From Halomarina oriensis (GTDB lineage: Archaea > Halobacteriota > Halobacteria > Halobacteriales > Haloarculaceae), in the NCBI RefSeq assembly GCF_009791395.1, contig NZ_WSZK01000015.1:620001-684000 (forward strand): 64,000 nt of DNA, in the 5' to 3' direction. Below, one piece after another: positions 1-64,000 of the stretch. A program made the translations under genes and the position numbers. How positions within the stretch are numbered: the stretch's first letter is position 1; every line of letters begins with the position of its first letter. The notes beneath the pieces were generated by a model that did not search any database, had not been told where the DNA came from, and saw nothing but the letters and a program-made list of their open reading frames with translations.

Positions 1-116
1 TCTCGGGGACGATTCCCGCCTTCGCCGTCGGCTACGTGCTCGTCATGAGCGTGCTCGGGACGCTGGCGATGCAGTACGCCGACCGTATCGCGGGGCTGGT
101 GCCGGGGGGGTCGTAG
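1..116 (+). CDS. C-terminal end of an integral membrane protein (partial)
   Basis: Only the last 37 codons are in the window, read in the frame starting at base 3 and ending at the TAG at 114-116. The peptide is hydrophobic (AFAVGYVLVMSVLGTLAM) and then ends in a short charged and glycine-rich tail, which looks like a last transmembrane helix. The family cannot be named from this fragment; a transporter is likely because a second transporter gene follows 48 bp downstream on the same strand. Confidence 0.5.
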   Translation, partial: SGTIPAFAVGYVLVMSVLGTLAMQYADRIAGLVPGGS

Positions 117-164
117 CGCCACGAAACGCAACACCGAACCGACCCCCCGACGGACGCACTCCCA

Positions 165-1073
165 GTGAGTGTCGTCTCGAACCTGCTCTACCTGCTCGTC
201 GTACTGGCGCTCGGCATCGCCGGGCGACGAGTCGGCCTCCTGACCGAGTCGTGGCGAGACCGACTCACGGCGGTGGCGTTCTACGTCGCGCTCCCGGCAC
301 TCGTGTTCGGGTCGACCGCCGGACGTAACCTCGCCGAGGTGCTGGAACCGCGACTCGTCGTCGGGTTCTGGGCGGTGCTGGTCGTCGTCGCGGCCGTCGG
401 CTGGGTCGTCCACCGCAACGAGTCCTCGCCGGCCGTCCGGAGCGTCGCCGTCGTCCAGTCGTACCACTGCAACCTCGGTTTCCTCGGACTCCCCATCACG
501 GCGGCGGCGTTCGGCGGGGTCGTGACCGCGAAAGCGAGCCTCCTGCTCGGTGTCGGCGCGTTGACACAGGTGCCGCTCACACTGGGGGTGTTCGCGTTCC
601 TCACCGACGCGGACGCGGCCCTCGGCGAGGAACTACGCGGGCTACTCACCAACCCGGTGTTGCTCGCGCTGGGAGCCGGCCTCGGCTGTGCGGCGTTCGA
701 CGTGACCGTCCCCGCGACGGTGTCGACGGCACTCGGTGTGGTCGCCGACCTCGCGCTCCCGGCCGCGCTGCTCGCCATCGGCGCGTCGCTGTCGCTGGCG
801 GGCACGCTCCCCGACCGCTCGACGGTCGGGGCGGTCCTCCTCGTCAAACTGGTCGTCATGCCCGTCGTCGCGCTGGTGACCTTCCGGACGCTGGCGGCGG
901 ACCCCTCGACGACCCGTGCGGGCGTCCTGATGCTCGCCATGCCGACGGCCGTCTCGACGTTCGTCTACGCGAGCGAACTCGGAGGGGACGCCGACCTCGC
1001 CTCGGCGAACGTGTTTCTCACCACCGTCGCCTCGGTGGGTACCATCCTCCTCGTGGTACAGGTCGTGGGGTGA
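165..1073 (+). CDS. AEC (auxin efflux carrier) family permease
   Basis: A 302-residue, almost wholly hydrophobic protein with about ten predicted membrane segments. The length and the two halves of five helices fit the AEC/membrane transport family. The motif SYHCNLGFLGLPI near residues 97-109 and MLAMPTAVSTFVYA near residues 256-269 match the conserved Asn-Gly and Met-Pro elements of the two crossover helices. The family exports or imports small organic anions by secondary transport; the substrate cannot be predicted. The start is GTG at 165. It may be co-transcribed with the partial membrane gene 48 bp upstream. Confidence 0.8.
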   Translation: MSVVSNLLYLLVVLALGIAGRRVGLLTESWRDRLTAVAFYVALPALVFGSTAGRNLAEVLEPRLVVGFWAVLVVVAAVGWVVHRNESSPAVRSVAVVQSYHCNLGFLGLPITAAAFGGVVTAKASLLLGVGALTQVPLTLGVFAFLTDADAALGEELRGLLTNPVLLALGAGLGCAAFDVTVPATVSTALGVVADLALPAALLAIGASLSLAGTLPDRSTVGAVLLVKLVVMPVVALVTFRTLAADPSTTRAGVLMLAMPTAVSTFVYASELGGDADLASANVFLTTVASVGTILLVVQVVG

Positions 1074-1088
1074 CGCCGGACGGAAGGC

Positions 1089-1439
1089 TCAGCAGAACGG
1101 CCCCGGCAGGACCTGGTCGTTCGTGGCGAGCAGGCGGACGACCGGTTCGTAGACGCCGAACCGGGGACCACGGGAGACCCGGCCCCGTTCGCGGTCCCAC
1201 TCGACGACCCCCTCGGCCTCCAGTTTCGGCAGGTCGGCGTGGTACAACTGGAGCGCGTTCTCGGCCGGACCGTCTCCGTCCCCGGAGCACGACGCTCCTC
1301 CGGCCGGTTCGAGTGCGGTCCCCGAACGCGTGAACCGGCCGCTCGACACGTCGATGCTCTCGACGTCACACAGTGTGACGAGCAGTCGCCGCCGGGACGC
1401 CGAAGCGAGGACATCGAACACCGTCGAGACGTCTGACAT
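1089..1439 (-). CDS. Winged-helix/HTH regulator (DUF7344-like)
   Basis: A 116-residue protein starting MSDVSTVFDVLASASRRRLLVTL, the usual opening of haloarchaeal winged-helix regulators that sense or sit near a promoter. A second helix pair (ALQLYHADLPKLEAEGVVEWDRE) gives the recognition wing. The ATG at 1439 is preferred over an upstream in-frame start because a TATA-like element lies 24-30 bp upstream, which fits leaderless initiation. It converges on the AEC transporter gene (16 bp apart) and diverges from hef. The target is unknown; auto-regulation is typical. Confidence 0.75.
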   Translation of the reverse strand: MSDVSTVFDVLASASRRRLLVTLCDVESIDVSSGRFTRSGTALEPAGGASCSGDGDGPAENALQLYHADLPKLEAEGVVEWDRERGRVSRGPRFGVYEPVVRLLATNDQVLPGPFC

Positions 1440-1461
1440 GCGCAAGACACCTGTTCGATAG

Positions 1462-1469
1462 GTAATAAG
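1462..1469 (-). promoter_or_regulatory. TATA-like element for the HTH gene
   Basis: Read on the minus strand this is ACTTATTACC, centred about 27 bp upstream of the ATG at 1439. The position fits a haloarchaeal leaderless promoter. Confidence 0.5.
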
Positions 1470-1582
1470 TCTTGTTCGGGAGTGTACCGTTCGGGACACT
1501 CGAAGCGGCCCGCAGGGTTCGGTACTGAACCACTCGACGCGCTCGGGGGGCGCCGGTTCACTTTCACCGCGATACGCGAACC

Positions 1583-1588
1583 CTTAAC
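1583..1588 (+). promoter_or_regulatory. TATA-like element for hef
   Basis: CTTAAC lies about 28 bp before the ATG at 1614. This supports that ATG rather than the GC-rich in-frame extension that reaches back to 1482. Confidence 0.5.
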
Positions 1589-1613
1589 CACGAACGCGCG
1601 TCACTACCCTCAA

Positions 1614-4160
1614 ATGGCGGCCAGTAGCGAGTCGGACACCGAACTCATCGACGGCCCGCTTCTCACGCCGGGCCTGCTCCAGCGCCGGGAGTATCAGGTC
1701 GAACTCGCCGAGGCCGCGCTCCGCGACCACACGCTGGTCTGTCTCCCGACGGGTCTCGGCAAGACGGCGGTGAGCCTCCTCGTCACCGCCCAGCGCCTCC
1801 ACGAAGCCGGCGGGAAGGCGCTCTTCCTCGCGCCGACGAAACCGCTCGTCAACCAGCACGCCGACTTCTACCGCGAGGCGCTGACGGTTCCGGACGACGA
1901 CATCGTCGTCTTCACGGGCGAGGTCAGACCCGACGACCGGGCCGAACTGTGGGACTCCGCACGGGTCGTCATCGCCACGCCGCAGGTCGTCGAGAACGAC
2001 CTCGTCGGCAACCGCATCTCGCTGCGCGACGTCACCCACCTCACCTTCGACGAGTGTCACCGCGCGACCGGCGACTACGCCTACTGCTACATCGCCGAGC
2101 GCTACCACGAAGATGCAGAAAACCCGCTCGTCACCGGGATGAGCGCGTCGCCGGGTGGCGACAAGGAGGAGATACTGATAGTGAGTGAGAACCTCGGCCT
2201 GCGCGAGGTGGCGGTGATGACCGAGGGCGACTCCGACGTGAGCGAGTTCACCCACAAGACCGAGGTGGAGTGGGAGCGCGTCGAGTTGCCCGAGACGGTC
2301 ATCGAGATACGCGACGCGCTCAACGAGGTCATCACCGACCGACTGGAGAAGCTGAAACAGTTGGGCGTCACGCGCTCGACGAACCCCGAGATGTCCCAGC
2401 GGGACCTCAACTCGATTCGCTCGGAGCTCCAGCAGATGATGAGCAACGACCAGTCGGAGGGGTATCAGGGGATGTCCGCCCACGCCGAGATAATGAAGCT
2501 CCGGCGGGCGGTCGAACTCGTCGAGACCCAGTCCGTCGAGTCGCTGCGCCGGTACTTCGAGCGCCAGCGCAACGCCGCACGCTCCTCGGGGGCGTCGAAG
2601 GCGTCCCAGCGGTTCGTCTCGGAGCCGCGCGTCCAGGAGGCGATGCGTCGCGCCGAGGCGTTCGACGACCTCCACCCGAAGTTCCGCCGGGCACGCATCC
2701 TGCTGGCCCAGACGCTCGGCATCGAGAACGGCGAACGCGTCATCGTCTTCACCGAGTCCCGCGACACCGCCGAGACGCTCACCGACTTCTTCGGCAACCA
2801 CTTCTCGACGCACAAGTTCGTCGGGCAGGGCGACAAGGAGGGCTCCGACGGGATGACCCAGAAACAACAACAGGAGACGCTCGACGCGTTCCGTCGGGGG
2901 GAGTTCGAGGTGCTCGTCTCGACGAGCGTCGCCGAGGAGGGACTGGACGTCCCCGAGGTGGACCTCGTCTTGTTCTACGAACCCGTCCCGAAGGGCATCC
3001 GAGCCATCCAGCGCAAGGGCCGGACCGGCCGCCAGACCGAGGGGAAGGTCCACGTCCTGCTCGCCGAGGACACCCGCGACGAGGCGTACTTCTGGATTTC
3101 GCGGCGCGAGGAGAAGCGGATGGCCGAGGAGTTGAACGACCTCAAGAACGCCGCCGACGAGGTCAACGAGGAACTCGGACAGCACGGCCTCGACGACTTC
3201 GAGGACGCGACCGAACAGTCGAACGCGGACGCGACGGCCGGTGACGCGGCCACCAACGGCGGGGCCGACACCTCGGGTGAAAGTGATGGCACTGCCGACA
3301 CGAAACCGAACGACCGTGTGGGTGCGTCGACCGGAAACGGTGGGGGGACGGACGGGCAGTCGGGCCTCGACTCGTTCGCCGGCACGACCGACGGGGCGGA
3401 CGACGCCGACGCCCCGACGGCGGACGGACCAGACGACGGCGGAGACGGACGGGATGGGGGGAGTGAACGGGACGACGACGCTCCCGTGGCGACCGCCCGT
3501 GGCGACGGCGAGACGGTCGAAATCGTCGTCGACCAGCGCGAACTCGACGCGACCATCGCGCGGGACCTCTCGACGCGCGACGGCATCACCACGCGCCTGG
3601 AGACGCTCGCGGTCGGTGACTACGTCCTCTCGGACCGGGTCGTCGTCGAGCGCAAGTCCGTCGACGACTTCCTCGACACGCTCGTCGGCGGCGACCGCTC
3701 GATGTTCGAGCAGGTGAAAGACGCCGCCCGCCACTACTCGCGGCCCGTGGTCGTCGTCGAGGGCGAGGACCTCTACGGCGCGCGCAACGTCCACCCCAAC
3801 GCCATCCGGGGAGCGCTCGCCTCGCTCGCCGTCGACTTCGGGGCCTCGATTCTGCGGACGACCGACGAGACCGACACCGCCGACCTCGTCGAGGTCATCG
3901 CCCGGCGCGAACAGGAGGAGTCGAAGCGGTCGGTGAGCGTCCACGGCGAGAAGGCCGCGAAGACGCTCACCGAACAGCAGGAGTACGTCGTCGGCTCTAT
4001 CGCCGACGTGGGACCGGTCACCGCCCGCTCGCTGCTGGAGCACTTCGGGAGCGTCGAGGCGGTGATGACCGCCAGTGAGGACGACCTGCTGGAGGTCGCT
4101 GGCGTCGGGGCGGTCACGGCCGAGCGAATCCGAGAGGTCGTCGGCAGCGACTACGAGTGA
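1614..4160 (+). CDS. hef: Hef-type helicase/XPF nuclease
   Basis: An 848-residue fusion of a superfamily-2 DEAH helicase and an XPF-family structure-specific nuclease that acts on stalled or branched replication forks. The helicase shows motif I PTGLGKT (about 46-52), motif II DECH at 146-149 and motif VI QRKGRTGR. A low-complexity Asp/Gly/Thr-rich linker of about 120 residues follows. The nuclease core has GDYVLSDRVVVERK with the catalytic ERK at 679-681. Two helix-hairpin-helix motifs end the protein (IADVGPVTARSLLEHFGS and VAGVGAVTAERI). The start at 1614 is chosen because MAASSESD follows a TATA-like box by about 28 bp and the upstream frame is low-complexity. Family length and domain order are normal. 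Confidence 0.95.
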   Translation: MAASSESDTELIDGPLLTPGLLQRREYQVELAEAALRDHTLVCLPTGLGKTAVSLLVTAQRLHEAGGKALFLAPTKPLVNQHADFYREALTVPDDDIVVFTGEVRPDDRAELWDSARVVIATPQVVENDLVGNRISLRDVTHLTFDECHRATGDYAYCYIAERYHEDAENPLVTGMSASPGGDKEEILIVSENLGLREVAVMTEGDSDVSEFTHKTEVEWERVELPETVIEIRDALNEVITDRLEKLKQLGVTRSTNPEMSQRDLNSIRSELQQMMSNDQSEGYQGMSAHAEIMKLRRAVELVETQSVESLRRYFERQRNAARSSGASKASQRFVSEPRVQEAMRRAEAFDDLHPKFRRARILLAQTLGIENGERVIVFTESRDTAETLTDFFGNHFSTHKFVGQGDKEGSDGMTQKQQQETLDAFRRGEFEVLVSTSVAEEGLDVPEVDLVLFYEPVPKGIRAIQRKGRTGRQTEGKVHVLLAEDTRDEAYFWISRREEKRMAEELNDLKNAADEVNEELGQHGLDDFEDATEQSNADATAGDAATNGGADTSGESDGTADTKPNDRVGASTGNGGGTDGQSGLDSFAGTTDGADDADAPTADGPDDGGDGRDGGSERDDDAPVATARGDGETVEIVVDQRELDATIARDLSTRDGITTRLETLAVGDYVLSDRVVVERKSVDDFLDTLVGGDRSMFEQVKDAARHYSRPVVVVEGEDLYGARNVHPNAIRGALASLAVDFGASILRTTDETDTADLVEVIARREQEESKRSVSVHGEKAAKTLTEQQEYVVGSIADVGPVTARSLLEHFGSVEAVMTASEDDLLEVAGVGAVTAERIREVVGSDYE

Positions 4161-4222
4161 ACGCCGTCGTTCGAGACTGTAGCACCCGTGAGGAGCGTGC
4201 GCTCGTTCGGGCCGAGGCGCCG

Positions 4223-4897
4223 CTACTTCTCGGCGTTCCTGACGGCTTCGAGCGCGTTCGCGGCGTCCTCGACGGCGGCGAGGTACTCCCGAGCGCGAGC
4301 GAGGTCGTCGGCCCCCTCGGCCTGCTCGGTGAACCGCGTCACCGTCCGGGCGAGCGAGGCACGAGCGTCAGAGAGGTCGGCGTGGGACGCCGCGGGCCGG
4401 CTCTGTCGGGGGGCGTCCGCCTGCCGTGTCGCGTCCGGGTCCGTGGTCGGGTCGGGGTCGGGAGCCCAGTCCGCACCGGCGATATCCCCCGGCGACAGGT
4501 CGGCGAGTGACTCCTCGGGGGGAGATGACGACTCGTCGGGGGCCGGCGACTGCTCCGAGTGCTGACCCTCGGGCTCGACCGGTCGGCGGGCGTCGGGCGC
4601 GTCGGCCGACGACACCTCGGCGGGCGACCGCTCGGCCGCCGCGCCGTCCTGCTGTTCGGGAGCCGTGGGCGCCTCGGTCGCTCGGGGCTGCTGGCCCTCG
4701 GAGCGACAGGTCGGGCAGAACTCCTGGCCGTCGTAGCGGAAGACGGGGTCGCCGTGGACGTCGCAGTGTCTGTTCGTCATCGTCGCCCCCTGGAGGAGCA
4801 GTTCGCTCATCCGCTGGGTCGACTCGCGCTCCCGGTCGTCCTCGGCGAACTGCTCGCGGAGTTTCTCGCGTTCCGCCTCCTTGTCGAAGTCACTCAT
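4223..4897 (-). CDS. p27 autoantigen (Sjogren/scleroderma autoantigen 1)-like zinc-ribbon protein
   Basis: 224 residues. The N-terminal 35 residues are a highly charged helix (FDKEAEREKLREQFAEDD). Then comes the family signature MSELLLQGATMTNRHC with a zinc site formed by C-x2-H and CPTC around residues 44-65. The middle (about 70-150) is a disordered Glu/Pro/Ala/Asp-rich spacer and the C-terminus is a helical coil. The archaeal family is conserved but its biochemical role is not established. A minus-strand TATA-like TTTTT at 4921-4927 sits 24-30 bp upstream of the start. Confidence 0.8.
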   Translation of the reverse strand: MSDFDKEAEREKLREQFAEDDRERESTQRMSELLLQGATMTNRHCDVHGDPVFRYDGQEFCPTCRSEGQQPRATEAPTAPEQQDGAAAERSPAEVSSADAPDARRPVEPEGQHSEQSPAPDESSSPPEESLADLSPGDIAGADWAPDPDPTTDPDATRQADAPRQSRPAASHADLSDARASLARTVTRFTEQAEGADDLARAREYLAAVEDAANALEAVRNAEK

Positions 4898-4939
4898 ACC
4901 ACCGGATACGGTCGGCTGAACCGAAAAACGTAGTGGATG

Positions 4940-4976
4940 CGAGACTCGGAGGGACCGCGAGCGACCGAGAGTCTCG
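4940..4976. repeat. Intergenic hairpin between the p27-like gene and mdh
   Basis: An 8-bp perfect inverted repeat, CGAGACTC (4940-4947) and GAGTCTCG (4969-4976). It lies in the 294-bp divergent intergenic space 4898-5191, which otherwise shows only GC-rich sequence and the mdh promoter. It is probably not a terminator because both neighbouring genes start here; its role is unknown. Confidence 0.35.
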
Positions 4977-5160
4977 GAGCGACGAGCGGGGAGCGGAAGC
5001 GACCCGCGAGTGGATGCGCGGTTCGGAGCGAGCGCCGCGACCGGCGGTCGTGAACAGTGGTAGCTACTGGCTCGTGGCGCGTGACAACGTGAGCCAGGAA
5101 GGAGGGTGCGGCGGCGATTGGAAAGGGGTCGCTAATCGGCGAGATACGGCGCTTCGAAGC

Positions 5161-5167
5161 GCTTAAC
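5161..5167 (+). promoter_or_regulatory. TATA-like element for mdh
   Basis: GCTTAAC centred about 28 bp upstream of the mdh ATG at 5192. Confidence 0.55.
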
Positions 5168-5191
5168 CACTGTCCGCGGGAGATACCGGAC

Positions 5192-6106
5192 ATGGCAAAA
5201 GTGAGTGTCGTCGGAGCGGCCGGCACGGTCGGTGCCGCGGCCGGGTACAACCTCGCGCTGCGTGACATCGTGGACGAACTCGTCTTCGTGGACATCCCGG
5301 ACAAGGAAGACGAGACGGTCGGGCAGGCCGCCGACACGAACCACGGCGTCGCCTACGACTCGAACACGACGGTCGTGCAGGGGGGCTACGAGGACACCGC
5401 CGGGTCGGACGTCGTCGTCATCACCGCCGGCATCCCACGGCAGCCCGGCCAGACCCGTATCGACCTCGCGGGCGACAACGCCCCCATCATGGACGACATC
5501 GGCTCGTCGCTCGCCGAGCACAACGACGACTTCGTCTCCGTGACGACGTCGAACCCCGTCGACCTGCTCAACCGCCACCTCTACGAGACGGGCGACCGCG
5601 ACCGGAACGAGGTCATCGGCTTCGGCGGTCGCCTCGACTCCGCGCGCTTTCGCTACGTGCTCTCCCAGCGCTTCGACGTGCCCGTGAAGAACGTCGAGGC
5701 GACCATCCTCGGCGAACACGGCGACGCGCAGGTCCCGATGTTCTCGAAGGTCCGCGTCGACGGGCGTGACCCCGAGTTCACCGCCGACGAACGCGAGACC
5801 ATCCTCGGTGAACTCCAGGAGTCCGCGATGGACGTCATCGAGCGCAAGGGCGCGACCCAGTGGGGGCCGGCGACCGGCGTCGCCCACATGGTCGAGGCCA
5901 TCCTCCACGACACCGGCGAGGTCCTCCCGGGAAGCGTCGTCCTCGACGGCGAGTACGGCTACGAAGACACCGCCTTCGGCGTCCCCGTCAAACTGGGCGC
6001 GAACGGCGTCGAGGAGGTCGTCGAGTGGGAGCGCGACGACTACGAGGTCGAACTGATGGACGACGCGGCCGAGAAGCTCTCCGAGCAGTACGACGAAATC
6101 TCGTAA
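5192..6106 (+). CDS. mdh: Malate dehydrogenase (halophilic LDH-like type)
   Basis: 304 residues, oxidising L-malate to oxaloacetate with NAD in the citric acid cycle. The N-terminus [15 protein letters not shown] is the Rossmann nucleotide loop. Asp34 in VFVDIP suits NAD. The mobile-loop arginines are in IPRQPGQTR (83 and 89), and the catalytic pair is Asp149 in GRLDSARFR and His176 in [10 protein letters not shown]. The whole sequence closely follows the well-studied Haloarcula marismortui enzyme, including the acidic surface. Confidence 0.97.
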
Positions 6107-6151
6107 GCCGCCCACGGAGAGTCGCTCCGTCGAGAGAGCATCCAGCGACGC

Positions 6152-6394
6152 TCAGATTATCTGCTCGCCGTCGTCGTCGAACACCTCGATGGCGTCGACG
6201 GGACAGACCCGCGCGGCGAACTTCGCGTCCAGTTCCGCGTCTGCGGGAATCTCGCGGCTGAACACGCCGTCTTCGATCTCCTCACTGTCCTCCAGGACGG
6301 CCTTCCCGGCGTCCATGTCCTTCGAGAAACCGTCCCACTCGGCGACACACTGGTACATCCCGATGCAGGTGTCGCGGTCGTACTCGATGCGCAT
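6152..6394 (-). CDS. Ferredoxin, probably [3Fe-4S]
   Basis: 80 residues starting MRIEYDRDTCIGMYQC. The cluster motif is C10-x5-C16 with Met where a second cysteine would be (CIGMYQC), and C64-P follows near the C-terminus (ARVCPVDAIEV). That pattern fits a monocluster ferredoxin binding [3Fe-4S], as in actinobacterial and haloarchaeal Fer proteins that feed electrons to P450s or oxidoreductases. The start at 6394 gives the compact domain; the upstream in-frame extension lacks family character. The redox partner is unknown. Confidence 0.85.
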   Translation of the reverse strand: MRIEYDRDTCIGMYQCVAEWDGFSKDMDAGKAVLEDSEEIEDGVFSREIPADAELDAKFAARVCPVDAIEVFDDDGEQII

Positions 6395-6440
6395 GTGGCC
6401 GGCTTGGTCGGGAGGTGAGAAAGGGGTGGCGCTCGGCCGG

Positions 6441-6950
6441 TCACCGGAAGTTCCGACCGTGGACCGATTCCAGTCGCTCAACGGTGACGGGGTGTTCGAA
6501 CTGGAACGACTCGTCGCCGAGGTGAAGCGTCGTCTCGACGCGCGCGGGGACGGTCCCCAGAACCTCGTCGTACGACACCGTCGGTGCGTTCCGGACGGTC
6601 CGACGCTGGTCGTCCTCGTAGACGACGGGGTAGACGACCCAGACGCGAGGGAGCGGGTCCCCGCACGCGCCACGAACCTCGGTGTCACCGAGCCAGTCGG
6701 TCGTGAACGCGTTCAGTCCGACTCTGGCGAGTTGGACGCTCTCCAACTCCGCCCAGCGTTCGGCGGGAACCGTTCGGTAGACGTCGCCGTCGGGTCGGTG
6801 TATCGCGGCGAACCGAACCTGTCCCGAGTCGGGGTCGTAGGTCGCGTCCGAACCGGTCCGTTCCGGATCCCTGTCGACGACCGGGAACGTCGGGTCGAGC
6901 GTCGTCTCGGCTTCGACGGGCGGCCCACGTGCCTGCGGCCAGGGTCGCAT
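6441..6950 (-). CDS. Haloarchaeal protein of unknown function
   Basis: 169 residues, acidic and without membrane segments. The central part (FAAIHRPDGDVYRTVPAERWAELESVQLARVGLNAFTTDWLGD) looks like an ordered domain, but I do not recognise the family. It lies 46 bp upstream of the ferredoxin gene on the same strand, so the two may form an operon. The exact start is uncertain because the first 20 residues are Pro/Arg-rich. Confidence 0.55.
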   Translation of the reverse strand: MRPWPQARGPPVEAETTLDPTFPVVDRDPERTGSDATYDPDSGQVRFAAIHRPDGDVYRTVPAERWAELESVQLARVGLNAFTTDWLGDTEVRGACGDPLPRVWVVYPVVYEDDQRRTVRNAPTVSYDEVLGTVPARVETTLHLGDESFQFEHPVTVERLESVHGRNFR

Positions 6951-7021
6951 AGCGTCGCTTCGCGGGCTACCGACGTGAGCCTCACGCCGACCAGTTCCAC
7001 GTTCGCCGCGAGTGGCGAGTG

Positions 7022-7029
7022 TTTAAAAA
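7022..7029 (+). promoter_or_regulatory. TATA box for hel308
   Basis: TTTAAAAA centred 27 bp upstream of the ATG at 7052, one of the clearest archaeal promoters in the window and typical of a leaderless transcript. Confidence 0.7.
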
Positions 7030-7051
7030 CGGGGACGCGTAATCGTGGGCA

Positions 7052-9298
7052 ATGAACGTCGACGACGTCCCCGAGGTTCCCGAGTGGCTGCCGGGGCACT
7101 TGCGGGATGGCGGTATCGAGGAACTCTACCCACCACAGGCGGAAGCCGTCGAGAAGGGCGTCACGGAGGGCGACAGCCTCGTCGCCTCCGTCCCCACGGC
7201 GTCGGGCAAGACGCTCATCGCGGAACTGGCGATGCTCTCCAGCGTGGCCCGTGGCGGGAAGGCGCTGTACATCGTCCCGTTGCGGGCACTGGCCTCGGAG
7301 AAACAGGAGGAGTTCGAGCAGTTCGAGCAGTACGGGCTCTCCGTCGGTGTCTCGACGGGCAACTACGAGTCCGAAGGCGAGTGGCTCTCCTCGTCGGACA
7401 TCGTCGTCGCCACCAGCGAGAAGGTGGACTCGCTGGTGCGCAACGGCGCGTCGTGGATCGACGACCTCTCGTGTGTCGTCAGCGACGAGGTCCACCTCGT
7501 CGACGACGCCCACCGCGGCCCCACGCTGGAAGTCACGCTCGCCAAGCTCCGGCGGCTGAACCCGAACCTCCAGACCGTCGCGCTGTCGGCCACCGTCGGC
7601 AACGCCGAACAGATGGCCGACTGGCTGGACGCCGAACTCGTCGACTCGGAGTGGCGACCCATCGAGTTACGCACGGGCGTCCACTACGGACAGGCGCTGC
7701 ACTTCGACGACGGCGACAAACGCGAACTCCCCGTCAGAGGCAACGAGAAACCCACCTCCGCTATCGTCCGTGACACGCTCGACGAGGACGGGTCGACGCT
7801 CGTGTTCGTCAACTCCCGGCGCAACGCGGAGGGGGCGGCCAAACGACTGGCGGGCGTCGTCGCGGAGACACTGACGAACGAAGAGCGGGAGGCGCTCGGC
7901 GAGGTGGCCGCCGAGATTCGAGAGGTGAGCGACACCGAGACGAGCGACGACCTGGCGAAGGCCGTCGAGCAGGGCGCGGCGTTCCACCACGCGGGCCTCG
8001 CCCGTGACCACCGCTCGCTGGTCGAGGAGGCGTTCCAGGACCGCCTCATCAGGGTCGTCAGCGCGACACCGACGCTCGCGGCGGGCGTCAACACGCCCTC
8101 ACGGCGGGTCGTCGTCCGGGACTGGCGACGCTACGACGGGTCGGTGGGCGGGATGGCCCCGCTCTCGGTCCTCGAAGTCCACCAGATGTTCGGGCGGGCG
8201 GGTCGCCCCGGACTCGACCCGTACGGCGAGGCCTTGCTGCTGGCGAACAGCCACGACGAGTTGGACGAACTGTTCGAGCGGTACGTCTGGGCGGACCCCG
8301 AGGCCGTCCAGTCGAAACTCGCCGCCGAACCCGCCCTGCGGACGCACGTACTGGCCACCGTCGCCAGCGGCTTTGCCGACTCACGAGAGAGTCTCCTGAG
8401 TTTCCTCGAACAGACGCTCTATGCCACCCAGACCGACGAACCCGGCCGCCTCGAACGGGTGACCGACGACGTGGTCGCGTACCTCGTCGCCAACGAGTTC
8501 CTCGAAAAGGACGGGGACTCGCTGGCCGCGACGAGCATCGGTCACACCGTCTCCCGCCTGTACCTCGACCCGATGAGCGCCGCCGAGATCATCGACGGTC
8601 TCCGTGGGACGACGGACACGACGGCGATGGGGCTGTACCACCTCGTCAGTCGCACGCCGGACATGTACGACCTCTACCTCCGGTCGGGCGACCGCGAGCA
8701 GTACACGATGCTCGCCTACGAACGCGAGTCGGAGTTCCTCGGGGCGATGCCCAGCGAGTTCGAGGACGGCCGGTTCGAGGACTGGCTGTCGGCGCTCAAG
8801 ACCGCGCGGATGCTCGAAGACTGGGCCAGCGAGGTCGAGGAGGAGCGTCTCGCCGAGCGCTACGGCGTCGGCCCCGGCGACGTGCGCGGGAAGGTCGACA
8901 CCGCCGAGTGGCTACTGGGTGCCGCAGAACGCCTCGCGGGGGAACTCGACCTGACCATCGCCCCCTCGATTCGTGAAGCACGGGTCCGGGTCAAACACGG
9001 CGTCGGCGAGGACCTCATCGACCTCGCGGGCGTCCGCGGCGTCGGGCGCAAGCGTGCCCGACGGCTCTACGAGGCGGGCATCGAGGACCGCGCTGGCCTC
9101 CGCGAAGCCGACAAATCCGTCGTCCTCGGAGCACTGCGCGGTCGGACCCAGACCGCCGAGTCCATCCTCCAGAACGCGGGGCGTGACGACCCCGCGATGG
9201 ACGGCGTCCGGGAAGACCCCGACGCGAAGTCCGCCGCGCTGGCCGTCGAAGCGGACGACCCGGAGGAAGAAGACCAGACCAGCCTCGGTGACTACTGA
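7052..9298 (+). CDS. hel308: Hel308 DNA helicase
   Basis: A 748-residue Ski2-like superfamily-2 helicase that unwinds lagging-strand and forked DNA during replication-linked repair. The Walker A is PTASGKT at 48-54 and motif II is DEVH at 145-148. The conserved [16 protein letters not shown] motif VI follows, then the winged-helix and ratchet domains, and a C-terminal helix-hairpin-helix ([21 protein letters not shown]). The terminal tail is acidic. Its TGA overlaps the ATG of cgi121 by one base, so translation of the two is probably coupled. Confidence 0.95.
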
Positions 9299-9810
9299 TG
9301 GAGCTGGTCGAAGGCCGAGCGACCGTCGAGTCGGTCGACGCGTTCGTCGCGGACCTCGGAGCCATCGGCGAGGAGCACGACTGTGCGGTGCAGGCGTTCG
9401 ACGCCCGTACGGTGGTCGACGAAGCCCACCTCCGGCGAGCGGTCGAGTTGGCGGACCGCGCCTTCGAGCGTGGCGAGACCATCGCCCGTGACCGCGGCGT
9501 CGAGATACTGCTCTACGCGGCGGGTCGGCGGCAGATAAACCAGGCGCTCGCACTCGGCGTGAGCGAGGGTGAGGTGCCGGTCGTGGTCGTGGTTCACGGC
9601 GGCGGCCCTGCCGGTAGAGACGTGTCCGACGAGCGGGCGGCCGCCGAGGCCGTCGCGGAACTGCTGGAACCTGCGGAGACGCTCGGGCAGTACGACGAGA
9701 GACGGGTCTGTTCGTTCTACGACGTCACCGACGCGGAGCGGGCGGCGACCGACGCCTCGCTGTCCGAACTGGTCCGCGAGCGGGTGGCACTGTTGACCGT
9801 GGAGAAGTAG
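9298..9810 (+). CDS. cgi121: KEOPS complex subunit Cgi121
   Basis: 170 residues. Cgi121 recruits tRNA to the KEOPS complex, which makes the universal t6A modification at position 37 of ANN-decoding tRNAs. The family signature ILLYAAGRRQINQALALGVSEG is present in the middle, with the typical N-terminal sheet VQAFDARTVVDEAHLRRAVELA. The start overlaps the hel308 stop (TGATG). The hel308-cgi121 pairing is a common haloarchaeal arrangement. Confidence 0.9.
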   Translation: MELVEGRATVESVDAFVADLGAIGEEHDCAVQAFDARTVVDEAHLRRAVELADRAFERGETIARDRGVEILLYAAGRRQINQALALGVSEGEVPVVVVVHGGGPAGRDVSDERAAAEAVAELLEPAETLGQYDERRVCSFYDVTDAERAATDASLSELVRERVALLTVEK

Positions 9811-9847
9811 CGCGGTTCGGACCGAGCGAAGCGAAGGAGAACCGCGC
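9810..9847. repeat. Strong hairpin after cgi121
   Basis: A perfect 9-bp inverted repeat, GCGCGGTTC (9810-9818) and GAACCGCGC (9839-9847), directly after the cgi121 stop. It could terminate or stabilise the hel308-cgi121 message. The remaining intergenic bases to 9980 show no gene. Confidence 0.45.
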
Positions 9848-9980
9848 AAGCACGAACGGCGACCGTCGGGAGCCGTGAGTGGAGAGCCGCGAGCGAACAC
9901 GTGAGCGAACGTCTCCGACCGTCGAGGGGCGAACGGAGTGGACCGCGAGCGGTGCGGGCAGTAGCGGGCGCGTCGTCGAG

Positions 9981-10598
9981 TTACTCGTCGGCCGGCGCTC
10001 GGTCGATGAGGACGACGGCTTCGCCGTCGATGACGGTCGCGTCTCCGCTGAGGACCTCCGTCGTGAGTCGGTAGCGGTCGTCGCCGAAGGACTCGACGAT
10101 CTCGACGTCCGCGGTGATGCGGTCGCCGATACGGACCGGCTTGAGGAACTCCAAATCCTGTGAGAGGTAGATGACGTTGCCCGGGTAGCGAGCGAGCGCC
10201 GCGCTGATGAGGCCCGCGACGAGCGTCCCGTGGGCGATTCGACCCTCGAACCGGGTGTCGGCGGCGTACGTCTCGTCGAGGTGGAGCGGGTTGGTGTCCC
10301 CGCTCGCGGCGGCGAAGCGCTCGACGTCGCGTTCGGTGACGGTCTTGGTGAAGCGGACGCTGTCGCCGACGCTAACGTTCTCCCACGACTCGACGGTCGT
10401 CTCGGTGTCCCACTCGGGTAGGTCGCCGTCGGGGACGAGGCGGTCCTCGGTGTCGGTGTCGCCGGTCGGTGTGTCGTCGTCGGCCACCGGGACGCCGAAG
10501 GCGGCGGCGGTCGCTCGGTTGGCGGCGACGACACTGTCGACGAAGAACTCGGACGTTCGGACCCACGGTTCGAACAGCGACGGGGGCGTGTAGCTCAT
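9981..10598 (-). CDS. maoC: MaoC-like (R)-specific enoyl-CoA hydratase
   Basis: 205 residues from MSYTPPSLFEPW. The hot-dog domain carries the hydratase-2 motif AAASGDTNPLHLDETYAADTRFEGRIAHGTLVAGLISA, with the catalytic Asp and His embedded in it. The enzyme would convert trans-2-enoyl-CoA into (R)-3-hydroxyacyl-CoA, feeding PHA synthase from fatty acid oxidation. The start at 10598 is favoured by a TATA-like ATTAATA about 29 bp upstream. It is divergent from phaR, as in other haloarchaeal PHA loci. Confidence 0.85.
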   Translation of the reverse strand: MSYTPPSLFEPWVRTSEFFVDSVVAANRATAAAFGVPVADDDTPTGDTDTEDRLVPDGDLPEWDTETTVESWENVSVGDSVRFTKTVTERDVERFAAASGDTNPLHLDETYAADTRFEGRIAHGTLVAGLISAALARYPGNVIYLSQDLEFLKPVRIGDRITADVEIVESFGDDRYRLTTEVLSGDATVIDGEAVVLIDRAPADE

Positions 10599-10623
10599 TC
10601 GCACCCTCCTTCGACGCCGTGCG

Positions 10624-10630
10624 TATTAAT
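10624..10630 (-). promoter_or_regulatory. TATA-like element for maoC
   Basis: ATTAATA on the minus strand, about 29 bp upstream of the maoC ATG at 10598. Confidence 0.5.
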
Positions 10631-10710
10631 GACGCGGCTCGCACTCGCGACACGACCTGTGCTCATGAGGACACGAAGGTCATCGGCGTGGAAAACTGTT
10701 TCGACGATTG

Positions 10711-10750
10711 GTACTCGATGGTAGCAAATGGTAGTAGATGGTAAATCGGA
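10711..10750. repeat. Four tandem 10-bp GGTA repeats upstream of phaR
   Basis: Four consecutive decamers, GGTACTCGAT, GGTAGCAAAT, GGTAGTAGAT and GGTAAATCGG, occupy this stretch. They put GGTA on the same face of the helix every turn. They end 6 bp before the phaR TATA box, an upstream position suited to an activator or to auto-regulation by PhaR. The binding protein is inferred, not shown. Confidence 0.6.
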
Positions 10751-10756
10751 GCAACG

Positions 10757-10762
10757 TTTAAG
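10757..10762 (+). promoter_or_regulatory. TATA box of the phaRPEC operon
   Basis: TTTAAG centred about 26 bp before the GTG at 10785. It is the only AT-rich element between the GGTA repeats and the start. Confidence 0.55.
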
Positions 10763-10784
10763 CCTCGCAGTCTCCTGACTCCAG

Positions 10785-11111
10785 GTGACGATGTCCGACG
10801 ACCGAGACCCGATGTGGCCGCCCGCGCTGTTCGCGCGGGAGTTCCAGGAGGCGTCAGAGGAAGCGCTGGACCGCCAGCAGCAGTACCTCCGGCGCGTGTT
10901 CGACGCCAACGGGATGGCCGGCATGGCCGACTCCGTCCCGTCGCAGTTGGGCGCGATGAGCCAGTTGGCGATGTTCAAGACCCGGGTCCAGAGTGGCGGA
11001 CGAATCTCGATTCCGGACGCCGAGCGAGAAGCCCTCGACATCGAGGAGGGAGACATCGTGCAGACCGTGGTCGTCCCGATCAAACGCAACCGAGGTAATT
11101 CAGATGACTGA
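10785..11111 (+). CDS. phaR: PhaR, AbrB/SpoVT-type regulator of PHA synthesis
   Basis: 108 residues (or 106 from the ATG at 10791). The C-terminal half, TRVQSGGRISIPDAEREALDIEEGDIVQTVVVPIKR, is a swapped-hairpin AbrB/MazE DNA-binding fold. The N-terminal helix region resembles the part of haloarchaeal PhaR that associates with granules. In Haloferax mediterranei PhaR binds its own phaRP promoter; the GGTA repeats upstream are the obvious candidate site here. Its last codons overlap phaP by 8 bp. Confidence 0.85.
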   Translation: MTMSDDRDPMWPPALFAREFQEASEEALDRQQQYLRRVFDANGMAGMADSVPSQLGAMSQLAMFKTRVQSGGRISIPDAEREALDIEEGDIVQTVVVPIKRNRGNSDD

Positions 11112-11763
11112 CAACAGCTACACCGGACCGATGAGCACCGCATTCGAACTCCAGCGCGACGCCGTCAAGCAGGGCCAGCAGGCGTTCGAGCGCTCGCTCG
11201 ACTTCCAGCGCCGCATGAACCGCGCGATGCTCGACGGGGTGGAGACCCAGGAGGAGACCCAGCGCACGGGCGTCGAGTTCGCCCGCGACGGCATCCACGC
11301 GTACCTTGACGCCGTCGAGACGATGACGACCCCCGGCATGGGGAGTCGTGGTGTCCGCGAGATGCGCCGCTCCGTCGACGAGGGGTTCGACAACCTGCTC
11401 GACGCCCACGAGGAGGCGTTCGAGACCACCAGCGAGGGTATGGAGCGCTCCGTCGACGAGTACGACGAGTTCTCGGAGGCGTACCTCGACGCGCTCGAAG
11501 CGCAGATCGAGGCGCTGCTGGAGGCCCACGAGGACGTCCAGGAGCGCACCATCACGACGATGCAGGAGTCCCTCGAACAGTACGAGCGGTTCCAGTCGGA
11601 GATGGAGGGGCAGGCCGACGAGATGAACGAGGCGTTCGAGCAGCAGGCCGAGCAGTTCCGCGAGACGTTCGAGAAGCAGCTCGAACAGTACCGCGAGCAG
11701 GTCGACCGCATGCAAGAACAGGTCGACGAGCTTCAGCGACGAACGGAGGCCGACGGAGAATGA
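11104..11763 (+). CDS. phaP: PhaP phasin (PHA granule structural protein)
   Basis: 219 residues, almost entirely amphipathic coiled coil rich in Glu, Gln and Met (FEQQAEQFRETFEKQLEQ). This fits the haloarchaeal phasin that coats PHA granules and controls their size. The start at 11104 lies inside the end of phaR and the stop overlaps phaE (ATGA), so the operon is translationally coupled. Confidence 0.85.
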   Translation: MTDNSYTGPMSTAFELQRDAVKQGQQAFERSLDFQRRMNRAMLDGVETQEETQRTGVEFARDGIHAYLDAVETMTTPGMGSRGVREMRRSVDEGFDNLLDAHEEAFETTSEGMERSVDEYDEFSEAYLDALEAQIEALLEAHEDVQERTITTMQESLEQYERFQSEMEGQADEMNEAFEQQAEQFRETFEKQLEQYREQVDRMQEQVDELQRRTEADGE

Positions 11764-12302
11764 GCGAGGACACTCAGTACAACTGGCTGAACATGGCCGA
11801 GCGGATGAACGAGGCGATGGCACGCTCCGTCGAGCAGAACATGGAGGCGCAGGCCAAGTTCATGGACTCGTGGGCCGAGGGCGTCGAGTCGACGATGCTC
11901 GACGAGGAGACGATGACCGAGAGCGTCGAGTCGTACGGTCGCGCCTACGAGGTGTGGATGGACGCCGCCGACCAGATGTACGAGCGCGTCACCGACGCCG
12001 CCGAGGGCGAGGACGTCTCGTTCACCGAGTTCCGCGACATCTGGCTCCGCAGCGCCAACGACGCGTTCAAGGAGGTCATGAGCACCTCGGCGTTCGCCGC
12101 CTCCCAGGGCTCGATGGTCGAGGCGATGATGGACCTCCAGCGTGAGACGAACGAGGTCAGCGAGGAGACGCTCTCACAGCTCGGGTTCTCGACCCGGGGC
12201 GACGTCGACGAGATCGCCGGCCGCCTCGTCGAACTCGAACGCCGCCAGCAGGACGTCGAGGACAAACTCGACCGCATCCTCGACCACCTGGAGGACGAAT
12301 GA
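11760..12302 (+). CDS. phaE: PhaE, PHA synthase subunit
   Basis: 180 residues. PhaE pairs with PhaC in class III synthases and is needed for activity. The motif [20 protein letters not shown] (about 85-104) and the C-terminal coiled coil ([25 protein letters not shown]) are typical of the short archaeal PhaE. Start and stop overlap phaP and phaC by 4 bp each. Confidence 0.9.
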
Positions 12303-13759
12303 GCCGCGAGCAGTCGTTCCCCAACCCGTTCGACCTCGCGGTCAACACCCAGCGCGAACTGCTGGAGGCGACGACGGGCGCGTTCGAGCGTGCAGAAGTG
12401 GCCGACGACCGACTCGACACCATCGAGTCCGTCGACGTCGGCGAGACACCCAGCGAGGTCGTCTACCGGGAGAACAAGCTGGAACTCGTCCACTACGAGT
12501 CCCAGACCGACGAGCAGAGCGAGGTGCCCATCCTCGTCATCTACGCGCTCATCAACAAGCCGTTCATCCTCGACCTCCAGCCCGACCGCTCGGTGGTGCG
12601 CCGGCTGCTCGAAGCCGGTCACGACGTCTACCTCATCGACTGGAACGAGCCGTCGCGGCTCGACCGCCATCTGACGCTCGACGACTACGTCAACCGCTAC
12701 ATCGAGAACTGCGTCGACGAGGTCCGCGAGCGCTCCGGCCAGGAGAAGATCAACGTCCTCGGCTACTGCATGGGCGGGACGATGTCGGTGATGTACACCG
12801 CGCTCCACCAGGAGAAGGTCAACGCCCTGGGGCTGATGGCCGCCGGCCTCTGTTTCGACAGTTCGGGCGGCGTCCTCGAGACGTGGGGCGACGACGACTA
12901 CTACGACCCACGGGACGTCACCGAGGTGTACGGCAACATGCCCAGCGAGTTCCTCGACGTGGGGTTCGCGCTGATGGATCCCATCGCCAACTACGTCTCG
13001 AAGTACGTCCGGCTCTACGACAACGTCGAGAACGAGGACTTCGTCGAGAACTTCGCGCGCATGGAGCGCTGGCTCTCGGAGGGCATCGACGTCGCCGGCG
13101 CGGCGTACGTCGAGTTCCTCGAGGACATCTACCAGGACAACAAGCTGTACAAGAACGAACTGGAACTGGACGGTCAGCACGTCGACGTGACGAGCATCGA
13201 CGTCCCCATCCTCCAGATTCTCGGCGAGTACGACCACCTCATCCCGCCGGGAGCCTCGAAGCCGTTCAACGACGTCGTCGGGAGCGACGACGTGACGGTC
13301 ATCGAGTACCCGACGGGGCACATCGGGCTCTCCGTCTCGGGCAGTTCCCACGAGGAGGTCTGGCCGAAGGTCGCCGAGTGGTACCACGAGAAGAGCGTGG
13401 ACGCGGACGAGGAGACCCAGAGTACGTTCGCCGACGTCCCCGAGGAGGAGGACGTCGAAGTCGTCGTGAGCGATGCTGCTGCATCGGAGAGCGAGGCCGA
13501 AGCGGACGTCTCCGACGACGTCGAGGAAGCACGGGCCGACGTCGAAGACGAAGACGCCGGTCCCGCCGGCGTCGCGGGCGAGGGCGTCGAAGTCGTCGAC
13601 GGTATCGGACCGACGTACGCCGAACGCCTGCGCGAGGCGGGTATCGAGACCGTCTCGGACCTCGCCGAGTCGGACGCCGAGACGGTCGCGGAGGCCGCCG
13701 GCGTTGGCGAGACACGCGCACAGGAGTGGCTGGACGGTCTCGAAGCCGACGAGGAGTAG
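12299..13759 (+). CDS. phaC: PhaC, class III PHA synthase with C-terminal HhH extension
   Basis: 486 residues. The alpha/beta hydrolase core polymerises (R)-3-hydroxyacyl-CoA into polyester. The lipase-like box is GYCMGG with nucleophile Cys157, and the other triad members are Asp312 (GEYDHLIPP) and His341 (PTGHIGLS). After residue 360 comes an acidic disordered linker, then from about 430 a helix-hairpin-helix module ([20 protein letters not shown] and [13 protein letters not shown]). That module is not needed for catalysis in the family and may bind DNA or protein. The gene closes the phaRPEC operon. Confidence 0.93.
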
Positions 13760-13846
13760 TCGGCGAGAGCGGGGCCGTCACCGAGTCGGTCCCGGACGGC
13801 CGTGTCGCCGCCGAGTCCGTCTTTCAGCCGGACAACACGAGAAAGG

Positions 13847-13853
13847 ACTATCA
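13847..13853 (+). promoter_or_regulatory. Possible promoter element for phaB
   Basis: GACTATC lies about 27 bp before the ATG at 13877. It is weak as a TATA box but is the best placed in the 117-bp gap after phaC. Confidence 0.3.
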
Positions 13854-13876
13854 CCTCCCGCTTTCAGGATGCTAGC

Positions 13877-14629
13877 ATGTCGAGCGACATGCTCTCGGGG
13901 CAGACCTGTCTCGTGACCGGCGGTTCGCGTGGTATCGGCCGTGGTATCGCCACCGAACTGGGGAAGTACGGGGCGGACGTCGTCGTGAACTACCGCTCGT
14001 CGGAAGCGGAGGCCGCCGAGGTCGTCGACCACATCGAGGACGGCGGTGGTCGCGCCCTCGCCGCGCAGGGTGACGTCGCCGACCAGGCGCAGGTCGAGGC
14101 GATGTGCGAGGACGTCCACGAGGCGTTCGGCCCGGTGGACGTGCTGGTCAACAACGCGGGCATCACCATCGACAAGACGTTCAAGAACATGACCCGCGAG
14201 GACTGGGACCGGGTCGTCGACGTCAATCTCGGCGGCGTCTACAACTGTACGCACTGCCTGTTCGACGACCTCCTGGAGTCCGACCAGGGTCGTCTCATCA
14301 ACATCTCCAGCGTCGTCGGCCAGCAGGGCAACTACGGGCAGGCCAACTACGCGACCACCAAGTCGGGGATGTTCGGGTTCACTCGCACCATCGCCCTGGA
14401 GATGGCTCGCTCGGGGTCGACGGCGAACTGCGTCGCGCCGGGGTTCGTCAAGACCGACATGCTCGAGGAGGTGCCCGAGCGCGTCCAGAACAAGATTCTG
14501 GAGCGAATCCCGCTGCGACGGTTCGCCGAAGTCGAGGACGTCAGCGGCATGGTCCGGTTTCTCGCCTCCCCCGAATCGAGCTACATGACCGGACAGGTGC
14601 TCGCCGTCAACGGCGGGATGGAGTGGTAA
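13877..14629 (+). CDS. phaB: Acetoacetyl-CoA reductase / FabG-type SDR
   Basis: 250 residues. The NADPH loop is TGGSRGIG at 14-21. The catalytic residues are Ser145, Tyr158 and Lys162 (YATTK), and NNAG is at 92-95. Arg18 in the loop favours NADPH. Directly behind phaC it most likely reduces acetoacetyl-CoA to (R)-3-hydroxybutyryl-CoA for PHA synthesis. A general FabG ketoacyl reductase role is possible, as haloarchaea reuse these paralogues. The start MSSDMLSG is chosen by spacing to the promoter-like element. Confidence 0.85.
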   Translation: MSSDMLSGQTCLVTGGSRGIGRGIATELGKYGADVVVNYRSSEAEAAEVVDHIEDGGGRALAAQGDVADQAQVEAMCEDVHEAFGPVDVLVNNAGITIDKTFKNMTREDWDRVVDVNLGGVYNCTHCLFDDLLESDQGRLINISSVVGQQGNYGQANYATTKSGMFGFTRTIALEMARSGSTANCVAPGFVKTDMLEEVPERVQNKILERIPLRRFAEVEDVSGMVRFLASPESSYMTGQVLAVNGGMEW

Positions 14630-14662
14630 GACGGCGACTCGTGGACGGGAGGGAGTCGGTCG

Positions 14663-15454
14663 TCACCCGGCCGTCGCCAACCCCGTCGGTGGCCCGTCGA
14701 ACACGACGGTGAGCCGCCACGTCTCCTCGTCGAGTGCACACGCGTTCGCTATCCTCGGAAGTGTGTCGTGCCGACGCGACAGGTCGACGACCAGCGGAAG
14801 CGTCGTCACTCGCTCCTCGGCGAGGGCGTACCCCGAGAGCACGACGGAACACGAGCCACGGTCGGTCGAACGGTCGTAACCGTCGAGCAACGACAGCGAG
14901 CGAAACCGTGTCAGCGAGTCGTCGAGCGGGTCGCCGTGACGGACCGGCTCCGGGAGCCGTCGCGCCGCGTCCCGGCAGACCGCCGCCAGTTCCTCGACCG
15001 TGAGTCGCCGGTCGAGTTCGGCGGCCATCGAGTCGAGCAGTGCCAGACAGAGCGCGTCGCGGTCGAGCACTCGCTCGGCGGCCGCGAGGTAGTGGTCCAT
15101 CACGGCGCGTTCGACCGCGTCGTGGCCCGCTGCCGACAGCGCCTCGAACGTCGCCCCCGCGACGTCGTGGCAGAACTCGACGGTCGCCTGCCTCCTCGGG
15201 CCGTCACGCCCGTCACGGACCGACTCACAGACGACGAGGTCCAGTCGCGCCAGCGTCGGGTCGTACCGGCGGAGCGCCGCGCGGTACTGTCCGACGAGTC
15301 GTGCGGCCTCCTCGGCGACGGACCGCGAGGGGAACCGGTGGTCGGCCGCCGGGAACGGACGGCGACCGGTCCGGGCACAGACCACCTCGAAGCGGCCGTC
15401 GTCCGCCAGTGTGTCGAGACGGGTGTGGATACCGTGCAGCGACGCCCCCACCAT
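14663..15454 (-). CDS. Haloarchaeal DUF7551-like protein of unknown function
   Basis: About 263 residues from MVGASLHGIHTRLDTL. It is a soluble Arg/Asp-rich protein with several helical segments (AVMDHYLAAAERVLDRDALCLALLDSMAAEL). I place it in a haloarchaea-restricted DUF only tentatively. A longer frame to 15532 opens with TTG and is less likely. A DtxR-like palindrome overlapping a TTTTAG TATA candidate lies about 95 bp upstream, so iron-responsive transcription is possible. Confidence 0.6.
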   Translation of the reverse strand: MVGASLHGIHTRLDTLADDGRFEVVCARTGRRPFPAADHRFPSRSVAEEAARLVGQYRAALRRYDPTLARLDLVVCESVRDGRDGPRRQATVEFCHDVAGATFEALSAAGHDAVERAVMDHYLAAAERVLDRDALCLALLDSMAAELDRRLTVEELAAVCRDAARRLPEPVRHGDPLDDSLTRFRSLSLLDGYDRSTDRGSCSVVLSGYALAEERVTTLPLVVDLSRRHDTLPRIANACALDEETWRLTVVFDGPPTGLATAG

Positions 15455-15546
15455 CTCAGTTCCCTCCACGGGGTGATTCCGTTCGCCGCCGGGTCCCGCC
15501 GTCCATACCACCCGGTTCCCCGGCGTCCACAAAGGCGCTTCGGTTT

Positions 15547-15561
15547 TTTGGCCGGCCTAAA
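15547..15561. promoter_or_regulatory. DtxR/Idr-like palindrome upstream of the DUF7551-like gene
   Basis: TTTGGccggCCTAA fits TTxGGnnnnCCTAA, the half-site arrangement of DtxR-family iron regulators. Read on the minus strand the right half forms TTTTAGG, a TATA-like element, so binding would block transcription of the gene ending at 14663. Confidence 0.5.
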
Positions 15562-15568
15562 ACAGACG

Positions 15569-17554
15569 TCAGTCGTCGCCACGGTCGACGACGGCCTCGG
15601 GCGAGCGTTCGCCGGCCTGTACGCCCCAGAGCGTGGCGTAGAGGCCGTCCTCGGCGAGCAGGTGCTCGTGGGTGCCGCGTTCGACCACCTCGCCGTCGTC
15701 GAGGACGAGTATCTGGTCGGCGTTCTTCACCGTCGAGAGGCGGTGGGCGATGACGAGCGTCGTCCGGTCTTCCGAGAGGCGGTCGAGCGACCGCTGGATG
15801 AGCGCCTCCGTCTCGGTGTCGACGGCGCTGGTCGCCTCGTCCAACACGAGCACCGGCGGGTCCTGGAGGACGGTCCGGGCGATGGCGATACGCTGGCGCT
15901 GGCCGCCCGAGAGCTTCACGCCGCGTTCGCCAACGCGTGTCTCGTAGCCCTCGGGAAGGTCACGGATGAACTCGTGGGCCTCGGCGGCGCGGGCGGCGTT
16001 GCGAATCTCGTCGGCGTTCGCCTCGAAGTGGCCGTACTCGACGTTCTCGGCGATGGTGCCGTCGAAGAGGAACGAGTCCTGACTGACGTAGCCGACGCTC
16101 CGGCGGAGGCTCTGGACGGTCACCTCGTCGAGCGCGTAGCCGTCGAGGCGTATCTCGCCCTCGGTCGGTTCGTAGAGGCGGAGGAGGAGTTTCAGCAGGG
16201 TCGACTTCCCCGCGCCGGTCGGCCCCACGACGGCCACCGTCTCGCCCGCGGCAGCGTCGAAGGTGACGTCGTGGAGCACCTCCTCGCCGGCCGACGCGCC
16301 GATGGCCATCCCCTCCTCGGTAGCTGTCGCCGAACCGTCTGTAGCGGCTGTCGCCGCACCGTCTTCGGCGGTCACGTCGGCGTCGTCGGGAGCGAGCGAC
16401 AGTTCGCCGTCGTACGCGAAGTCGACGCCGTCGTACTCGACCCGGCCCGCCACGTCGTCCAGTTCGACGGCGTCGGGGGCGTCCTGCACCCGGACGGGGA
16501 TGTCCATCAGGCCGAAGACGCGCTCGGAAGAGGCTTTGGCGTTCTCGTACTGATCGACGATGTTCGACACCTCCGCCAGCGGCGTGACGAACCGCTGGGT
16601 CATGAACAGGAACGTGATGAGTTCCCCGGCGGTGAGTCCGAGAGTGAACGGCCCCGGCGGGCCGCTGACGAGCCACAGGCCGCCGACGAGGAACGTCGCG
16701 GCGAACGAGAGGCCCGCGAGCATCTCCATGCCCGGCCGGTAGAGGTAGTTGAGCCTGAGGACGGCCATCGTGTCGTCGAACAGGCGGCGCGAGGACTTCC
16801 GGACCCGCGAGACCTCGAACCCCTCACTGCCGCTCGATTTGATGAGTTCGATACCCGACAGCGAGTTTTCGAGGCGGGTGTTGAGTTCGCCCACCGCCGA
16901 GCGCTGGCGGACGTAGCGCGGTTCGGCCGCCCGCATGAACCCGAGCGTCGCCAGCACCATCAGCGGGATGGCGACGAGCGTGACGAGCGCGAGCTGCCAG
17001 TTGAGCCAGAAGAGGACGGCAGCGATGCCGAGCACCATCACGACGAGTCGCGCCGAGTTCATCAGCGCGTTGTCGAGGAACATCTCCAGGTTCTGGGTGT
17101 CGTTGTTGAGGATGGACATCACCTCGCCCGTCTGCTTGTCGTCGAAGAAGGCCATGTCCAGCCGCTGCATCTTCTCGAAGCTGTCGACGCGGACGGTGTG
17201 CATCACCTCGTGGGCGAAGAGGTTCGCGGCGACGCCGTAGACGTAGGTGAAGATGGCCGTCACGACGAACGCGCCGGCGATGAGCCACACCGAGAACCAG
17301 AACTGACCGAGCTGGTCGGCGGGAATCGCGCTCGCCGGAATCAGCGGGAGGTTGTACGAACCGGGACCGAAGACGCCGTCGACGGCCGCACCGAGGACGA
17401 GCGGAGGGAGGAGGCTGGCGACGCGGGCGACGAAGTTGCCGCCCATCCCGACCGCGAAGTAGCCCAGGCGTGGCCGGCCGTACTCCCGGAACAGTCGATG
17501 GAGTGGCCGCTCGACGCGTGCCCGGTAGGCGTCGAACGGGTTCTCGTCGTTCAC
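15569..17554 (-). CDS. ABC exporter, fused membrane and ATPase domains (MsbA/MdlB type)
   Basis: 661 residues. The N-terminal half has six membrane helices with the family loop MQRLDMAFFDDKQTGEVMS. The ATPase half has Walker A VGPTGAGKST (about 440), signature LSGGQRQRIAIAR and Walker B VLVLDEATSAVD. A short Ala/Thr-rich insert interrupts the region before the ATPase (about 385-415). It should work as a homodimer exporting a lipid, peptide or drug. Substrate unknown. It is transcribed behind the iron importer genes but separated from them by 61 bp. Confidence 0.9.
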   Translation of the reverse strand: MNDENPFDAYRARVERPLHRLFREYGRPRLGYFAVGMGGNFVARVASLLPPLVLGAAVDGVFGPGSYNLPLIPASAIPADQLGQFWFSVWLIAGAFVVTAIFTYVYGVAANLFAHEVMHTVRVDSFEKMQRLDMAFFDDKQTGEVMSILNNDTQNLEMFLDNALMNSARLVVMVLGIAAVLFWLNWQLALVTLVAIPLMVLATLGFMRAAEPRYVRQRSAVGELNTRLENSLSGIELIKSSGSEGFEVSRVRKSSRRLFDDTMAVLRLNYLYRPGMEMLAGLSFAATFLVGGLWLVSGPPGPFTLGLTAGELITFLFMTQRFVTPLAEVSNIVDQYENAKASSERVFGLMDIPVRVQDAPDAVELDDVAGRVEYDGVDFAYDGELSLAPDDADVTAEDGAATAATDGSATATEEGMAIGASAGEEVLHDVTFDAAAGETVAVVGPTGAGKSTLLKLLLRLYEPTEGEIRLDGYALDEVTVQSLRRSVGYVSQDSFLFDGTIAENVEYGHFEANADEIRNAARAAEAHEFIRDLPEGYETRVGERGVKLSGGQRQRIAIARTVLQDPPVLVLDEATSAVDTETEALIQRSLDRLSEDRTTLVIAHRLSTVKNADQILVLDDGEVVERGTHEHLLAEDGLYATLWGVQAGERSPEAVVDRGDD

Positions 17555-17615
17555 GGTGAACCCTCAGATGGCGCGAACATACGTCCCACGGTTGCGCCTG
17601 ACACGGCGTGGGGCC

Positions 17616-18611
17616 TCACCCCGCGTCGGGACGGTCACCGGGCCGGCCACCGTCGTCGTCCGCATCGTCCGTCTCCGCCCCGTCCGTCCCCGGTTCGTCG
17701 CGCTCGCCGAGCGCGTACCGCGGGATGACCTCGGGTTCGGGCGTGTAGCGGACGGCGGCGTCCACCCGGAAGACGTCGGCGAGCAGTTCCTCGGTGACGA
17801 CCTCTCTGGGCGGCCCCCAGTCGTACGGTTCGCCGTCGCGCAGGGCGACGAGGTAGTCCGCGAACCGGGCGGCCTGTGCGATGTCGTGGAGGACGACACA
17901 GACCGTGACGCCCTCGTCGGCGTTGAGCTGTCGGAGCGTCTCCAGCACGCGCAACTGGTGGTGTAAGTCGAGGAACGTCGTCGGTTCGTCCAGCAGGAGG
18001 ACGTCGGTCTCCTGGGCGAGCACCATCGCTATCCACGCGAGTTGGCGCTGCCCACCGCTGAGCTGCCCGAGTTCGGAGTCGGCGATGTGCTCGACACCCG
18101 CCAGCGACATCGCGCGTTCGACGGCCGCGTCGTCCTCGGCGGAGAGGGAGTCGAACAGTCCACGATACGGGTACCGGCCGTGGTAGCAGAGGTCCTCGAC
18201 GGTGAGCGTCGACGGCGAGTCGTGTTCCTGCGAGAGGTGGCCCAGTTCGCGGGCGAGTTCCTTCGAGGAGCGCTCCTCGATGGCCCGACCGTTCAGAATC
18301 ACGTTCCCCCGTTCGGGCGCGAGTTCGCGAGCGAGCGACTTCAGGAGCGTCGACTTCCCCGACCCGTTCGGGCCGACGAGCGCGGTTATCTCGCCGTCGG
18401 GGACGTCGATGCGTTCGCACTCGACGACCGGTTCCTCCGTCGAGGGGTAGCCGATGGCGAGGCCCTCGCCGACGACGGCACTCCCGGCCGACTCGTCGTG
18501 GCTGGGGGCGCTCCACTGCGTGTCGTCGGTTCCGGTGTCGGGAGCGACCGCGTCACGGCCGGCCTCGCCACCGTCCGGGGTGTCCTCGCGTTCGCCGTCG
18601 TTCCGACTCAT
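17616..18611 (-). CDS. Iron/siderophore ABC importer ATPase (FecE/FepC-like)
   Basis: 331 residues with Walker A VGPNGSGKST at 79-88, the signature QLSGGQRQLAWIA and Walker B DVLLLDEPTTFLDLHHQ. The last is the usual form in ferric-siderophore and cobalamin ATPases. About 45 disordered residues precede the domain and an Asp/Gly tail follows. Its start overlaps the permease stop by 4 bp (ATGA). Confidence 0.9.
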   Translation of the reverse strand: MSRNDGEREDTPDGGEAGRDAVAPDTGTDDTQWSAPSHDESAGSAVVGEGLAIGYPSTEEPVVECERIDVPDGEITALVGPNGSGKSTLLKSLARELAPERGNVILNGRAIEERSSKELARELGHLSQEHDSPSTLTVEDLCYHGRYPYRGLFDSLSAEDDAAVERAMSLAGVEHIADSELGQLSGGQRQLAWIAMVLAQETDVLLLDEPTTFLDLHHQLRVLETLRQLNADEGVTVCVVLHDIAQAARFADYLVALRDGEPYDWGPPREVVTEELLADVFRVDAAVRYTPEPEVIPRYALGERDEPGTDGAETDDADDDGGRPGDRPDAG

Positions 18612-19822
18612 AGCTCACCCATCTCGTCTTGTCTGCGCATGAGATAGAGGAAGTACGGCCCGCCGACGAGTCCCGTGACGATGCCGACGTGCAGTTGCTG
18701 TGGCTGGCCGAACGCCACCTCGAAGAACAGGCGTGCACCGACGTCCGCCGCACACAGCAGCGCCGGCCCGACGAACAGACAGCCGACGACGAGTTTCGTG
18801 TAGTCGCTCCCGACGACGTTTCGGACGACGTGGGGGACGATGAGACCGACGAAGCTGACGATGCCCGCGACGGCGATGGCGGAGGCGGCGGCGAGGATAG
18901 CGACCGCCGAGAGCGCGAAGCGCATCCGCTCGACGGGCATGCCGAGCGAGCGGGCGGTCGACTCCCCGAGCAGGAGGACGTTCAACTGCCGGGCGAGCGC
19001 CAGCGCGAGGACGACGGCGAGGACGGTCCCCGGCAGGGCGATACGGACTTCGGGCCACGCGACACCCGTCAGCGACCCCGTGGTCCACGCCAGCGCCTGC
19101 TGGACGACGCCGATGTCGCTGGCGAAGGTGAACAGCGCCGTCTGGAGCGACTGGAACACCGTCGAGACGATGACGCCCGCCAGCACGAGACGGACCGGAC
19201 TCGTCCCGCCCTTCCAGGCGATGGCGTAGACGATACCGAACGCGACGGCACCGCCGAGTGCCGCCGTCAGCGGGAGCAGCGCCGTCGCACTGAGGACGAC
19301 GCTGCCGGCCGTGAACGGGACGACGAGGGCGAACCCGGAGAAGACGACGAGCGTGAGCAGGACCGTCAGCCCCGCTCCCGAGGAGACGCCGAGGATGAAC
19401 GGACTGGCGAGTTCGTTGCGCGTCACGGCCTGGAAGATAGCGCCCGACACCGCGAGCGCCATCCCGACGAAGACGGCGACGAGGACCCGCGGCAGGCGGA
19501 TGTTCCAGACGATGTTGGTCGCCGTCGGTAGGTCGACGGCCGCCGTCGAGAGTCCGAGCGCCCCGGCGACGGCGTTCCCGAGGCCCTCACCGAACAGGAA
19601 CCGGAGCAGGACCTGTGGGTTCGTCCAGACCAGCGGGTCGAGGACGGCCCCCCACGCCTCGGCGATGCTCATCGAGTACGTCCCGAAGCTCACCTGGACG
19701 AGCAGACTGGCGAGGACGAGCAGCGAACTCCCGAGACAGAGCGAGAACAGTCGGCCGTCGGCCAGCGACGCCAAGCGAGGCCGGGTGCGGCGGTCGGTGG
19801 CCGTGTCGGTGTCGGTCGCCAT
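18608..19822 (-). CDS. FecCD-family iron/siderophore ABC permease
   Basis: 404 residues with about ten membrane helices. Conserved FecCD blocks include RLPRVLVAVFVGMALAVSGA, NELASPFILGVSSGAG and GIVSFVGLIVPHVVRNVVGSDY. It forms the membrane channel for the ATPase gene that overlaps it. A DtxR-like palindrome begins 10 bp upstream of the ATG and contains a TTTTAG TATA-like sequence, so the permease-ATPase pair is probably iron repressed. Confidence 0.92.
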   Translation of the reverse strand: MATDTDTATDRRTRPRLASLADGRLFSLCLGSSLLVLASLLVQVSFGTYSMSIAEAWGAVLDPLVWTNPQVLLRFLFGEGLGNAVAGALGLSTAAVDLPTATNIVWNIRLPRVLVAVFVGMALAVSGAIFQAVTRNELASPFILGVSSGAGLTVLLTLVVFSGFALVVPFTAGSVVLSATALLPLTAALGGAVAFGIVYAIAWKGGTSPVRLVLAGVIVSTVFQSLQTALFTFASDIGVVQQALAWTTGSLTGVAWPEVRIALPGTVLAVVLALALARQLNVLLLGESTARSLGMPVERMRFALSAVAILAAASAIAVAGIVSFVGLIVPHVVRNVVGSDYTKLVVGCLFVGPALLCAADVGARLFFEVAFGQPQQLHVGIVTGLVGGPYFLYLMRRQDEMGEL

Positions 19823-19831
19823 GCGATTGCG

Positions 19832-19847
19832 TTTAGGTACCCCTAAA
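19832..19847. promoter_or_regulatory. DtxR/Idr-like palindrome at the permease promoter
   Basis: TTTAGGtaccCCTAAA is a perfect 6-bp inverted repeat with a 4-bp spacer. It sits 10-25 bp upstream of the permease start at 19822 and overlaps the likely TATA position. Confidence 0.7.
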
Positions 19848-19990
19848 ACAGTGAAAACCGTTTCGGAGTCGGCACCGGTGGAGACGACCGGAAGCGAGGT
19901 CGGTGCGGTCGTGTCCCTCGCTGCGGCCGAATTCGACCGCCCGGTGACGTTCGAGAGACGCTCAGGGTCTCTCGTGCCAGCAGAACCGCT

Positions 19991-21199
19991 TCACGATTCG
20001 GTGATGACGCTCGCCAGTTCCTCGCGGTCGAACAGGTCGCCCGAGAAACTGTCGGGGAAGTACGCCTGCGCGAACCGCTCGGTGAGAAAGAGGTTCTGGA
20101 TGGGTCCCTCGTAGATGGGGCCGCCACGGAACACCATCCCGTTCTGGACGGCCGTGAGGTCGCTGGCGACGGGGTGGCTCTCCATGAACGCGACGACGGT
20201 GTCCTGGAACTCCGCTTCGGTCTTCGTCTCGTGGCCGCGAACGAGGATGGAGTCGGGGTCGACCTGCGCCATCGTCTCGTAGTCTATCTGGCCGCGGTCG
20301 TTCGTCGAGAGGCCACTGACGCCCGTCCCCTCCAGCGCGTCGCCGATGCCGAGGTCACGGAACTGCTTCTTGTTCGTCCCCTCGTCGGTGATACGGTACG
20401 GCGAGAACGCCTCCGGTTCGTCGCTGGAGCCGAACGTCAGGAGCGCGTTGGGGCGCTCGCTCTCGGCGGGCAGGTTCGACTCGACGGTCGAGAGGACGTC
20501 GTCGTGGAACGAGGAGAACGCCGCGTAACGCTCGGTCTCGCCGTAGACCTGCGCGACCTTCTCGAACGCCTCGTACATCGAGTAGTACCGGTAGTCGTGC
20601 CAGGAGTCCGTCCGGCGGAAGATCGTGTTGCCGAGGAACGGCGCGACGTTGTCGGTGACCTCGTCGACGTCGGCCTGCGCCCAGCCGTCGAAGTTGTTCA
20701 GCAGCCAGTTCGGGTCGACGAGGTGGAGGTCCGATTCGAGTTCGTAGAACAGTTCCTTGTCGATGCCGCCCTGGTACATGTTCGTCAGGCCGCTCTTGTC
20801 GATGCCGACGCCCGAGAGGTCGTCGTAGTACGTCGTGTGGTAGCGGGCCTTCTGGCCGACGGTGTTGACGGCGTCGCCGTGGCCGAGCGCGACGGACATG
20901 TCCGCGTACCCGGGGCAGTAGGTGGCGACGGACTCGGGGACGGCCTCGAACTCGACGGTGCCGACCGGTTCCATCGAGACGGAGTAGCCCGCCTCGGTCG
21001 ACTGCTCCTCCGTCGCCTCGCTGGTGGGTTCGTCGGCGGTCGGCCCGTCCGTCGCCGTCTCGTCGGCGGTCTCGGTCGACTCGTCGGTCCCCGTCGACCC
21101 GCCGTTCCCGCCGTCGCTCGCACAGCCAGCCAGTAGTGCGCCCACACCGACCGTACCGCTCGTGAACAGGAACTGCCGTCGTGTCCGTTCGTCGTACAT
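19991..21199 (-). CDS. Iron-siderophore ABC substrate-binding lipoprotein (FecB/FepB-like)
   Basis: 402 residues. The N-terminus has a twin-arginine signal, RRQFLF, and a lipobox LLAGC with Cys26 as lipid anchor. A Ser/Thr/Asp/Glu-rich tether of about 45 residues then leads into a two-lobe helical-backbone binding domain (VATYCPGYADMSVALGHGDAVNTVG). It would capture ferric chelates outside the membrane and deliver them to the adjacent FecCD permease. It has its own promoter with TATA-like CTTATG at 21223-21229 and two flanking DtxR-like boxes. Confidence 0.88.
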   Translation of the reverse strand: MYDERTRRQFLFTSGTVGVGALLAGCASDGGNGGSTGTDESTETADETATDGPTADEPTSEATEEQSTEAGYSVSMEPVGTVEFEAVPESVATYCPGYADMSVALGHGDAVNTVGQKARYHTTYYDDLSGVGIDKSGLTNMYQGGIDKELFYELESDLHLVDPNWLLNNFDGWAQADVDEVTDNVAPFLGNTIFRRTDSWHDYRYYSMYEAFEKVAQVYGETERYAAFSSFHDDVLSTVESNLPAESERPNALLTFGSSDEPEAFSPYRITDEGTNKKQFRDLGIGDALEGTGVSGLSTNDRGQIDYETMAQVDPDSILVRGHETKTEAEFQDTVVAFMESHPVASDLTAVQNGMVFRGGPIYEGPIQNLFLTERFAQAYFPDSFSGDLFDREELASVITES

Positions 21200-21204
21200 A
21201 CGGT

Positions 21205-21218
21205 TTAGGCCAACCTAA
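21205..21218. promoter_or_regulatory. DtxR/Idr box, proximal, for the binding-protein gene
   Basis: TTAGGccaaCCTAA is a perfect palindrome apart from its spacer, only 6-19 bp upstream of the start at 21199 and just downstream of the TATA-like element. It is almost identical to the core of the classical DtxR operator. Confidence 0.75.
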
Positions 21219-21240
21219 CGACGCATAAGCCCACCGAAGT

Positions 21241-21254
21241 TTTGGCTCGCCTAA
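21241..21254. promoter_or_regulatory. DtxR/Idr box, distal, for the binding-protein gene
   Basis: TTTGGctcgCCTAA, one mismatch from the proximal box. It lies upstream of the TATA-like element at 21223-21229 and overlaps the last codons of the neighbouring 77-residue gene. Confidence 0.55.
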
Positions 21255-21484
21255 AGCCGTGCGAGACGGTGCCACGTCGCCGCCGCGACGACCAGACAGA
21301 GGCCGACGAGACGGACCCGTCGGGTCGTTCCCTCGTGAGCGACGAACCGGACGTCCAGTCCGTGGTCGTACGCGAAACGAGCGCCACGAATCAGGAGTCC
21401 CGGTGCGAGCAGGTGTGCGAGACCGAACACGGCGAGCGTGACGCGAACGAGGCGGCGTTCACCCGCCGAGAGGTAGAGTCGCAT
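21251..21484 (-). CDS. Small haloarchaeal membrane protein
   Basis: 77 residues with two likely membrane helices (LVRVTLAVFGLAHLLAPGLLI and RLVGLCLVVAAATWHRL). Function is not known. Its stop lies inside the distal iron box of the binding-protein promoter. It is the last host gene before the provirus; without the provirus it would be divergent from the SDR gene now at 63775. Confidence 0.6.
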   Translation of the reverse strand: MRLYLSAGERRLVRVTLAVFGLAHLLAPGLLIRGARFAYDHGLDVRFVAHEGTTRRVRLVGLCLVVAAATWHRLARL

Positions 21485-21573
21485 GGTCGAACGGAGGCGG
21501 CGACGACGGCTGTCTCCACCGGTGGCGGCAAGCAGCGTGTGTGGCCACCGCCGACGCCTCGACGCGGGCGGAG

Positions 21574-21580
21574 CTATTTC
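21574..21580 (+). promoter_or_regulatory. TATA-like element, probable original promoter of the SDR gene
   Basis: CTATTTC lies 25-31 bp upstream of the ATG inside the left attachment core at 21605. If the provirus were removed, this spacing would make it a leaderless promoter for the short-chain dehydrogenase now at 63775. At present it faces the integrase leader. Confidence 0.5.
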
Positions 21581-21604
21581 ACCCCCCGCCGCGTCGCGGG
21601 GGGT
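21581..21604. repeat. Perfect GC hairpin abutting the left attachment core
   Basis: ACCCCCCGC (21581-21589) pairs with GCGGGGGGT (21596-21604) around a 6-base loop. The 9-bp palindrome ends exactly at the first base of the attachment core. It could be an operator between TATA and start of the interrupted SDR gene, or an integrase arm site. Confidence 0.5.
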
Positions 21605-21620
21605 ATGGCCGACATATCCG
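21605..21620. other. attL, left attachment site
   Basis: The core atggccgacat (21605-21615) is identical to 63775-63785, followed by one mismatch and tccg in both copies. The sequences diverge immediately on both sides. It lies 45 bp upstream of the integrase start, the usual place for an attachment site. Confidence 0.7.
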
Positions 21621-21630
21621 GGACATTACG

Positions 21631-21638
21631 ACTATTAT
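21631..21638 (+). promoter_or_regulatory. TATA box of the integrase gene
   Basis: ACTATTAT is centred about 26 bp before the ATG at 21661, inside viral DNA. The virus thus carries its own leaderless integrase promoter and does not need the host side. Confidence 0.6.
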
Positions 21639-21660
21639 CCCAGCGTTCTTCGGCAGTTCC

Positions 21661-22980
21661 ATGGTCGACGTGAACGAGCCGACCCGCATCGCCCATCGGC
21701 TCAATCGGAGTTGGGAGCTTCTCGAGGACGCCGACATCAACGACCGAGACCGCGACGCCATCCGGGCGTTCGTCACGTGGCGTCGCGACTCGAAGGGATT
21801 GGCTCGGAACACGCTTCGCAGCGACATCTCTAATCTGAAGTGCTCGGCCGAGCGAGCGGCCGTCCCGCTGCTCGACATGGGTCTCGAAGACGTCGAGCGA
21901 CTGTTCTCGACGCTCGTCGCCCCGAGCGATGCCGGCGGGTACGGGCTCTCCCGTGACGGCTCTGCCATCTTCGGCTATTCGCGCACGCTGCGGCTGTTCT
22001 TCCGCTATCTCGATGGCCGTGATTCCTACGACGCCTATGCGTTCCATGATGACATCGAACTCCCGGAGGTCGAGGTCCGAGGGGCCTCTAATCGTGATGC
22101 GATGCTGACCGGCGAGGAGATCGAGGCGATCAAAGACGCCACGACGAACGCTCGCGATCGCGCGCTCGTCTCGCTCCTGGGCGACATCGGCGGGCGAATC
22201 GGACTCGTGCTCTCGCTTCGCGTCGGTGACGTCCACCTCGACGGTGACGAGCCGTATCTGACGCCGAACACCGACGTCGAAGACGGCCTGAAGGATCTGA
22301 GCCTGGAGGCCATCCCGATTCTCCACTCCCGAGCAGACCTGCGGGCGTGGCTTCGCCACCCGCATCCCGCGCCCGACATGGACGAGGCACCGCTCTGGGC
22401 GATTCGTCGCGGCTTCGACCGAGACGAAGCTCAGCAGTGTGCGCTGAGCGACTCGCGAGCGCGCAACCTCATCCGTGACGCAGCCGAGCGCGCCGGCGTC
22501 AAGAAACCGACCGACCCGCACAACTTCCGGCGGACGGCGGCGACGCGGCTGAGCAACTCCGACCGACTCACGCCCCAGGAGATCCAGTCGATCACCGGCT
22601 GGAAGTCCTCGACGCTGAGCGAGATGATCGACGTCTACGACTACACGAGCGACGCCGAGCGCGCCTCGGCCATCCATCAGGCGCTCGGGTTCAGCGCTGG
22701 CACTGAAGACGACGAGAACGCTCTCACGCTCGAATCCCTTCCGTGTGGGACGTGCCGCGAGACGGTTTCGACGAGCGCTGACTACTGTCCGAACTGCGGA
22801 GCGCCCCAGGACGAGGTCGCTCGGAAAGTGAAAGACACCGCCGAGAACGAAGCTGTCGAAGACATCGCGAGCGCCGAGACGGACATCGAGCGCCTGCTCG
22901 GCCAGGCGGTGTTCGAGCGTGTCAAGAACGACCCCGAAGCGCTCGAAACGGTCAAAGACGAGCTGGGTATCGACGTCTAA
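21661..22980 (+). CDS. int: Tyrosine recombinase (integrase) with C-terminal zinc ribbon
   Basis: 439 residues. The N-terminal SAM-like core-binding domain (about 5-125) precedes the catalytic domain. That domain shows Arg179 (GGRIGLVLSLRVGD), the HxxR box H287-N-F-R290, Trp314 at the second His/Trp position (ITGWKSS) and the nucleophile Tyr326 or Tyr328 (EMIDVYDYTS). A four-cysteine ribbon (C362, C365, C376, C379) and a helical tail follow, as in many haloarchaeal integrases. The start at 21661 is set by the TATA spacing; an upstream in-frame extension crosses the attachment core and hairpin and is unlikely. It should integrate and excise the provirus. Confidence 0.93.
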   Translation: MVDVNEPTRIAHRLNRSWELLEDADINDRDRDAIRAFVTWRRDSKGLARNTLRSDISNLKCSAERAAVPLLDMGLEDVERLFSTLVAPSDAGGYGLSRDGSAIFGYSRTLRLFFRYLDGRDSYDAYAFHDDIELPEVEVRGASNRDAMLTGEEIEAIKDATTNARDRALVSLLGDIGGRIGLVLSLRVGDVHLDGDEPYLTPNTDVEDGLKDLSLEAIPILHSRADLRAWLRHPHPAPDMDEAPLWAIRRGFDRDEAQQCALSDSRARNLIRDAAERAGVKKPTDPHNFRRTAATRLSNSDRLTPQEIQSITGWKSSTLSEMIDVYDYTSDAERASAIHQALGFSAGTEDDENALTLESLPCGTCRETVSTSADYCPNCGAPQDEVARKVKDTAENEAVEDIASAETDIERLLGQAVFERVKNDPEALETVKDELGIDV

Positions 22981-23003
22981 TCGGTAGGAGGTCGTGGAGG
23001 GTG

Positions 23004-23156
23004 TCACGCTTCTACCTCGTAGCCGACCCGCTCGGCGAGGTTGGGGTGGTTGACCATATTGTACCCACAGTCGCCGCACGCGGCGTGCTCTCCGTAGGAT
23101 GCGCCCCGCCACTCGTAGACGACGTAAGCGAACTTCCCGCACCGTGGGCAGTTCAT
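23004..23156 (-). CDS. Zinc-ribbon miniprotein
   Basis: 50 residues, MNCPRCGKFAYVVYEWRG at the start and CGDCGY in the middle, so a CxxC...CxxC zinc knuckle. The last gene of the early operon, it converges on the integrase with 23 bp between the stops. Such viral ribbons often bind nucleic acid or modify host proteins; the role here is unknown. Its ATG overlaps the stop of the preceding micro-ORF (ATGA). Confidence 0.65.
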   Translation of the reverse strand: MNCPRCGKFAYVVYEWRGASYGEHAACGDCGYNMVNHPNLAERVGYEVEA

Positions 23157-23218
23157 CGGGGCACCTCGCGATACACGCCCTGCGACAACGCATCAGCGGA
23201 TTCACTATTGCGAGTCAT
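23153..23218 (-). CDS. Possible 21-residue micro-ORF bridging two early genes
   Basis: MTRNSESADALSQG and seven more residues. The frame opens at an ATGA overlap with the stop of the upstream gene and ends at an ATGA overlap with the start of the downstream gene. It may encode a peptide or simply carry ribosomes across the gap. Confidence 0.35.
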   Translation of the reverse strand: MTRNSESADALSQGVYREVPR

Positions 23219-23352
23219 GGTTCATCACCGTACCAGTCGCGAAACATGTCGGCGTACGCCGGCGCGAGCGGCCGGTCGCTCGTCGCGAGGTCAGCGAGCG
23301 TCTCACGAACCTCGGGGTCGTCGCGGTCGAGACGTTCGAGTACGCTACTCAT
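23215..23352 (-). CDS. Small acidic early protein, unknown
   Basis: 45 residues, MSSVLERLDRDDPEVRETL, helical and acidic, ending FRDWYGDEP. No known family. It overlaps the gene upstream by 8 bp, so it is translated within the operon. Confidence 0.5.
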   Translation of the reverse strand: MSSVLERLDRDDPEVRETLADLATSDRPLAPAYADMFRDWYGDEP

Positions 23353-23662
23353 CACTGACCACCTCGCCGACCTGCTCGAGGACGCGCCGGCGCTCCTCGC
23401 CGGCCTCCATCGACAGCGACCACGTGGTCTGGATGAAGCCGTAGGCGGCGAGCAGCATCATCCCCGACTCCGCGTGATAGCGCACGTAGGAGCCCGGCGA
23501 GGAGTAACTCGTGTCGACGGGGTGGGCTTCGCGCCACGCCGCACGAACCGGGTACCCGACCCACTCACGGCCGGCGCGAGCGTCCCACTGCTGTTGGGGA
23601 TGTGCGCTGCGGACGATGTGACCGTCCTGGTGACGGTGCTGGTTGGGACTACCGGCGCTCAT
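23345..23662 (-). CDS. Early viral protein, unknown
   Basis: 105 residues. The N-terminus is His/Gln/Arg-rich and hydrophilic; the C-terminal half (HAESGMMLLAAYGFIQTTWSLSMEAGEERRRVLEQVGEVV) is a helical pair. No recognisable enzyme motif. ATG overlaps the stop of the Cys-rich gene upstream. Confidence 0.5.
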   Translation of the reverse strand: MSAGSPNQHRHQDGHIVRSAHPQQQWDARAGREWVGYPVRAAWREAHPVDTSYSSPGSYVRYHAESGMMLLAAYGFIQTTWSLSMEAGEERRRVLEQVGEVVSDE

Positions 23663-23961
23663 GCGGGGTCACCTGTAGCGAACTGGTTGGTACGGCCGGG
23701 GTCGCAGACCGCGGGGCGGTGTTGGCAGTCGCCATCGCGGTTGCTGGGCGCGAAGTTCCGCTGTCTACCGTGTCCGTACTCGGTCCCGGACGGCCCGACG
23801 GTGATTTTGAACCCACACGCCCGACAGACGCCTGTGTGGTTCGAACAGGCACAGGCGTTGATGTGCGCAGGCACCTCGGCGTCGGATGGGCTACAGTCGC
23901 ATCCGAGCGCCACGTTGTCTCGCGAAGGCGTGGGCGGCATCTTCCGCGTATTTGTGCTCAT
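23659..23961 (-). CDS. Cysteine-rich viral protein, probable zinc binder
   Basis: 100 residues from MSTNTRKMPP. Cysteines cluster as CDC, CAC, CRAC and later C residues with a CxxC (CRACGF) and His, suggesting one or two zinc sites. A GTG or ATG two codons earlier (23967) is an alternative start. It sits 9 bp after PCNA in the early operon. Function unknown. Confidence 0.55.
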   Translation of the reverse strand: MSTNTRKMPPTPSRDNVALGCDCSPSDAEVPAHINACACSNHTGVCRACGFKITVGPSGTEYGHGRQRNFAPSNRDGDCQHRPAVCDPGRTNQFATGDPA

Positions 23962-23970
23962 CGCCATCGG

Positions 23971-24723
23971 TCAGTCCCTCTGAATCCGCGGTGCGATCAT
24001 GTACTGGGCTGTGCAGTCCTCGCTCGGGTCGAATGTCAGCCGGAGCGGGTGGTCGTCCTTGAGTTGGATCCGAACGTCGACGTCCTTCGTGATGGGCTTC
24101 AACACCGCCTGGAAGTAATCCAGCGAGAGGAGCGTCGTCCCTCCAGCCTCGTACGCGGAGACGGCGATGAGGTCCTCGCGGTCGATGGCGATGTCCATGT
24201 CGTCGGTATCGCCCTGCGCGGTCACGGTGAACTGCTCGTCGAGCGTGTCGAAGCCGAGCGTGATGTGGTCGTTCTCGTCGAGGTTGTCCGCGGCCGTGCC
24301 CGCGGTCAGCAGCGTCCGCCCGTCGACGACGAACTCGCTGTCGTCGATATCAGTGAACGTCGGCTCGTCGCGAATCGCTTCGGGGTCGATGAGTGCGAGC
24401 GAGTAGTCGACGACGCCCGCGGTGATGTCCAGCTTCCGCGTCTCCTCGTTCAGGTCGAGGTAGACCAGTTCGTCACTGCTGGCGACGCTCAGCATGTCCT
24501 TGAGCTTGCCCAGGTTCACGGCAATCGTCTCGCCGTCGGCCTCGTAGCTCTCGAACGCCCCGGCGTCGAGGTTCGCGTCGACACAGGCGACCGTCGCTGG
24601 GTCGGCCATCGTCGAGCGGATGCCTTCCGCGCCGAGGTGGAATCGCGCTTCGTCGACGAGCGGGTCGAGCAGCGCGAGGTAGTCGCTGATAGTCTGCTTC
24701 GTGCAGATGGCCGAGAACGTCAT
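23971..24723 (-). CDS. pcn: Viral PCNA sliding clamp
   Basis: 250 residues, the normal archaeal PCNA length. The start FSAICTKQTISDYLALLDPLVDEARFHLGAEGI and the linker-domain pattern VNLGKLKDMLSVASSDELVYLDL match the two-domain clamp. The C-terminal APRIQRD replaces the more usual core APKI tail. It would encircle DNA as a trimer and tether polymerase or nuclease. It is ATGA-coupled to the gene upstream. Early placement with an exonuclease suggests the virus reprograms replication with its own clamp. Confidence 0.93.
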   Translation of the reverse strand: MTFSAICTKQTISDYLALLDPLVDEARFHLGAEGIRSTMADPATVACVDANLDAGAFESYEADGETIAVNLGKLKDMLSVASSDELVYLDLNEETRKLDITAGVVDYSLALIDPEAIRDEPTFTDIDDSEFVVDGRTLLTAGTAADNLDENDHITLGFDTLDEQFTVTAQGDTDDMDIAIDREDLIAVSAYEAGGTTLLSLDYFQAVLKPITKDVDVRIQLKDDHPLRLTFDPSEDCTAQYMIAPRIQRD

Positions 24724-25133
24724 CGGCGACCCTCCTGAGGGTTCTTGCGACTGTCCACGTCCGGGTTCTCGAAGACGTCGACGTCCTCGCCGAGGACGAA
24801 CGCGAGGTCGCCATCGAAGAGCGACGCCGCCGCGGTCACGCCGTAGTCAGTGACAGTGGACTCGCCGTCCTTCGCGATGGCGCGCTCGAACTGCGTCGTC
24901 CGCGGACTCTTCCGCAAGTAGACGGTCCGGTCGTCGTGGGTGATGCGCGCGACGAGGTCGCCCTCGGCGCGGTAGATGACCTGCTGGAGCTCACGACCGG
25001 TCGCTGGTGAGGGGTCACCACGGGCCGCTCGAACGACGCCGTCGGCGTGGCGGTGGTCGGTGTCGAGAATCCGCTGTTCGACACGCGAGAAGGCGTCACT
25101 ACAGACCCTCATCGAGGGGTTTGCGTCAGTCAC
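24720..25133 (-). CDS. Early viral protein, unknown
   Basis: 137 residues starting from GTG at 25133, which overlaps the exonuclease stop (GTGA). Its stop overlaps the PCNA ATG. The sequence (QQVIYRAEGDLVARITHDDRTVYLRKSPRTTQFERAIA) looks like a small beta-rich domain, but no family is recognised. Confidence 0.55.
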   Translation of the reverse strand: MTDANPSMRVCSDAFSRVEQRILDTDHRHADGVVRAARGDPSPATGRELQQVIYRAEGDLVARITHDDRTVYLRKSPRTTQFERAIAKDGESTVTDYGVTAAASLFDGDLAFVLGEDVDVFENPDVDSRKNPQEGRR

Positions 25134-25642
25134 TCCGACCACCTCGCCAACGTCGCGGACGCACGACGCGCCTGATGAACGGCGTCGTCCAGTGCGTCGT
25201 GGTGGTCGCCCTCGCGTTCGAGGTCCACCGCGCCGGGCATGGCCTTCAGCGTGCGGAAACAGCGCTCGTGATAGAACTCCCACGGAACCGGCGCGTTGGC
25301 CGCGTCGTAGGCGGCTGAGAGAATCTCGCAGTCGAACGACGGCGAGTTGCCCCAGATTTCCTCAGCGCCGGAGTAGAACTCGCTGAACTCGTGGAGAACC
25401 TCGGTGAGTTCGTCGCCGCCAGTGAGCTGTTCCTGCACGTTCTCGTCCTGTCCGAGCCACCACTCCAGCGTCCCGGCGTCGATTTCCAGCCCTGCCTCAT
25501 CGCACGATTTCAGGCTGATAGAACGGGAGAATGTCTCTTTGACGCCTTCCTCATCGAACGCCACAGCCCCCAGACTGAGGATGACACAGCCGGGGTCGAG
25601 GCCGAGCGTTTCGAGGTCGAGCATCACGCGGCGGTCACTCAT
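25130..25642 (-). CDS. DEDDh 3'-5' exonuclease
   Basis: 170 residues. Exo I is Asp9-Leu-Glu11 in VMLDLETLG, Exo II is Asp104 in NSPSFDCEIL, and Exo III is His148 to Asp153 in HHDALDDA. That is the RNase T/DnaQ-like fold, closest in feel to short phage 3'-5' exonucleases (Rv2179c-like). It probably trims DNA or RNA ends during viral replication. The start overlaps the upstream stop by 8 bp. Confidence 0.88.
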   Translation of the reverse strand: MSDRRVMLDLETLGLDPGCVILSLGAVAFDEEGVKETFSRSISLKSCDEAGLEIDAGTLEWWLGQDENVQEQLTGGDELTEVLHEFSEFYSGAEEIWGNSPSFDCEILSAAYDAANAPVPWEFYHERCFRTLKAMPGAVDLEREGDHHDALDDAVHQARRASATLARWSE

Positions 25643-26246
25643 CGGCATCACCGCCGATGATGTCCGCGACGAGTTCGGCGCGGAGGTCGACCGCGCGAAT
25701 CTCACGGGCGCGTTCGAGTTCGTCACGGGCGTTCTGGATGTGTTCGAGAACGACGTCGTCCAGCGCCCCGCCCGCGACACCGAAGCTGTAGAGCTCCTCG
25801 TCGACGAGCGTGTTCAGCTTCGACCAGGCGGGATCGTCGAACCGGCGGTTCAGTTCGCGGTCCTCGATTGACTGGCGAAGCGACCGTTCGTCGACACCGC
25901 CGTCGGTCAGGACGTCGGGGTCATCACGGGCGAGGTGGAGCAGTCGGGGCTCGCCGTCGCGCATGAACAACACGGCCGTCTCGGGGTCCATCAGCGAGAG
26001 CCCGAGCGTGGCGACGCGGTGGCCCTGCCCGGTGGCGTGGCCCGCCGCCGCGTTCCGCAGGTTCGTCCGCGCCTGGCTGTTCAGCTCGCGCCAGCCCCGG
26101 TGGTAGTTCAACTCGAAGATGCAGTCGGCTTCGAGGCAGACCGCGCCGGTCTGGATCTCGGCGTCACCGAGCGCCTCACCGACCTCGCGTGCGAGCGACG
26201 CAGTGTTGGTTACCCCCGTGTCGCCCCCAGTGTGGTCGGCGGACAT
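25635..26246 (-). CDS. Early viral protein, unknown
   Basis: 203 residues from MSADHTGG. Soluble and acidic, with GLSLMDPETAVLFMRDGEPRLLHLARDD in the middle and a helical end (LEHIQNARDELERAREI). Not recognised. ATG touches the stop of the membrane protein upstream (TGATG). Confidence 0.55.
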   Translation of the reverse strand: MSADHTGGDTGVTNTASLAREVGEALGDAEIQTGAVCLEADCIFELNYHRGWRELNSQARTNLRNAAAGHATGQGHRVATLGLSLMDPETAVLFMRDGEPRLLHLARDDPDVLTDGGVDERSLRQSIEDRELNRRFDDPAWSKLNTLVDEELYSFGVAGGALDDVVLEHIQNARDELERAREIRAVDLRAELVADIIGGDADE

Positions 26247-26422
26247 CACCACACCCCCTGCCGAAGCTCACGCTCGATGTTCTCTTGGACCTGCTCGACA
26301 GTCGCCTGCCGCTGGGAAATCCCAGCGAGGACCATCCAGGTGATGAACAGGCAGACGGCGGCGAACCCGCCGATCACACCAGCGAGCGCCGCGACGACGA
26401 GCGTCGAACGCGTTCCGGTCAT
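26246..26422 (-). CDS. Small single-pass membrane protein
   Basis: 58 residues. One strong hydrophobic segment at about 7-35 (STLVVAALAGVIGGFAAVCL) and a charged cytoplasmic tail (VEQVQENIERELRQ). Stop and next start are fused (TGATG). Role unknown; early viral membrane proteins may act in superinfection exclusion. Confidence 0.55.
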   Translation of the reverse strand: MTGTRSTLVVAALAGVIGGFAAVCLFITWMVLAGISQRQATVEQVQENIERELRQGVW

Positions 26423-26625
26423 CACTCCGCACCTCCGTCGTCCGATGGCTCGATGAGGATCTCCTGATAGCGGACGAGGAAGTACCCGTCGTTCTCGCCG
26501 TGTTCTCCGAGGATCTTCAGCCCGGCACTGTTGAGAAGCGCCTGGATATCGTCGAGTTCGCGGTCGGAGAACTCGTCGCTCAGGTCGGCCTTCTCGCGGT
26601 AGCCGACGATCTCGAACGCCTCCAT
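26422..26625 (-). CDS. Small acidic viral protein
   Basis: 67 residues starting MEAFEIVGYREKADLSDEF. Compact alpha/beta pattern with DGYFLVRYQEILI. ATG at 26625 follows the PadR gene stop as TGATG. No known family. Confidence 0.5.
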   Translation of the reverse strand: MEAFEIVGYREKADLSDEFSDRELDDIQALLNSAGLKILGEHGENDGYFLVRYQEILIEPSDDGGAE

Positions 26626-26990
26626 CACTCATCGACCTCCTCGAAGTCGACGGCGAACCCCTCCACTTCGAGTGCGTGGTGGCCGCTGAATCCGGCGACG
26701 TCCTCGAAGAACGCACCGAGTTCGTCGACGAGGACGAACTGCCCCTTCTCGGTCAGTTCGTACCCGTTGGTCCGCCTGTCGATCTCGCTCTTCTCGACGA
26801 GGCCGGACTGGACGAGGTCGTCGAGGTTCGGATATAGACGGCCGTGGTTGACTTCCTCGCCGTAGCGGGCTTCGAGCTCGCGCTTGATGCCGAGGCCGTA
26901 GTCGCCGCCCGTCGCGCCCATGACTCGCAGGCACTGCATCTGGAACGCAGTCAGGTCGGTCGCGTCGACCTCCGTCGTCGTGATCGCCAT
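26625..26990 (-). CDS. PadR-type winged-helix regulator
   Basis: 121 residues. The motif GLGIKRELEARYGEEVNHGRLYPNLDDLVQSGLVEKSEIDRRTNGYELTEKG is the standard PadR winged helix. It lacks a long C-terminal effector domain, though a short segment (FSGHHALEVEGFAVDFEEVDE) remains. It likely represses the early operon in which it lies second. Confidence 0.88.
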   Translation of the reverse strand: MAITTTEVDATDLTAFQMQCLRVMGATGGDYGLGIKRELEARYGEEVNHGRLYPNLDDLVQSGLVEKSEIDRRTNGYELTEKGQFVLVDELGAFFEDVAGFSGHHALEVEGFAVDFEEVDE

Positions 26991-27295
26991 CAGGCCTCAC
27001 CTCCGTCGCGGCGGTAGACGTTCCAGGAAGAGCGTGACGTCCCGCGGTACTCGACGACCACTGGTGCGGTGTCGGCGTCGGCGACCGCCTGGAGCAGTCG
27101 CCCAGCGTGGCGCTTGTCGATATCGAAGGCAGTCGCCACCTTCGTCGCCGTCGTCCGGTAGATCGGTTGGCCCTCCGGCCGAGCTCTCGCGGCAAGCCAG
27201 TGGGTTAGGCGTTCGACCAGGCGTTCGTGTTCGTTGTCTGTGCTTTCGCCGTCCGAAGAGGGAGTCTTAACCCCCTCGCGCGTATCCGTGGACAT
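26990..27295 (-). CDS. Small HTH protein (DUF7123-like), first gene of the early operon
   Basis: 101 residues from MSTDTREGVKTPSSDG. The core, LTHWLAARARPEGQPIYRTTATKVATAFDIDKRHAGRLLQAV, reads as a winged helix, and SSWNVYRR ends the wing. The stop is fused to the PadR start (TGATG). The family name is tentative. Confidence 0.55.
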   Translation of the reverse strand: MSTDTREGVKTPSSDGESTDNEHERLVERLTHWLAARARPEGQPIYRTTATKVATAFDIDKRHAGRLLQAVADADTAPVVVEYRGTSRSSWNVYRRDGGEA

Positions 27296-27450
27296 TGTTG
27301 GCTGTCTTTTTCCACGGAGCACGGAGAACGAACGACCAGCCACGGCCTCGCACGCCGCCGCGCGGGCTTGCAACAGTCCGAATACTTATTCAGACCGGTG
27401 CGCTATGGCTAGCCGACCGAACTCCGCCTCTTACGTGGGTGGACGACGGC

Positions 27451-27491
27451 CGGTCGTGCTCTAACACGACCGTTAACCCCCTTACCGGGGG
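27451..27491. repeat. Two tandem hairpins in the control region
   Basis: CGGTCGTG (27451-27458) pairs perfectly with CACGACCG (27465-27472) around CTCTAA. Then CCCCC (27477-27481) pairs with GGGGG (27487-27491), followed by CCCGCTTTT. Either a terminator or a structured leader/small RNA. Confidence 0.45.
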
Positions 27492-27640
27492 CCCGCTTTT
27501 GAGGCGAGCGTGACAGGGGGAGCCTGTCGTCCATCCGTGGCAAGGGAGCGCACCCACAAGTACTTTTCCAAAGGGTGCTTTAGGATATGTGTAGGATGAC
27601 CCCGCAAAAACATAGTGAGTCTATGAAAATTCACAAAACC

Positions 27641-27649
27641 GGAGGTGAT
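27641..27649 (+). promoter_or_regulatory. Strong ribosome binding site of the repressor gene
   Basis: GGAGGTGAT is a perfect complement to the 16S rRNA 3' end, just before the ATG at 27650. It decides that start among several in-frame Met codons and is unusual beside the mostly leaderless host genes. Confidence 0.65.
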
Positions 27650-27961
27650 ATGTCGAGTGACGGTGGACGCGAAAACGTCATGCGCGACGACGACGTGCTC
27701 ACCCAGTCGGATGAGCGTGTCCTCGAACTGATCCGCGAGCACGGCAACCTCACTCCCGGCGCAATAAGCAAATTCACGGGTAGCAACGCCGCTTACATCT
27801 CGGCTCGTGCCAGTCGTCTGGTCCGGCTCGGCCTTTTGCACCGAATCGACACAGGACTTTACGGTATCACCGACGACGGCCACGCATTCCTCGACGAGAA
27901 ACTCGAACGAGGGGTTCTCGCCAGTCGCGCCGAAGCGCTCAACGACGACACCACCGAGTAG
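27650..27961 (+). CDS. phiH1-type winged-helix repressor
   Basis: 103 residues. LTQSDERVLELIREHGNLTPGAISKFTGSNAAYISARASRLVRLGLLHRIDTGLYGITDDGHAFLDEKLE follows the pattern of the Halobacterium virus phiH1 repressor family: winged helix, then a Gly-Tyr wing and DGHAFLD tail. It is divergent from the early operon, so it probably keeps the provirus silent. Confidence 0.85.
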   Translation: MSSDGGRENVMRDDDVLTQSDERVLELIREHGNLTPGAISKFTGSNAAYISARASRLVRLGLLHRIDTGLYGITDDGHAFLDEKLERGVLASRAEALNDDTTE

Positions 27962-27973
27962 CCACCACATCGC

Positions 27974-28255
27974 CTATCGCCACTCCACCTGCGACCAGGC
28001 GACGGCCTCGCCGGTTTTCGCGTCGAACAGTTCGTAGTGATCGGGGCTCACCGAGTCGTCGTGTTTCGCCGCATCCGCACACGACCGGCAGAACACGTGG
28101 GAGTTCGTCGGCTCGAACCGGACGTGCCCGTTCGGACAGCGGTATCGACGACGGTCGAGCGGGTCGGTGCTGTCGATCACCACCCGCGGCGGTGCATCAG
28201 CCTGTGAGGAGCCATCCGCTTCCAGACGGACGGCAGGACGACGAGTGCGTGACAT
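27974..28255 (-). CDS. Zinc-finger viral protein
   Basis: 93 residues from MSRTRRPAVRL. The core RYRCPNGHVRFEPTNSHVFCRSCADAAKHD has C-x3-H and CxxC spaced as a zinc site. Basic start and a Trp-rich end (AWSQVEW). It converges on the repressor gene 12 bp away. Common in haloarchaeal viruses; function unknown. Confidence 0.6.
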   Translation of the reverse strand: MSRTRRPAVRLEADGSSQADAPPRVVIDSTDPLDRRRYRCPNGHVRFEPTNSHVFCRSCADAAKHDDSVSPDHYELFDAKTGEAVAWSQVEWR

Positions 28256-28278
28256 CCGAACGGCACGAGGACGTGGGG

Positions 28279-28285
28279 ATAAAAA
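28279..28285 (-). promoter_or_regulatory. TATA box for the zinc-finger gene
   Basis: On the minus strand TTTTTAT, centred 27 bp upstream of the start at 28255. Confidence 0.6.
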
Positions 28286-28436
28286 GCGCCTCTTTGACGC
28301 CTCAGTGAAACTGAAACTATAGCAGAACTGTCCGACGCGCGGCAGACTCACGGCTGACAGGCATATCGACGTGGCGGGCACAAGTGAAAGTGAACCGCCG
28401 TGGCTCTGTAGTATGATAATCCAGAACGCCGAACAC

Positions 28437-28444
28437 TTTTAAAT
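28437..28444 (+). promoter_or_regulatory. TATA box for the Tat lipoprotein gene
   Basis: TTTTAAAT centred 25 bp before the ATG at 28465, a strong leaderless promoter likely active in the lysogen. Confidence 0.65.
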
Positions 28445-28464
28445 GAACCCGTTGACGGACAGTC

Positions 28465-29013
28465 ATGAACCGGCGACGGTATCTGGGCCTGGCTGGGACG
28501 CTCGCAACGACCGTGCTCGCGGGCTGTTCAGCCGATGAAGGTCCGAGTGACTCAGCGAATTCCCAACCCACGAGCGCCACCACCACCGAGGCGTTAGCGA
28601 CGGTTGCCGAGCCCTCGACACCAGCGTCCACTCCGGTCGTCGAGACGCCCGAATCAATCGACCTCGAAGACGAGGACTACCTCGCGTTCTACGAATCGTA
28701 TCTCATCGGCGAGGGTGTCGACGTCACCGACACCCGGATGCAAGAGAGCGTCGTCGGTGTAGCCTATCGAACCGCCCAGACCACCCAAGACGGACTGGCC
28801 GCCGAGATGGGAGTTGTTGGGGGTGCGTACGCCGGGCTGGTTGGCGAAGGCTGGGAGACGGAGGGGCTGTTCGCGCAGATCCTCGACGCGAACAGCCAGC
28901 GAATCGGTGACTTCACCGTGAGCGCCCAAAGTGCCCAGCAGTTCATCAACGGTGAGATCTCTCAAGATGAGTACAGCCTCCGCATCCTCCAGTCGCTGGA
29001 AATCGAAGAGTGA
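28465..29013 (+). CDS. Tat-exported lipoprotein, unknown (accessory gene)
   Basis: 182 residues. The signal is NRRRYLGLAG and the lipobox VLAGC has Cys21. A Ser/Thr-rich tether to about residue 65 leads to a small helical domain (GLAAEMGVVGGAYAGLVGEGW, AQSAQQFINGEISQDEYSLRILQSLEIEE). It would be anchored outside the cell membrane. It has its own promoter within the lysogeny region, so it may be a lysogenic conversion gene. Confidence 0.7.
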   Translation: MNRRRYLGLAGTLATTVLAGCSADEGPSDSANSQPTSATTTEALATVAEPSTPASTPVVETPESIDLEDEDYLAFYESYLIGEGVDVTDTRMQESVVGVAYRTAQTTQDGLAAEMGVVGGAYAGLVGEGWETEGLFAQILDANSQRIGDFTVSAQSAQQFINGEISQDEYSLRILQSLEIEE

Positions 29014-29070
29014 GGCGACACACGTAGTCCGGACTCTTGATTCACCTCTGCGATAGCAGAATACTGTGGC

Positions 29071-30096
29071 TCAGGGAAGCGACTCACACGCGACGCCGTC
29101 GCCATCACCGTCCAGTCGGTGCGGGTCACCGGGCTCGTCTTCGAGGACGGTCTGCGCTTGCTCCTGGGTGTCGAAGTCACCGCAGTTGTAGTCACCATCG
29201 GCGGGAACCGGTGGGACGTCGACTCCACCCTCAGAGGGCACCTCGGTCTTGCGCTCGGTCGGCTCCGGTGTAGACCGTGCTGGCGCTTCGTAACCCCAGA
29301 GCCCGACGCCGTCGTTCTGCGCCGTTCGTTCGGCGCTCGTGAACGCGTTTCGCTCCGAGAAGTCCGTGTCGTACAGGCGTGCGTAGCCCTGCTCGATCAG
29401 TTGGAGATTCACGTTCTCGCCGTTGTGATAGACGTAGACCAGAAGTCGACCGTACGACCCGCGGCGATCCGCACTCGGGTCGGTCTCGATGGTCACCGTT
29501 TCACCGGCCAGGCGCTTGTTCGTGTAGTCACTCGCTTTGTGACCCCAGTCCCGAAGCCACGATTCCCCGTCTCCAGTCCCCGGTATGCCCTCGAACTCAG
29601 CAGGGTCGTTCGTGGTGTGGACCTCCGGCGTGTCGATACCGAGCAGGCGGACATCTTCGACCGAACCGTCCTCGAACTGAACCTCGTAGGTATCCCCGTC
29701 GACGATTCGGACAATCTCGACGGTCCACTCCGTCTGTGGGCCGGATTCGGTCGGCTGGCTCGTTGTCGCCTGCTCGGTTGTCTGCGCAGCGCTCGTCGTT
29801 GACGCCGGTTCGGAGTCCGTTGCCTTCTCGTCGGCCGCCGTGGTGTCGGTCGTCGCTGACTCCGTAGTGGACGCGGTGACCTCGGTACTCGTCGAGGCCG
29901 CGTCGGTGCTTGCCGTGTCTTCCGTCTCCTCCACCGGAGCATCTGTCGCCGTGTCGAGACTGCCGGTCGTGGAGGACGCAGCGTCTGTCGTGTTGTTCGC
30001 ACCGGGGCCTGTCCCAGCGCATCCCGCGAGAACCAACAGCATCCCCAGCACGATTGCGGGCAGAGCCGCCCGCCATCGCACAGGATTATCTGACAT
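29071..30096 (-). CDS. Secreted SNase-like nuclease lipoprotein with Excalibur domain
   Basis: 341 residues. A Sec-type signal with lipobox VLAGC (Cys26) and a long Thr/Ser/Glu/Asp linker (about 30-120) precede a thermonuclease fold: [46 protein letters not shown] and EQGYARLY. Those carry the expected Asp, Arg and Glu catalytic positions. The end [17 protein letters not shown]...[10 protein letters not shown] is a calcium-binding Excalibur motif. It should cut DNA or RNA at the outer face of the membrane. It converges on the Tat lipoprotein gene. Confidence 0.88.
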
Positions 30097-30562
30097 GATA
30101 CTCTCGACAATACACTATCAAATGAGTCTTGTTACAGAGTGTGGGGTCAGTGAAAATCACAATCATCGACTTCCCGACTCCCCCCTCATCGTTGTATACG
30201 GGCGTAGTACAACCGGCTTTACATAACAATGGTGGTGCTATCTGAGTGGGTTACAGTGAACGTTAGCGGCCTCGACCTACCGTTCTGAGAGCGCAGCGAA
30301 TTCATGAGTCCGTCCGGTACGAATATCGCGGGGCACCCTGCCTGAGGCTCCAGTGCCACTGTCGGCACTCGTGAGTGACTGAAAAGGGGGCGTGTAGTGA
30401 CACGCCCGCTCCTGATTCCGTGTGTTGCCACGCGCCCGGAGGACTAATCGGTTCCGGCGAGACTACCCATCGTGTGCCTCCCGCCCGCTGGCGTGCGAGC
30501 GTCGGGACGTCGCCGGGCACTCCTCGCAGCTGAGGACCTCGCCGTGTCGGGTTCACGCCCGC
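30097..30562. other. Gene-poor stretch with stacked hairpins
   Basis: No convincing coding region is seen on either strand over 466 bases; short frames lack starts, acidic bias and family likeness. The part 30097-30240 is relatively AT-rich and may hold the nuclease promoter. The rest contains the hairpins at 30352-30407. Confidence 0.4.
30352..30407. repeat. Three overlapping or tandem hairpins
   Basis: AGTGCC (30352-30357) pairs with GGCACT (30364-30369); CACTCGTGAGTG (30367-30378) is itself a palindrome and competes with it; GGGCGTGT (30388-30395) pairs perfectly with ACACGCCC (30400-30407) across AGTG. Possible terminator for the regulator gene upstream on the minus strand, or a structured RNA. 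Confidence 0.4.
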
Positions 30563-31000
30563 TCATCGGTCGTAGGCCTCGACGAGGTCCTCGTCGCCGC
30601 TCCGTCGGACCCGTGCGAGGTTCAGGACGTCGTTGAGTGCTTGGACGAGCGGGTCGTCCATCTTGATGCGGTAGAGCGGGGAGTTGCCGATGCTCCCTTC
30701 CTGCTCCATGATGCCGTAGCTGGGGCCGTCGTAGTCGTCGTCGGCCGCGTCGGCCGACAGAAGCGCGTCTCGGTTGTTGTACCACGAGTTGCGTCCGAGG
30801 CCCGCTCGCTCGACGATGCTGGTGGGGCTGTCGGCGTCTCCTTCGAGGATGAGCAGGGCGACGATGAGTTTCGCCCGCGACTCGGGCGTCACCAACTGGG
30901 TTAGTGCGTTCGCGTCGAGTATCTCGCTGGCCGTTTCGTAGACCGTGACGTCGTCGTCGGTCGATTCGTCGGTCGCGTCGGTGGTTGGTTCGGGAGTCAT
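30563..31000 (-). CDS. Winged-helix regulator A
   Basis: 145 residues. After an acidic leader, SRAKLIVALLILEGDADSPTSIVERAGLGRNSWYNNRDALLSA forms the helix-turn-helix and GSIGNSPLYRIKMDDPLVQALNDVLNLARV the wing and dimer helix. It is clearly related to the gene diverging from it at 31254. Likely controls the shared 253-bp intergenic region. Confidence 0.7.
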   Translation of the reverse strand: MTPEPTTDATDESTDDDVTVYETASEILDANALTQLVTPESRAKLIVALLILEGDADSPTSIVERAGLGRNSWYNNRDALLSADAADDDYDGPSYGIMEQEGSIGNSPLYRIKMDDPLVQALNDVLNLARVRRSGDEDLVEAYDR

Positions 31001-31253
31001 CTGTCCTCAACGACACCGAGGAGGGCCACCCACTTAGCCGTGTGCAACTACAAACACCACTGTTTGCTGTAAGAAACATGGGTGAGTGAGCAACAGTAGT
31101 AGCGTAGTATGGGGCAGGATGGAGGCACCAACCCACCCGATAGCTGCGGCAGTGCCACTCACTATACTCGCCTGTTACAAAGCCGTTCATCTTTCTGAAC
31201 AGTACTGCCCACTTTTGGGGAATGGCTAAGAGGACGCATCACATGGGTGAGGT
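31001..31253. promoter_or_regulatory. Divergent promoter region of two related regulators
   Basis: Contains two TAGTA words in direct orientation near 31100 (gtagtagcgtagtatgg), a GTTCAtctttcTGAAC palindrome near 31186-31201, and ACTTTTGG near 31211-31218. The ribosome-site-like GGGTGAGGT precedes the ATG at 31254. No gene is seen here. Confidence 0.4.
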
Positions 31254-31697
31254 ATGGATGGACCAACAGACGACTCCCCGGACGTCGAGGAGGCGGCCGA
31301 AAGCGCGCTTCTCACAGACCTGAGCGACGACGAGCGGGCGCAACTCCCGACCCCCGAGGAGGTCGAACAGCGTGCTCAGGACGCTCCGAGCGTCGAGCGC
31401 GACCCGCTCATCGAAGCGCTCACGCCGACGTCGAAGCTCCAGATTCTCTTAGCGCTCATCCGCGTCCGCGGCGAGAAGCTGAATCCCTCGGCGATAGCCG
31501 ACCGGGCGGCGGTTGGGCGGACGTCGGTCTACAAACACCTCGACGATCTCCTTGCCGACGGTCTCATCGAAGAAGCGGAGAAAGCGGGTAACTCGCCGAT
31601 GTACCGCGTCGACCTCGACGACGACGCAATCCAGCACGTCGTCGCACTTCGGGGTATCATGGCCGCCCGCCGGAACGACCGCCGTGGGGATGAGTAG
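31254..31697 (+). CDS. Winged-helix regulator B
   Basis: 147 residues. SKLQILLALIRVRGEKLNPSAIADRAAVGRTSVYKHLDDLLADGLIEEAEKAGNSPMYRVDLDDDAIQHVV aligns motif by motif with regulator A, notably GNSPxYRxxxDD. Start ATG at 31254 follows GGGTGAGGT. An antagonistic or auto-regulatory pair is plausible. Confidence 0.72.
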   Translation: MDGPTDDSPDVEEAAESALLTDLSDDERAQLPTPEEVEQRAQDAPSVERDPLIEALTPTSKLQILLALIRVRGEKLNPSAIADRAAVGRTSVYKHLDDLLADGLIEEAEKAGNSPMYRVDLDDDAIQHVVALRGIMAARRNDRRGDE

Positions 31698-31723
31698 CCC
31701 GAGAGCATAGACAGCGGCGGTCG

Positions 31724-31825
31724 TTACTGATCGATGACCTCCGCGGCGACGACCCAGCCGTTGCTCGCCAGGTCTCGCAGGTCGGCCGTCTCGGTAGCGT
31801 CGTGATAGCTCAGGCCGCCGAACAC
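31724..31825 (-). CDS. Possible 33-residue ORF
   Basis: From GTG at 31825 the frame reads VFGGLSYHDATETADLRDL and ends WVVAAEVIDQ. It has protein-like composition but no ATG and an upstream stop nearby. Either a tiny gene or a remnant of a longer one. Confidence 0.3.
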   Translation of the reverse strand: MFGGLSYHDATETADLRDLASNGWVVAAEVIDQ

Positions 31826-31834
31826 TTTTCTATC
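31826..31834 (+). promoter_or_regulatory. TATA-like element for the PH-domain gene
   Basis: CTTTTCTATC lies about 25 bp before the GTG at 31854. Confidence 0.5.
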
Positions 31835-31853
31835 ACGTCGGTGTCTCCCCTGT

Positions 31854-32261
31854 GTGACTCAACAGGTAGCCGGTATCTCACTGCTCAATGGGGAAAGCGT
31901 CCAACATGACCTGCGCCCGCGCTGGAGCAAATGGTTTTGGTCGCTGGTCTTTGGAATTGCAACGCTCCCGTTTGTTGTCGGCGTCATCCCGTTGTACTTC
32001 ATTTGGCGCTCCCGGCGCAAGACGCGCTATATCATCACAACTGACCGCGTGATTATCAAGAAAGGCGGATGGACTGGGACGAGCACTGACGAGTATCAAA
32101 TCTCTCAAATCAAGCGCGTCCAGTCCAGTCGCGGGTTCAAAGAAAAGTTGCTCGGAGGTGGGATGCTCACGCTGGACCTCGGCGCGGACTCGATCACGAT
32201 TAAGGGACTGCCGCATTTCTCCCGCGTGAAGACTGACATTCAGAACGCTCAGCGGACCTAA
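31854..32261 (+). CDS. Membrane PH-domain (YdbS/bPH2-like) protein
   Basis: 135 residues. A membrane segment (FWSLVFGIATLPFVVGVIPLYFIW, about 30-53) is followed by RRKTRYIITTDRVIIKKGGWTGTSTDEYQISQIKRVQSS, the start of a bacterial PH domain. Its codon use and lower GC differ from its neighbours, suggesting recent acquisition. Function unknown; membrane-stress or exclusion roles are conceivable. Confidence 0.75.
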   Translation: MTQQVAGISLLNGESVQHDLRPRWSKWFWSLVFGIATLPFVVGVIPLYFIWRSRRKTRYIITTDRVIIKKGGWTGTSTDEYQISQIKRVQSSRGFKEKLLGGGMLTLDLGADSITIKGLPHFSRVKTDIQNAQRT

Positions 32262-32280
32262 TCGTCGTTGTGTGTTTTGG

Positions 32281-32472
32281 TCACGTCTTCACTCGATAGC
32301 GCTCGCCCTCCTCGACGAGTTGCCCATCGGCGACGGCGGTCGCAATGGCATCCCGTGCGCTATCGGGGTCCGTTCGGGAGCGACAGAGTGCGCGCACGAG
32401 GACGTGCTCGGCGAGCTGTGCTTCGACCTCGGTGCGGTAGTCAGTCTGTGTCTTCTGTGTCTCGTGGGTCAT
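32281..32472 (-). CDS. Small viral protein, unknown
   Basis: 63 residues, MTHETQKTQTDYRTEVEAQL, ending with a wing-like VEEGERYRVKT. Might be a reduced winged helix. It overlaps the HTH gene upstream by 32 bp. Confidence 0.5.
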   Translation of the reverse strand: MTHETQKTQTDYRTEVEAQLAEHVLVRALCRSRTDPDSARDAIATAVADGQLVEEGERYRVKT

Positions 32473-32680
32473 TTTTGAGAATCCAGAATGCGGTCGGTTC
32501 GTGAACGTAGTCGATGCAGCCCGCCGTGTAGAGTCGGTCGAGGCGTTTGCCGAGCGTCGGCCGGGTCAGACCCGTCTGTTCGACGAGGTAGCCGGTCGTC
32601 GCGTAGCCGTGGGTTTGGAACGCGTCAAGCACCGCCTCGGTCTTGTCGTCGACTCGGAGTGGCATTGGTTGGTTGCTCAT
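32441..32680 (-). CDS. Winged-helix DNA-binding protein
   Basis: 79 residues. DDKTEAVLDAFQTHGYATTGYLVEQTGLTRPTLGKRLDRLYTAGCIDYVHEPTAFWIL is a compact winged helix. It lies beside two TAGTA/TACTA inverted repeats in its promoter region, the natural candidates for its operators. Confidence 0.7.
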   Translation of the reverse strand: MSNQPMPLRVDDKTEAVLDAFQTHGYATTGYLVEQTGLTRPTLGKRLDRLYTAGCIDYVHEPTAFWILKNDPRDTEDTD

Positions 32681-32696
32681 CCGGTCACCAGTGGCT

Positions 32697-32711
32697 TAGT
32701 AGGGTGTACTA
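32697..32711. promoter_or_regulatory. Candidate operator 1
   Basis: TAGTAgggtgTACTA, an inverted repeat with a 5-bp spacer, 17-31 bp upstream of the winged-helix gene start at 32680. Confidence 0.5.
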
Positions 32712-32765
32712 CAACTTATGTTTCTTGGTCATCCGATAAACAGACCGATTGATTAGCTTAACAAG

Positions 32766-32778
32766 TAGTAAAGTACTA
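32766..32778. promoter_or_regulatory. Candidate operator 2
   Basis: TAGTAaagTACTA, the same half-sites with a 3-bp spacer, 26-38 bp before the ATG at 32804 of the plus-strand gene and hence near its promoter. Confidence 0.5.
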
Positions 32779-32803
32779 GTAGTCCGGGCTACATGGTACA
32801 GAT

Positions 32804-33226
32804 ATGGCTCAGCGGGCGACGGTCGCAGAAAGCGGCCCGGTGCTGAAGACACCGAGTCCGCATGGGCCATGGATTACACCAATGGCAACCACAGAAACGA
32901 CGTCGGCGGATGAAAACTCCACTGCATCGCTTCGCATCCCACCGCTGCCCGTCGCAAAGGCGGCGGCCGAACAGCACGTCCGCGCTCGCGTCTCGTACCT
33001 CAGTCGGCGGACCGGCACGATCCAGTACGTCGAAGGCCGTGTCGTCGAGTGCGCTCACGGCCCCGACGCCGACCGTGGGCAGTACACGCTCACGCTCGCC
33101 ACCACGGACGGTCGGGAGATCATCGCCCACGCGACGCTCCGTGAGGTCCACTCGAAGACCGACGCCTGCCTCACGCGGCTGGGTAACCTCACCGCCATCG
33201 AACCAGCCTACGAGGTCCACGAATGA
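32804..33226 (+). CDS. Viral protein, unknown
   Basis: 140 residues (or 114 from the ATG at 32882, MATTETTSADEN). The domain begins near AAEQHVRARVSYLSRRTGTIQYVEGRVVECAHGPD and has an alternating beta pattern (QYTLTLATTDGREIIAHATL), suggesting a small beta barrel. First of four plus-strand genes with 4-bp overlaps. Confidence 0.55.
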   Translation: MAQRATVAESGPVLKTPSPHGPWITPMATTETTSADENSTASLRIPPLPVAKAAAEQHVRARVSYLSRRTGTIQYVEGRVVECAHGPDADRGQYTLTLATTDGREIIAHATLREVHSKTDACLTRLGNLTAIEPAYEVHE

Positions 33227-33630
33227 CGGTTGAGGACCTGGTCACGACAGCCGCTGCTCGCCTCGCCGCGAACAACCACCCGGACGTGCGCTGGCACGAC
33301 TCTGAGACCGGCCGTGAGCACTATGCCTCGCCGGTCGGCGTGATGGACCTCCTCGACGCTGGGGCGGACCCCGACGACGTCGACGCGGTCCGCCTGGTCT
33401 CCCGTGTCGAGGTGAAGCCCTACGACGGCCCGCCCGTCGACTACGAGTGGCTCGGGTCGGTGACGCGCACACAGCTCCGGGTGATGCGCAACGGCGACGT
33501 CGTCCGGGGGCTGGCGACCGGCGAGGCGCGACAGTCCGACCGGTTCGTCGGCCGTTCGGCGGCCGTCGAGTTCTGCGAGCGCGAAGCTGAAGCATTCCGT
33601 GACGCCGAGGTTCGCGAGGTCGAGCGATGA
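33223..33630 (+). CDS. Viral protein, unknown
   Basis: 135 residues. Contains VGVMDLLDAGADPDDVDAVRLVSRVEVKPYDGPP and a basic stretch (WLGSVTRTQLRVMRNGD). No family recognised. Overlaps its neighbours by 4 bp at both ends. Confidence 0.55.
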   Translation: MTVEDLVTTAAARLAANNHPDVRWHDSETGREHYASPVGVMDLLDAGADPDDVDAVRLVSRVEVKPYDGPPVDYEWLGSVTRTQLRVMRNGDVVRGLATGEARQSDRFVGRSAAVEFCEREAEAFRDAEVREVER

Positions 33631-33752
33631 CCTGTCCGTGCTGCGGGAGCGCCCGCGTGCGGGTAATGGTTCGCGGCGACGAGTTGACCGACCAGTGGGG
33701 GACGGCGAGCGTCCACGCCTGCCTCGACTGCGAGGACCGGTGGTGTGCATGA
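33627..33752 (+). CDS. Zinc-ribbon miniprotein
   Basis: 41 residues, MTCPCCGSARVRVMVRG, then CLDCEDRWC. Two CxxC knuckles make a classic zinc ribbon. Start and stop overlap neighbours as ATGA. Confidence 0.6.
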   Translation: MTCPCCGSARVRVMVRGDELTDQWGTASVHACLDCEDRWCA

Positions 33753-33958
33753 GCACTCACGTCGCCGACGGCCCGCACCCCGAGACGCACTGCGTCTCGT
33801 GTGGGATCGCGCTGCTCGTCGAGGAGTTTGCTCACGGCGACCTCCGCTGTGACACCTGCGACCCGCGGCGGGACACCGACGCCACCCGAGAGTGCTCGAC
33901 GTGCGGGCGAGAGGCCCACCACGCCCGAGTGCGCCGAGGCTTTTGCTGTTCTGACTGA
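33749..33958 (+). CDS. Double zinc-knuckle protein
   Basis: 69 residues with CVSCG, CDTCD, CSTCGR and a final FCCSD, four cysteine pairs arranged as two zinc sites. Last gene of the short plus-strand operon, ahead of the terminator hairpin. Role unknown. Confidence 0.6.
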   Translation: MSTHVADGPHPETHCVSCGIALLVEEFAHGDLRCDTCDPRRDTDATRECSTCGREAHHARVRRGFCCSD

Positions 33959-33988
33959 CGAGCGTCGCCACTGTTCGCTGTTCTTCTA

Positions 33989-34031
33989 CCCCTCGCCTTC
34001 AACTGGAGTGACAGCTCCATCCGGCGAGGGG
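33989..34031. terminator. Nested hairpin between converging operons
   Basis: CCCCTCGCC (33989-33997) pairs perfectly with GGCGAGGGG (34023-34031), and an inner TGGAG (34004-34008) pairs with CTCCA (34015-34019). It lies between the plus-strand zinc genes and the end of the late minus-strand module, so it probably ends transcription in both directions. Confidence 0.55.
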
Positions 34032-34061
34032 ACACACTACGCTTCCGCTGAAAAGGAGTCT

Positions 34062-35951
34062 CTACTCGCGTGTGAACACGCCGGCCAGCTTCTCCCGGAG
34101 TGCCTGGAGCCGTGACGTGTCGCTCTCGACCTCATCGAGGCGCTCGGAGTGATTGCCCAGCGCCGCCTCGTGTTCGCTCAGCTGTTCGTCGTGGCTGGCG
34201 ACGTCTGCTGTGAGAGTCGCGACCTGGCCGGCCAGCGCCTCGAGCTCAGCCGAGGAATCGCCCCCATCGTCCGAGCCATCGGCAGAGTCGCCGCCGCCAT
34301 CGTTTCCCGACTCGTCACCGCTGTCGCCGCCATCCTCGTCGCCACCGGGCCTCTCGTCGAGAGTGTAGGGCAGAGCGAGTACCTCGCCATCGACGAGGAT
34401 CTCCGCCTCACCAGTCGCTTCGGCCCGGACGACGTCGCCCGAGAATCGATAGCTGTCCGTGCCGGTCCAGCGAATCGTCCCGGTGGCGACCGGCCCCTCG
34501 ACCGCGTCGCCCGCGGCAGGGTTGGAGTCGTCGCCGTGTTCGAGTTCGCCGTCGACTTCCACGCGATACGTCGCTTCTGGCGTGCCAGTGCCGTTGATTG
34601 TGAGGTCTCTCATGGCTGTGTCTGTGATGTTGTCTCCGCCGCTGTCCTCGCCGCCGTCCGTTCGCACCACGTCCCGAGAGCCGTCGACGTCGATGTCCGC
34701 CCGCGCGTTCGGCATATCGACCTCGACACCCGCCAGCCGCGAGCCGTGACGGTTTTCAAGGACGACCGCTGCCCCGCCATCGCAGTCGCCACTCCCAGTC
34801 ACGGCCACGTTTCGCAGGTCGATGCCCCACGGCTCGGCGGGCGTCTTGTGTCTGGAGAGGCGCTGGTTGGCGGGGTCACGACACCAGATAGGCGGGATGC
34901 CATCGACGTCGACGTGAACCGTCGTGTCGTGGATGTCGAGCGCGCCATCGGAGTTGTTGATCGTGATGCCCGCCTGCCCGCGCGAGCTGTGGACTGAGCG
35001 GATCTCGACCTCACATCGATAAATGCCGCCGCCGCTTTTCCCGAACTGCGCGCTCGAGAAGTAGACGCCATTGATTCCGGTCGGGACGTCCTCCTCGATT
35101 GGACCGTCCTTGTTCGAGTCGCCGAACGGTCGCCGGCGAGCGTTGTAGGCCTCTCGGACGTCATCGGGGAGCTCGGAGGCGAGCAGGTTCTCGGGATGTG
35201 CGTTCTCCCAGTCCATCACGACCTCGCAGTCGTGCAGCTCCGACCCAGCGGCCGACCGGATGACCGCCATGTCGTTCGTGTCGAACTCACAGCGCTCGAA
35301 GACGATGCTCCCCGGATGCTTCCCGGTGTAGAGTCCGCCGTCACCGCCCTGGTTGGCGACGACGCACTCTCGGAAGTGAAGCGTCCCCTCGTGGGCGTTG
35401 AACACACCACCGCCGCCGTCCGACGAGCCGTGACCGACGAAGATCGAGGGGCCGGTCTTTCGCCAGCGTTCGATGGTCCCCTCGCCGTCGGGCTCGCCGA
35501 TGAGCGGCATGAGCGACCAGCGACAGAACGGCTCGGCACCGGAGCGTCCGAGGTGATCGACGTCGTGGACCTCGATGCCGTCCCGAGCGCGAAGCGCGTT
35601 GCCGATGTCCCCGCCGGTCCAGGAGTCGCCGTTGTCGAACGCGAGGTTCTCGACGAGGATATCCTCGCTGTCGAACGAACTGTTGATGAACCGCGTCGAT
35701 GGGCCATCGGAGCGGAAGACGACATCGGCCGGCGTCTTCCCGAGCCCGCGGATGCCCCAGCGTCGGAGCGTTCCGTCGACGGGGCCGTGCTTGCTGCCCG
35801 AGCCCTCGAAGACGTACTCGCCGGGCGGCACCTCGATGAGCAGGTCGTCGTCGGTCGGGATGCTAATCGGGTCGGACGCGTCGGGCGACCAGCCGAGGTC
35901 GTCGACCGCGTGTTTGACTGTGCTGAACGTGATGCCGTGTCTGGTGATCAT
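34062..35951 (-). CDS. Tail spike, right-handed beta-helix with C-terminal coiled coil
   Basis: 629 residues. The leader MITRHGITFSTVKHAVDDLGW and GEYVFEGSG introduce a pectate-lyase-like parallel beta-helix (INSSFDSEDILVENLAFDNG, SIVFERCEFDTNDMAVI, GITINNSDGALDIHDTTVHVD). From about 540 there is an Asp/Gly/Ser-rich spacer and then heptads (LEALAGQVATLTADVASHDEQLSEHEAAL) that could trimerise. It likely binds or degrades the host surface glycan. Last gene of the late operon. Confidence 0.8.
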   Translation of the reverse strand: MITRHGITFSTVKHAVDDLGWSPDASDPISIPTDDDLLIEVPPGEYVFEGSGSKHGPVDGTLRRWGIRGLGKTPADVVFRSDGPSTRFINSSFDSEDILVENLAFDNGDSWTGGDIGNALRARDGIEVHDVDHLGRSGAEPFCRWSLMPLIGEPDGEGTIERWRKTGPSIFVGHGSSDGGGGVFNAHEGTLHFRECVVANQGGDGGLYTGKHPGSIVFERCEFDTNDMAVIRSAAGSELHDCEVVMDWENAHPENLLASELPDDVREAYNARRRPFGDSNKDGPIEEDVPTGINGVYFSSAQFGKSGGGIYRCEVEIRSVHSSRGQAGITINNSDGALDIHDTTVHVDVDGIPPIWCRDPANQRLSRHKTPAEPWGIDLRNVAVTGSGDCDGGAAVVLENRHGSRLAGVEVDMPNARADIDVDGSRDVVRTDGGEDSGGDNITDTAMRDLTINGTGTPEATYRVEVDGELEHGDDSNPAAGDAVEGPVATGTIRWTGTDSYRFSGDVVRAEATGEAEILVDGEVLALPYTLDERPGGDEDGGDSGDESGNDGGGDSADGSDDGGDSSAELEALAGQVATLTADVASHDEQLSEHEAALGNHSERLDEVESDTSRLQALREKLAGVFTRE

Positions 35952-36035
35952 GGATAGCTGTCGCTACGCTGCGCGTTGTTTACACTTTGACTCGGAAGGG
36001 GTACCGTACAGAACTCGTTGTGAGCGAGTGGTTCG

Positions 36036-36749
36036 TTACGGTAGACCGAGCTGGAGTTCGTCCCAGTTCCCTGTCCCGACCTGCACGAAGCCGACTCCTC
36101 GTCCTCGATGCTGCGTGTCGTCCATCACGATCTCGTCTTCAAGTGTCGTCCGGACGCCCGAGCCCGGCGACGGCACGTCCGTCGCCCACAGCTGGCCAAC
36201 GTGGTGGCCTTCACCATCACCGTCGAGGACGACCGCAAGGATGTACCACTCATCGTCCGGGACGGCCGGGCCGGTCTCAGTCAGGAACGGAATGTCGCCC
36301 CCAGAGTCCGCTCGGCGAAACGCGAGTTGGTCGTAGTAGGTGTCGAAGTCCAGCGTCAGCCAGTAACAGCCGTATCCGTCGGTTTCGTGGCCCGGCGCGT
36401 GACAAAACGAAATGCCGATGAAGTTGTCGATGGGGCGGACCGCCATCGCAATCGTCGAGCCTGCAGCAGCACTCGACCCCAGTTCGGGGTACGTCTCCAA
36501 GCCATCGCCAGGATACGACCACTTCCGGATCCGGACGTCGTTCGACCGCTCCGCACACGACGGCCCGCGGAACGAATCCGAGGACGTCCCGACGAGCGAG
36601 TCCGAGCCGCGCCACGGCCCCTGTGAGGCGTCGAGGTTCTCGACCCCACCGATGGGGTCGTTGAACGATTCGATGGCCAGTTCGCCCGCGAACGCCCCGT
36701 CCTGCACCGCAAACGCACCGTCTTGTACTGCGAAGTCGAAATCAGGCAT
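36036..36749 (-). CDS. Lectin-like tail protein
   Basis: 237 residues. Two copies of AVQDGAFA open the protein, followed by a jelly-roll-like domain (SNDVRIRKWSYPGDGLETYPELGSSAAAGSTIAMAVRPIDNFIGISF). Probably receptor-binding or a fibre tip. It overlaps the next gene upstream by a single base. 84 bases without a gene separate it from the spike. Confidence 0.6.
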   Translation of the reverse strand: MPDFDFAVQDGAFAVQDGAFAGELAIESFNDPIGGVENLDASQGPWRGSDSLVGTSSDSFRGPSCAERSNDVRIRKWSYPGDGLETYPELGSSAAAGSTIAMAVRPIDNFIGISFCHAPGHETDGYGCYWLTLDFDTYYDQLAFRRADSGGDIPFLTETGPAVPDDEWYILAVVLDGDGEGHHVGQLWATDVPSPGSGVRTTLEDEIVMDDTQHRGRGVGFVQVGTGNWDELQLGLP

Positions 36750-37618
36750 TATTCCAGGAGGTAGGTGAACAGCGCACCAACGCGCTGGGTGGCCCCGGAG
36801 TCGTTCTCGATGACGAACTCGACCGGTGCGTGCTCACCCGTGAGCGTCACGAGGGGTGTGTCGACAGTCCCGCTCGCCCGTCGTGCGGTCGTCGAGTAAC
36901 GACTGGTGCCGGTCTCGTCGTAGACGCGGGCGCGGACGTTCTGTGGCACCGTTCCATCGGGGGTAGTGAGCGTGATGCCGACGAGCTTCAGCGAGAGCCC
37001 ACTCGGGACGTACTCGACGGCCCGTGACCGGTCGGTATCTGGGATGCGCCCAACCGGAAGGGTGACCGTCCTGCTGTCGCGGACGAGCGTCGTCAGTGAG
37101 CGCCCAGCCAAGGCATCGGTTGATACAGCGCTCGTGACAGCCGTTGCCCCACTCCCCTCGTAGCGCTGGTTCGGGACATCTACCTGTTGGCCAATGGCTC
37201 GTCGGTCGGTTCCGTCGATTACGCCAGACCCGTCGGTGTCGTAGTCGGCGACCGGAATGCGAGGGTCCTCGGCCGCGAACGCACCGTCGAGACCGACGAT
37301 GACAGCATCAGGTTGGGAGAGATCAGCACCGACGTACACCGACTGGTCGCTCGTCGACGCGGCCAGCGTTACCGACGACGCCGTATCCCGACCCAGATAG
37401 ACGCCGCCAACGATGGCTTCGCCAGTGTCGACCTGAACGGTGAGGTCAGCACTCGATAGTTCGGGCGTGAAGGCGTTGAGTGGCGTCGCCTCGATGACTG
37501 AGTCACCGTCTGGAACGACCCAGCCACCGTCGGGTGCGTGTGCGCCACGGGCTATCGTCGCCGCTGTAATCTGTGCGCTAATCGGCCGATTCGGTGAGGG
37601 GTTGACGAGGTCGGTCAT
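36749..37618 (-). CDS. Tail/fibre structural protein
   Basis: 289 residues, beta-rich and Thr/Ser/Asp-rich (VQVDTGEAIVGGVYLGRDTASSVTLAASTSD), with a dockerin-like YDTDGSGVIDGTDRRA loop that may bind calcium. Position after the hub suggests a distal tail or fibre component. Confidence 0.6.
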   Translation of the reverse strand: MTDLVNPSPNRPISAQITAATIARGAHAPDGGWVVPDGDSVIEATPLNAFTPELSSADLTVQVDTGEAIVGGVYLGRDTASSVTLAASTSDQSVYVGADLSQPDAVIVGLDGAFAAEDPRIPVADYDTDGSGVIDGTDRRAIGQQVDVPNQRYEGSGATAVTSAVSTDALAGRSLTTLVRDSRTVTLPVGRIPDTDRSRAVEYVPSGLSLKLVGITLTTPDGTVPQNVRARVYDETGTSRYSTTARRASGTVDTPLVTLTGEHAPVEFVIENDSGATQRVGALFTYLLE

Positions 37619-37619
37619 G

Positions 37620-38126
37620 TTAGACGGCGGAGAAGGTGAGGGTGATTTCGACGGTGAGCGTGGTCTGGCTGTCTTTCGATTTCGCGGGGAATGTCGCGTG
37701 GTTCAGCAACCAATCGCCCGCGTAGACGCCTACCTCGGTGATATCCTGGCCGTTCGCCTCAGCACTTCCGAAGAAGCCGGCGACGAACACCGACGGTGTC
37801 TCGGGCTCGGTCGTTGCGACGACAGTCCGCGCGACTTCACTCGCAAGGGCGGTGTCCGACTCACCACTCGTTGAGCCGGTCCCGATGGCGACCTCCGACA
37901 CCTCGGGAACAGCCTGTCCGCTCAACCCCGAGACGATCCAGTCGTGGAGCCCGATACAGGTCGTGTTGCGCGAGCGGTCGACGTGCTCGGCAGGAACACG
38001 ACGGAGCGCAGCAAGTCGAGACCGATCATCGAGGCTCGCCCAGTTCGGGACGGTCTCTCGAACGGCGTCGATATCGTGAGTGGCGATTCGCACGTTCGTC
38101 GTGGTGGCTGTCGTGTGGACCGTCAC
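37620..38126 (-). CDS. Tail fibre/collar-like protein
   Basis: 168 residues from GTG at 38126, placed just 1 bp after the stop of the gene upstream. VSEVAIGTGSTSGESDTALASEV and AEANGQDITEVGVYAG are motifs repeatedly seen in phage tail collar and fibre proteins. A longer frame to 38225 would overlap the upstream gene and is rejected. Confidence 0.65.
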   Translation of the reverse strand: MTVHTTATTTNVRIATHDIDAVRETVPNWASLDDRSRLAALRRVPAEHVDRSRNTTCIGLHDWIVSGLSGQAVPEVSEVAIGTGSTSGESDTALASEVARTVVATTEPETPSVFVAGFFGSAEANGQDITEVGVYAGDWLLNHATFPAKSKDSQTTLTVEITLTFSAV

Positions 38127-38127
38127 G

Positions 38128-38352
38128 TCACAGTCCCCACTCGGCGAAGTTCCAGTCGGCGCTGTCCCATACACCGGACCCTGCGTTCGCTGTCGACACC
38201 GAGACGCTATCGGCTGACCCTTCAACGTCTGGTGGCGGTGCGGCGATGACGCCCACGTCGCTGTCGGGGTCGTCTTCGTTTTCGCTTCGGCGCAGGCGGT
38301 CGCGCTGCTTGCGGAGCAGTCGTGATGCCTCTCGGTTGCTGATGTCTCTCAT
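38128..38352 (-). CDS. Small tail-region protein
   Basis: 74 residues. Basic N-terminal helix (REASRLLRKQRDRLRRSE), then a flexible region and an aromatic end, WDSADWNFAEWGL. Possibly a linker for the tail tip. Not recognised. Confidence 0.5.
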   Translation of the reverse strand: MRDISNREASRLLRKQRDRLRRSENEDDPDSDVGVIAAPPPDVEGSADSVSVSTANAGSGVWDSADWNFAEWGL

Positions 38353-38358
38353 AACTAA

Positions 38359-39888
38359 TTAGAGTGATTTCGTCTCTTGGGCGGTCACGTCGGTCGTCAT
38401 GGTCGCCCCGGCGTAGCTGATCGTTCGCTGGATGACGATGTGGTCGCCGACTGCCCCTTCTAACGGGAACTGAGCGTCGAACACCTCGCCTGCTTGGAGC
38501 GTGTGGGCGTCGGGGCCACGGGCACCAAAGGAGAGCTCCCGTCGGGGTTCATCGCGGTGGCGAAGCTCAGCGTCCCCTCGGTCGCGGGCAGCACGGAACG
38601 TCTGCAGACCGTCGTCCTTGATTCGGTCTTCGCGCCGTCCGTACTCTCGCTGACTCGCTGGCGACTCAACGCGTACGGAGATCGGATACGGGAAGTACGC
38701 CCGATAGGCTGGGACACTGGAGGTGTCCACGCCGATTTCCTGACCGGTTGACCCATCGGATTCGACGATGAGCCACGGGTTCGGCTCAGGGAGTGTGTGC
38801 TTGCTCATCCGGAACGTCGTGAATCCGTCATCGTCGAGGAACTCCGCTGAGATCTGTGTCGGGTCGGTGATGTCCGACTGGGTGTCATCGACGGCGATCG
38901 GCTGGCCACCGTCGTCTTTCTGCAGTCGAACGACGATTCCGTCGGCATCTTCCGAGCGGTCTGCTCGCGTCCACACCTCAATGCGTGCGAGTCGTGACTT
39001 CCGCGTCGAGATGCGGTGCAGGATTCGGTTGGTGTCGGTCACCGTCTGATACGACGAGACAGTCTCCTGAGCGTCGTCAACGGCGAAGTCTGTCCCTCCG
39101 TCGACGCGGATAACGTTCGCGAGGTCGTCGTCGTTGATGCGGACGTTGTGTGTCGTCGCGTCGGCCGGCCCGATCTCCGTCTTGGCGGCGAGGTCAGCCA
39201 GTGGGACGAACGCCAGCGACCGCCCCCGCGAGAACAATACTGCGTCGGCTTTCGCCGCGAGGTCGCCGAGGACGTCAAGCAGGTTCTGACCGTTAGAGAA
39301 CTCGTCAGTGACCGTCTCACAGCGTCCCAATAGTGACCGGTCGATAGCTGGAGCCTCGCGCCGGAGGAGTGTGTTCACGATGGCGGACTCTGCGTTGGGA
39401 TCCTCCTCAGGGAGACAGATGGGGGCGTCCTCGAAGGCGTCGTACACCTGTGCGAAACCACACTTCGCGAATACCCAGTCTTGGCTCTCGATATCGAGTG
39501 TCGCATCTTGTGGGCCGGCCCGTTCTGGCGTCTGACTGCGGACCATGCCCGTCCACAGCGAGCCATATCCACCGAACAGCCCCGACCCGTACGCGTCGGT
39601 GCTGTACGCCCGCTTTCGGTTTGCCGGCGTGTCGGCGATGAACTCGACTCGGTCACCACTCGTAATGTCGCCAGTGTACTGCCCGTCGTCGTTCCCGATG
39701 GTCAGCTGGGCGGTGTCCTTTCGTGCCTGAATCCGCTCGGTGATGTCGATGGCTTCAACGTCGGCATCGGCGACCGTCACATCCGCGTCGGCGAGGTCAT
39801 CCGACTCGTTTCCGGGCTTGAAGACGGCGAGCTGAGCGCCTCGAACCGGAAGGACGCTACTTCGCGGCAGGCTATCTCCGGTGCTCAT
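38359..39888 (-). CDS. Baseplate hub-like tail protein
   Basis: 509 residues. An N-terminal beta domain (IDITERIQARKDTAQLTIGNDDGQYTGDITSGDRVEF) is typical of gp27/late-control-D type hubs. VTDEFSNGQNLLDVLGDLAAKADAVLFSRGRSLAFVPL follows the usual second domain. It should form the ring at the tail tip below the tape measure. ATGA overlap with the gene upstream. Confidence 0.72.
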   Translation of the reverse strand: MSTGDSLPRSSVLPVRGAQLAVFKPGNESDDLADADVTVADADVEAIDITERIQARKDTAQLTIGNDDGQYTGDITSGDRVEFIADTPANRKRAYSTDAYGSGLFGGYGSLWTGMVRSQTPERAGPQDATLDIESQDWVFAKCGFAQVYDAFEDAPICLPEEDPNAESAIVNTLLRREAPAIDRSLLGRCETVTDEFSNGQNLLDVLGDLAAKADAVLFSRGRSLAFVPLADLAAKTEIGPADATTHNVRINDDDLANVIRVDGGTDFAVDDAQETVSSYQTVTDTNRILHRISTRKSRLARIEVWTRADRSEDADGIVVRLQKDDGGQPIAVDDTQSDITDPTQISAEFLDDDGFTTFRMSKHTLPEPNPWLIVESDGSTGQEIGVDTSSVPAYRAYFPYPISVRVESPASQREYGRREDRIKDDGLQTFRAARDRGDAELRHRDEPRRELSFGARGPDAHTLQAGEVFDAQFPLEGAVGDHIVIQRTISYAGATMTTDVTAQETKSL

Positions 39889-40580
39889 GTCGTGTGCATG
39901 TAGTCGATGGTAGTCGGAGCGCTGCTCACTCCGCCGAAGAAATAGAGACGGAACCCAGCGTTACCGGCCCAGGTCTCGTCGTTTTCGGTGTGGGTGAATA
40001 GCACCGAGGCACTCGCGTAATCGCTCACGGTCACGACGATATCGTTGTCCGTCCCGCCGTTGGTTCCGTCACGCCAGTCAACCTCCAGCTCAACGAAGTC
40101 ACCTGATGTCATCCCGATACCACTGGTATCGGCGAATTCAGACGCCGTCCCGTCGCCGTCCTCGCGGATGACACGGGCGCGGTCGTTGTCGAACTGAAGC
40201 TGAGCGGTGTAGCCCGTGTTTGAGCCTTCCCAGCCGAACCAGAGGCTGTATCGCGACCCGCCCGACCCGACCGTCGACGGGCGTACGTACTGACGAAGCA
40301 CCTGTCCTTTCGAGAAGTACGCTGGGAGCGAGCCACTGGACGTTGACTCGATGTTGGCCGTCGACGCGTTGGTGTCGGTGACCACCGCAGCGCCCCCCTC
40401 GACGAAATTAGAGGTGTCGCTCGCGAATTCGGTGGTCTCGTCGGTCCAGCCTGCGTTGAGCGTGCCGTCGAACGAGTCGATAATGGTGACGGTGGGGCCG
40501 AGCGAGGTCTGGAGTACCCCGTTCTCGACGGCCGGACGTGCAGGGAAGCCACCGTTCAACGGCAGCGGTATCAGGCTCAT
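39885..40580 (-). CDS. Tail protein with jelly-roll/lectin-like fold
   Basis: 231 residues. FDGTLNAGWTDETTEFASDTSNFVEGGAAVV and RYSLWFGWEGSNTGYTAQLQFDNDRARVI resemble concanavalin-like carbohydrate-binding domains. Likely a host-recognition fibre element; ATGA overlaps on both sides tie it to the tail operon. Confidence 0.6.
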   Translation of the reverse strand: MSLIPLPLNGGFPARPAVENGVLQTSLGPTVTIIDSFDGTLNAGWTDETTEFASDTSNFVEGGAAVVTDTNASTANIESTSSGSLPAYFSKGQVLRQYVRPSTVGSGGSRYSLWFGWEGSNTGYTAQLQFDNDRARVIREDGDGTASEFADTSGIGMTSGDFVELEVDWRDGTNGGTDNDIVVTVSDYASASVLFTHTENDETWAGNAGFRLYFFGGVSSAPTTIDYMHTT

Positions 40581-41719
40581 GTGATGGTATAGTGGATGTA
40601 TCCTGTGAGGTCGGCACTCCCGGACGAAGAGTTATTCACCAGCTTGAACCGGACGTCGTCTGCTCCGCCAATCGCCGGCGGGGCCCCCGAGTAATCAGTG
40701 TACTTCGAGGAGGACCCGGCGACGTAGTTATCTGACCCGTCACGAACTTCAACGAAGTAGTCAGCGCTCGTCGAACCAGCGGCGGTCTGTACACCGACTT
40801 CGATCACGTTGAGGGACTTCCCGGACGGCACGCGAACACGGCTTTCGGCGAAGTCGCCGCCGTCCGGAACGGTCTGGATTTGGAACTCACAGGTCCGCAA
40901 CTGTTCGCTGGGAGGCGGGACATCTGGAATATCCGATGTGTTCGCGAGTGGGCCGTTTTCGTCCTCAACCGTCCCGTTGGGTACCGAGACGTCGCCGGAG
41001 TCGTGATCAACGAGCAGAGCACTCCCGACGCCACCAGTACCGCCCGCAAAGAGACGAAAGCCGCGATCGTCGAAGCGGTAGGTGAAAGGATTCGTGTTTG
41101 AGCCCCCCGAGGTATCTACGAACCGCATCACATCGTTGGCAGCAGTCTCAACGCGGAACGTGTTCTCTTGAACGACGAAGCGACCGTTCTCGGCGACCAC
41201 ATCGCCACCCACTTTCGCGTTCAGGATATTCTGGCTGTTGACCGCGTCGTAGAGGATAACTGAGGACGCCGCAGTGTCGGTGTACAGCAGCAGGTTGCTG
41301 GTCGTGTCGGTGGTTAGTCGTGGGCCACGAGTGAACTGGATATTGCCGTAGAACTCCGCGCCCTCGGTGAAGATGTTGTACGTGTCAGTCCGGGCGAACT
41401 GGTTTGGTTCCGCACCGCCGAGCGTCTTCGCATCACCGTCCCAGATGGTAATCCACTGGTCGCCGTTGTCGTAGAAGAGATGTGGCAGTGACGTGCTGTT
41501 CCCATTCCGCGGGTCCGTGGTATCGGTTGCGAGGTACCACCGGCCTTCTTTCTCGGGAGGGTCGACAGGCTTCGGTGGCGTGCCGGTCGTTGGCCCCTTC
41601 TTGATAACATCCGCGTCGAGTTCGTTGACGCCGAGGATGGTGTTCAGCTTCTCGCCCCATACATCGGCGTCGCCACCGACGATGGGTGTGTTCCAGCCGT
41701 GATATGGTGTTTCTGGCAT
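40577..41719 (-). CDS. Tail fibre protein
   Basis: 380 residues starting MPETPYHGWNTPIVGGDADVWGEKLNTILGVN, a common tail-fibre head-binding leader. Then a repetitive beta region (FTEGAEFYGNIQFTRGPRL, NSQNILNAKVGGDVVAENGRFVVQEN, DHDSGDVSVPNGTVEDENGPL) such as found in trimeric phage fibres. A beta-sandwich tip ends it. Confidence 0.7.
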   Translation of the reverse strand: MPETPYHGWNTPIVGGDADVWGEKLNTILGVNELDADVIKKGPTTGTPPKPVDPPEKEGRWYLATDTTDPRNGNSTSLPHLFYDNGDQWITIWDGDAKTLGGAEPNQFARTDTYNIFTEGAEFYGNIQFTRGPRLTTDTTSNLLLYTDTAASSVILYDAVNSQNILNAKVGGDVVAENGRFVVQENTFRVETAANDVMRFVDTSGGSNTNPFTYRFDDRGFRLFAGGTGGVGSALLVDHDSGDVSVPNGTVEDENGPLANTSDIPDVPPPSEQLRTCEFQIQTVPDGGDFAESRVRVPSGKSLNVIEVGVQTAAGSTSADYFVEVRDGSDNYVAGSSSKYTDYSGAPPAIGGADDVRFKLVNNSSSGSADLTGYIHYTIT

Positions 41720-41747
41720 GATGAAAACTGGTGTGCGAAGACGTCGC

Positions 41748-44700
41748 TCAGGCGCTATCGAAGTTGTCCGCTCGCAGCTCGTCGACGAAGCCACGACCGG
41801 CACGGCGGCCTTCCCGTTCGGAGTTCGCGTGGACGACGACGCGCTTGATATACGTCCCGACGCCACTACCGCTACCGGAGGAGTCCTGCTCGGTGTCGAT
41901 CGGCGGGCGAGCGGTCCGGTTGATGTCCTCCTCGGCGAGGACGTGCTCGTTCTTGTGAAGGCGGACGATGCCGTCCCGGAGGACGCGTCCACCAGAGGCC
42001 ATCCCCGCAATACGGTCGTCGCCACCACGAGCGGCCGACGCCGCACCGGCGGCGTTTCGACTCGCAGCGGCTCGGTAGCTTGATGCGCTCCGCAGCGCGG
42101 ACCGGGCAGTCGAGGCTGCCATGTTGGCCTCTCTCGCGATATCGTTGGCGTATCGAGAGATGGTCGAGAACGCCGACGAGAAGTCGCCAACCATCTGGCC
42201 AGTCTTCGTCGACGTCTCCGAGCGCATCGTCCCCAGCTCACCGGAGAAGTTCGACTGGGCTTGCCCCATCTCTCGACTGACGATGCGGAGGAGGTTAGCG
42301 AACTCTGTGGCGACGTACTTCAGAATCGTCCCCAGCTCGCGCGCCGTCGACGCCGTCATGTTGCCGAACTGTGTGTTGTGCTCACCGTACATCTCTCCGA
42401 GTCGGGTGGACTGCTTGCCCGCAGCCGACCCGTACTTCGAGTTGACGTCACCCGGGAGCGACCAGTTGTTCGTCTCGGTCGACATGCTCGACAGACCGGT
42501 GCTGTGTTCCTGCTTGATCAGCCCCATCTCGCCGGTCATGTTCTGCTTGGCGAGGCTGTATCTCGAGTCCATCTCCGTCGGGAGCGACCAGGCGTTGGTG
42601 TCCGTCGAGATGTTCGACAGCTCCTGCTGGTGGCTTCCGCGGATGCCGTTGAGCTTCTCGCGCTGCTTCTGGGCCGCGCGACCGTACATGTCGGCGAAGC
42701 CCTTGTACATCGCCGACTTCGACGTGTCCTGCTTTGACATCCGGAGGTAGCGCTGGTGCTTGTTCCGGAGCTCGGTGAGCTTCGTCGACTGCTTGTTCAC
42801 CGACTGCTGGTAGGTTGAGGCCGTCGCGTTCGGCAGACCGGACGTCTGCGTCGACTGGACCATCGCCCCGATCGCGCCATCGTGGGCGGTCTGGAGGCGC
42901 GTCGTCCCGGCGTCGACCTTCGCACCGGCCTGCTGGTACATCGTCCCGAAGGCGTTGGGGAGCGACGAGGACCGCGTCGACGTCTCCATGCCGCTCAGCA
43001 TGGACTGCGTCTGCGTCTGCATCCCGTTCATCTCCTGACCGGCGAGCGTCGACGCCTGACCGAACTCAGCGCCGAACGCCGCCGCGATGCCAGACGACTG
43101 GACGTTCTGCTTCTGGCCCTGGAGCGTCCCCCGCTGCTGGGCCTTCATCTGGTTCAGTTGCTGGGCGGTCAGCTGGCCCGCCTTCTGGTATTCGCGGTTG
43201 TATGTCTGCGGGATGGAGGCATTCCGGAGTGCGGCGCGCGCCTTCGACGCGACGTCGACCGTCACGCCGGGGATTCGGTTGAGGACCGACTCGACAGCCG
43301 AGACGGCATCGACAAAGACGCCGGCGAACTGCTCGACGAGCGGCCACGACGTGATCCAGCGAAGGATTCCGTCGAGCGTCCGCTGCCAGAGGCCGTCCAG
43401 CAGGTTCAGCGCCGTGTCGGTGTCTCCCAGCAGCAGCGAGAGCCCGGCGTTGATGACGGTCAGGACCGTGTCGATCCACCACGTGAAGTAGCCGACGATG
43501 GCATCGACCCGTGCGCCGACGAGCTGGCCGAGTGCGGCGAGTGGCGGGCCGGCGACGTTGTAGAGCCATGTGAACGCCGGGCCGACCTTCTGACCGATGA
43601 TGTCGGCGATCAGCCCCAGCTTCTGCATGATGGGGCCGACGTTCCTGTCGATGGTCCCGCTGACCGCGCTGATTGCCCCGTCGACGATGTCCCGAAGCCC
43701 CAGGAAGTTCGTCTTGTAGGCCGCGTACAGCGCGACTGCCGCCGCGATGGCGATGCCGATTGGCCCGGTCAGGACCGTGAACGCCGTTCCGAGCGCTCCG
43801 ACCGCACCGGAGGCGGCGGCCGCCGCCGTCGTCGAGGTCGCCAGTGCGCTGGTGAACGCCCCGACCGCCGTGACGAGTCCGCCGATGAGGCCAGCGACGA
43901 GCGCGATGGTCCCGGCCCAGCCATCGGTCTTCTCGTTGATGTCGCCCAGCACCTCGATGCCGCTGTTCAGCGCGAACAGCACGTTCTTCAGGATGGGCAG
44001 GAAGTTCTGCCCCGTCGTCGTCGCGGCGTTCTGGACCTTGTTCTTGAACAGCTGCCACTGTCCGGCGGCTGTCTCGGTCCGAATCGACATCTCGCGAGCA
44101 AGCGATGTCCCGTTCTCGAACTGCCCGGTCGCGGTTTCGAGTGCCTTGTTCGTTCGCTCGGCGTTGCTCCCGAGTTTCGAGAACGCTCGGGCCGCACGGG
44201 TTCCGAGAGCGACCTGGAGGTCGGTCGCCTTCTCACCACCCTCGGCCATGCCAGCGGCGATGCGCTGCATCAGGCCGTACGGGTCCGACGAGCGGAGGTT
44301 CTTGAACTCGGTCGTCGTCATGCCGAGCGCCCCGGAGACGTCGCCCACCTTCTTCGGGTCGAGCATCGCCTCGGCCGCTCGCTTCAGGTCGCCAGCCGCG
44401 AGGCGACTCGACGCGCTCACTTCGTTCATCGACGCCGATAGCGCGAGCGTCTCCTCAGCGCCCAGCCCCAGCCGTTGGGACAGGACGTTCGATGCTCGGA
44501 CTGCCGAGTCGGAGATCTCCCCGGCGTCGGTCTTGAACGAGTCGGCGAGCGCGTTCGTCGCGTTCCCCAGCTTCTCGATTTCGCCGTAGGGGAGCCCGAC
44601 CGCGCCTGCAATCTTCGCGAAGCGTGTGCCAGCTTCTTCGGCGGCGAGGTCGGTCGCCGCGCCGATCTGCCCGACCGTCTCGACGAACTTCGAGATGTTC

Positions 44701-45050
44701 TCCGAGCCCTCGATACCGAACTTCCCCGCCTGCTCGGCGAGCGTGACGAGCTCCCGTCGTGGGATGGGGATCGTCTCAGCGAGGCTCATCAGCTCGCCCT
44801 CGAGTTCGCGAGCGACATCGGCCGACGTCACCTTCTGGACGTCCGCCATGGCGGCCTCGAACTCGTAGGCAGAGCGCGTTGCCGCCGCGATACCACCCGC
44901 CGCGACGGCGGCGAGTGCGAGGCCCATCCCGCCGATGGCCTCCCGCACGCCGAGGGCGGACATCTTCAGCCCATCCAGGTCACCGGCGAGGTCGGCCGCT
45001 CCGCTACCACCCTCGACTGCGACTTGGAGACGCTCTGCGTTGATAGCCAT
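41748..45050 (-). CDS. Tail tape measure protein
   Basis: 1100 residues. The N-terminal 330 residues match TP901-type tape measures (AYEFEAAMADVQKVTSADVARELEGEL, LGAEETLALSASMNEVSASSRLAAGDLKRAAEAML). Hydrophobic segments follow at about 375-440. Residues about 621-914 carry seven 42-residue repeats. The end is Arg/Ala-rich and coiled. As a ruler of 1.5 A per residue it predicts a tail near 165 nm (inference). It directly follows the tail chaperone frameshift cassette. Confidence 0.9.
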   Translation of the reverse strand: MAINAERLQVAVEGGSGAADLAGDLDGLKMSALGVREAIGGMGLALAAVAAGGIAAATRSAYEFEAAMADVQKVTSADVARELEGELMSLAETIPIPRRELVTLAEQAGKFGIEGSENISKFVETVGQIGAATDLAAEEAGTRFAKIAGAVGLPYGEIEKLGNATNALADSFKTDAGEISDSAVRASNVLSQRLGLGAEETLALSASMNEVSASSRLAAGDLKRAAEAMLDPKKVGDVSGALGMTTTEFKNLRSSDPYGLMQRIAAGMAEGGEKATDLQVALGTRAARAFSKLGSNAERTNKALETATGQFENGTSLAREMSIRTETAAGQWQLFKNKVQNAATTTGQNFLPILKNVLFALNSGIEVLGDINEKTDGWAGTIALVAGLIGGLVTAVGAFTSALATSTTAAAAASGAVGALGTAFTVLTGPIGIAIAAAVALYAAYKTNFLGLRDIVDGAISAVSGTIDRNVGPIMQKLGLIADIIGQKVGPAFTWLYNVAGPPLAALGQLVGARVDAIVGYFTWWIDTVLTVINAGLSLLLGDTDTALNLLDGLWQRTLDGILRWITSWPLVEQFAGVFVDAVSAVESVLNRIPGVTVDVASKARAALRNASIPQTYNREYQKAGQLTAQQLNQMKAQQRGTLQGQKQNVQSSGIAAAFGAEFGQASTLAGQEMNGMQTQTQSMLSGMETSTRSSSLPNAFGTMYQQAGAKVDAGTTRLQTAHDGAIGAMVQSTQTSGLPNATASTYQQSVNKQSTKLTELRNKHQRYLRMSKQDTSKSAMYKGFADMYGRAAQKQREKLNGIRGSHQQELSNISTDTNAWSLPTEMDSRYSLAKQNMTGEMGLIKQEHSTGLSSMSTETNNWSLPGDVNSKYGSAAGKQSTRLGEMYGEHNTQFGNMTASTARELGTILKYVATEFANLLRIVSREMGQAQSNFSGELGTMRSETSTKTGQMVGDFSSAFSTISRYANDIAREANMAASTARSALRSASSYRAAASRNAAGAASAARGGDDRIAGMASGGRVLRDGIVRLHKNEHVLAEEDINRTARPPIDTEQDSSGSGSGVGTYIKRVVVHANSEREGRRAGRGFVDELRADNFDSA
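42309..43190 (-). repeat. Seven 126-bp (42-residue) repeats inside the tape measure gene
   Basis: A Tyr or Phe anchor followed by x-x-Ala recurs exactly every 126 bp at 43190, 43064, 42938, 42812, 42686, 42560 and 42434 (reverse strand). A downstream (S/T)xLP element is found in most units, sometimes preceded by Trp. Confidence 0.8.
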
Positions 45051-45093
45051 GGAAAGAGAAACCGCTCAGTGGCGAGCGGTGACACCGGAGAAG

Positions 45094-45914
45094 TCAGTTC
45101 GACCGCTGTGTGGCGGTCCGCCGCTTCTCCTCGACGAACTCGCGCCACGCCTTCTGGTCGCCAGACGTGACGTGTTGGCCCGGCTTCGGGCCCTGATTGG
45201 ACTGCTGCTGCCCGCGATTCGGCCCGAAGTGCTTCTGGAACAGCTCGAAGCCCTTCCAGAGCATCTTCTCCTCTTCTGGCGTCAGCTCACCCAGCGGGCG
45301 GTCGGTGAACTGGTAGTGGCACTTGTGATGCAGGAAGTACGCACTGAGACAGGCGTCTTCGTAGCGCGACAGGTCGCTCAGTTCGCCCGTTTCGAGCGAC
45401 GGACCCGCTACTTTCCCTCGTCGTCTCCGCCGAGGCTCTGCAGTTCGTCGAGGCGCTTCAGCCGGTCCATCTCCTCATCGGAGATATCGCCGCGTGGGTA
45501 GCGCCGGAGCCGGTCGACGATCTCGTCGAGGTCCGACACCAGGAGAATGCCGTACAGGAGACCGTCTTCCATCGCCGGGTCGAGTTCCTCGGCGACGAGC
45601 CGCTCGGTCACCTCTCCCTCGTCGTTGGTGAGATCGGGCTCGACGAGGTGGGACTCGTAGAGGTCGGCGAGTTGCGCATCAGAGATGTCCTCGCCGCTGA
45701 GTAGCGGCATGATCCACTGCTCGCGGGCGTTCTTCGTCAGCCGGCGGGCCTTGACGTACCCATCGAGTTCCTCGACGTACTGCTTCTCGGGGAGGACGTT
45801 CCCTTCTTGGTCACGAGAGACAGTGACGTCAGCGACGCTGACCATCCCCGCGTCTTCAGGTGGCGATTCGTCGGGCTGTGCTTCGGACTCGTCAGTGTTG
45901 GATGTGGTTGCCAT
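45094..45914 (-). CDS. Tail assembly chaperone, -1 frameshift product
   Basis: Reading the 168-residue upstream frame and slipping back one base at GGGAAAG (45411-45417) adds 105 residues ending at the TGA 45094-45096. The added part starts VAGPSLETGELSDLSRYEDA and ends EFVEEKRRTATQRSN. It has no start codon of its own and keeps good protein composition (YFLHHKCHYQF, MLWKGFELFQKHFG). The total is 273 residues. This is the gpG/gpGT arrangement of phage lambda between tail tube and tape measure. Confidence 0.85.
45373..45417 (-). promoter_or_regulatory. Programmed -1 frameshift signal
   Basis: The heptamer G GGA AAG is in the correct X XXY YYZ phase at 45417-45411, directly before the TAG of the short frame. 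Ten bases further on, GTCGCTC (45400-45394) can pair perfectly with GAGCGAC (45379-45373) to form a stimulating hairpin. Confidence 0.8.
45408..45914 (-). CDS. Tail assembly chaperone, short form
   Basis: 168 residues, acidic, from MATTSNTDESEAQ. Helical core VEELDGYVKARRLTKNAREQWIMPLLSGEDISDAQLADL. It ends at TAG 45408-45410 when no frameshift occurs. In tailed phages this short form is made in excess and coats the tape measure during tail assembly. Confidence 0.8.
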   Translation of the reverse strand: MATTSNTDESEAQPDESPPEDAGMVSVADVTVSRDQEGNVLPEKQYVEELDGYVKARRLTKNAREQWIMPLLSGEDISDAQLADLYESHLVEPDLTNDEGEVTERLVAEELDPAMEDGLLYGILLVSDLDEIVDRLRRYPRGDISDEEMDRLKRLDELQSLGGDDEGK

Positions 45915-45924
45915 CAGGAATCAC

Positions 45925-47283
45925 TCAGTTCGGCCGGAACTCCAGTGCGGCGCTGCCATCGCTCTGCTGTAGACCCGTGAACGTGAGGTCTGTCGTCATG
46001 TACGCTTGGTTCTCCTCCTTGGTGGCGTTCCCACCGCTGGAGATGTACGCTCGCGGCAGGGCGATGTCGCCGCCGGTGAGCGGGATGACCAGTTCGCCCT
46101 CCGCGCCCTGGAGGTGATCGGAGAGCTTGTCGTTGGTCTGGGTCTCGCCGAACACCGTCGACTCTGCCTGGACGTTTCGGCCGTCCTCGTGATGGGACAT
46201 GGCGAGCCCGTCGGTCGTGTTCTCTTCTTCGACCTCGTTCGAGACCGTGAGCGTCGTCGACTGGACGCGCTCGGCGGCAGGGTCACCGAACCACTGCAGT
46301 TTCGACCCGAGGACGAGCTGGGGCTGACCGAGTGAGGAGCCATCATCGAACGACCCCGCGCCGAGCGGCGGGACACCCTCGTCGCCTTCGATGCCGTCGT
46401 AGTCGCTCTTTCCGGGGACGACTGTCAGCAGCTGGCCGGGCTCGCCGGTCTGGTCGACCGACTCGTCGGCGTAGACTTCGAGCGTGCCTTCAAGTTCCGA
46501 GGCTGGGGCGACAACGGCCAGCGAGTCGTACTGGCTGGTGGTGACGACCGACGTTGTCGCGTCGGTCCCATCGAGCGTGATATCCTCGACCGTCTGGCCA
46601 TCGATGGCCTCAACCGTGACTGTCACGCCGGTGTCGCTGGCGTCGGTCGACCGGATGGCGAGATAGGTCGTTGCGTCGGGCTGGTCGATCTGATACTTCC
46701 GGCGCTTGTCGAACGTGTACTGCAGTTCGGCCGTGGCGACGGCGTCTTCGCCTGGGTCGACCGAGATGGACGGCTCAGTAGGGCGGCCGCCGTAGGCGTA
46801 GTCGTACTTGCGGGTGCTGAGGGCGGTCGCCGTCGGTGCGTCTCCCGAAGGATGCGTTCGACCACGGGCGTCGGCGAAGTACTTCGCGTGGACGGTGTTC
46901 GTGGCGATGATACCCGAGAGCTGTTCGACCGCCAGCAGCGAGTGCGTGTTCAGCAGGCGATTGTCGATGTCACGCAGCATCCCGTCTGCGATGGGGTCGA
47001 GCGGGTCGCCCGTGCCGTCGACGGGGAAGCGTTCGAGGTCGTAGCTCAGCGTGACCTCGTGGCTCTCCTGGTTCCGGCGCTTGTCGACGGGGTCGACGTT
47101 GCCGATGCCCGTTCGCTCGCTGTGAGTCGCTTCCGTCTCGGGTTCGAAAGAGTTCTCGACCTTCCCGTAGAGCGTCCAGTCAGGGTCGGCCGGGGTCTGT
47201 GCGTCACCGAACTGGTCGACGACCTCGCGGCAGAAGTAGTAGTTCGTGCGTCGCGAGCCGCCTTCGACGTTGAGTCCTGGCAT
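45925..47283 (-). CDS. Major tail tube protein
   Basis: 452 residues, starting MPGLNVEGGSRRTNYYFCREVVDQFGDA. Beta-rich with LDPIADGMLRDIDNRLLNTHSLLAVEQ in the first part, a long insert (about 200-310) that may be a surface Ig-like domain, and LVIPLTGGDIALPRAYISSGG near the end. Position before the tail chaperone and size fit a tube protein with decoration. Confidence 0.78.
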   Translation of the reverse strand: MPGLNVEGGSRRTNYYFCREVVDQFGDAQTPADPDWTLYGKVENSFEPETEATHSERTGIGNVDPVDKRRNQESHEVTLSYDLERFPVDGTGDPLDPIADGMLRDIDNRLLNTHSLLAVEQLSGIIATNTVHAKYFADARGRTHPSGDAPTATALSTRKYDYAYGGRPTEPSISVDPGEDAVATAELQYTFDKRRKYQIDQPDATTYLAIRSTDASDTGVTVTVEAIDGQTVEDITLDGTDATTSVVTTSQYDSLAVVAPASELEGTLEVYADESVDQTGEPGQLLTVVPGKSDYDGIEGDEGVPPLGAGSFDDGSSLGQPQLVLGSKLQWFGDPAAERVQSTTLTVSNEVEEENTTDGLAMSHHEDGRNVQAESTVFGETQTNDKLSDHLQGAEGELVIPLTGGDIALPRAYISSGGNATKEENQAYMTTDLTFTGLQQSDGSAALEFRPN

Positions 47284-47520
47284 TTAGTTGTCCTCCGTAT
47301 CCGCATCCGCAGTCGCATCTGTCGGTTCACTGTCGCCGTCGTACGGAGCGACGGCGTAGCGGTCACTGGCGAGCAGGTGCTCGCCGAGGGCGTCGGAGAC
47401 CTCCTCGGTCGTCCCCGTCGAGAAGACGCGGACGTCGAAGCGCTCGCCCTCGAACACGCCGCCGAGGCGTGTCGTCGTCGGGGTGCCCTTGCTGTCGGTT
47501 GTGGTGATTCTGAGTCGCAT
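47284..47520 (-). CDS. Small tail-region protein
   Basis: 78 residues from MRLRITTTDSKGTPTT. Compact beta start (GVFEGERFDVRVFSTG) and an acidic disordered tail. Its stop abuts the tail tube start. An ATG six codons upstream (47538) is an alternative start. Role unknown. Confidence 0.55.
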   Translation of the reverse strand: MRLRITTTDSKGTPTTTRLGGVFEGERFDVRVFSTGTTEEVSDALGEHLLASDRYAVAPYDGDSEPTDATADADTEDN

Positions 47521-47610
47521 CTGGTATGCGCAAAGCATCGGCCGTGGTCGATCGGGCGATGCGAAAGGAAAGTCAGCCCCCGCGGGTCGAGGCCGGAGCT
47601 GGTGCCGAGG

Positions 47611-48132
47611 TCAGACCGTCGGCAGGCGGTCGTACTGGTACGTCACCCGCAGCGATGTGCGGAAGACGGTCGATTCATCCTCGTCGCCGGTGTCCTCGAT
47701 TTCCGTTCCCGTACCGGGGGCGACGGTGAGCGTCTCGTCGGTCGACTGGGCGGCGAGAAGGATGTCACAGCCGTGCTGGTACATCTCCTCGCGAACGGTC
47801 TTTGGGTTGAGGTCCTCGCCGGTCTGGCCGACGCCGTCGAGGTGGTCCCACGTCCCGGCGACGAAGTTGACGGTGACCGTCCCGTCGATACGCTGCATCC
47901 CCTTCCCGGTCGGGCCATGCAGCGCGGTGTAGCCGGTCGCACCACCCTGATACGGGCCTTCGTTCTTCCCGGTGACCGTCACGCAGGGGAGTTCGCCGTC
48001 ACGGCCGTACCAGCCCGTCTGGAAGACGAGCTTCGACTTGTTCCGGTACAGCTGGGTCTCGTCGAACGACATCGCTGAGGGGTCCCAGTTGTCTCGAAGC
48101 AAGGCGAGGATCTGCATCTTCGCGTCGGTCAT
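47611..48132 (-). CDS. Tail terminator-like/minor tail protein
   Basis: 173 residues. MQILALLRDNWDPSAMSFDETQL and GTVTVNFVAGTWDHLDGVG with SLRVTYQYDRL at the end recall phage tail-completion (gpU-like) proteins. The assignment rests mostly on gene order. Confidence 0.55.
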   Translation of the reverse strand: MTDAKMQILALLRDNWDPSAMSFDETQLYRNKSKLVFQTGWYGRDGELPCVTVTGKNEGPYQGGATGYTALHGPTGKGMQRIDGTVTVNFVAGTWDHLDGVGQTGEDLNPKTVREEMYQHGCDILLAAQSTDETLTVAPGTGTEIEDTGDEDESTVFRTSLRVTYQYDRLPTV

Positions 48133-48557
48133 CGGTCATCGACCTCGCCGGAGTGCAGCGCTGCACAGCGGACCACGCCGTTGCGTTCGTCGAACATCTG
48201 CGTCACCGTGTAGATGAGACCGCTCTGGGTCTCGATTTCCGAGGGCCACGCCAGATACCGGCCGCCGTCGTCTTCGAGCCCGCCGGACGTCACCAGGACG
48301 TCGTCGGGGAGCAGTATCTCGACGTCGGCGCTCTCTTCGCGACCGGCCGGCCCCTGCTCCGTTTGCGGCGTGGTCGGCTGCTCGACCTGACCGCTCGTCT
48401 GGATCGGGTTGTCGGGGTGGTCGGTTTTCCGGTAGTCGCCCTGCTCGTCCGGTTCGGCCGATTCGACGAAGTTCCGAACCGTCAGCGGCTCTTCGAACCA
48501 GTTGGTGAACGACTCACCCAGCGAGGCCAGGCGGTCGCCCAGTGCGTTACGAGTCAT
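48129..48557 (-). CDS. Head-tail connector (stopper-like)
   Basis: 142 residues, MTRNALGDRLASLGESFTNWFEEPLTVRNF, with a beta barrel-like later part (VEILLPDDVLVTSGGLEDDGGRYLAWPSEIE). Order places it as head-closure or stopper protein. ATGA overlaps on both sides. Confidence 0.55.
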   Translation of the reverse strand: MTRNALGDRLASLGESFTNWFEEPLTVRNFVESAEPDEQGDYRKTDHPDNPIQTSGQVEQPTTPQTEQGPAGREESADVEILLPDDVLVTSGGLEDDGGRYLAWPSEIETQSGLIYTVTQMFDERNGVVRCAALHSGEVDDR

Positions 48558-48940
48558 GCGGAGAACGAAGCCGAGGCGATCGACGCGCCACCTTTCGCCG
48601 GGCGAGCCTCAACGCTCCCCCGGAGGTTGCCGGTGTCGACGGCGTCTTTCTCGGTGAGGATCCCTTTCGCTCGCTTCTCGACGTACAGCGCGATGTCGCG
48701 AACGAGTGCTTCGAGACTGTTCGCCTGGGCGGCGAAGACGTCGAGTTTCCGTGCGGCCTCTTCGAGCGCTGGGCGGAGATACGGACGCGCCGCCATCCGA
48801 CTGGTCCCGAACGCGACGTACACCGCGTACTCGACGTTCGTCCCGATTTCCCAGCTGACGGTGCCGACACCCCAGCGGTCCTTGATGTCGTCGAGCGTCT
48901 CGATGAGGCTCAGGACGCCGGTCATCTCAGCACCTGGCAT
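48554..48940 (-). CDS. HK97 gp10-like head-tail joining protein
   Basis: 128 residues from MPGAEMTGVLSL, preceded by GGAGG nine bases upstream. The signature VEYAVYVAFGTSRMAARPYLRPALEEAARKL is the gp10 hallmark. It joins head and tail. Confidence 0.8.
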   Translation of the reverse strand: MPGAEMTGVLSLIETLDDIKDRWGVGTVSWEIGTNVEYAVYVAFGTSRMAARPYLRPALEEAARKLDVFAAQANSLEALVRDIALYVEKRAKGILTEKDAVDTGNLRGSVEARPAKGGASIASASFSA

Positions 48941-48944
48941 GGCA

Positions 48945-49325
48945 CTACCCCTCCAGCTCCTCGCGGCGAGCTTCGACGGCGTCGCGAACACCCTCGCGCT
49001 CAGCGTGGGCTTCGACCTGATCGAGTTGGTCGTCGACCATCCCGTCGGCGATGTCTTCGGTGACCTCGCTCATCGGTGTCCGGTCGAGGAACCCCTCGAC
49101 GTCGAACGCTTCATCGAGGTCTTCGTCTTGTACGGTGCTCTCTTCGGTTTCGTCTTCAACCGGCTCTGTGAGGGTGAGCACGTCGTACTCGCGGTCGAGC
49201 GCTCTGGCGAGGTCCGCATCGTCGACGGTGACGGTTCCATCGACGACGTCGATGTGCTCGTCTTCGTCGAGCGGATTGCGGACCGCGCCCCACCCATCGA
49301 GTCGGCAGGTGAGTTCGTAGCTCAT
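48945..49325 (-). CDS. Viral head-region protein, unknown
   Basis: 126 acidic residues, with DGTVTVDDADLARALDREYDVLTL early (short strands that resemble a capsid-vertex or connector helper) and a long helix at the end (VEAHAEREGVRDAVEARREELEG). Confidence 0.5.
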   Translation of the reverse strand: MSYELTCRLDGWGAVRNPLDEDEHIDVVDGTVTVDDADLARALDREYDVLTLTEPVEDETEESTVQDEDLDEAFDVEGFLDRTPMSEVTEDIADGMVDDQLDQVEAHAEREGVRDAVEARREELEG

Positions 49326-49720
49326 TCTGAATCGCTGGTGCTCGTAACGTGAGCGCTCCGTGTATGAACGCCGAGGCGGCCAGTAGGGTCGATGGCGAGC
49401 GCCTCACTCCAGTACGGCGAGGCGAACCCACCGGGGCCGGTCGTGCCGCTCGTGTCGAATGAGACCGAGCGTGAGCCCTGCCGGAGTTGCTTGATCTGCT
49501 GACCGTCGGCCGTCGTGTCGGTGAACGCCTCGTGTGCGAAGTGCGCTGCGACCAGCGTTTCGAGATCCGTCAGCAGTTCGGTGTCGTCGAGGCGGTCGGC
49601 GACACGAGCGTCGACGAGGTAGCCCGCCCGTCGGATGTCAGTTGCTGCCTCGTCGTCGGAGTATTCCGACTGGCTGACGCCCAGCTCTTCACGGACGCTG
49701 GCTGCGTCCGTCCGGGGCAT
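49322..49720 (-). CDS. Head-tail adaptor-like protein
   Basis: 132 residues from MPRTDAASVREELGVSQSEYSDDE. The helical N-terminal half (IRRAGYLVDARVADRLDDTELLTDLETLVAAHFA) and SPYWSEALAIDPTGRL at the end are the pattern of gp6/gp15 adaptor proteins that bind the portal. It ends in a 4-bp overlap. Confidence 0.65.
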   Translation of the reverse strand: MPRTDAASVREELGVSQSEYSDDEAATDIRRAGYLVDARVADRLDDTELLTDLETLVAAHFAHEAFTDTTADGQQIKQLRQGSRSVSFDTSGTTGPGGFASPYWSEALAIDPTGRLGVHTRSAHVTSTSDSE

Positions 49721-49722
49721 GG

Positions 49723-50559
49723 TTAGACGCCGCCCTGGATGAACATCGCCGCGTCCGACTCGGTGGGGACCCAGTCGATGCGGCCACGCTCTTTGTAGAC
49801 CCACTGGTCCTTCTGGTCCTCGCGATAGCGCGAGACCTCGAACGGGTCGCGTTCGGACTCCCAGCCGTACCGGGAGGTGTCGACGACGAACGCCTCGTCA
49901 GCGCCGAGATTGCCAGTGTTCGTCAGCATCGCCGGACGGCCCATGACCTGGCCGATGTTTGGCCCCGTCGAGCGGAGTTCTTCGGCGAACGTCTCGGTGT
50001 CGCTCATGAACTCACTGCTGGTGGCCATGTCACCCCACGCATCTGGCGAGAGGAAGAAGACGAGCGAGTCCGCCGAGAAGCCAGCGTCGACCAGCGCGGT
50101 GTACGCCGCGACCGTCGCCTCGTAGTTGAAGTCGGTCCCGTCGGTCCCGATGACCGTGCCGTTCCGGTTGGCGTCGAGGATGCTGAACGCGATAGCGTCG
50201 AGGCGACGCTGTTCCTCGCGAGCCATCTGCTGCTGGTTGTCCAGCGCGAAGTTGATCTTCGAGTCCTTGATGTCCTCGTCCGTGATGGGGACCTCGAACC
50301 CGTACTTGCTGTAGGCCGCGACCGCGCCGTCGTAGTCGAGCTTCGCGCGGGGGTAGTCTCCGCCTTTCTCGACTTCGACCATCTCGCCCTCGAACGTGCC
50401 GCCCGAGGGGAACTCTACACTGTCAGAGTTGCGCGTGGCGGCCTCCTGGTCGATGCGGAAGGCGTTGCGGAACTGGTACAGTTCCCGCGTCTTCTCCTCC
50501 AGCATCGCCTTGACGTCGGTCGCCGTCGGCACTCCATCGTAGTCGACTTGTGGTGACAT
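49723..50559 (-). CDS. Major capsid protein, HK97 fold
   Basis: 278 residues. The N-arm helix, DVKAMLEEKTRELYQFRNAFRIDQE, precedes an E-loop strand pair and GFEVPITDEDIKDSKINFALDNQQQMAREEQRRLD, the typical spine helix region. The A-domain is DSLVFFLSPDAWGDMATSSEF. No long N-terminal delta domain is present, in line with a separate scaffold. Confidence 0.85.
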   Translation of the reverse strand: MSPQVDYDGVPTATDVKAMLEEKTRELYQFRNAFRIDQEAATRNSDSVEFPSGGTFEGEMVEVEKGGDYPRAKLDYDGAVAAYSKYGFEVPITDEDIKDSKINFALDNQQQMAREEQRRLDAIAFSILDANRNGTVIGTDGTDFNYEATVAAYTALVDAGFSADSLVFFLSPDAWGDMATSSEFMSDTETFAEELRSTGPNIGQVMGRPAMLTNTGNLGADEAFVVDTSRYGWESERDPFEVSRYREDQKDQWVYKERGRIDWVPTESDAAMFIQGGV

Positions 50560-50575
50560 CTATGATCCTCCGTAG

Positions 50576-50962
50576 TTACTTGTGGACGACCGCCGCGTTC
50601 GCCGCGAGCGCTGCGCCCTTCCAGGTACCGCCCTCATCAGAGAGGGCGTCGATACCGCCAGTGCCGGCCGCGAGCTGGCCTTCGGTGGCGGAGACGTCGA
50701 GTTCCCCACCAGCGGTGACTCCGCCAGCGACGTTCGCGACGACCGCTCCCGAGAGACAGACACCGACGGAGTCGCCTGCCTCGTCGGCACCGCCCGAGTT
50801 GTCGGTCACGATGCCGAGTGCGTTCGTGTCGTTCGTTCCATCCGCCTTGACGTACTGGCCGCCGCTCAGGCCGACCGCGTCACCGGGCGAGAGCGCCTCG
50901 CCAGCCTCACCAGTGTCGATGATCGCGTTCGGGTAGACGACGAAGCCGAGTGGTTTGGGCAT
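50576..50962 (-). CDS. Capsid decoration protein (DUF2190-like)
   Basis: 128 residues. Ala/Gly-rich beta barrel (AGEALSPGDAVGLSGGQYVKADGTNDTNALGIVTDN, GAVVANVAGGVTAGGELDVSA). Found between the protease/scaffold gene and the major capsid gene, as in many tailed viruses. It would stabilise expanded capsids. Confidence 0.75.
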   Translation of the reverse strand: MPKPLGFVVYPNAIIDTGEAGEALSPGDAVGLSGGQYVKADGTNDTNALGIVTDNSGGADEAGDSVGVCLSGAVVANVAGGVTAGGELDVSATEGQLAAGTGGIDALSDEGGTWKGAALAANAAVVHK

Positions 50963-51493
50963 CTACAGAGCCTCCATGTCGATGTCTTCGTGTGAGTCGA
51001 CGCCGACGGTCTCGGCCGCCTCGGACCGGAGTGCTTCGGCGTGCTCGGGGGCTGCGGACTGCATCGTGTCCGCACGGGCGAGCTTCGAGCGGACGTCCGC
51101 TCGAGCGTCTTCGGAGAGGGCGTCGACGCCCGTGTCGCCACCATCGCCACCGTCGCCATCGCCAGAGCCACCGGCTTCGGGGTTCTGGACGAGTGCTTCG
51201 ATGTCGAACTCTCCATCCTCGTCGGAGAACTCGCCGATGAGCGCCTCCAGCGTCAGCGCTTCTGCCGTCTCGACCTTCATGTCGGTCCGCTCGGCGAGGG
51301 CCTCCGCGAGGACGCCTTTCATGTCCTCGACCTGGTCGCCGAGGGCTTCGTAGTCCGCTGTCTCGACGACCGTGGGGTCCTCGAACTGTGCCGCCGTCTG
51401 GGCGAGCGCCTCGGCGTCCTCCTCGACGACTGCCGGGGAGTCCATCGTGCGCGCTCGCTGGATGAGTTGTTTCTCGTTGTCTGTGAGGTCCAT
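50963..51493 (-). CDS. Nested scaffold protein (internal in-frame start)
   Basis: 176 residues from MDLTDNEKQLIQRARTMDS, in frame with the protease. AGGAGG ends five bases before this ATG (ribosome site at 51499-51506). The product is helical and Glu/Asp-rich, as scaffolds are. The same design is seen in phage lambda C/Nu3. Confidence 0.6.
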   Translation of the reverse strand: MDLTDNEKQLIQRARTMDSPAVVEEDAEALAQTAAQFEDPTVVETADYEALGDQVEDMKGVLAEALAERTDMKVETAEALTLEALIGEFSDEDGEFDIEALVQNPEAGGSGDGDGGDGGDTGVDALSEDARADVRSKLARADTMQSAAPEHAEALRSEAAETVGVDSHEDIDMEAL

Positions 51494-52198
51494 GAGGTCC
51501 TCCTCCGGGTCTGTGCCCGGATTTGTCTCCGCATCCGAGTCGGGGTCGGCAGTGCTCGCCCCTTCGGGGTCATCACTGGTGCCGTCCGCCCCGTCCGTAG
51601 CGGATTCCGCCGCCTCGTCACCGTCCGATTCGAACGTCGCCTTCAGCGCCTCCGCGGTCAGCGCCTCTGCTGCGGAGGCCGCCTCGATCGACGCTCCCTC
51701 GTTACCCTCGGACACGACGGCGAGGTCCCGCCAGTGGACGATCTGCTGGGCAGGGTACGCGTTCCGCGACTCGTCGAACTCACCCCGCTTCGGGAAGAGG
51801 AACGGCGAGACGTCGACGCGCCCGTTCTCGACGAGCGCCGCGTAGTCCGCGTCGTCGATTTCGCCCTCGTAGACGATTCCGACGCCGGGTTTGTACCGTG
51901 CTTCGGTGATTTCGCCGATGACCGTCTTCGCTGGCGGCTGGAACGGGATGTCTTCAGGGCTCGCTCCGTCGGGGATGTCGTGGGCGCTGTCGTCGACGAT
52001 CTTCCGACCTTCGAGCGCCTCGGTGGCAGCCTCCAGCGTCTCACGAGGCCAGTACGTCGGCTTCTTGCTCGCCCCTTTTGTGGTGACGCCCTCGGCGAGC
52101 GCTACACCACGAACGGTCAGCGGCAGGTCATCGTCGGGCGATGCGGCGAGGGCGGCGAAGCCACTCGCGTTCTCGAATGTCTCTGGTGATGCTTGCAT
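50963..52198 (-). CDS. Prohead protease fused to scaffold
   Basis: 411 residues. The first 180 residues (LPLTVRGVALAEGVTTKGASKKPTYWPRETLEAA, DSAHDIPDGASP, GRVDVSPFLFPKRG) match a capsid maturation protease of the DUF2213 type, with the His and Ser candidates at DSAHD and VSPF. A disordered acidic linker (about 200-235) separates a helical scaffold part. An internal ribosome site produces the scaffold alone (next feature). Confidence 0.75.
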   Translation of the reverse strand: MQASPETFENASGFAALAASPDDDLPLTVRGVALAEGVTTKGASKKPTYWPRETLEAATEALEGRKIVDDSAHDIPDGASPEDIPFQPPAKTVIGEITEARYKPGVGIVYEGEIDDADYAALVENGRVDVSPFLFPKRGEFDESRNAYPAQQIVHWRDLAVVSEGNEGASIEAASAAEALTAEALKATFESDGDEAAESATDGADGTSDDPEGASTADPDSDAETNPGTDPEEDLMDLTDNEKQLIQRARTMDSPAVVEEDAEALAQTAAQFEDPTVVETADYEALGDQVEDMKGVLAEALAERTDMKVETAEALTLEALIGEFSDEDGEFDIEALVQNPEAGGSGDGDGGDGGDTGVDALSEDARADVRSKLARADTMQSAAPEHAEALRSEAAETVGVDSHEDIDMEAL

Positions 52199-52207
52199 TG
52201 TCTCCTC

Positions 52208-53020
52208 TCAGTTGTCGGGCGTCACGGGCAGCCACGCGCACCGACAGCGCGGATGGACTGGAATCACGCCACGCGCCTCGCCGATCGTGTAGCGACTCCC
52301 CCCCAGACTCGCACAGACCGCACAAACGCGCCGGTCCTGCGCGGTGAGGAACTCGACGTCGGCCGTGACCTGCTCGACGCCAGCCTGCTCGTACCGATTG
52401 AGCGTCCCTTCAGCGTGAGCATTGATGACCTCCGTTCGAGCGAGCGTCGTCGCCCGCGTCTTCCCGATCGAGTCGATGCGGTCGGTGAGCTCGGCCGCCA
52501 TCTTCCGCGGGCTGTAGCCCTGGGAGAAGCCCTCGGCGAGCGTGCGGGAGATCTGCTTGGCGACCTCCTCGTTGATGCCCTTCAGCCCCTCGTAGTTACG
52601 CTGGTAGAGCAGTGCAAGGGCGTCCTCGTGAATTGGGGCGTTGAACGCTGCCTGGAGTCCACCCTCCGGGACGTCGAGGCCCTGCTCGTCGAGCGCCGCA
52701 TCGGCGTGGCGAATCGACTTCTCGTACGCCGTCCGGACGTACTCGTTCTCGCCCTGACCGATGGTCTGGAGGACGCCGTTGTCGAGCTGCTGGCGTAGCC
52801 ACGCCATGAATTCCGCGTGCTTCCGGTCGTCCGTCTCGAATCGGTAGCTCGGGATGCGGTCGATGTCGCGAGCGAGCGCCTCACCGTCTGACGAGAGCCC
52901 GAACGCGTCCCGATCACGAACGCCAGCTCTGAGTTCGGTGTTGATTGCAGCGTAGCGCCCCCGGAGCTTCCGAGCGTAGCGCTCGCGAAGAGTTTTCGAT
53001 TGGGTCGGATCGGTCGGCAT
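52208..53020 (-). CDS. MuF/SPP1 gp7-like minor head protein
   Basis: 270 residues. ATTLARTEVINAHAEGTLNRYEQAGVEQV, then DRRVCAVCASLGGSRYTIGEARGVIPVHPRCRCAWLPV, is the MuF signature including its Cys and His residues. It binds the portal and may be ejected with DNA. Confidence 0.88.
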   Translation of the reverse strand: MPTDPTQSKTLRERYARKLRGRYAAINTELRAGVRDRDAFGLSSDGEALARDIDRIPSYRFETDDRKHAEFMAWLRQQLDNGVLQTIGQGENEYVRTAYEKSIRHADAALDEQGLDVPEGGLQAAFNAPIHEDALALLYQRNYEGLKGINEEVAKQISRTLAEGFSQGYSPRKMAAELTDRIDSIGKTRATTLARTEVINAHAEGTLNRYEQAGVEQVTADVEFLTAQDRRVCAVCASLGGSRYTIGEARGVIPVHPRCRCAWLPVTPDN

Positions 53021-53023
53021 CGG

Positions 53024-54529
53024 TCACTCGTCCCCGTCCTCGTCGACGGCCTCACCACCATCGGCGACTGCCTGCTGGCCCTGATTTTGCTGGCCGAACT
53101 GTGCCTGAACCTGCTCGTTGTCCTCGTCGAGCGGTGGAACCGGCTCGACGTCGGGCTCATTCTCTTCTTCGTCGGCGAGCGCTTCCTCTGGGAGCTGGGC
53201 GACGAGGTCGACAAACCGCTCCTCGTCGAAGTGCTTGTGCGCCTTGTTTCCGTAGACGTTCTTCAGCCCCGTCGTGTAGTCGACGAACCGCTGCATCACG
53301 TCGTCGTCCATCGAGCGGATTGGCGACTCATCCTCTTCGGGCTCGATGTGGAGTTGGATGCCAGACGTGTCGTAGCCGTGGGACTCGGCGACGTCGATGA
53401 GCGCTCCCGTGTAGGCCGTCTCCAGCGTGCGCCGGAGGTCACGCACCTGCTTGTCGTAGCGCGTCTCCTGGCGCTCGGTGACGAACTGGTTGATGTTCGA
53501 CTCCCAGCCGACTGCGTACAGCGGCGTCGGGAGTGCCGAGACGATGTACTTGATGTCAAACTCCAGGAAGTCGAGCAGGCCGTCGGCGATTTCACCCTCG
53601 AACTTCTCGAAGGAGATCTCCCCGTCATGGCCGATGATGTCTCCTGGCCCCATCTCCCGGCCAATCTTGTTCTGCAGGAAGTCCTGCTGCTCGTCGTCGT
53701 CCCACTCGTAGATCGTCGTCTCGTTCCCGGCCTCGACGACCTCCCGGCCGAACGCCACACTCCAGATGCCGTGCGCCTTCGACTGGATGGCCAGCTCGTT
53801 GTCCTGCAGTTTCTGTTTCAGCGCGACCGTCCTCCCTTTGACCGGGTGCGTCGCCGAGAGCCCCATGAGCTGACCAGGCAGTGGGTTGCGCGTGATGTCG
53901 GTGACGTCGTTCTGGCTGAGTTTGACGACGTCCTTGTCGGTATACTTCCCGAGGCGGCCGTACGGCGAGGTCTCGTGGTACTGGAGGTACGCTGCTGCCT
54001 CGTTACGCTTGGTCATCGCGACGTCTTCCCCCTCGGCATCTGGTTCGAGGAGGATCGGTCGGTTCTCGCGTGTCTGGAAGGCCACCGACTCGATGGGGAT
54101 GAGCATGAACCCCGTTATCGTCGGCTCGCTGGTGCTCGGGTCCTTCTTGACGTGCTCGGTGAGGACCTTCCCGCCAGCCTCGTGCAGCACTGCCGACTGG
54201 TGGAGTATCTCGCCGAAGTCCTGGTGGCTCTTCCCGGCGACGATGCCCGCGTTCGGGAGGAAATCGTCGTTCAGCCAGTCCTCGGTCTTCGAAGAGTCGG
54301 CCGTGACGCGAGCGCCCGGCTCGACGACGTCGTCGGCGAACTGGGTGTACGCCGCAGCGAGGAGCGGCGTCTCCTGATAGAGTTCGATCTCCTCGCCGAT
54401 GTTCTCCGGGACCGGGATGGTGTCGACCTCTCCCGGTTGGTAGTACACCCCGCCGTTGCGCGTCTTGACCTCCGAGCGCTGGGGGGCCGAGAACAGTGCC
54501 TCTCCGAGTGTACTGAGTGGGTTGCGCAT
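53024..54529 (-). CDS. Portal protein
   Basis: 501 residues. SALPTPLYAVGWESNINQFVTERQETRYDKQVRDLRRTLE lies where the portal clip and stem are, and the protein has a Gln/Glu/Asp-rich tail. It forms the dodecameric DNA gate of the capsid. Located between large terminase and the MuF-like gene. Confidence 0.85.
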   Translation of the reverse strand: MRNPLSTLGEALFSAPQRSEVKTRNGGVYYQPGEVDTIPVPENIGEEIELYQETPLLAAAYTQFADDVVEPGARVTADSSKTEDWLNDDFLPNAGIVAGKSHQDFGEILHQSAVLHEAGGKVLTEHVKKDPSTSEPTITGFMLIPIESVAFQTRENRPILLEPDAEGEDVAMTKRNEAAAYLQYHETSPYGRLGKYTDKDVVKLSQNDVTDITRNPLPGQLMGLSATHPVKGRTVALKQKLQDNELAIQSKAHGIWSVAFGREVVEAGNETTIYEWDDDEQQDFLQNKIGREMGPGDIIGHDGEISFEKFEGEIADGLLDFLEFDIKYIVSALPTPLYAVGWESNINQFVTERQETRYDKQVRDLRRTLETAYTGALIDVAESHGYDTSGIQLHIEPEEDESPIRSMDDDVMQRFVDYTTGLKNVYGNKAHKHFDEERFVDLVAQLPEEALADEEENEPDVEPVPPLDEDNEQVQAQFGQQNQGQQAVADGGEAVDEDGDE

Positions 54530-54535
54530 GGTGAG

Positions 54536-55900
54536 TTACTGCATCTTCCCGGCCGAGCCGGGCGTCCGGCGGGTGACCGTGGTTCGGTTGTCGTGTGAGA
54601 ACAGCGCGTAGCGCTGCGCGTCCATCGCGTGGTCGTTCTGCTTCAGTGGTTTCTCGTCGGTATCGCCGTCTCGGAACTGGTACTGCCCGTACTCGTTGAT
54701 GACCGACTGGCACTGCGTCGCGACGTGGAGATGGTCGCGCATCGAGGTGACATGCTGGATGCCCGGCGTGACGTCGTTCTTCGCCTTCTGGGCGTTCAGC
54801 CCTCGGCGGTTGAACGTCTCGATGTTGGCTGGCTCGGACGGGTCACAGTAGAACACGCCCGGCCCCCAACGCTCCTGAAAGGTCTCCGCAGCCGAAGCGT
54901 GATCGGCGTCCGTACAGCGGCGCTCGTACCACTCGTCGGCAAGGAACCACTCATCACCCTCACGGAGGAACGCCAGCAGGACAGCGGGGTTGTCGAACCC
55001 CCAGTCGACGCCGTAGACGACTTCGTCGTACGTCTCCGGGAGATCGTCGTACTCGACGAGGTTGTCGTCGTCGAACCAGGGGTAGACCAGCCCTTCGAAC
55101 TTGGTGAACTCCCCGCGAACCTCCTGGGCGAAAAACTGTCCGGAGTACTCCCGTTCGAGGCGCTCGATGTAGTCCTCTGGGTTGTGGGGGTTCATCCACG
55201 ACGGGACGCCGAACACGCCGTTGCAGTCGTTGGCGGTCTGCCACTGGTACGCCCCGTCGTAGTGGACGTCCGGGTCGTCGGTGTCGTAGAACCGATTGAA
55301 ACACCAGTTCTTGCCCTTCGGAGTGGTCGCGGCGAACGCGTTACGATACTGGCCGACTCGGAGTCGTCCCGAGCAGACCTCCCAGCCCTCGACGGCGATT
55401 GAGCCGGGCTCGTCCATCCCGAACCAGGCGAGGTTCGGTCCGCGGAGTCGGTCGATCTTCCGCTGGTTGTCGGCCGATTCGAGGATGATGCGCGAGCCAC
55501 TCGGCGTGATGATGCCCGGTCGCTCGCTGCCCGGACCGTTGTACTCACAGACGTCGAGCAAGCCGAGCGCCCGCATCTCTGGGAGGATGACGTTCTTGAT
55601 GCTTGGCCCGGTCGGAGCGACGATCATGCCGAGCTCTCCGGGGTTCCAGTGCTCGGCGTTGATCCACGCTCGAAGGACGAGCGCCGTCGTCTTGCCCGCC
55701 CCCAGTCCAGAGACGAACGCGTGTGTCTGGGCGCCGGACTCGATGTCGCCCATCCCGGCCGGAGCGGCGAGGAATTCTGCCTGTGGAGCGCGGCCCGTCC
55801 CCGGATGGCGGTAGGGAGCGAGGTCGGTCCGCTTGCGCTCACGCTGGAACCGCTCGTGCGTCGCCTGAGGAAAAGCGTCCATCCCAACGCCAGTGCTCAT
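54536..55900 (-). CDS. terL: Terminase large subunit
   Basis: 454 residues. ATPase: GLGAGKTT at 65-72 and Walker B LAWFGMDEP with Asp163-Glu164. RNase H-like nuclease: Asp299 (VYGVDWG), Asp353 (YCDPSEP) and Asp427 (NDHAMDAQRYAL). It packages DNA into proheads. The start overlaps the small subunit stop (ATGA). Confidence 0.93.
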   Translation of the reverse strand: MSTGVGMDAFPQATHERFQRERKRTDLAPYRHPGTGRAPQAEFLAAPAGMGDIESGAQTHAFVSGLGAGKTTALVLRAWINAEHWNPGELGMIVAPTGPSIKNVILPEMRALGLLDVCEYNGPGSERPGIITPSGSRIILESADNQRKIDRLRGPNLAWFGMDEPGSIAVEGWEVCSGRLRVGQYRNAFAATTPKGKNWCFNRFYDTDDPDVHYDGAYQWQTANDCNGVFGVPSWMNPHNPEDYIERLEREYSGQFFAQEVRGEFTKFEGLVYPWFDDDNLVEYDDLPETYDEVVYGVDWGFDNPAVLLAFLREGDEWFLADEWYERRCTDADHASAAETFQERWGPGVFYCDPSEPANIETFNRRGLNAQKAKNDVTPGIQHVTSMRDHLHVATQCQSVINEYGQYQFRDGDTDEKPLKQNDHAMDAQRYALFSHDNRTTVTRRTPGSAGKMQ

Positions 55901-56379
55901 TGGTCAGTCGGTGAGAGGTGGATGTTGACCGTGCCGCTGTCCTCGGTCGAGCTGGCGTCGTCCCACGAGTCGGGGTATCTCGACTTGAGCACCGAGAGCA
56001 TCGTCCGGGTGTCGCCCTTCTCGCGAGCAGTTTCCAGAAGCTCGTCGACGATGCGACGCTCACCAGCACCTCGTGCGCGTGCGACCCTGTCCGAGAAGTC
56101 TGCGTAGATGCCCTCTTCCTGGGCGTCGCCTTTCTGCAGCCACTCGTAGAACGTCGAGCGACCGATGCCGTTACACCGGCAGGCGGCCGCGATGGAATGG
56201 CTGTCTTCGAGCATCGAGGCGATCTTCTCCTGGCGCTCGACGGTGAGCTTCGGGTCACGGCTCGGGTTGTCCTCATCGCGACCGTTGTGCGTCGGGATGT
56301 GACAGCGCCCGTTCTCACCTGCAGGATTCTGACAAGGTGTCCCCTTGGCAGTTTCAGCGCCACAGATGTCGTCAGTCAT
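55897..56379 (-). CDS. terS: Terminase small subunit with zinc-binding N-terminus
   Basis: 160 residues. C6, C16, C26 and H30 of CGAETAKGTPCQNPAGENGRCH suggest a zinc site. Then SIAAACRCNGIGRSTFYEWLQKGDAQEEG is a homeodomain-like HTH that recognises the packaging site. The end tail docks to TerL. Confidence 0.85.
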   Translation of the reverse strand: MTDDICGAETAKGTPCQNPAGENGRCHIPTHNGRDEDNPSRDPKLTVERQEKIASMLEDSHSIAAACRCNGIGRSTFYEWLQKGDAQEEGIYADFSDRVARARGAGERRIVDELLETAREKGDTRTMLSVLKSRYPDSWDDASSTEDSGTVNIHLSPTDQ

Positions 56380-56852
56380 GGCTCGGCGTGCTCGTAGTCG
56401 ATGCCCTCCTCGTCGAGGATGGAGCGCAGCGTTTCCATCGCTCGCGTTCGGTCGAAGCCAATACCGTCCAGGTGAGCATCCGGGAACTCAGTCGGTTCGG
56501 GCTCCCAGTGGGCACGGGCCTTGATCTCGAAGGCACCCTCGTGGTCCCACGTTCGAACGTGGGTTTGCCACCAGACGATGAGGTCGTCCGACTCGTCGTG
56601 GACTGGAGGAAGTTCGGCGAACGTCACTCGACGGAGGTTCTCGACCTCACCTCTGTACAGATAGGCAGTCTCCCAGTTCGGTTCGAAGTGGCGTTCTCCG
56701 AGTGCTCGGCGGAGTTCGTCGTGCGAGCAGTCGATGGCCAGTGCGTCGGACGATGGCTCTGGCCTGACGAACCAGGCGCTGCGAGCGTACCGGAGCGCTC
56801 GGCGGACCAGTCGCCAGGGGATGCGCTTGGGGTCGATAGCTGGGTCGGTCAT
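56376..56852 (-). CDS. Viral protein, unknown
   Basis: 158 residues from MTDPAIDPKRIPWRLVRRAL. Mixed alpha/beta (DDLIVWWQTHVRTWDHEGAFEIKARAHWEPEPTEFPDAHL). ATGA couplings on both sides. No family recognised. Confidence 0.5.
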   Translation of the reverse strand: MTDPAIDPKRIPWRLVRRALRYARSAWFVRPEPSSDALAIDCSHDELRRALGERHFEPNWETAYLYRGEVENLRRVTFAELPPVHDESDDLIVWWQTHVRTWDHEGAFEIKARAHWEPEPTEFPDAHLDGIGFDRTRAMETLRSILDEEGIDYEHAEP

Positions 56853-57319
56853 GGGGTGAAAACCTCGGAGTAGAGGGCAGCGAACGCGAGGACGTAGCCG
56901 AGTGCCGCGCCGCCGGCGAACTGCTCGGGGTGTTCGCGCAGTCGTTTCCGGCGGTCGGGGGCGAGTGTCGGGCCGAGCGGTGCCCTCGAAACGAGTGTCG
57001 GGAGCAGGGCAGCAGCGACGGCCATGCCGATCGCGGCGATGGCCTCGCGCTGGAGTGCCTCGTCGTGGGCTGCGGCCGCGCCCAGCGTGAACCCGGACCC
57101 GAACGCGAGGAGCTCGGCTCGCTCGTCGAGATACCGGACGGGCGATGACTCGCCGATGGCCCGTCCGGGGGAACGGCGGAGTTGCTGGGACCACGTCAGC
57201 TGGTCGAACCAGAACTCGCCACACTGGGCGAAGTGCCCCCACATCTGGTGTTTGGTGTCGAAGTCGTCGCGGCCGCAGTGCTCACACTCGAACGCTGGCG
57301 AGGTCGAGACGTTGTCCAT
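56849..57319 (-). CDS. C2H2-type finger fused to membrane segment
   Basis: 156 residues. FECEHCGRDDFDTKHQMWGHFAQC is a C2HC/C2H2 finger at about 10-33. Two hydrophobic helices follow (AIAAIGMAVAAALLPTLV and GGAALGYVLAFAALYSEVF). An unusual pairing of a finger and a membrane domain. Confidence 0.6.
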   Translation of the reverse strand: MDNVSTSPAFECEHCGRDDFDTKHQMWGHFAQCGEFWFDQLTWSQQLRRSPGRAIGESSPVRYLDERAELLAFGSGFTLGAAAAHDEALQREAIAAIGMAVAAALLPTLVSRAPLGPTLAPDRRKRLREHPEQFAGGAALGYVLAFAALYSEVFTP

Positions 57320-57325
57320 GGATAG

Positions 57326-57706
57326 TCACTCGTTGGCGAGGTCGCCGTTCGTGGTCGCGCCGAACACCCAGAGGACGAGCTCGAGCGCGGTCAGAGCCGT
57401 GAAGCCGATGATGGCCGCCGGTGCGGCATACGAGGGGAACCAGCCGGGCGTCGAGAAGCCCGCCGCAGCGATGCACAACAGCAGGTACCCCAGGAGAACG
57501 CCCCACGAGGAATCATCGCGATGGGGGCTGATGAGTGCGAACCACGCCAGCCCGACGAGGGCGATGACGAGGACGCTCAGGCCGAGATCTTCGGGCGTAA
57601 TGTGACCGAGAACGGCCAGTGAGGTCGACGTCGTCGCGAGCAGGGCGACCACGGCGATGACCACGAGTGCCCGGCGCGGCTGCGTGAGTCGACACTGGCT
57701 ACTCAT
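57326..57706 (-). CDS. Four-helix membrane protein
   Basis: 126 residues with about four hydrophobic helices (ALVVIAVVALLATTSTSLAVL, LGLSVLVIALVGLAWFALI, WGVLLGYLLLCIAAAGF, IIGFTALTALELVLWVF). Its position beside another small membrane protein leaves a holin-like or exclusion role open. Confidence 0.55.
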   Translation of the reverse strand: MSSQCRLTQPRRALVVIAVVALLATTSTSLAVLGHITPEDLGLSVLVIALVGLAWFALISPHRDDSSWGVLLGYLLLCIAAAGFSTPGWFPSYAAPAAIIGFTALTALELVLWVFGATTNGDLANE

Positions 57707-57944
57707 CGTTCTCCTCCGGTTGGTTGGCGGAAATCGTGATGCCGTTGGCCAGCAGGTCCCACCCGGCCCGGATGCCGACGATGAGAAACGCCGACGTGAC
57801 GATGAGTGCCTGGAACTCGGTCGCGGTGAACGGAGCGGCGGCCGCGCCGATAAGTTTGAGAACGCCCCCGATGGCGGCCAGCCCAGCGAAGACGATGCCG
57901 ACCAGTCTGCGAACGTCCAACGTGATATCGATGTTGAGGTTCAT
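57699..57944 (-). CDS. Two-helix membrane protein, holin-like candidate
   Basis: 81 residues. IVFAGLAAIGGVLKLIGAAAA and ALIVTSAFLIVGIRAGWDLL are two helices, with a charged tail. Small size and membrane pattern fit a holin but archaeal virus lysis is poorly known. Confidence 0.5.
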   Translation of the reverse strand: MNLNIDITLDVRRLVGIVFAGLAAIGGVLKLIGAAAAPFTATEFQALIVTSAFLIVGIRAGWDLLANGITISANQPEENDE

Positions 57945-58132
57945 TCATAGTCGTGGACAGCGTCGATCTCGACTCGGTATCTCGCGCCGTTCTCGAACTC
58001 GACGCGAACGAACAGTTCGGTGTCGCTCTGGTTGGCGTTCGGCCGGAACACCTCGCCGAGCACGCGACACGGCGCCCGTCGGTTGCTCAGCGGGTGCGTT
58101 GCGATGGTCTGCGTGCCGGGGGCGGTACTCAT
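57941..58132 (-). CDS. Small beta protein, unknown
   Basis: 63 residues starting MSTAPGTQTIATHPLSNRR. CRVLGEVFRPNANQSDTELFVRVEFENGARYRVEIDAV suggests a small barrel. ATGA overlaps both neighbours. Confidence 0.5.
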   Translation of the reverse strand: MSTAPGTQTIATHPLSNRRAPCRVLGEVFRPNANQSDTELFVRVEFENGARYRVEIDAVHDYE

Positions 58133-58806
58133 AGGACACGAAACACCTCCAGGTCCTCGTCGAACGCCCGCCGGTAGATCGAGGCGACGCGGTCTCGGAC
58201 CTGCGACTCGCCGTAGCCGTGGACCGTGCCGTGGTCGTTCGGGTGACGCGAGCAGACACCTTCGAGGCCGTCGATTCCCGGGCGGAACTTCAACAGCGCC
58301 GCGCAGTTCACGATCTTTTCGTCTCCCTCGACTGAGTGTGGACACCGCGGGTTGCAGTGGTCGAGCATCCACGTCGACCAGTGGCCTTTCGCGGCGAGGC
58401 GCTCGGCCAGCGCATACCAGACGTACGTATCGGGCGTCGACAGCGCCGACCAGGTGTCGAGGCCGTCGTAGCCCTCGCCGTCGATGGCCTTGATGCGCTT
58501 GATGGCGAGTGCGGCAGCCCGATCGAGCGCCGGGTCGGCCTCGCGAACGTCGCGATGCTTCCGACGGAAGTAGCCGAGAAGCCCGGACCCCGCGCTGATG
58601 AGCTCGCCGTTCGTCAGTGAGCCCTCGCGTTCCTCGACCCAGTTCGAGCTCTCAGCGAGGGGATGTTCGTCGACGGTCCGAACGCCGTGTTGGTGCGCCC
58701 GAAGGCGGTGACCTGGATACGGACCGTAGCCCTTCGGCGTCGGGAACTCCTTCGCCGAGGCGAGTGGTGCGCCTGATTTCGGGTCGAACCGGTGGTCGAG
58801 AAGCAT
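58129..58806 (-). CDS. Viral protein, first gene of the late operon
   Basis: 225 residues. Cysteine/His-bearing segment WMLDHCNPRCPHSVEGDEKIVNCAALLKFRPGIDGLEGVCSRHPNDHG may bind zinc. GLLGYFRRKHRDVREADPALDRAAALAIKRI is helical. No known family. A TATATC promoter lies about 125 bp upstream. Confidence 0.5.
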   Translation of the reverse strand: MLLDHRFDPKSGAPLASAKEFPTPKGYGPYPGHRLRAHQHGVRTVDEHPLAESSNWVEEREGSLTNGELISAGSGLLGYFRRKHRDVREADPALDRAAALAIKRIKAIDGEGYDGLDTWSALSTPDTYVWYALAERLAAKGHWSTWMLDHCNPRCPHSVEGDEKIVNCAALLKFRPGIDGLEGVCSRHPNDHGTVHGYGESQVRDRVASIYRRAFDEDLEVFRVL

Positions 58807-58930
58807 GGTAAGCGAGAAACGCGTGGCTGTAACCTGCCAGCCTCATCCGCCCCGAATGGCGTCGGCCGGGTGTGGCGATGCGTAGGGGGACGGGTGAAGA
58901 GCCGTCTTATCCCGTGACAGTACGCTTCAA

Positions 58931-58937
58931 GATATAG
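58931..58937 (-). promoter_or_regulatory. Candidate late promoter
   Basis: On the minus strand CTATATC, the best TATA box near the head of the late gene series. Transcription would start about 58908, giving a leader of about 100 bases before 58806. The gap 58807-58966 shows no gene. Confidence 0.45.
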
Positions 58938-58966
58938 CCCCGGCGCGGGCGGACATTTTGCGGGTA

Positions 58967-59197
58967 TCAGCGAAGCGAGTACAGCGTCTCGCCAGTAGAG
59001 GTGGGGCGAGACCAGACAACGTCCGCCTCTCGAAGCTGGTTGAACGCGTGGTCGAAGTAGTCTGGGTCGAGCCGAAGCGTCTCGCCGAGTTGCTGGCGGG
59101 TCAGTGGGCCGTTCATCGCGAGCGCCGAGTAGATGAGCTTCGCCTTCGGCGAACAGGACGTGAGATCGGCCGGGATAGTGAGAGCGTCGTTGGACAT
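58967..59197 (-). CDS. Winged-helix protein
   Basis: 76 residues. SCSPKAKLIYSALAMNGPLTRQQLGETLRLDPDYFDHAFNQLREADVVWSRPTSTGETLYSL is a complete MarR-like winged helix. Two bases after MCM, before the late promoter. It might be the late-gene activator or repressor. Confidence 0.7.
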   Translation of the reverse strand: MSNDALTIPADLTSCSPKAKLIYSALAMNGPLTRQQLGETLRLDPDYFDHAFNQLREADVVWSRPTSTGETLYSLR

Positions 59198-59199
59198 GG

Positions 59200-61263
59200 T
59201 CAGACCGCCCGGAAGTGTCCCTGGTTCGGTTCGTACACGTCACCCTGATCTTTCAGCTTCTGAATTTCGTGGTCGACGCGGTCCTCGTCGGTGCCCATGT
59301 CGCCGGCAATTTCGTAGACCTTCTCGATGGGCGCTCCGTTGTCGTGTTTCCCCTCCAGGTCACTGATGATGGCCCTGATGGACTTCACCCGCTGACGCTG
59401 GCTCTGGGAGGTCCCCGCCTCGACGATATCGACATCGAGCTCGCCAGTCTCCGGGTCGACGCCCACGTCTTCGAGACACCGGCGATGGATGGCCATCACT
59501 CGCTCGACGTCCGTCCGCGTCACCTCTTCGCGAAGGTGGATGCGGGCGCTCGCCTCCGCGAGTCGGATGATGCCCTCGTTCATCCGCGCCGTGACGGGGA
59601 TGGCCTCATTCTCCGGGTTCGCGCTTCGGAGCGCCACGTACTCGTCGGCGATGAGGTCCATCGCGCCGTCGGTCAGCACTGGCGACAGCGTTCTGGCGTG
59701 GGCGATGAACGCCCGCATGACCTCCTCGTCGATGGCCGGAGTCACGCCGGTCGCGTCGTCTGGCGTTGCGTGCTCGTTCTGCGCGAGTTGCTGGCCGACC
59801 CGGTTCGCACTCGTCTGGTGGCGGGCGACCGCTCGGTCGTGATCTGCGTCCGGCCGGTCGGTCAGCGTGAAGATGAGGTCGAACCGGGAGAGCAACGCCG
59901 GGTCGAGGTCGAACTGCTGGGCCAGGTCGCTGTGGATGTCGAAGCGGCCGTGCTTCGGGTTCGCGGCGGCGAACACCGACGTCTCGGCGGGGAGCGTTGC
60001 GTTGATGCCCGCCTTGTTGATGGAGATCTCCTGGTCGCTCATCGCCTGCAGCATCCCCGCGCGGTCCTCCTCGGCCATGTCGTCGAGCTCGTCGATGGCA
60101 CACAGCCCACCACTCGCTTTCACGAGCGCCCCCGCTTCGAGCGTCCAGCCACCTCCGCCGAAGTCGTCGTTCACCGCCGCGGCCGTCAGACCGGCGGCTG
60201 TGCTCCCGCGACCGGTCGTCGTCACCGACCGCGGCATCAGGTTCGCGGCGTACTTCAGGTGCGTCGACTTGCCCGTCCCCGGGTCGCCGATGATGAGACA
60301 GTGGGAGTTCCCGCGGATGGTACTCCCGTCGGGCAGGCGCTTGTGGACGCCGCCGAACATGATGTAGGCGATAGCCTCCTTGATAAGACGATCGCCCATG
60401 TGCGAGGGATTGATCGAATCGACGATCTGCTCGACTGGATTCGGACTGTTCGCTATCTCGCGGATGCGCTCGATGTGCTCGGCGACGTTGACGTCGCCGA
60501 GGTCGGCGGTCGTCCGCTCGATGGACTCAGCCTCGCCGTACAGTTCGAGCAGCGGCTTCTTCGTCCGCCCGCTCGTCTTCGGGCGCGACTCGATACGGCA
60601 GTTCGCGACGATGCGGTCCCCCGCGACCACCTCGCCGACGAGGTCGTCCGTGAGCGTGATGTCGAACTCCTCGCTCGTCATCCCGTGCGAGCGCTCTGGC
60701 GGCGTCTTCAGCCGGGCGAGTTGGTGGTCGACGCGCTCGGACTGCTGTTTGTTCAGCCGGAAGGGACCCTGTCGCTCACAGCCGTGACACTCGTGGGGGT
60801 CCTGGAGTTCGTCGCCCACCTGCGGCACACGCGTGAGCGTCCCGCAGCGCTGACAGTCGAACGCCGCCTCCTTCAGCAACTCCTGGCGGGCAGAGACCTT
60901 CGTGACCTGCCCGTGGACGCCCTGGAGTCGCCCGTCGACGGCCTTCGGTCGCCACATCCCGACGTCCCAGACCGCGTCCGGTGGCAGGTCGGTGATTCGG
61001 ACGTGTGCTCCGCGCAGGTTGACGTCCACCGGGAGGTCGTACAGCGCGAGCGCTTCCTCGAGCAGCTCCTTCGCCTTCTCCGGTTGGTCGAAGACCATTC
61101 CCGCGACGTCCTCAGCCCCTCTCTCCAAGTCGCGGTAGGACACGGTGAGCGAACGCTGCTCCTGTGGGTAGTGACGGGCGAGCTCTCCGATGGCGTCCTT
61201 GTAGTAGACGCGGTAGAACTCGTCGAGATCATCGACCAGTTCCGCGGAAGCTGCCTCACTCAT
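59200..61263 (-). CDS. mcm: Viral MCM replicative helicase
   Basis: 687 residues from MSEAASAEL, with a GGGGTGG ribosome-site-like run just upstream; a GTG at 61272 is an alternative. Zinc site C137, C140, C159, C162. Walker A GDPGTGKST at 327-335, Walker B IDEL with Asp391-Glu392, arginine finger Arg460 (LLSRFDLIF). The C-terminal winged helix ends at NQGHFRAV. Full length for an archaeal MCM. It would replace host MCM at the viral origin. Confidence 0.95.
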   Translation of the reverse strand: MSEAASAELVDDLDEFYRVYYKDAIGELARHYPQEQRSLTVSYRDLERGAEDVAGMVFDQPEKAKELLEEALALYDLPVDVNLRGAHVRITDLPPDAVWDVGMWRPKAVDGRLQGVHGQVTKVSARQELLKEAAFDCQRCGTLTRVPQVGDELQDPHECHGCERQGPFRLNKQQSERVDHQLARLKTPPERSHGMTSEEFDITLTDDLVGEVVAGDRIVANCRIESRPKTSGRTKKPLLELYGEAESIERTTADLGDVNVAEHIERIREIANSPNPVEQIVDSINPSHMGDRLIKEAIAYIMFGGVHKRLPDGSTIRGNSHCLIIGDPGTGKSTHLKYAANLMPRSVTTTGRGSTAAGLTAAAVNDDFGGGGWTLEAGALVKASGGLCAIDELDDMAEEDRAGMLQAMSDQEISINKAGINATLPAETSVFAAANPKHGRFDIHSDLAQQFDLDPALLSRFDLIFTLTDRPDADHDRAVARHQTSANRVGQQLAQNEHATPDDATGVTPAIDEEVMRAFIAHARTLSPVLTDGAMDLIADEYVALRSANPENEAIPVTARMNEGIIRLAEASARIHLREEVTRTDVERVMAIHRRCLEDVGVDPETGELDVDIVEAGTSQSQRQRVKSIRAIISDLEGKHDNGAPIEKVYEIAGDMGTDEDRVDHEIQKLKDQGDVYEPNQGHFRAV

Positions 61264-61284
61264 CTCGTCCACCCCCCACGAGGC

Positions 61285-61304
61285 TTGTAACGAGATTACT
61301 ACAG
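61285..61304. repeat. Left copy of 20-bp inverted repeat
   Basis: TTGTAACGAGATTACTACAG, identical to the reverse complement of 61481-61500. It lies 22 bp upstream of the MCM ATG. Confidence 0.9.
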
Positions 61305-61418
61305 GCTGAACGGGCCGTAACGGTGCTTACTCGGCTGCCAGAGACGCCAGCAGTCGAGATACCCACGACTAATCGACAGTTGCTTACAGGTTGTTTCATC
61401 GGTGTGGTTTAGCTCGTG

Positions 61419-62039
61419 TTAATCCTGAGTGGAACTCGTGACGTGAGTAGCCGTGTCTGAACCGGTGGGTGCATCCGCCGCTGTAGTAATCTCGTTACAA
61501 CGTGCGTAGGCCGGTAACTCCGCCAATTTCAGGATAACCGCGTCGGCGCGGTTCCCCGCCCGGCTGAGTTTGCTCCCCATCGTGAAGCCATCGGCATCGG
61601 CGGCGTCGCGCATGGCGTCGAACGCCTGCGGACGGTGGACCGAGCCGTGTCCGTAGTCGGCGAGGAGCTCCTCGACCTCCTTGTAGTAGAGCGCGACCTC
61701 CGCGCTGGGGTCGTCGGGGTCGTCCTCTTTGGCCTCCGCCCGCCGGATCATCGCCTGCCGAACGTCGGCTGCCCGTTTCGCGGGCGAGGATTGTTCGTCC
61801 TCGGCGAGGCCGGCGATGGACTCGAACTTCTGTTCGAGCCGCTGGTTTTCGCTCCGCACTTCCCGCAGCTCGGCTTTCACCGACTGCATGTCGTCAAGAA
61901 GTGCGGCGATGGCGTCGCCGTTCTCTTCCATCGTCGGGAAGAGCTTGTGCTTCCGGACGGCGTGCCAGTCGTTCTTGAGCGCCTCGTGTTCTGTACGCAG
62001 TCCCTCGAACTCTTCGCGGGTGGGGGTGTCCTCGGTCAC
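61419..62039 (-). CDS. Coiled-coil protein, unknown
   Basis: 206 residues from GTG at 62039, overlapping the stop of the membrane miniprotein (GTGA). A long coiled coil (LLDDMQSVKAELREVRSENQRLEQKFESIAGLAEDEQSS) then a helical domain (EVALYYKEVEELLADYGHGSVHRPQAFDAM). The right origin repeat lies inside its last codons. Confidence 0.55.
   Translation of the reverse strand: MTEDTPTREEFEGLRTEHEALKNDWHAVRKHKLFPTMEENGDAIAALLDDMQSVKAELREVRSENQRLEQKFESIAGLAEDEQSSPAKRAADVRQAMIRRAEAKEDDPDDPSAEVALYYKEVEELLADYGHGSVHRPQAFDAMRDAADADGFTMGSKLSRAGNRADAVILKLAELPAYARCNEITTAADAPTGSDTATHVTSSTQD
61481..61500. repeat. Right copy of 20-bp inverted repeat
   Basis: CTGTAGTAATCTCGTTACAA, the exact reverse complement of 61285-61304, within the end of the coiled-coil gene (codes for ARCNEITTA). 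Confidence 0.9.
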
Positions 62040-62179
62040 GAGAGGAACACCCCGATGAATCCGATGACGAGTGCGAGGCCGCCAGCAGTCCATGCGTAGG
62101 CGTCCTCGAACAGGCCCCCGCCGATGATGCAGGTCAGTGCGCCGGCGACGGCGATGCTGACGAAGAGGTTGGTGCTCAT
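62036..62179 (-). CDS. Membrane miniprotein
   Basis: 47 residues, MSTNLFVSIAVAGALTCIIG with a second segment AWTAGGLALVIGFIGVFLS. Two short helices. Start and stop overlap neighbours (ATGA and GTGA). Possible holin or exclusion protein; unknown. Confidence 0.55.
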   Translation of the reverse strand: MSTNLFVSIAVAGALTCIIGGGLFEDAYAWTAGGLALVIGFIGVFLS

Positions 62180-62478
62180 CGCGTCTCACCCATCGGTGGC
62201 AGGCCGCGGTCTGCGGGCCAGGACCCTTCGGTGATGTTCTCGACGCCGGCTCGCTCGGCGAAGCTCACGACGGTCCCGGCGTCGGTCGTCCAGGCGTCGT
62301 AGTAGCCACCACCAGGGCCGTGACCGATGACGGCGAACTCACCGCGGTCGTTGAGCGTCCCCGCTGGGTGGCGCTTGACGATGTGCCGACCGGCTTTCGA
62401 GTCCAGTCGGACCACCACTCCGCGACGGCAGAGCGCCGGGACCATCTTCGGGTCGTCGACGTCGGCAGTGAGACTCAC
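62176..62478 (-). CDS. Viral protein, unknown
   Basis: 100 residues starting with GTG at 62478. VRLDSKAGRHIVKRHPAGTLNDRGEFAVIGHGPGGGYYDAWTTDAGTVVSF looks like a compact beta domain. Not recognised. Confidence 0.5.
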   Translation of the reverse strand: MSLTADVDDPKMVPALCRRGVVVRLDSKAGRHIVKRHPAGTLNDRGEFAVIGHGPGGGYYDAWTTDAGTVVSFAERAGVENITEGSWPADRGLPPMGETR

Positions 62479-62522
62479 GTCGAGTCGCCTCCAGCAGCGT
62501 CGGGGCCGGCGGCCTCAGACAT
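62475..62522 (-). CDS. Possible 15-residue micro-ORF
   Basis: MSEAAGPDAAGGDST, from an ATG inside the end of the large HTH gene to a GTGA overlap with the next start. It may only link translation across the gap. Confidence 0.25.
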   Translation of the reverse strand: MSEAAGPDAAGGDST

Positions 62523-63708
62523 GCTTCCCCTCCTTGATGACGACGACGCGAGACAGCGCCGTCTCGATGTCCTCGCGCTCGACGGTCGGTCCCTTCTTAA
62601 CCTTCTCGCGGATGCCGAGGTCCTTGGCGAGTTTGCTGGCGTTCTGTCGGTTGATTCGCAACCCTTGCTGAACGTCGTAGAGCGTGTCGGCACCGTCGAA
62701 CGTGTCGATAATCGAGTCGACGCCGACCGTCGAGCCGTACTCGTCGAGGTCGAGAACATCCCCGTGCCGAACGCTATCGGTCAGGTCGTAGTGGTCGAGG
62801 ATGCGGTAGGCCCGCCCCTGCTCGACGTCGAAGTCGGCAGCGACGTCCTCCAGCGTCTCGTAAAACTTCGCGACCTCGTGGACGTCGCCGTCGGTCAGCC
62901 CATCGGGGAGGTCCGGCGACCGGCCGACGTTCTCCTCGGCCTCGTCTGGTTGGTCCTCGGCGTCTTCTCCAGAGCGCTCGTCGGTGCTCGCTTCGTCCGT
63001 GTCGTCACCGTCCTCTTGGACGTCGTCGGAGTCGTCGATGCGAGCAAACGGTTCTGTGGCGACGGTGTACGTCGCAGGGCCGTTGCCGTGGCGCTCGACG
63101 TCGACGAACAGGTCGTCGCGGTCGTCCTCGGCGAGTTGACCGAGGTAGTGGCCGGCCGCGCGTGAGTTGAAGTTCGTCCCCGCGGTGATGGCACTGGCAC
63201 GCTCGCTCTCGACAGGTGCCTGTTCGATGAGGAGGTCCGCGAGCCACTCTCGCTTCTCGCCGTTCGTGAGCGCGGAGAAGTCGACGCCGTCCTCCCGATG
63301 CTCGTCTTCGCTCTCACTCGGCCGGTTGGGAACGTCGACGCCCCCGGTGGCTTCGACGATGGCCGGGCGGCCGCTATCGACCGTCGGTGGGGTCGGAGCG
63401 GCCAGTCCGTCAGATTCCTGGCCGGCCTCTTCCTGGACATCCGTCGCGTCCTCGTCGATGACGCGAGGAGCGAGGACAGTTCCGACGCGCGTGTTTTCGA
63501 GCGTCCGAAGTGCGAGCCCGATACTCTCGCCGTCGGGCATCGTCATCGGCGTCACGCGGACGGTGGTCTTGTCGGTACGTTCGATGTACTCCGTCAGCGC
63601 CTCGCGAAGGCGACGCGCATCGACAAGGGCGGTGGGGTCGTCAACACCGGGCTCGACGACGCCCGTCGCGAAGACGCGGTCGCCCGCCTCCGCTTCGAGA
63701 AGCTTCAC
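62515..63708 (-). CDS. Large viral HTH protein, candidate replication initiator or regulator
   Basis: 397 residues from GTG at 63708, with GGAGGTGG upstream. The N-terminal 90 residues form an alpha/beta domain (RVFATGVVEPGVDDPTALVDARRLREALTEYIE). A middle winged-helix-like part (FNSRAAGHYLGQLAEDDRDDLFVDVE) and acidic linker lead to two HTH-like segments (VAADFDVEQGRAYRILDHYDL and QGLRINRQNASKLAKDLGIREKVKKG). Head of the replication operon, close to the attachment site. Function inferred only. Confidence 0.6.
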   Translation of the reverse strand: MKLLEAEAGDRVFATGVVEPGVDDPTALVDARRLREALTEYIERTDKTTVRVTPMTMPDGESIGLALRTLENTRVGTVLAPRVIDEDATDVQEEAGQESDGLAAPTPPTVDSGRPAIVEATGGVDVPNRPSESEDEHREDGVDFSALTNGEKREWLADLLIEQAPVESERASAITAGTNFNSRAAGHYLGQLAEDDRDDLFVDVERHGNGPATYTVATEPFARIDDSDDVQEDGDDTDEASTDERSGEDAEDQPDEAEENVGRSPDLPDGLTDGDVHEVAKFYETLEDVAADFDVEQGRAYRILDHYDLTDSVRHGDVLDLDEYGSTVGVDSIIDTFDGADTLYDVQQGLRINRQNASKLAKDLGIREKVKKGPTVEREDIETALSRVVVIKEGKHV

Positions 63709-63740
63709 GCGACCACCTCCAAGTCAGCTGACCCTGCCCA

Positions 63741-63748
63741 CTTTTGGT
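63741..63748 (+). promoter_or_regulatory. Possible viral-end promoter for the SDR gene
   Basis: CTTTTGGT lies 27-34 bp before the ATG at 63775. It is a weak TATA candidate supplied by the virus after integration; on the minus strand the same bases could serve the HTH gene. Confidence 0.3.
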
Positions 63749-63774
63749 GACATGGCGCGCACTCGGTGACACTC

Positions 63775-63790
63775 ATGGCCGACATGTCCG
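63775..63790. other. attR, right attachment site
   Basis: atggccgacat with tccg after one mismatch, matching 21605-21620. The core is the start codon and next codons of the SDR gene. Confidence 0.7.
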
Positions 63791-64000
63791 TCGAGGACGC
63801 GATGGCGAAGTACGGACCCAGCGAGATAACGACCGACGACCTGCTGACGGTCCCCGACCCGGCGTTCACCGCCGAGAACGTCGCGCTCGTGACCGGTGCT
63901 GGCAACGGCATCGGACGGGCCATCGCGCTCGGCCTCGCCGCCAACGGTCTCACCGTCGTCGGCGTCGACGTCGACGAGGACGGACTGGCCGAGGTCGAAG
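63775..64000 (+). CDS. Short-chain dehydrogenase (partial), integration target gene
   Basis: 75 residues visible. After MADMSVEDAMAKYGPSEI and a helical leader, VALVTGAGNGIGRAIALGLA has the Rossmann loop T40-G-x3-G-I-G47, and VDVDEDG ends the second strand (Asp for NAD). The 33-residue leader before the fold is found in haloarchaeal 3-hydroxybutyrate dehydrogenase-like SDRs, which would suit the PHA locus 50 kb away (8 kb without the provirus). The exact substrate is uncertain. The coding frame is intact although the provirus ends at its first codons. Confidence 0.75.
   Translation, partial: MADMSVEDAMAKYGPSEITTDDLLTVPDPAFTAENVALVTGAGNGIGRAIALGLAANGLTVVGVDVDEDGLAEVE

Follow-up and report, generated by a model that had tools for sequence, protein, structure and literature searches.

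Two predicted surface lipoproteins, one a putative nuclease, in the lysogeny region of a haloarchaeal tailed provirus

Exclusion lipoproteins and surface nucleases described so far

Superinfection exclusion by archaeal tailed proviruses has hardly been described, and it comes up in a survey of 38 archaeal proviruses only by way of intracellular defence genes (PMC11705971). For a lipoprotein encoded near a regulator, the described precedent is bacterial: Ltp of Streptococcus thermophilus phage TP-J34 is expressed from the lysogeny module, is anchored outside the cytoplasmic membrane, and blocks the injection of phage DNA (PMC3952083).

As for surface nucleases, two relatives have been tested. 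YokF is carried by the Bacillus prophage SPbeta and is built from a lipobox, an SNase domain (Pfam 9.5e-33) and a C-terminal Excalibur motif (9.4e-14, 51.9 bits), in this order; a passage in PMC4774983 cites it as lowering transformation about tenfold. Hvo_1477 of Haloferax volcanii is a chromosomally encoded SNase lipoprotein predicted to lie at the cell surface, and its deletion diminishes growth on extracellular DNA as phosphorus source, while the import of intact DNA was not conclusively demonstrated in the same work (PMC3929857). Another SNase, gp04, is encoded by the pleomorphic provirus ApPV1 of Archaeoglobus profundus. This pleolipovirus-like provirus protein (L101:4478-5170) is annotated as hypothetical, and a signal sequence may have been lost upstream of its annotated GTG start.

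The two genes and their setting

The stretch of DNA analysed here, called the window, comprises 64,000 nucleotides (G000:C7:620001-684000) of a 4.07 Mb haloarchaeal genome. A tailed provirus spans ∼21.6 kb to at least 62 kb of it, and its hallmarks, recognized by PHROG matches, are a tyrosine integrase (21661-22980), a terminase, a portal and an MCM-like helicase; a search for att sites gave no convincing direct repeat. The provirus also encodes a PCNA-like clamp (PCNA_N 1.8e-6) and, adjacent to it, a DnaQ-like exonuclease recognized by eye (window 23971-24723 and 25130-25648).

The genes g35 and g36 have the early genes of the provirus on one side and its tail genes on the other; they lie just downstream of the MarR-like regulator g33 and converge on a gap of 57 bp (Table 1). 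A first-pass annotation had described a Tat lipoprotein with its own strong promoter that faces an SNase-fold lipoprotein with an Excalibur motif, next to the repressor of a lysogenic virus rather than in its late genes. The provirus setting is upheld by the four hallmarks, the facing pair by the lipoboxes, the Pfam matches and the convergent layout, and the promoter by its match and spacing, as a prediction. The two genes do lie outside the late genes and beside g33; that g33 is the lysogeny repressor is a putative assignment.

Table 1. Features of the lysogeny-region locus (positions in the window).
Feature	Position	Strand	Description and basis
g33, MarR-like winged-helix regulator, putative repressor	27587..27961 (start 27587 or 27650)	+	phrog_2440 transcriptional regulator, E=8.8e-19; relatives adjoin the lipoprotein in three sister proviruses
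Accessory locus, regulator to tail genes	27962..34061		Content varies among sister proviruses; gene content of four proviruses compared
g35 promoter (predicted)	28429..28443	+	CCGAACACTTTTAAA; TATA box TTTTAAA at -28 to ATG, 7/7 match
g35, Tat lipoprotein, 182 aa	28465..29013	+	MNRRRYL motif, LAGC lipobox; low-complexity linker, then compact alpha/beta ectodomain (residues ∼69-178)
g36, lipobox-bearing exported nuclease (predicted), 341 aa	29071..30096	-	Pfam SNase 4.8e-21, Excalibur 2e-6
Putative calcium-binding Excalibur motif, residues 303-338 of g36	29083..29190	-	PF05901, 28.5 bits vs cut-off 22
SNase catalytic domain of g36 (residues 127-269)	29290..29718	-	phmmer match to the S. aureus nuclease of solved structure, E=1.6e-9
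TATA-like box before g36 (weak), TTTGATA at -26	30116..30122	-	6/7 match; at least 6/7 at 0.18% of random positions
Small membrane protein with bPH_2 domain	31854..32261	+	PF03703, 1.5e-7; shares g35 promoter box; relative in same locus of G052 provirus

The N-terminus of g35, MNRRRYLGLAGTLATTVLAGC, combines a twin-arginine motif with a lipobox at Cys21, and AlphaFold2 gives residues 71-180 a block-mean pLDDT of 95-98, which predicts the compact ectodomain with confidence. Pfam, PHROG, NCBIfam and PADLOC offer no family for g35: the best match across all of Pfam is LPAM_1, at E=0.81 only. In a fold search there was no match at E<0.001, and the weak resemblances were to lipoproteins such as sex-pheromone precursors, secretion pilotins and one phage lipoprotein. 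Relatives of g35 were not found in IMG/VR or phage records; distant relatives of its domain are widespread in the family, both as lipoproteins and as proteins of ∼120 residues without a signal peptide. The gene is under purifying selection, as judged by dN/dS. Its TATA box would stand where it is expected for a leaderless haloarchaeal transcript, and of positions drawn at random from the window, 0.08% have a 7/7 match in the corresponding interval. A 12-base box, CCGAACACTTTT, has two copies in the window (0.13 expected), one before g35 and the other before the bPH gene at 31854.

In g36, a signal peptide is followed by a Thr/Ser/acidic linker, the SNase domain and the Excalibur motif, and both domain scores exceed the curated cut-offs of Pfam, which bears out the earlier domain assignment. 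The first 26 residues hold the lipobox MLLVLAGC with Cys26, a call made from the motif only, and no RR; therefore, the protein is probably exported by the Sec route. Alignment shows that all six catalytic residues are kept (equivalents of S. aureus D21, R35, D40, T41, E43 and R87). A probably secreted protein encoded elsewhere in the same genome (L040:1658-2773, G000:C36) has two Excalibur motifs and no SNase domain, and one of these motifs is 70% identical to that of g36.

By the order of its parts, g36 would be the archaeal-provirus counterpart of YokF, from which it differs in that the two align over the SNase domain alone, with about 32% identity, and the YokF host is bacterial. Hvo_1477 shares with g36 the haloarchaeal origin and the SNase lipoprotein type, whereas it has a lamin-tail domain in place of Excalibur; Pfam gives no lamin-tail (LTD) match in g36. 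ApPV1 gp04 resembles g36 in being an archaeal provirus SNase with an Excalibur-like C-terminus, and differs from it in being 33% identical, with the Excalibur model below threshold and no clear lipobox in the annotated protein.

A bPH gene occurs near the SNase lipoprotein both in the window (31854-32261) and in SPbeta, where yokE lies directly downstream of yokF (L108:3698-4180), and another is found in the G052 locus (L099:11040-11447). The association of the window and SPbeta may be a coincidence, because the families differ: bPH_3 beside yokF and bPH_2 near g36.

Sister proviruses and relatives of the nuclease

Sister proviruses of the same genus and the same lineage were located in G055, G056 and G052 via a tail-region protein. 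Their late genes are collinear with those of the window and mostly 35-83% identical. Each of the four proviruses has a gene for a Tat lipoprotein that follows the regulator at 0.3-1.3 kb and shares its strand, as would fit a surface function expressed in lysogeny, exclusion for example. The nuclease is found at this locus in none of the three sisters. The intervening genes vary: G055 has one HamA-like and one HNH gene together with a weak match to rhomboid, G052 a bPH gene, and G056 two small genes in common with the window. The HamA-like (Hachiman) gene of G055 (L074:10465-12292, PADLOC E=3e-6) is accompanied by an uncharacterised partner, and the two are a candidate defence pair carried by the provirus.

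The lipoproteins themselves differ from one provirus to the next. Those of the window and G056 have in common their signal peptide and the 15 bases that precede the ATG, while their ectodomains are unrelated; that of G055 joins a domain of the window type to an FxLYD domain akin to the one in G056. On these comparisons, the pattern can be read as ectodomain swapping in a fixed lipoprotein slot. The conserved element would then best be read as this slot, and the nuclease as a separate acquisition.

The nearest relative of the nuclease is chromosomal, in the sister species G054 (70% identical; tree support 100/98), and its closest nuclease relatives in general sit in host chromosomes. SNase relatives occur in 112 of the 146 genomes of the family, many of those examined with a lamin-tail-like C-terminus. 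Within G000 itself, the other SNase-domain proteins come from far longer reading frames and share only 36% identity with g36. SNases of this kind are also present in 22 Bacillus phage records, in ApPV1 and in one IMG/VR contig, and on plasmids of Haladaptatus, Haloarcula, Halococcus, Actinarchaeum, Salinibacter and Thermus.

Against the G054 relative, the dN/dS of g36 is 0.22 for the SNase domain, 0.21 for Excalibur and about 1.1 for the linker; therefore, the catalytic parts are kept and the linker is unconstrained. The structural genes of the provirus, compared between the window and G055, give 0.11-0.23, similar to the two g36 domains.

The nuclease gene is rare among the sampled haloarchaeal proviruses. 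The idea that it is a recurrent gene of haloarchaeal tailed proviruses was set aside, for 27 terminase matches in 23 genomes included an SNase clearly inside a provirus only in the window; one other pair, in G082, is 41 kb apart. Also abandoned was the idea that the SNase-Excalibur architecture belongs to mobile elements alone: the genus has three chromosomal copies, and the excess on secondary replicons stems from one other genus.

Possible functions of the two lipoproteins

From the sequences, we infer that g35 and g36 are exported, lipidated, expressed and active, which would make them good candidates for controllers of which DNA and which viruses enter the cell. The first-pass annotation had anchored both at the outer membrane face. 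This location has to be amended, as haloarchaea have no outer membrane: their one membrane is the cytoplasmic membrane, and the proteins would be held in its outer leaflet, beneath the S-layer.

The reading that we prefer, with a probability of roughly 0.4, is that a temperate haloarchaeal tailed virus carries g35 and g36 in its accessory locus as surface cargo independent of each other, with g36 acting as a barrier to naked DNA and g35 in an Ltp-like exclusion. The product of g36 would be a lipid-anchored, probably calcium-dependent nuclease of the YokF/Hvo_1477 type that cuts DNA at the outer face of the membrane. The provirus would benefit by being shielded from naked DNA able to recombine it away or to bring in competitors, and the host would obtain phosphate from extracellular DNA as a by-product. 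As for g35, it would occupy the conserved slot next to the regulator; it is probably expressed in the lysogen and would most likely interfere with the adsorption or DNA entry of related viruses. Since Ltp blocks DNA injection from a lysogeny module (PMC3952083), g35 may work in the same manner, though outside the Ltp family: it has no Ltp match in Pfam, and the activity and expression proven for Ltp are in g35 only predicted. The slot would thus be analogous, not homologous, to Ltp.

Within this preferred reading, g36 is most likely accessory cargo whose product breaks down DNA outside the membrane, and the lipoprotein slot is the better candidate for superinfection exclusion. For the nuclease, growth on extracellular DNA is backed by Hvo_1477 (PMC3929857) and a barrier to naked DNA by YokF, to the extent of the passage in PMC4774983. 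Of the roles first suggested, destruction of viral DNA is the least supported, because these tested relatives act in growth on DNA and, according to that passage, in transformation; killing of injected viral DNA by g36 is possible.

Could g36 instead be a nutritional moron, an Hvo_1477-type enzyme, acquired second-hand, that supplies the lysogen with phosphorus from extracellular DNA and plays no part in exclusion? This is a serious, if tentative, alternative. The growth defect of the Hvo_1477 deletion on DNA (PMC3929857) and the many SNase relatives in the family agree with it, and g36 may fill a gap, given that the other SNase proteins of its genome are longer and only distantly similar. The chromosomal nearest relative, together with the role of Hvo_1477 in the use of DNA phosphorus, also weighs against a barrier cargo, and, as the import of intact DNA was not conclusively demonstrated in H. 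volcanii (PMC3929857), a transformation barrier may protect little. However, Hvo_1477 carries the lamin-tail domain and g36 the Excalibur architecture of the phage protein YokF. This phage-borne architecture and the recurrence of similar genes on mobile elements place the DNA barrier slightly ahead; the nutritional role follows closely in likelihood, and one does not exclude the other.

A bolder proposal, which we consider doubtful, builds on the slot: the proviruses would keep a fixed promoter and Tat signal beside the repressor, each swapped ectodomain would confer a different specificity of superinfection exclusion, and here a YokF-like surface nuclease would have joined to destroy the excluded DNA. 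If true, this would be, to our knowledge, the first surface exclusion system known for archaeal tailed viruses.

Neutral hitchhiking of both genes from host chromosomes is unlikely. Chromosomal relatives of both are common and the content of the locus varies, but purifying selection on g35 and on the catalytic domain of g36, and the retention of the slot in four of four proviruses, argue otherwise.

Even less probable is a dedicated exclusion system in which g35 diverts viral DNA under the S-layer and g36 destroys it. The genes are convergent neighbours beside a regulator, both with lipoboxes, and superinfecting T4 DNA is degraded by endonuclease I in the periplasm of E. coli. Yet the sister proviruses retain a lipoprotein in the slot and have no nuclease at the locus, the promoters of g35 and g36 are unlike in strength and sequence, and no second genome has relatives of both genes within 20 kb among the matches listed for the 146 genomes, compared by eye. 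One conserved system was therefore rejected. What stands of the two-gene superinfection-exclusion candidate proposed at first is a pair of predicted exported lipoproteins, one a nuclease, outside the late genes, with a slot kept in all four proviruses.

A lytic-phase role for g36, such as degrading host or extracellular DNA at lysis, is very improbable: the gene is on the late-gene strand and many lytic phages encode SNases, but opposite-strand genes separate it from the tail genes, its lipobox would anchor it, and sister proviruses with the same late genes have no g36.

On the preferred reading, in which the benefits to provirus and host are proposed from the comparisons above, these genes offer concrete targets: a lipoprotein slot with exchangeable ectodomains in the lysogeny region, and a protein with the architecture of YokF in an archaeal provirus. 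Should g36 indeed restrict the uptake of DNA, archaea would share the conflict of mobile elements with transformation that is known from bacteria.

Follow-up and report, generated by a model that had tools for sequence, protein, structure and literature searches.

An array of 42-residue tandem units in the tape-measure protein of a Halomarina oriensis provirus

The window analyzed here, a stretch of 64,000 nucleotides from Halomarina oriensis (contig NZ_WSZK01000015.1, positions 620,001 to 684,000), belongs to a 4.07 Mb archaeal genome and contains genes for a terminase, a portal, a Mu-F-like head protein, a major capsid and a neck protein together with a set of tail genes (Table 1). Thirteen tape-measure families of the PHROGs collection match the longest of the tail proteins considered here (best match phrog_28, E 4e-50), and its gene lies after the tube gene and a frameshifted chaperone pair and before the tail-tip genes. 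Judged from this profile match and gene position, the product is the tape-measure protein (TMP) of a siphovirus-like provirus. No match to a tail sheath was found among the proteins scanned, which were a subset of the open reading frames. On either side of the module lie genes for a phage-family integrase, a PCNA-like protein and an MCM helicase.

The chaperone that occupies the position of lambda gpG is a homologue of HrrHc1_110 of the Halorubrum virus Hardycor1 (E 2e-6). A lambda-type slippery heptamer, GGGAAAG, immediately precedes the G stop codon and is in the correct register, and a -1 frameshift there would yield a gpGT-like product; the heptamer is kept in Halomarina rubra and reads GGGAAAT in Hardycor1, for which a similar chaperone frameshift site has already been published (PMC7911831). 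Two other proviruses of the genus, G006 and G001, have an open T frame, but no canonical heptamer was found where G and T overlap. The probable tail tube protein has homologues of the same 452-residue length in three genus-mate proviruses (82%, 68% in G006 and 62% in G001) and a 36% identical homologue in Hardycor1, while a search of solved structures returned no match to it. The probable tail-tip hub protein is 82%, 71% and 65% identical in the same three proviruses. The closest relative that carries the module is H. rubra (G007), which was the sole return from the scan of genome contigs; neither the TMP nor the tube protein found a relative when used to scan viral contigs.

Table 1. Features of the structural module and of the repeat array, in window coordinates
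Feature	Position	Strand	Basis or comment
Phage-family integrase	21541-22977	+	
PCNA-like protein	23971-24723	-	
Probable tail-tip hub protein	38359-39888	-	Conserved neighbour for comparison; name inferred from position
Tape-measure protein (TMP) gene	41748-45050	-	1,100 aa; PHROG tail length tape measure protein match
Seven exact 42-residue units	42309-43190	-	aa 621-914; offset-42 self-match and unit table
Unit 7	42309-42434	-	
Unit 6	42435-42560	-	
Unit 5	42561-42686	-	
Unit 4	42687-42812	-	
Unit 3	42813-42938	-	
Unit 2	42939-43064	-	
Unit 1	43065-43190	-	
Zone of the extra H. rubra 126 bp (one unit)	42450-42665	-	Breakpoint no finer
Eighth, diverged unit, in register	43191-43316	-	aa 579-620; best upstream unit-profile match
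Possible ninth unit, strongly diverged	43317-43442	-	aa 537-578; second-best upstream register
T reading frame, via -1 frameshift	45094-45417	-	On GGGAAAG 45411-45417; gpGT-like product predicted
Tail assembly chaperone, lambda gpG-like position	45408-45914	-	168 aa, acidic; between tube gene and TMP
Probable tail tube protein	45925-47283	-	452 aa; position and genus-mate homologues; name inferred
Neck protein	48554-48991		
Major capsid	49723-50559		
Mu-F-like head protein	52208-53020		
Portal	53024-54529		
Terminase	54536-55900		
MCM helicase	59200-61272	-	

Residues 621-914 of the TMP divide into seven units of exactly 42 residues without a single indel, as an earlier note on this DNA had described. 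When the protein was aligned to itself, the three best offsets were 42, 84 and 126, and the mean BLOSUM62 score at offset 42 (0.71) lay 12 SD above that of shuffled sequences (-0.57 ± 0.11, maximum -0.21; 2,000 shuffles). The anchor [Y/F]xx[A/S] occurs eight times in succession at spacing 42, compared with a longest run of three in 3,000 shuffles. The spacing that had been claimed for seven Y/F-x-x-A anchors is thus correct, but the alanine is not found in all of them, since one anchor carries serine (YQQS, aa 747). Although the seven units themselves stand, seven is an undercount as a total. Residues 579-620 are the best upstream register in both this TMP and that of H. rubra (~4 SD over the local mean), beginning with F579-V-D-A and having I-P at the site of the SLP motif that recurs at the helix break, and residues 537-578, which are the second-best register in both proteins (~3 SD), may form a further unit. 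Past residue 914, the repeat loses its register and becomes fainter. The units are 10-38% identical to each other (mean 21%), and Tandem Repeats Finder detected no DNA-level tandem repeat at the array, which argues that the array is old. Taken together, these data show at least eight copies of a unit of exactly 42 residues, predicted to be helical, in the TMP.

The earlier note had read these 42 residues as six heptads, or about 63 Å of helix, a reading that the internal pattern of the unit does not support. When units from both this TMP and its H. rubra counterpart are averaged, the strongly hydrophobic columns are 1, 12, 15, 23, 26, 35 and 39, such that positions 1/(4), 12/15 and 23/26 are spaced by 11 residues and are followed by 35/39. 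Hydrophobic autocorrelation at lag 11 is significant in both proteins (p 0.0006 here and 0.004 in H. rubra), while lag 7 is significant in neither (p 0.34 and 0.69). Proline is confined to unit position 36, where it occurs in 10 of the 15 units of the two proteins. Single-sequence AlphaFold2 (AF2) prediction of 408 residues was poor (pLDDT 49), and the prediction was therefore repeated on an alignment made by stacking blocks of three units; the single-chain model from four stacked three-unit sequences, which is of low to moderate confidence (pLDDT 73), has helices at 2-32, 36-74 and 79-125, i.e. one helix per unit with predicted breaks at unit positions 33-36. Because of the lag-11 period, the recurrent proline and the predicted breaks, the unit is best read as 11+11+11+9 residues with one probable helix break. 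A Fourier peak at 3.82 residues in the array was rejected as a helix period because it is a harmonic of 42. Foldseek matches to designed antiparallel three-helix bundles (E > 0.1) were treated as non-evidence, as was a search against a viral library that returned nothing useful. Similarity to a solved TMP-like chain, FtbJ (9j1k), is confined to aa 356-599, a hydrophobic region that precedes the array.

The TMP of H. rubra is 1,147 residues long compared with 1,100 here, with exactly 42 of the additional residues in the array and the remaining five near the C-terminus. The alignment of the two proteins has no offset up to approximately residue 800 and an offset of exactly 42 after approximately residue 870; the best amino-acid fit places the breakpoint at aa 796-815 and the best DNA fit near codon 865. 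In H. rubra, the unit at 831 and its neighbour at 873 share 69% identity at the protein level and 73% at the DNA level, while they are 43% and 50% identical, respectively, to the orthologous unit in the window. Since these neighbouring units resemble each other to this degree, the extra unit probably arose by duplication in the H. rubra lineage; a loss here followed by homogenization in H. rubra is the less simple reading. This is the only whole-unit difference that we found between relatives, and it supports the proposal that the array changes length by unit gain or loss. That the spacing is exact and is conserved with this sister provirus also agrees with the earlier claim that spacing is constrained while sequence is loose. 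The H. rubra contig that carries this module also has, close to its end, another TMP-like gene (L060 4383-7160), which is of a more distant type and probably belongs to another provirus.

The period of the TMP does not follow the tube protein. Despite the conserved tubes of G006 and G001, the TMP center consists of 45-residue units in G006 and has mixed 11/18 spacing in G001. Since nearly the same tubes pair with other unit lengths or with none, the unit does not look like a copy of the ring spacing. A survey of 27 TMPs, namely that of phage Hardycor1 and 26 encoded by genomes of the order (the present one included), gave significant long periods of 42, 43, 44, 45, 48, 49 and 51 residues and short ones near 11 and 18, relative to 40 block shuffles per protein, a null against which weak peaks should not be over-read. 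The 1,650-residue TMP of G140 (L046 3690-8642), whose N-terminal part is 45% identical to this TMP, has near-identical 45-residue units and then 48-residue units. The distant tube-protein matches in G030/G413, G409, G421, G019 and G401 could not be used to compare TMPs. G030 and G413 are filed as different species and share an identical 10.5-kb stretch on equally long contigs (L084/L085), so one assembly may contain the other. These results separate two ideas that are usually merged, namely that the tape is built of units and that these units fit the tube.

A by-product of this comparison concerns the total length of the TMP. The N-terminal 412 residues of the G001 (L015 8674-12123) and G006 (L016 7779-11222) proteins are 81% identical without gaps, after which the two are abruptly unrelated until similarity is regained toward the C-terminus; this switch looks like a recombinational exchange of the TMP center. 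The three genus-mates with unrelated centers nevertheless have TMPs of 1147 (H. rubra), 1147 (G006) and 1149 (G001) residues. Three lengths within 2 residues have a probability of 3e-5 by a normal approximation to the surveyed lengths and of 7e-4 when lengths are drawn at random from the 27 surveyed TMPs, the three genus-mates among them, both values being calculated after the fact. This agreement suggests selection on total TMP length in the three genus-mates. Constant length is not a general rule, since G219 and G324 have tubes that are 85% identical and TMPs of 1020 residues (48-residue units) and 867 residues (no array). Tentatively, we picture a ruler without fixed ticks, in which centers of period 42, 45 or 11/18 are exchanged while the total stays within ~2 residues, selection acting on end-to-end length and leaving the period free. 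Constant length over exchanged centers is the most interesting by-product of this analysis and rests on three sequences. With tubes that are nearly alike and tape units that differ, the four related proviruses form a natural experiment on whether length depends on total residues or on unit number.

We consider it very probable that the region is the variable-length segment of the TMP, that whole units add tail length and that 42 is not a dimension of the tube. In this reading, an ancestral helical unit of 42 residues was duplicated in tandem and in frame long ago, each copy comprising three 11-residue helix stretches and nine further residues in which an SxP helix break is usually found. The TMP would occupy the tube lumen in helical form, and tube polymerization would proceed along it until the tape is covered, as is consistent with the coiled-coil TMP that spans the tube rings of the haloarchaeal virus HFTV1 (PMC12494034). 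The net charge of the array (+9 in 294 residues) and that of the tube protein (-49) would fit a positive tape in an acidic lumen. Each unit would add ~6 nm of tail. In TP901-1, TMP deletions shorten the tail in proportion, from 118 nm to 65 nm for 347 residues removed (PMC5099701), and the resulting slope of 0.153 nm per residue gives ~6.4 nm, or 1.5-1.7 rings, for a 42-residue unit. Because the tube adds only whole rings, changes of a single unit would be rounded. We propose that the spacing within the array is exact because only whole-unit duplication would keep every helix, turn and chaperone contact in phase, whereas a partial one would not. Against this arrangement, three antiparallel helices per chain would not obviously fit the tube lumen if the TMP is a trimer or a hexamer. 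Virion descriptions or tail measurements for these proviruses were not found in the literature.

An alternative that we regard as rather unlikely, yet the strongest of those considered, is that the G/GT tail chaperones, which hold the tape until the tube is assembled, would dock on each unit, such that chaperone packing would set the exact spacing. A lambda-type G/GT pair with its shift site is encoded directly upstream of the TMP, chaperone binding has been proposed for the aromatic anchors of TMPs (PMC3271669, PMC5099701), and the chaperone diverges along with the TMP (35-40% identity) while the tube and tail-tip genes stay at 62-71%. However, the N-terminal domain of the TMP is equally diverged, so this co-divergence may only mark a shared recombination block, and alanines in place of a TP901-1 repeat were tolerated with little effect (PMC5099701). 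It is improbable that slippage or unequal recombination in tolerant filler left the units behind as neutral by-products, with no selection on their length or number. While few parts of the TMP evolve as fast as the repeat region (26-60% identical to H. rubra compared with 66-96% for the N-terminal 400 residues), the spacing has outlived divergence to ~21% identity with zero indels in seven or eight units, and total length is equal within 2 residues in the three genus-mates despite unrelated centers. Least probable of all, and contradicted by these comparisons, is the match to tail-tube ring geometry that the earlier note had suggested, under which unit length would be selected to keep TMP-tube contacts in phase, with two units per three rings as one example. 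At 1.5 Å per residue, 42 residues (~63 Å) span 1.47-1.64 rings of 38.5-42.8 Å (PMC8718954), near 3/2 for a 42 Å ring, but the surveyed long periods correspond to 1.5 to 2.0 rings, haloarchaeal periods of 42, 44, 45, 48, 49 and 51 yield no common ratio, the gain of one unit would not correspond to a whole number of rings, and tubes of equal length and 62-68% identity accompany period 45 or 11/18. The 42-residue length thus looks like an accident of lineage, and the unit like a convenient block for adding length.

Duplication of whole units has precedents in other TMPs. Belcaid, Bergeron and Poisson described in 2011 that TMP units of Bacillus and Clostridium prophages are duplicated and lost, including a 44-residue block present in four or three copies (PMC3271669). 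The array described here resembles those TMPs in its in-frame tandem units, its whole-unit difference between relatives (the 42 residues of H. rubra), its 11-residue hydrophobic sub-period and its aromatic markers. It differs in that their units have period 11 or 11-11-18 with W/F at strict spacing, a pattern of [FW] that was not found in this array. Here, position 1 alone is regularly aromatic, Y/F occurring once per unit, and positions 12, 23 and 34 are mostly L/M, L and S/G. The recurrent SxP break, the Q/S/T/N-rich sequence and the archaeal host are further differences. In the lactococcal phages, TP901-1 has 11/18-residue repeats and p2 a 40-residue repeat resolved as 11-11-18 (PMC5099701); compared by description, their repeat regions likewise contribute to tail length, while unit length and aromatic spacing differ. 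Hardycor1 shares with this provirus the N-terminal TMP domain (35%), a similar gene order, a -1 frameshifted chaperone pair and the tube homologue (PMC7911831), but its TMP has 703 residues and no significant long-period array. The HFTV1 TMP, also compared by description, is likewise a haloarchaeal siphovirus-like tape inside the tube, but is hexameric and has 341 residues (PMC12494034). A unit of this length and composition was not found described in the literature consulted on TMP repeats. Unit duplication and loss in TMPs has thus been published for 11-, 40- and 44-residue units, and the array in H. oriensis is a new, archaeal case.
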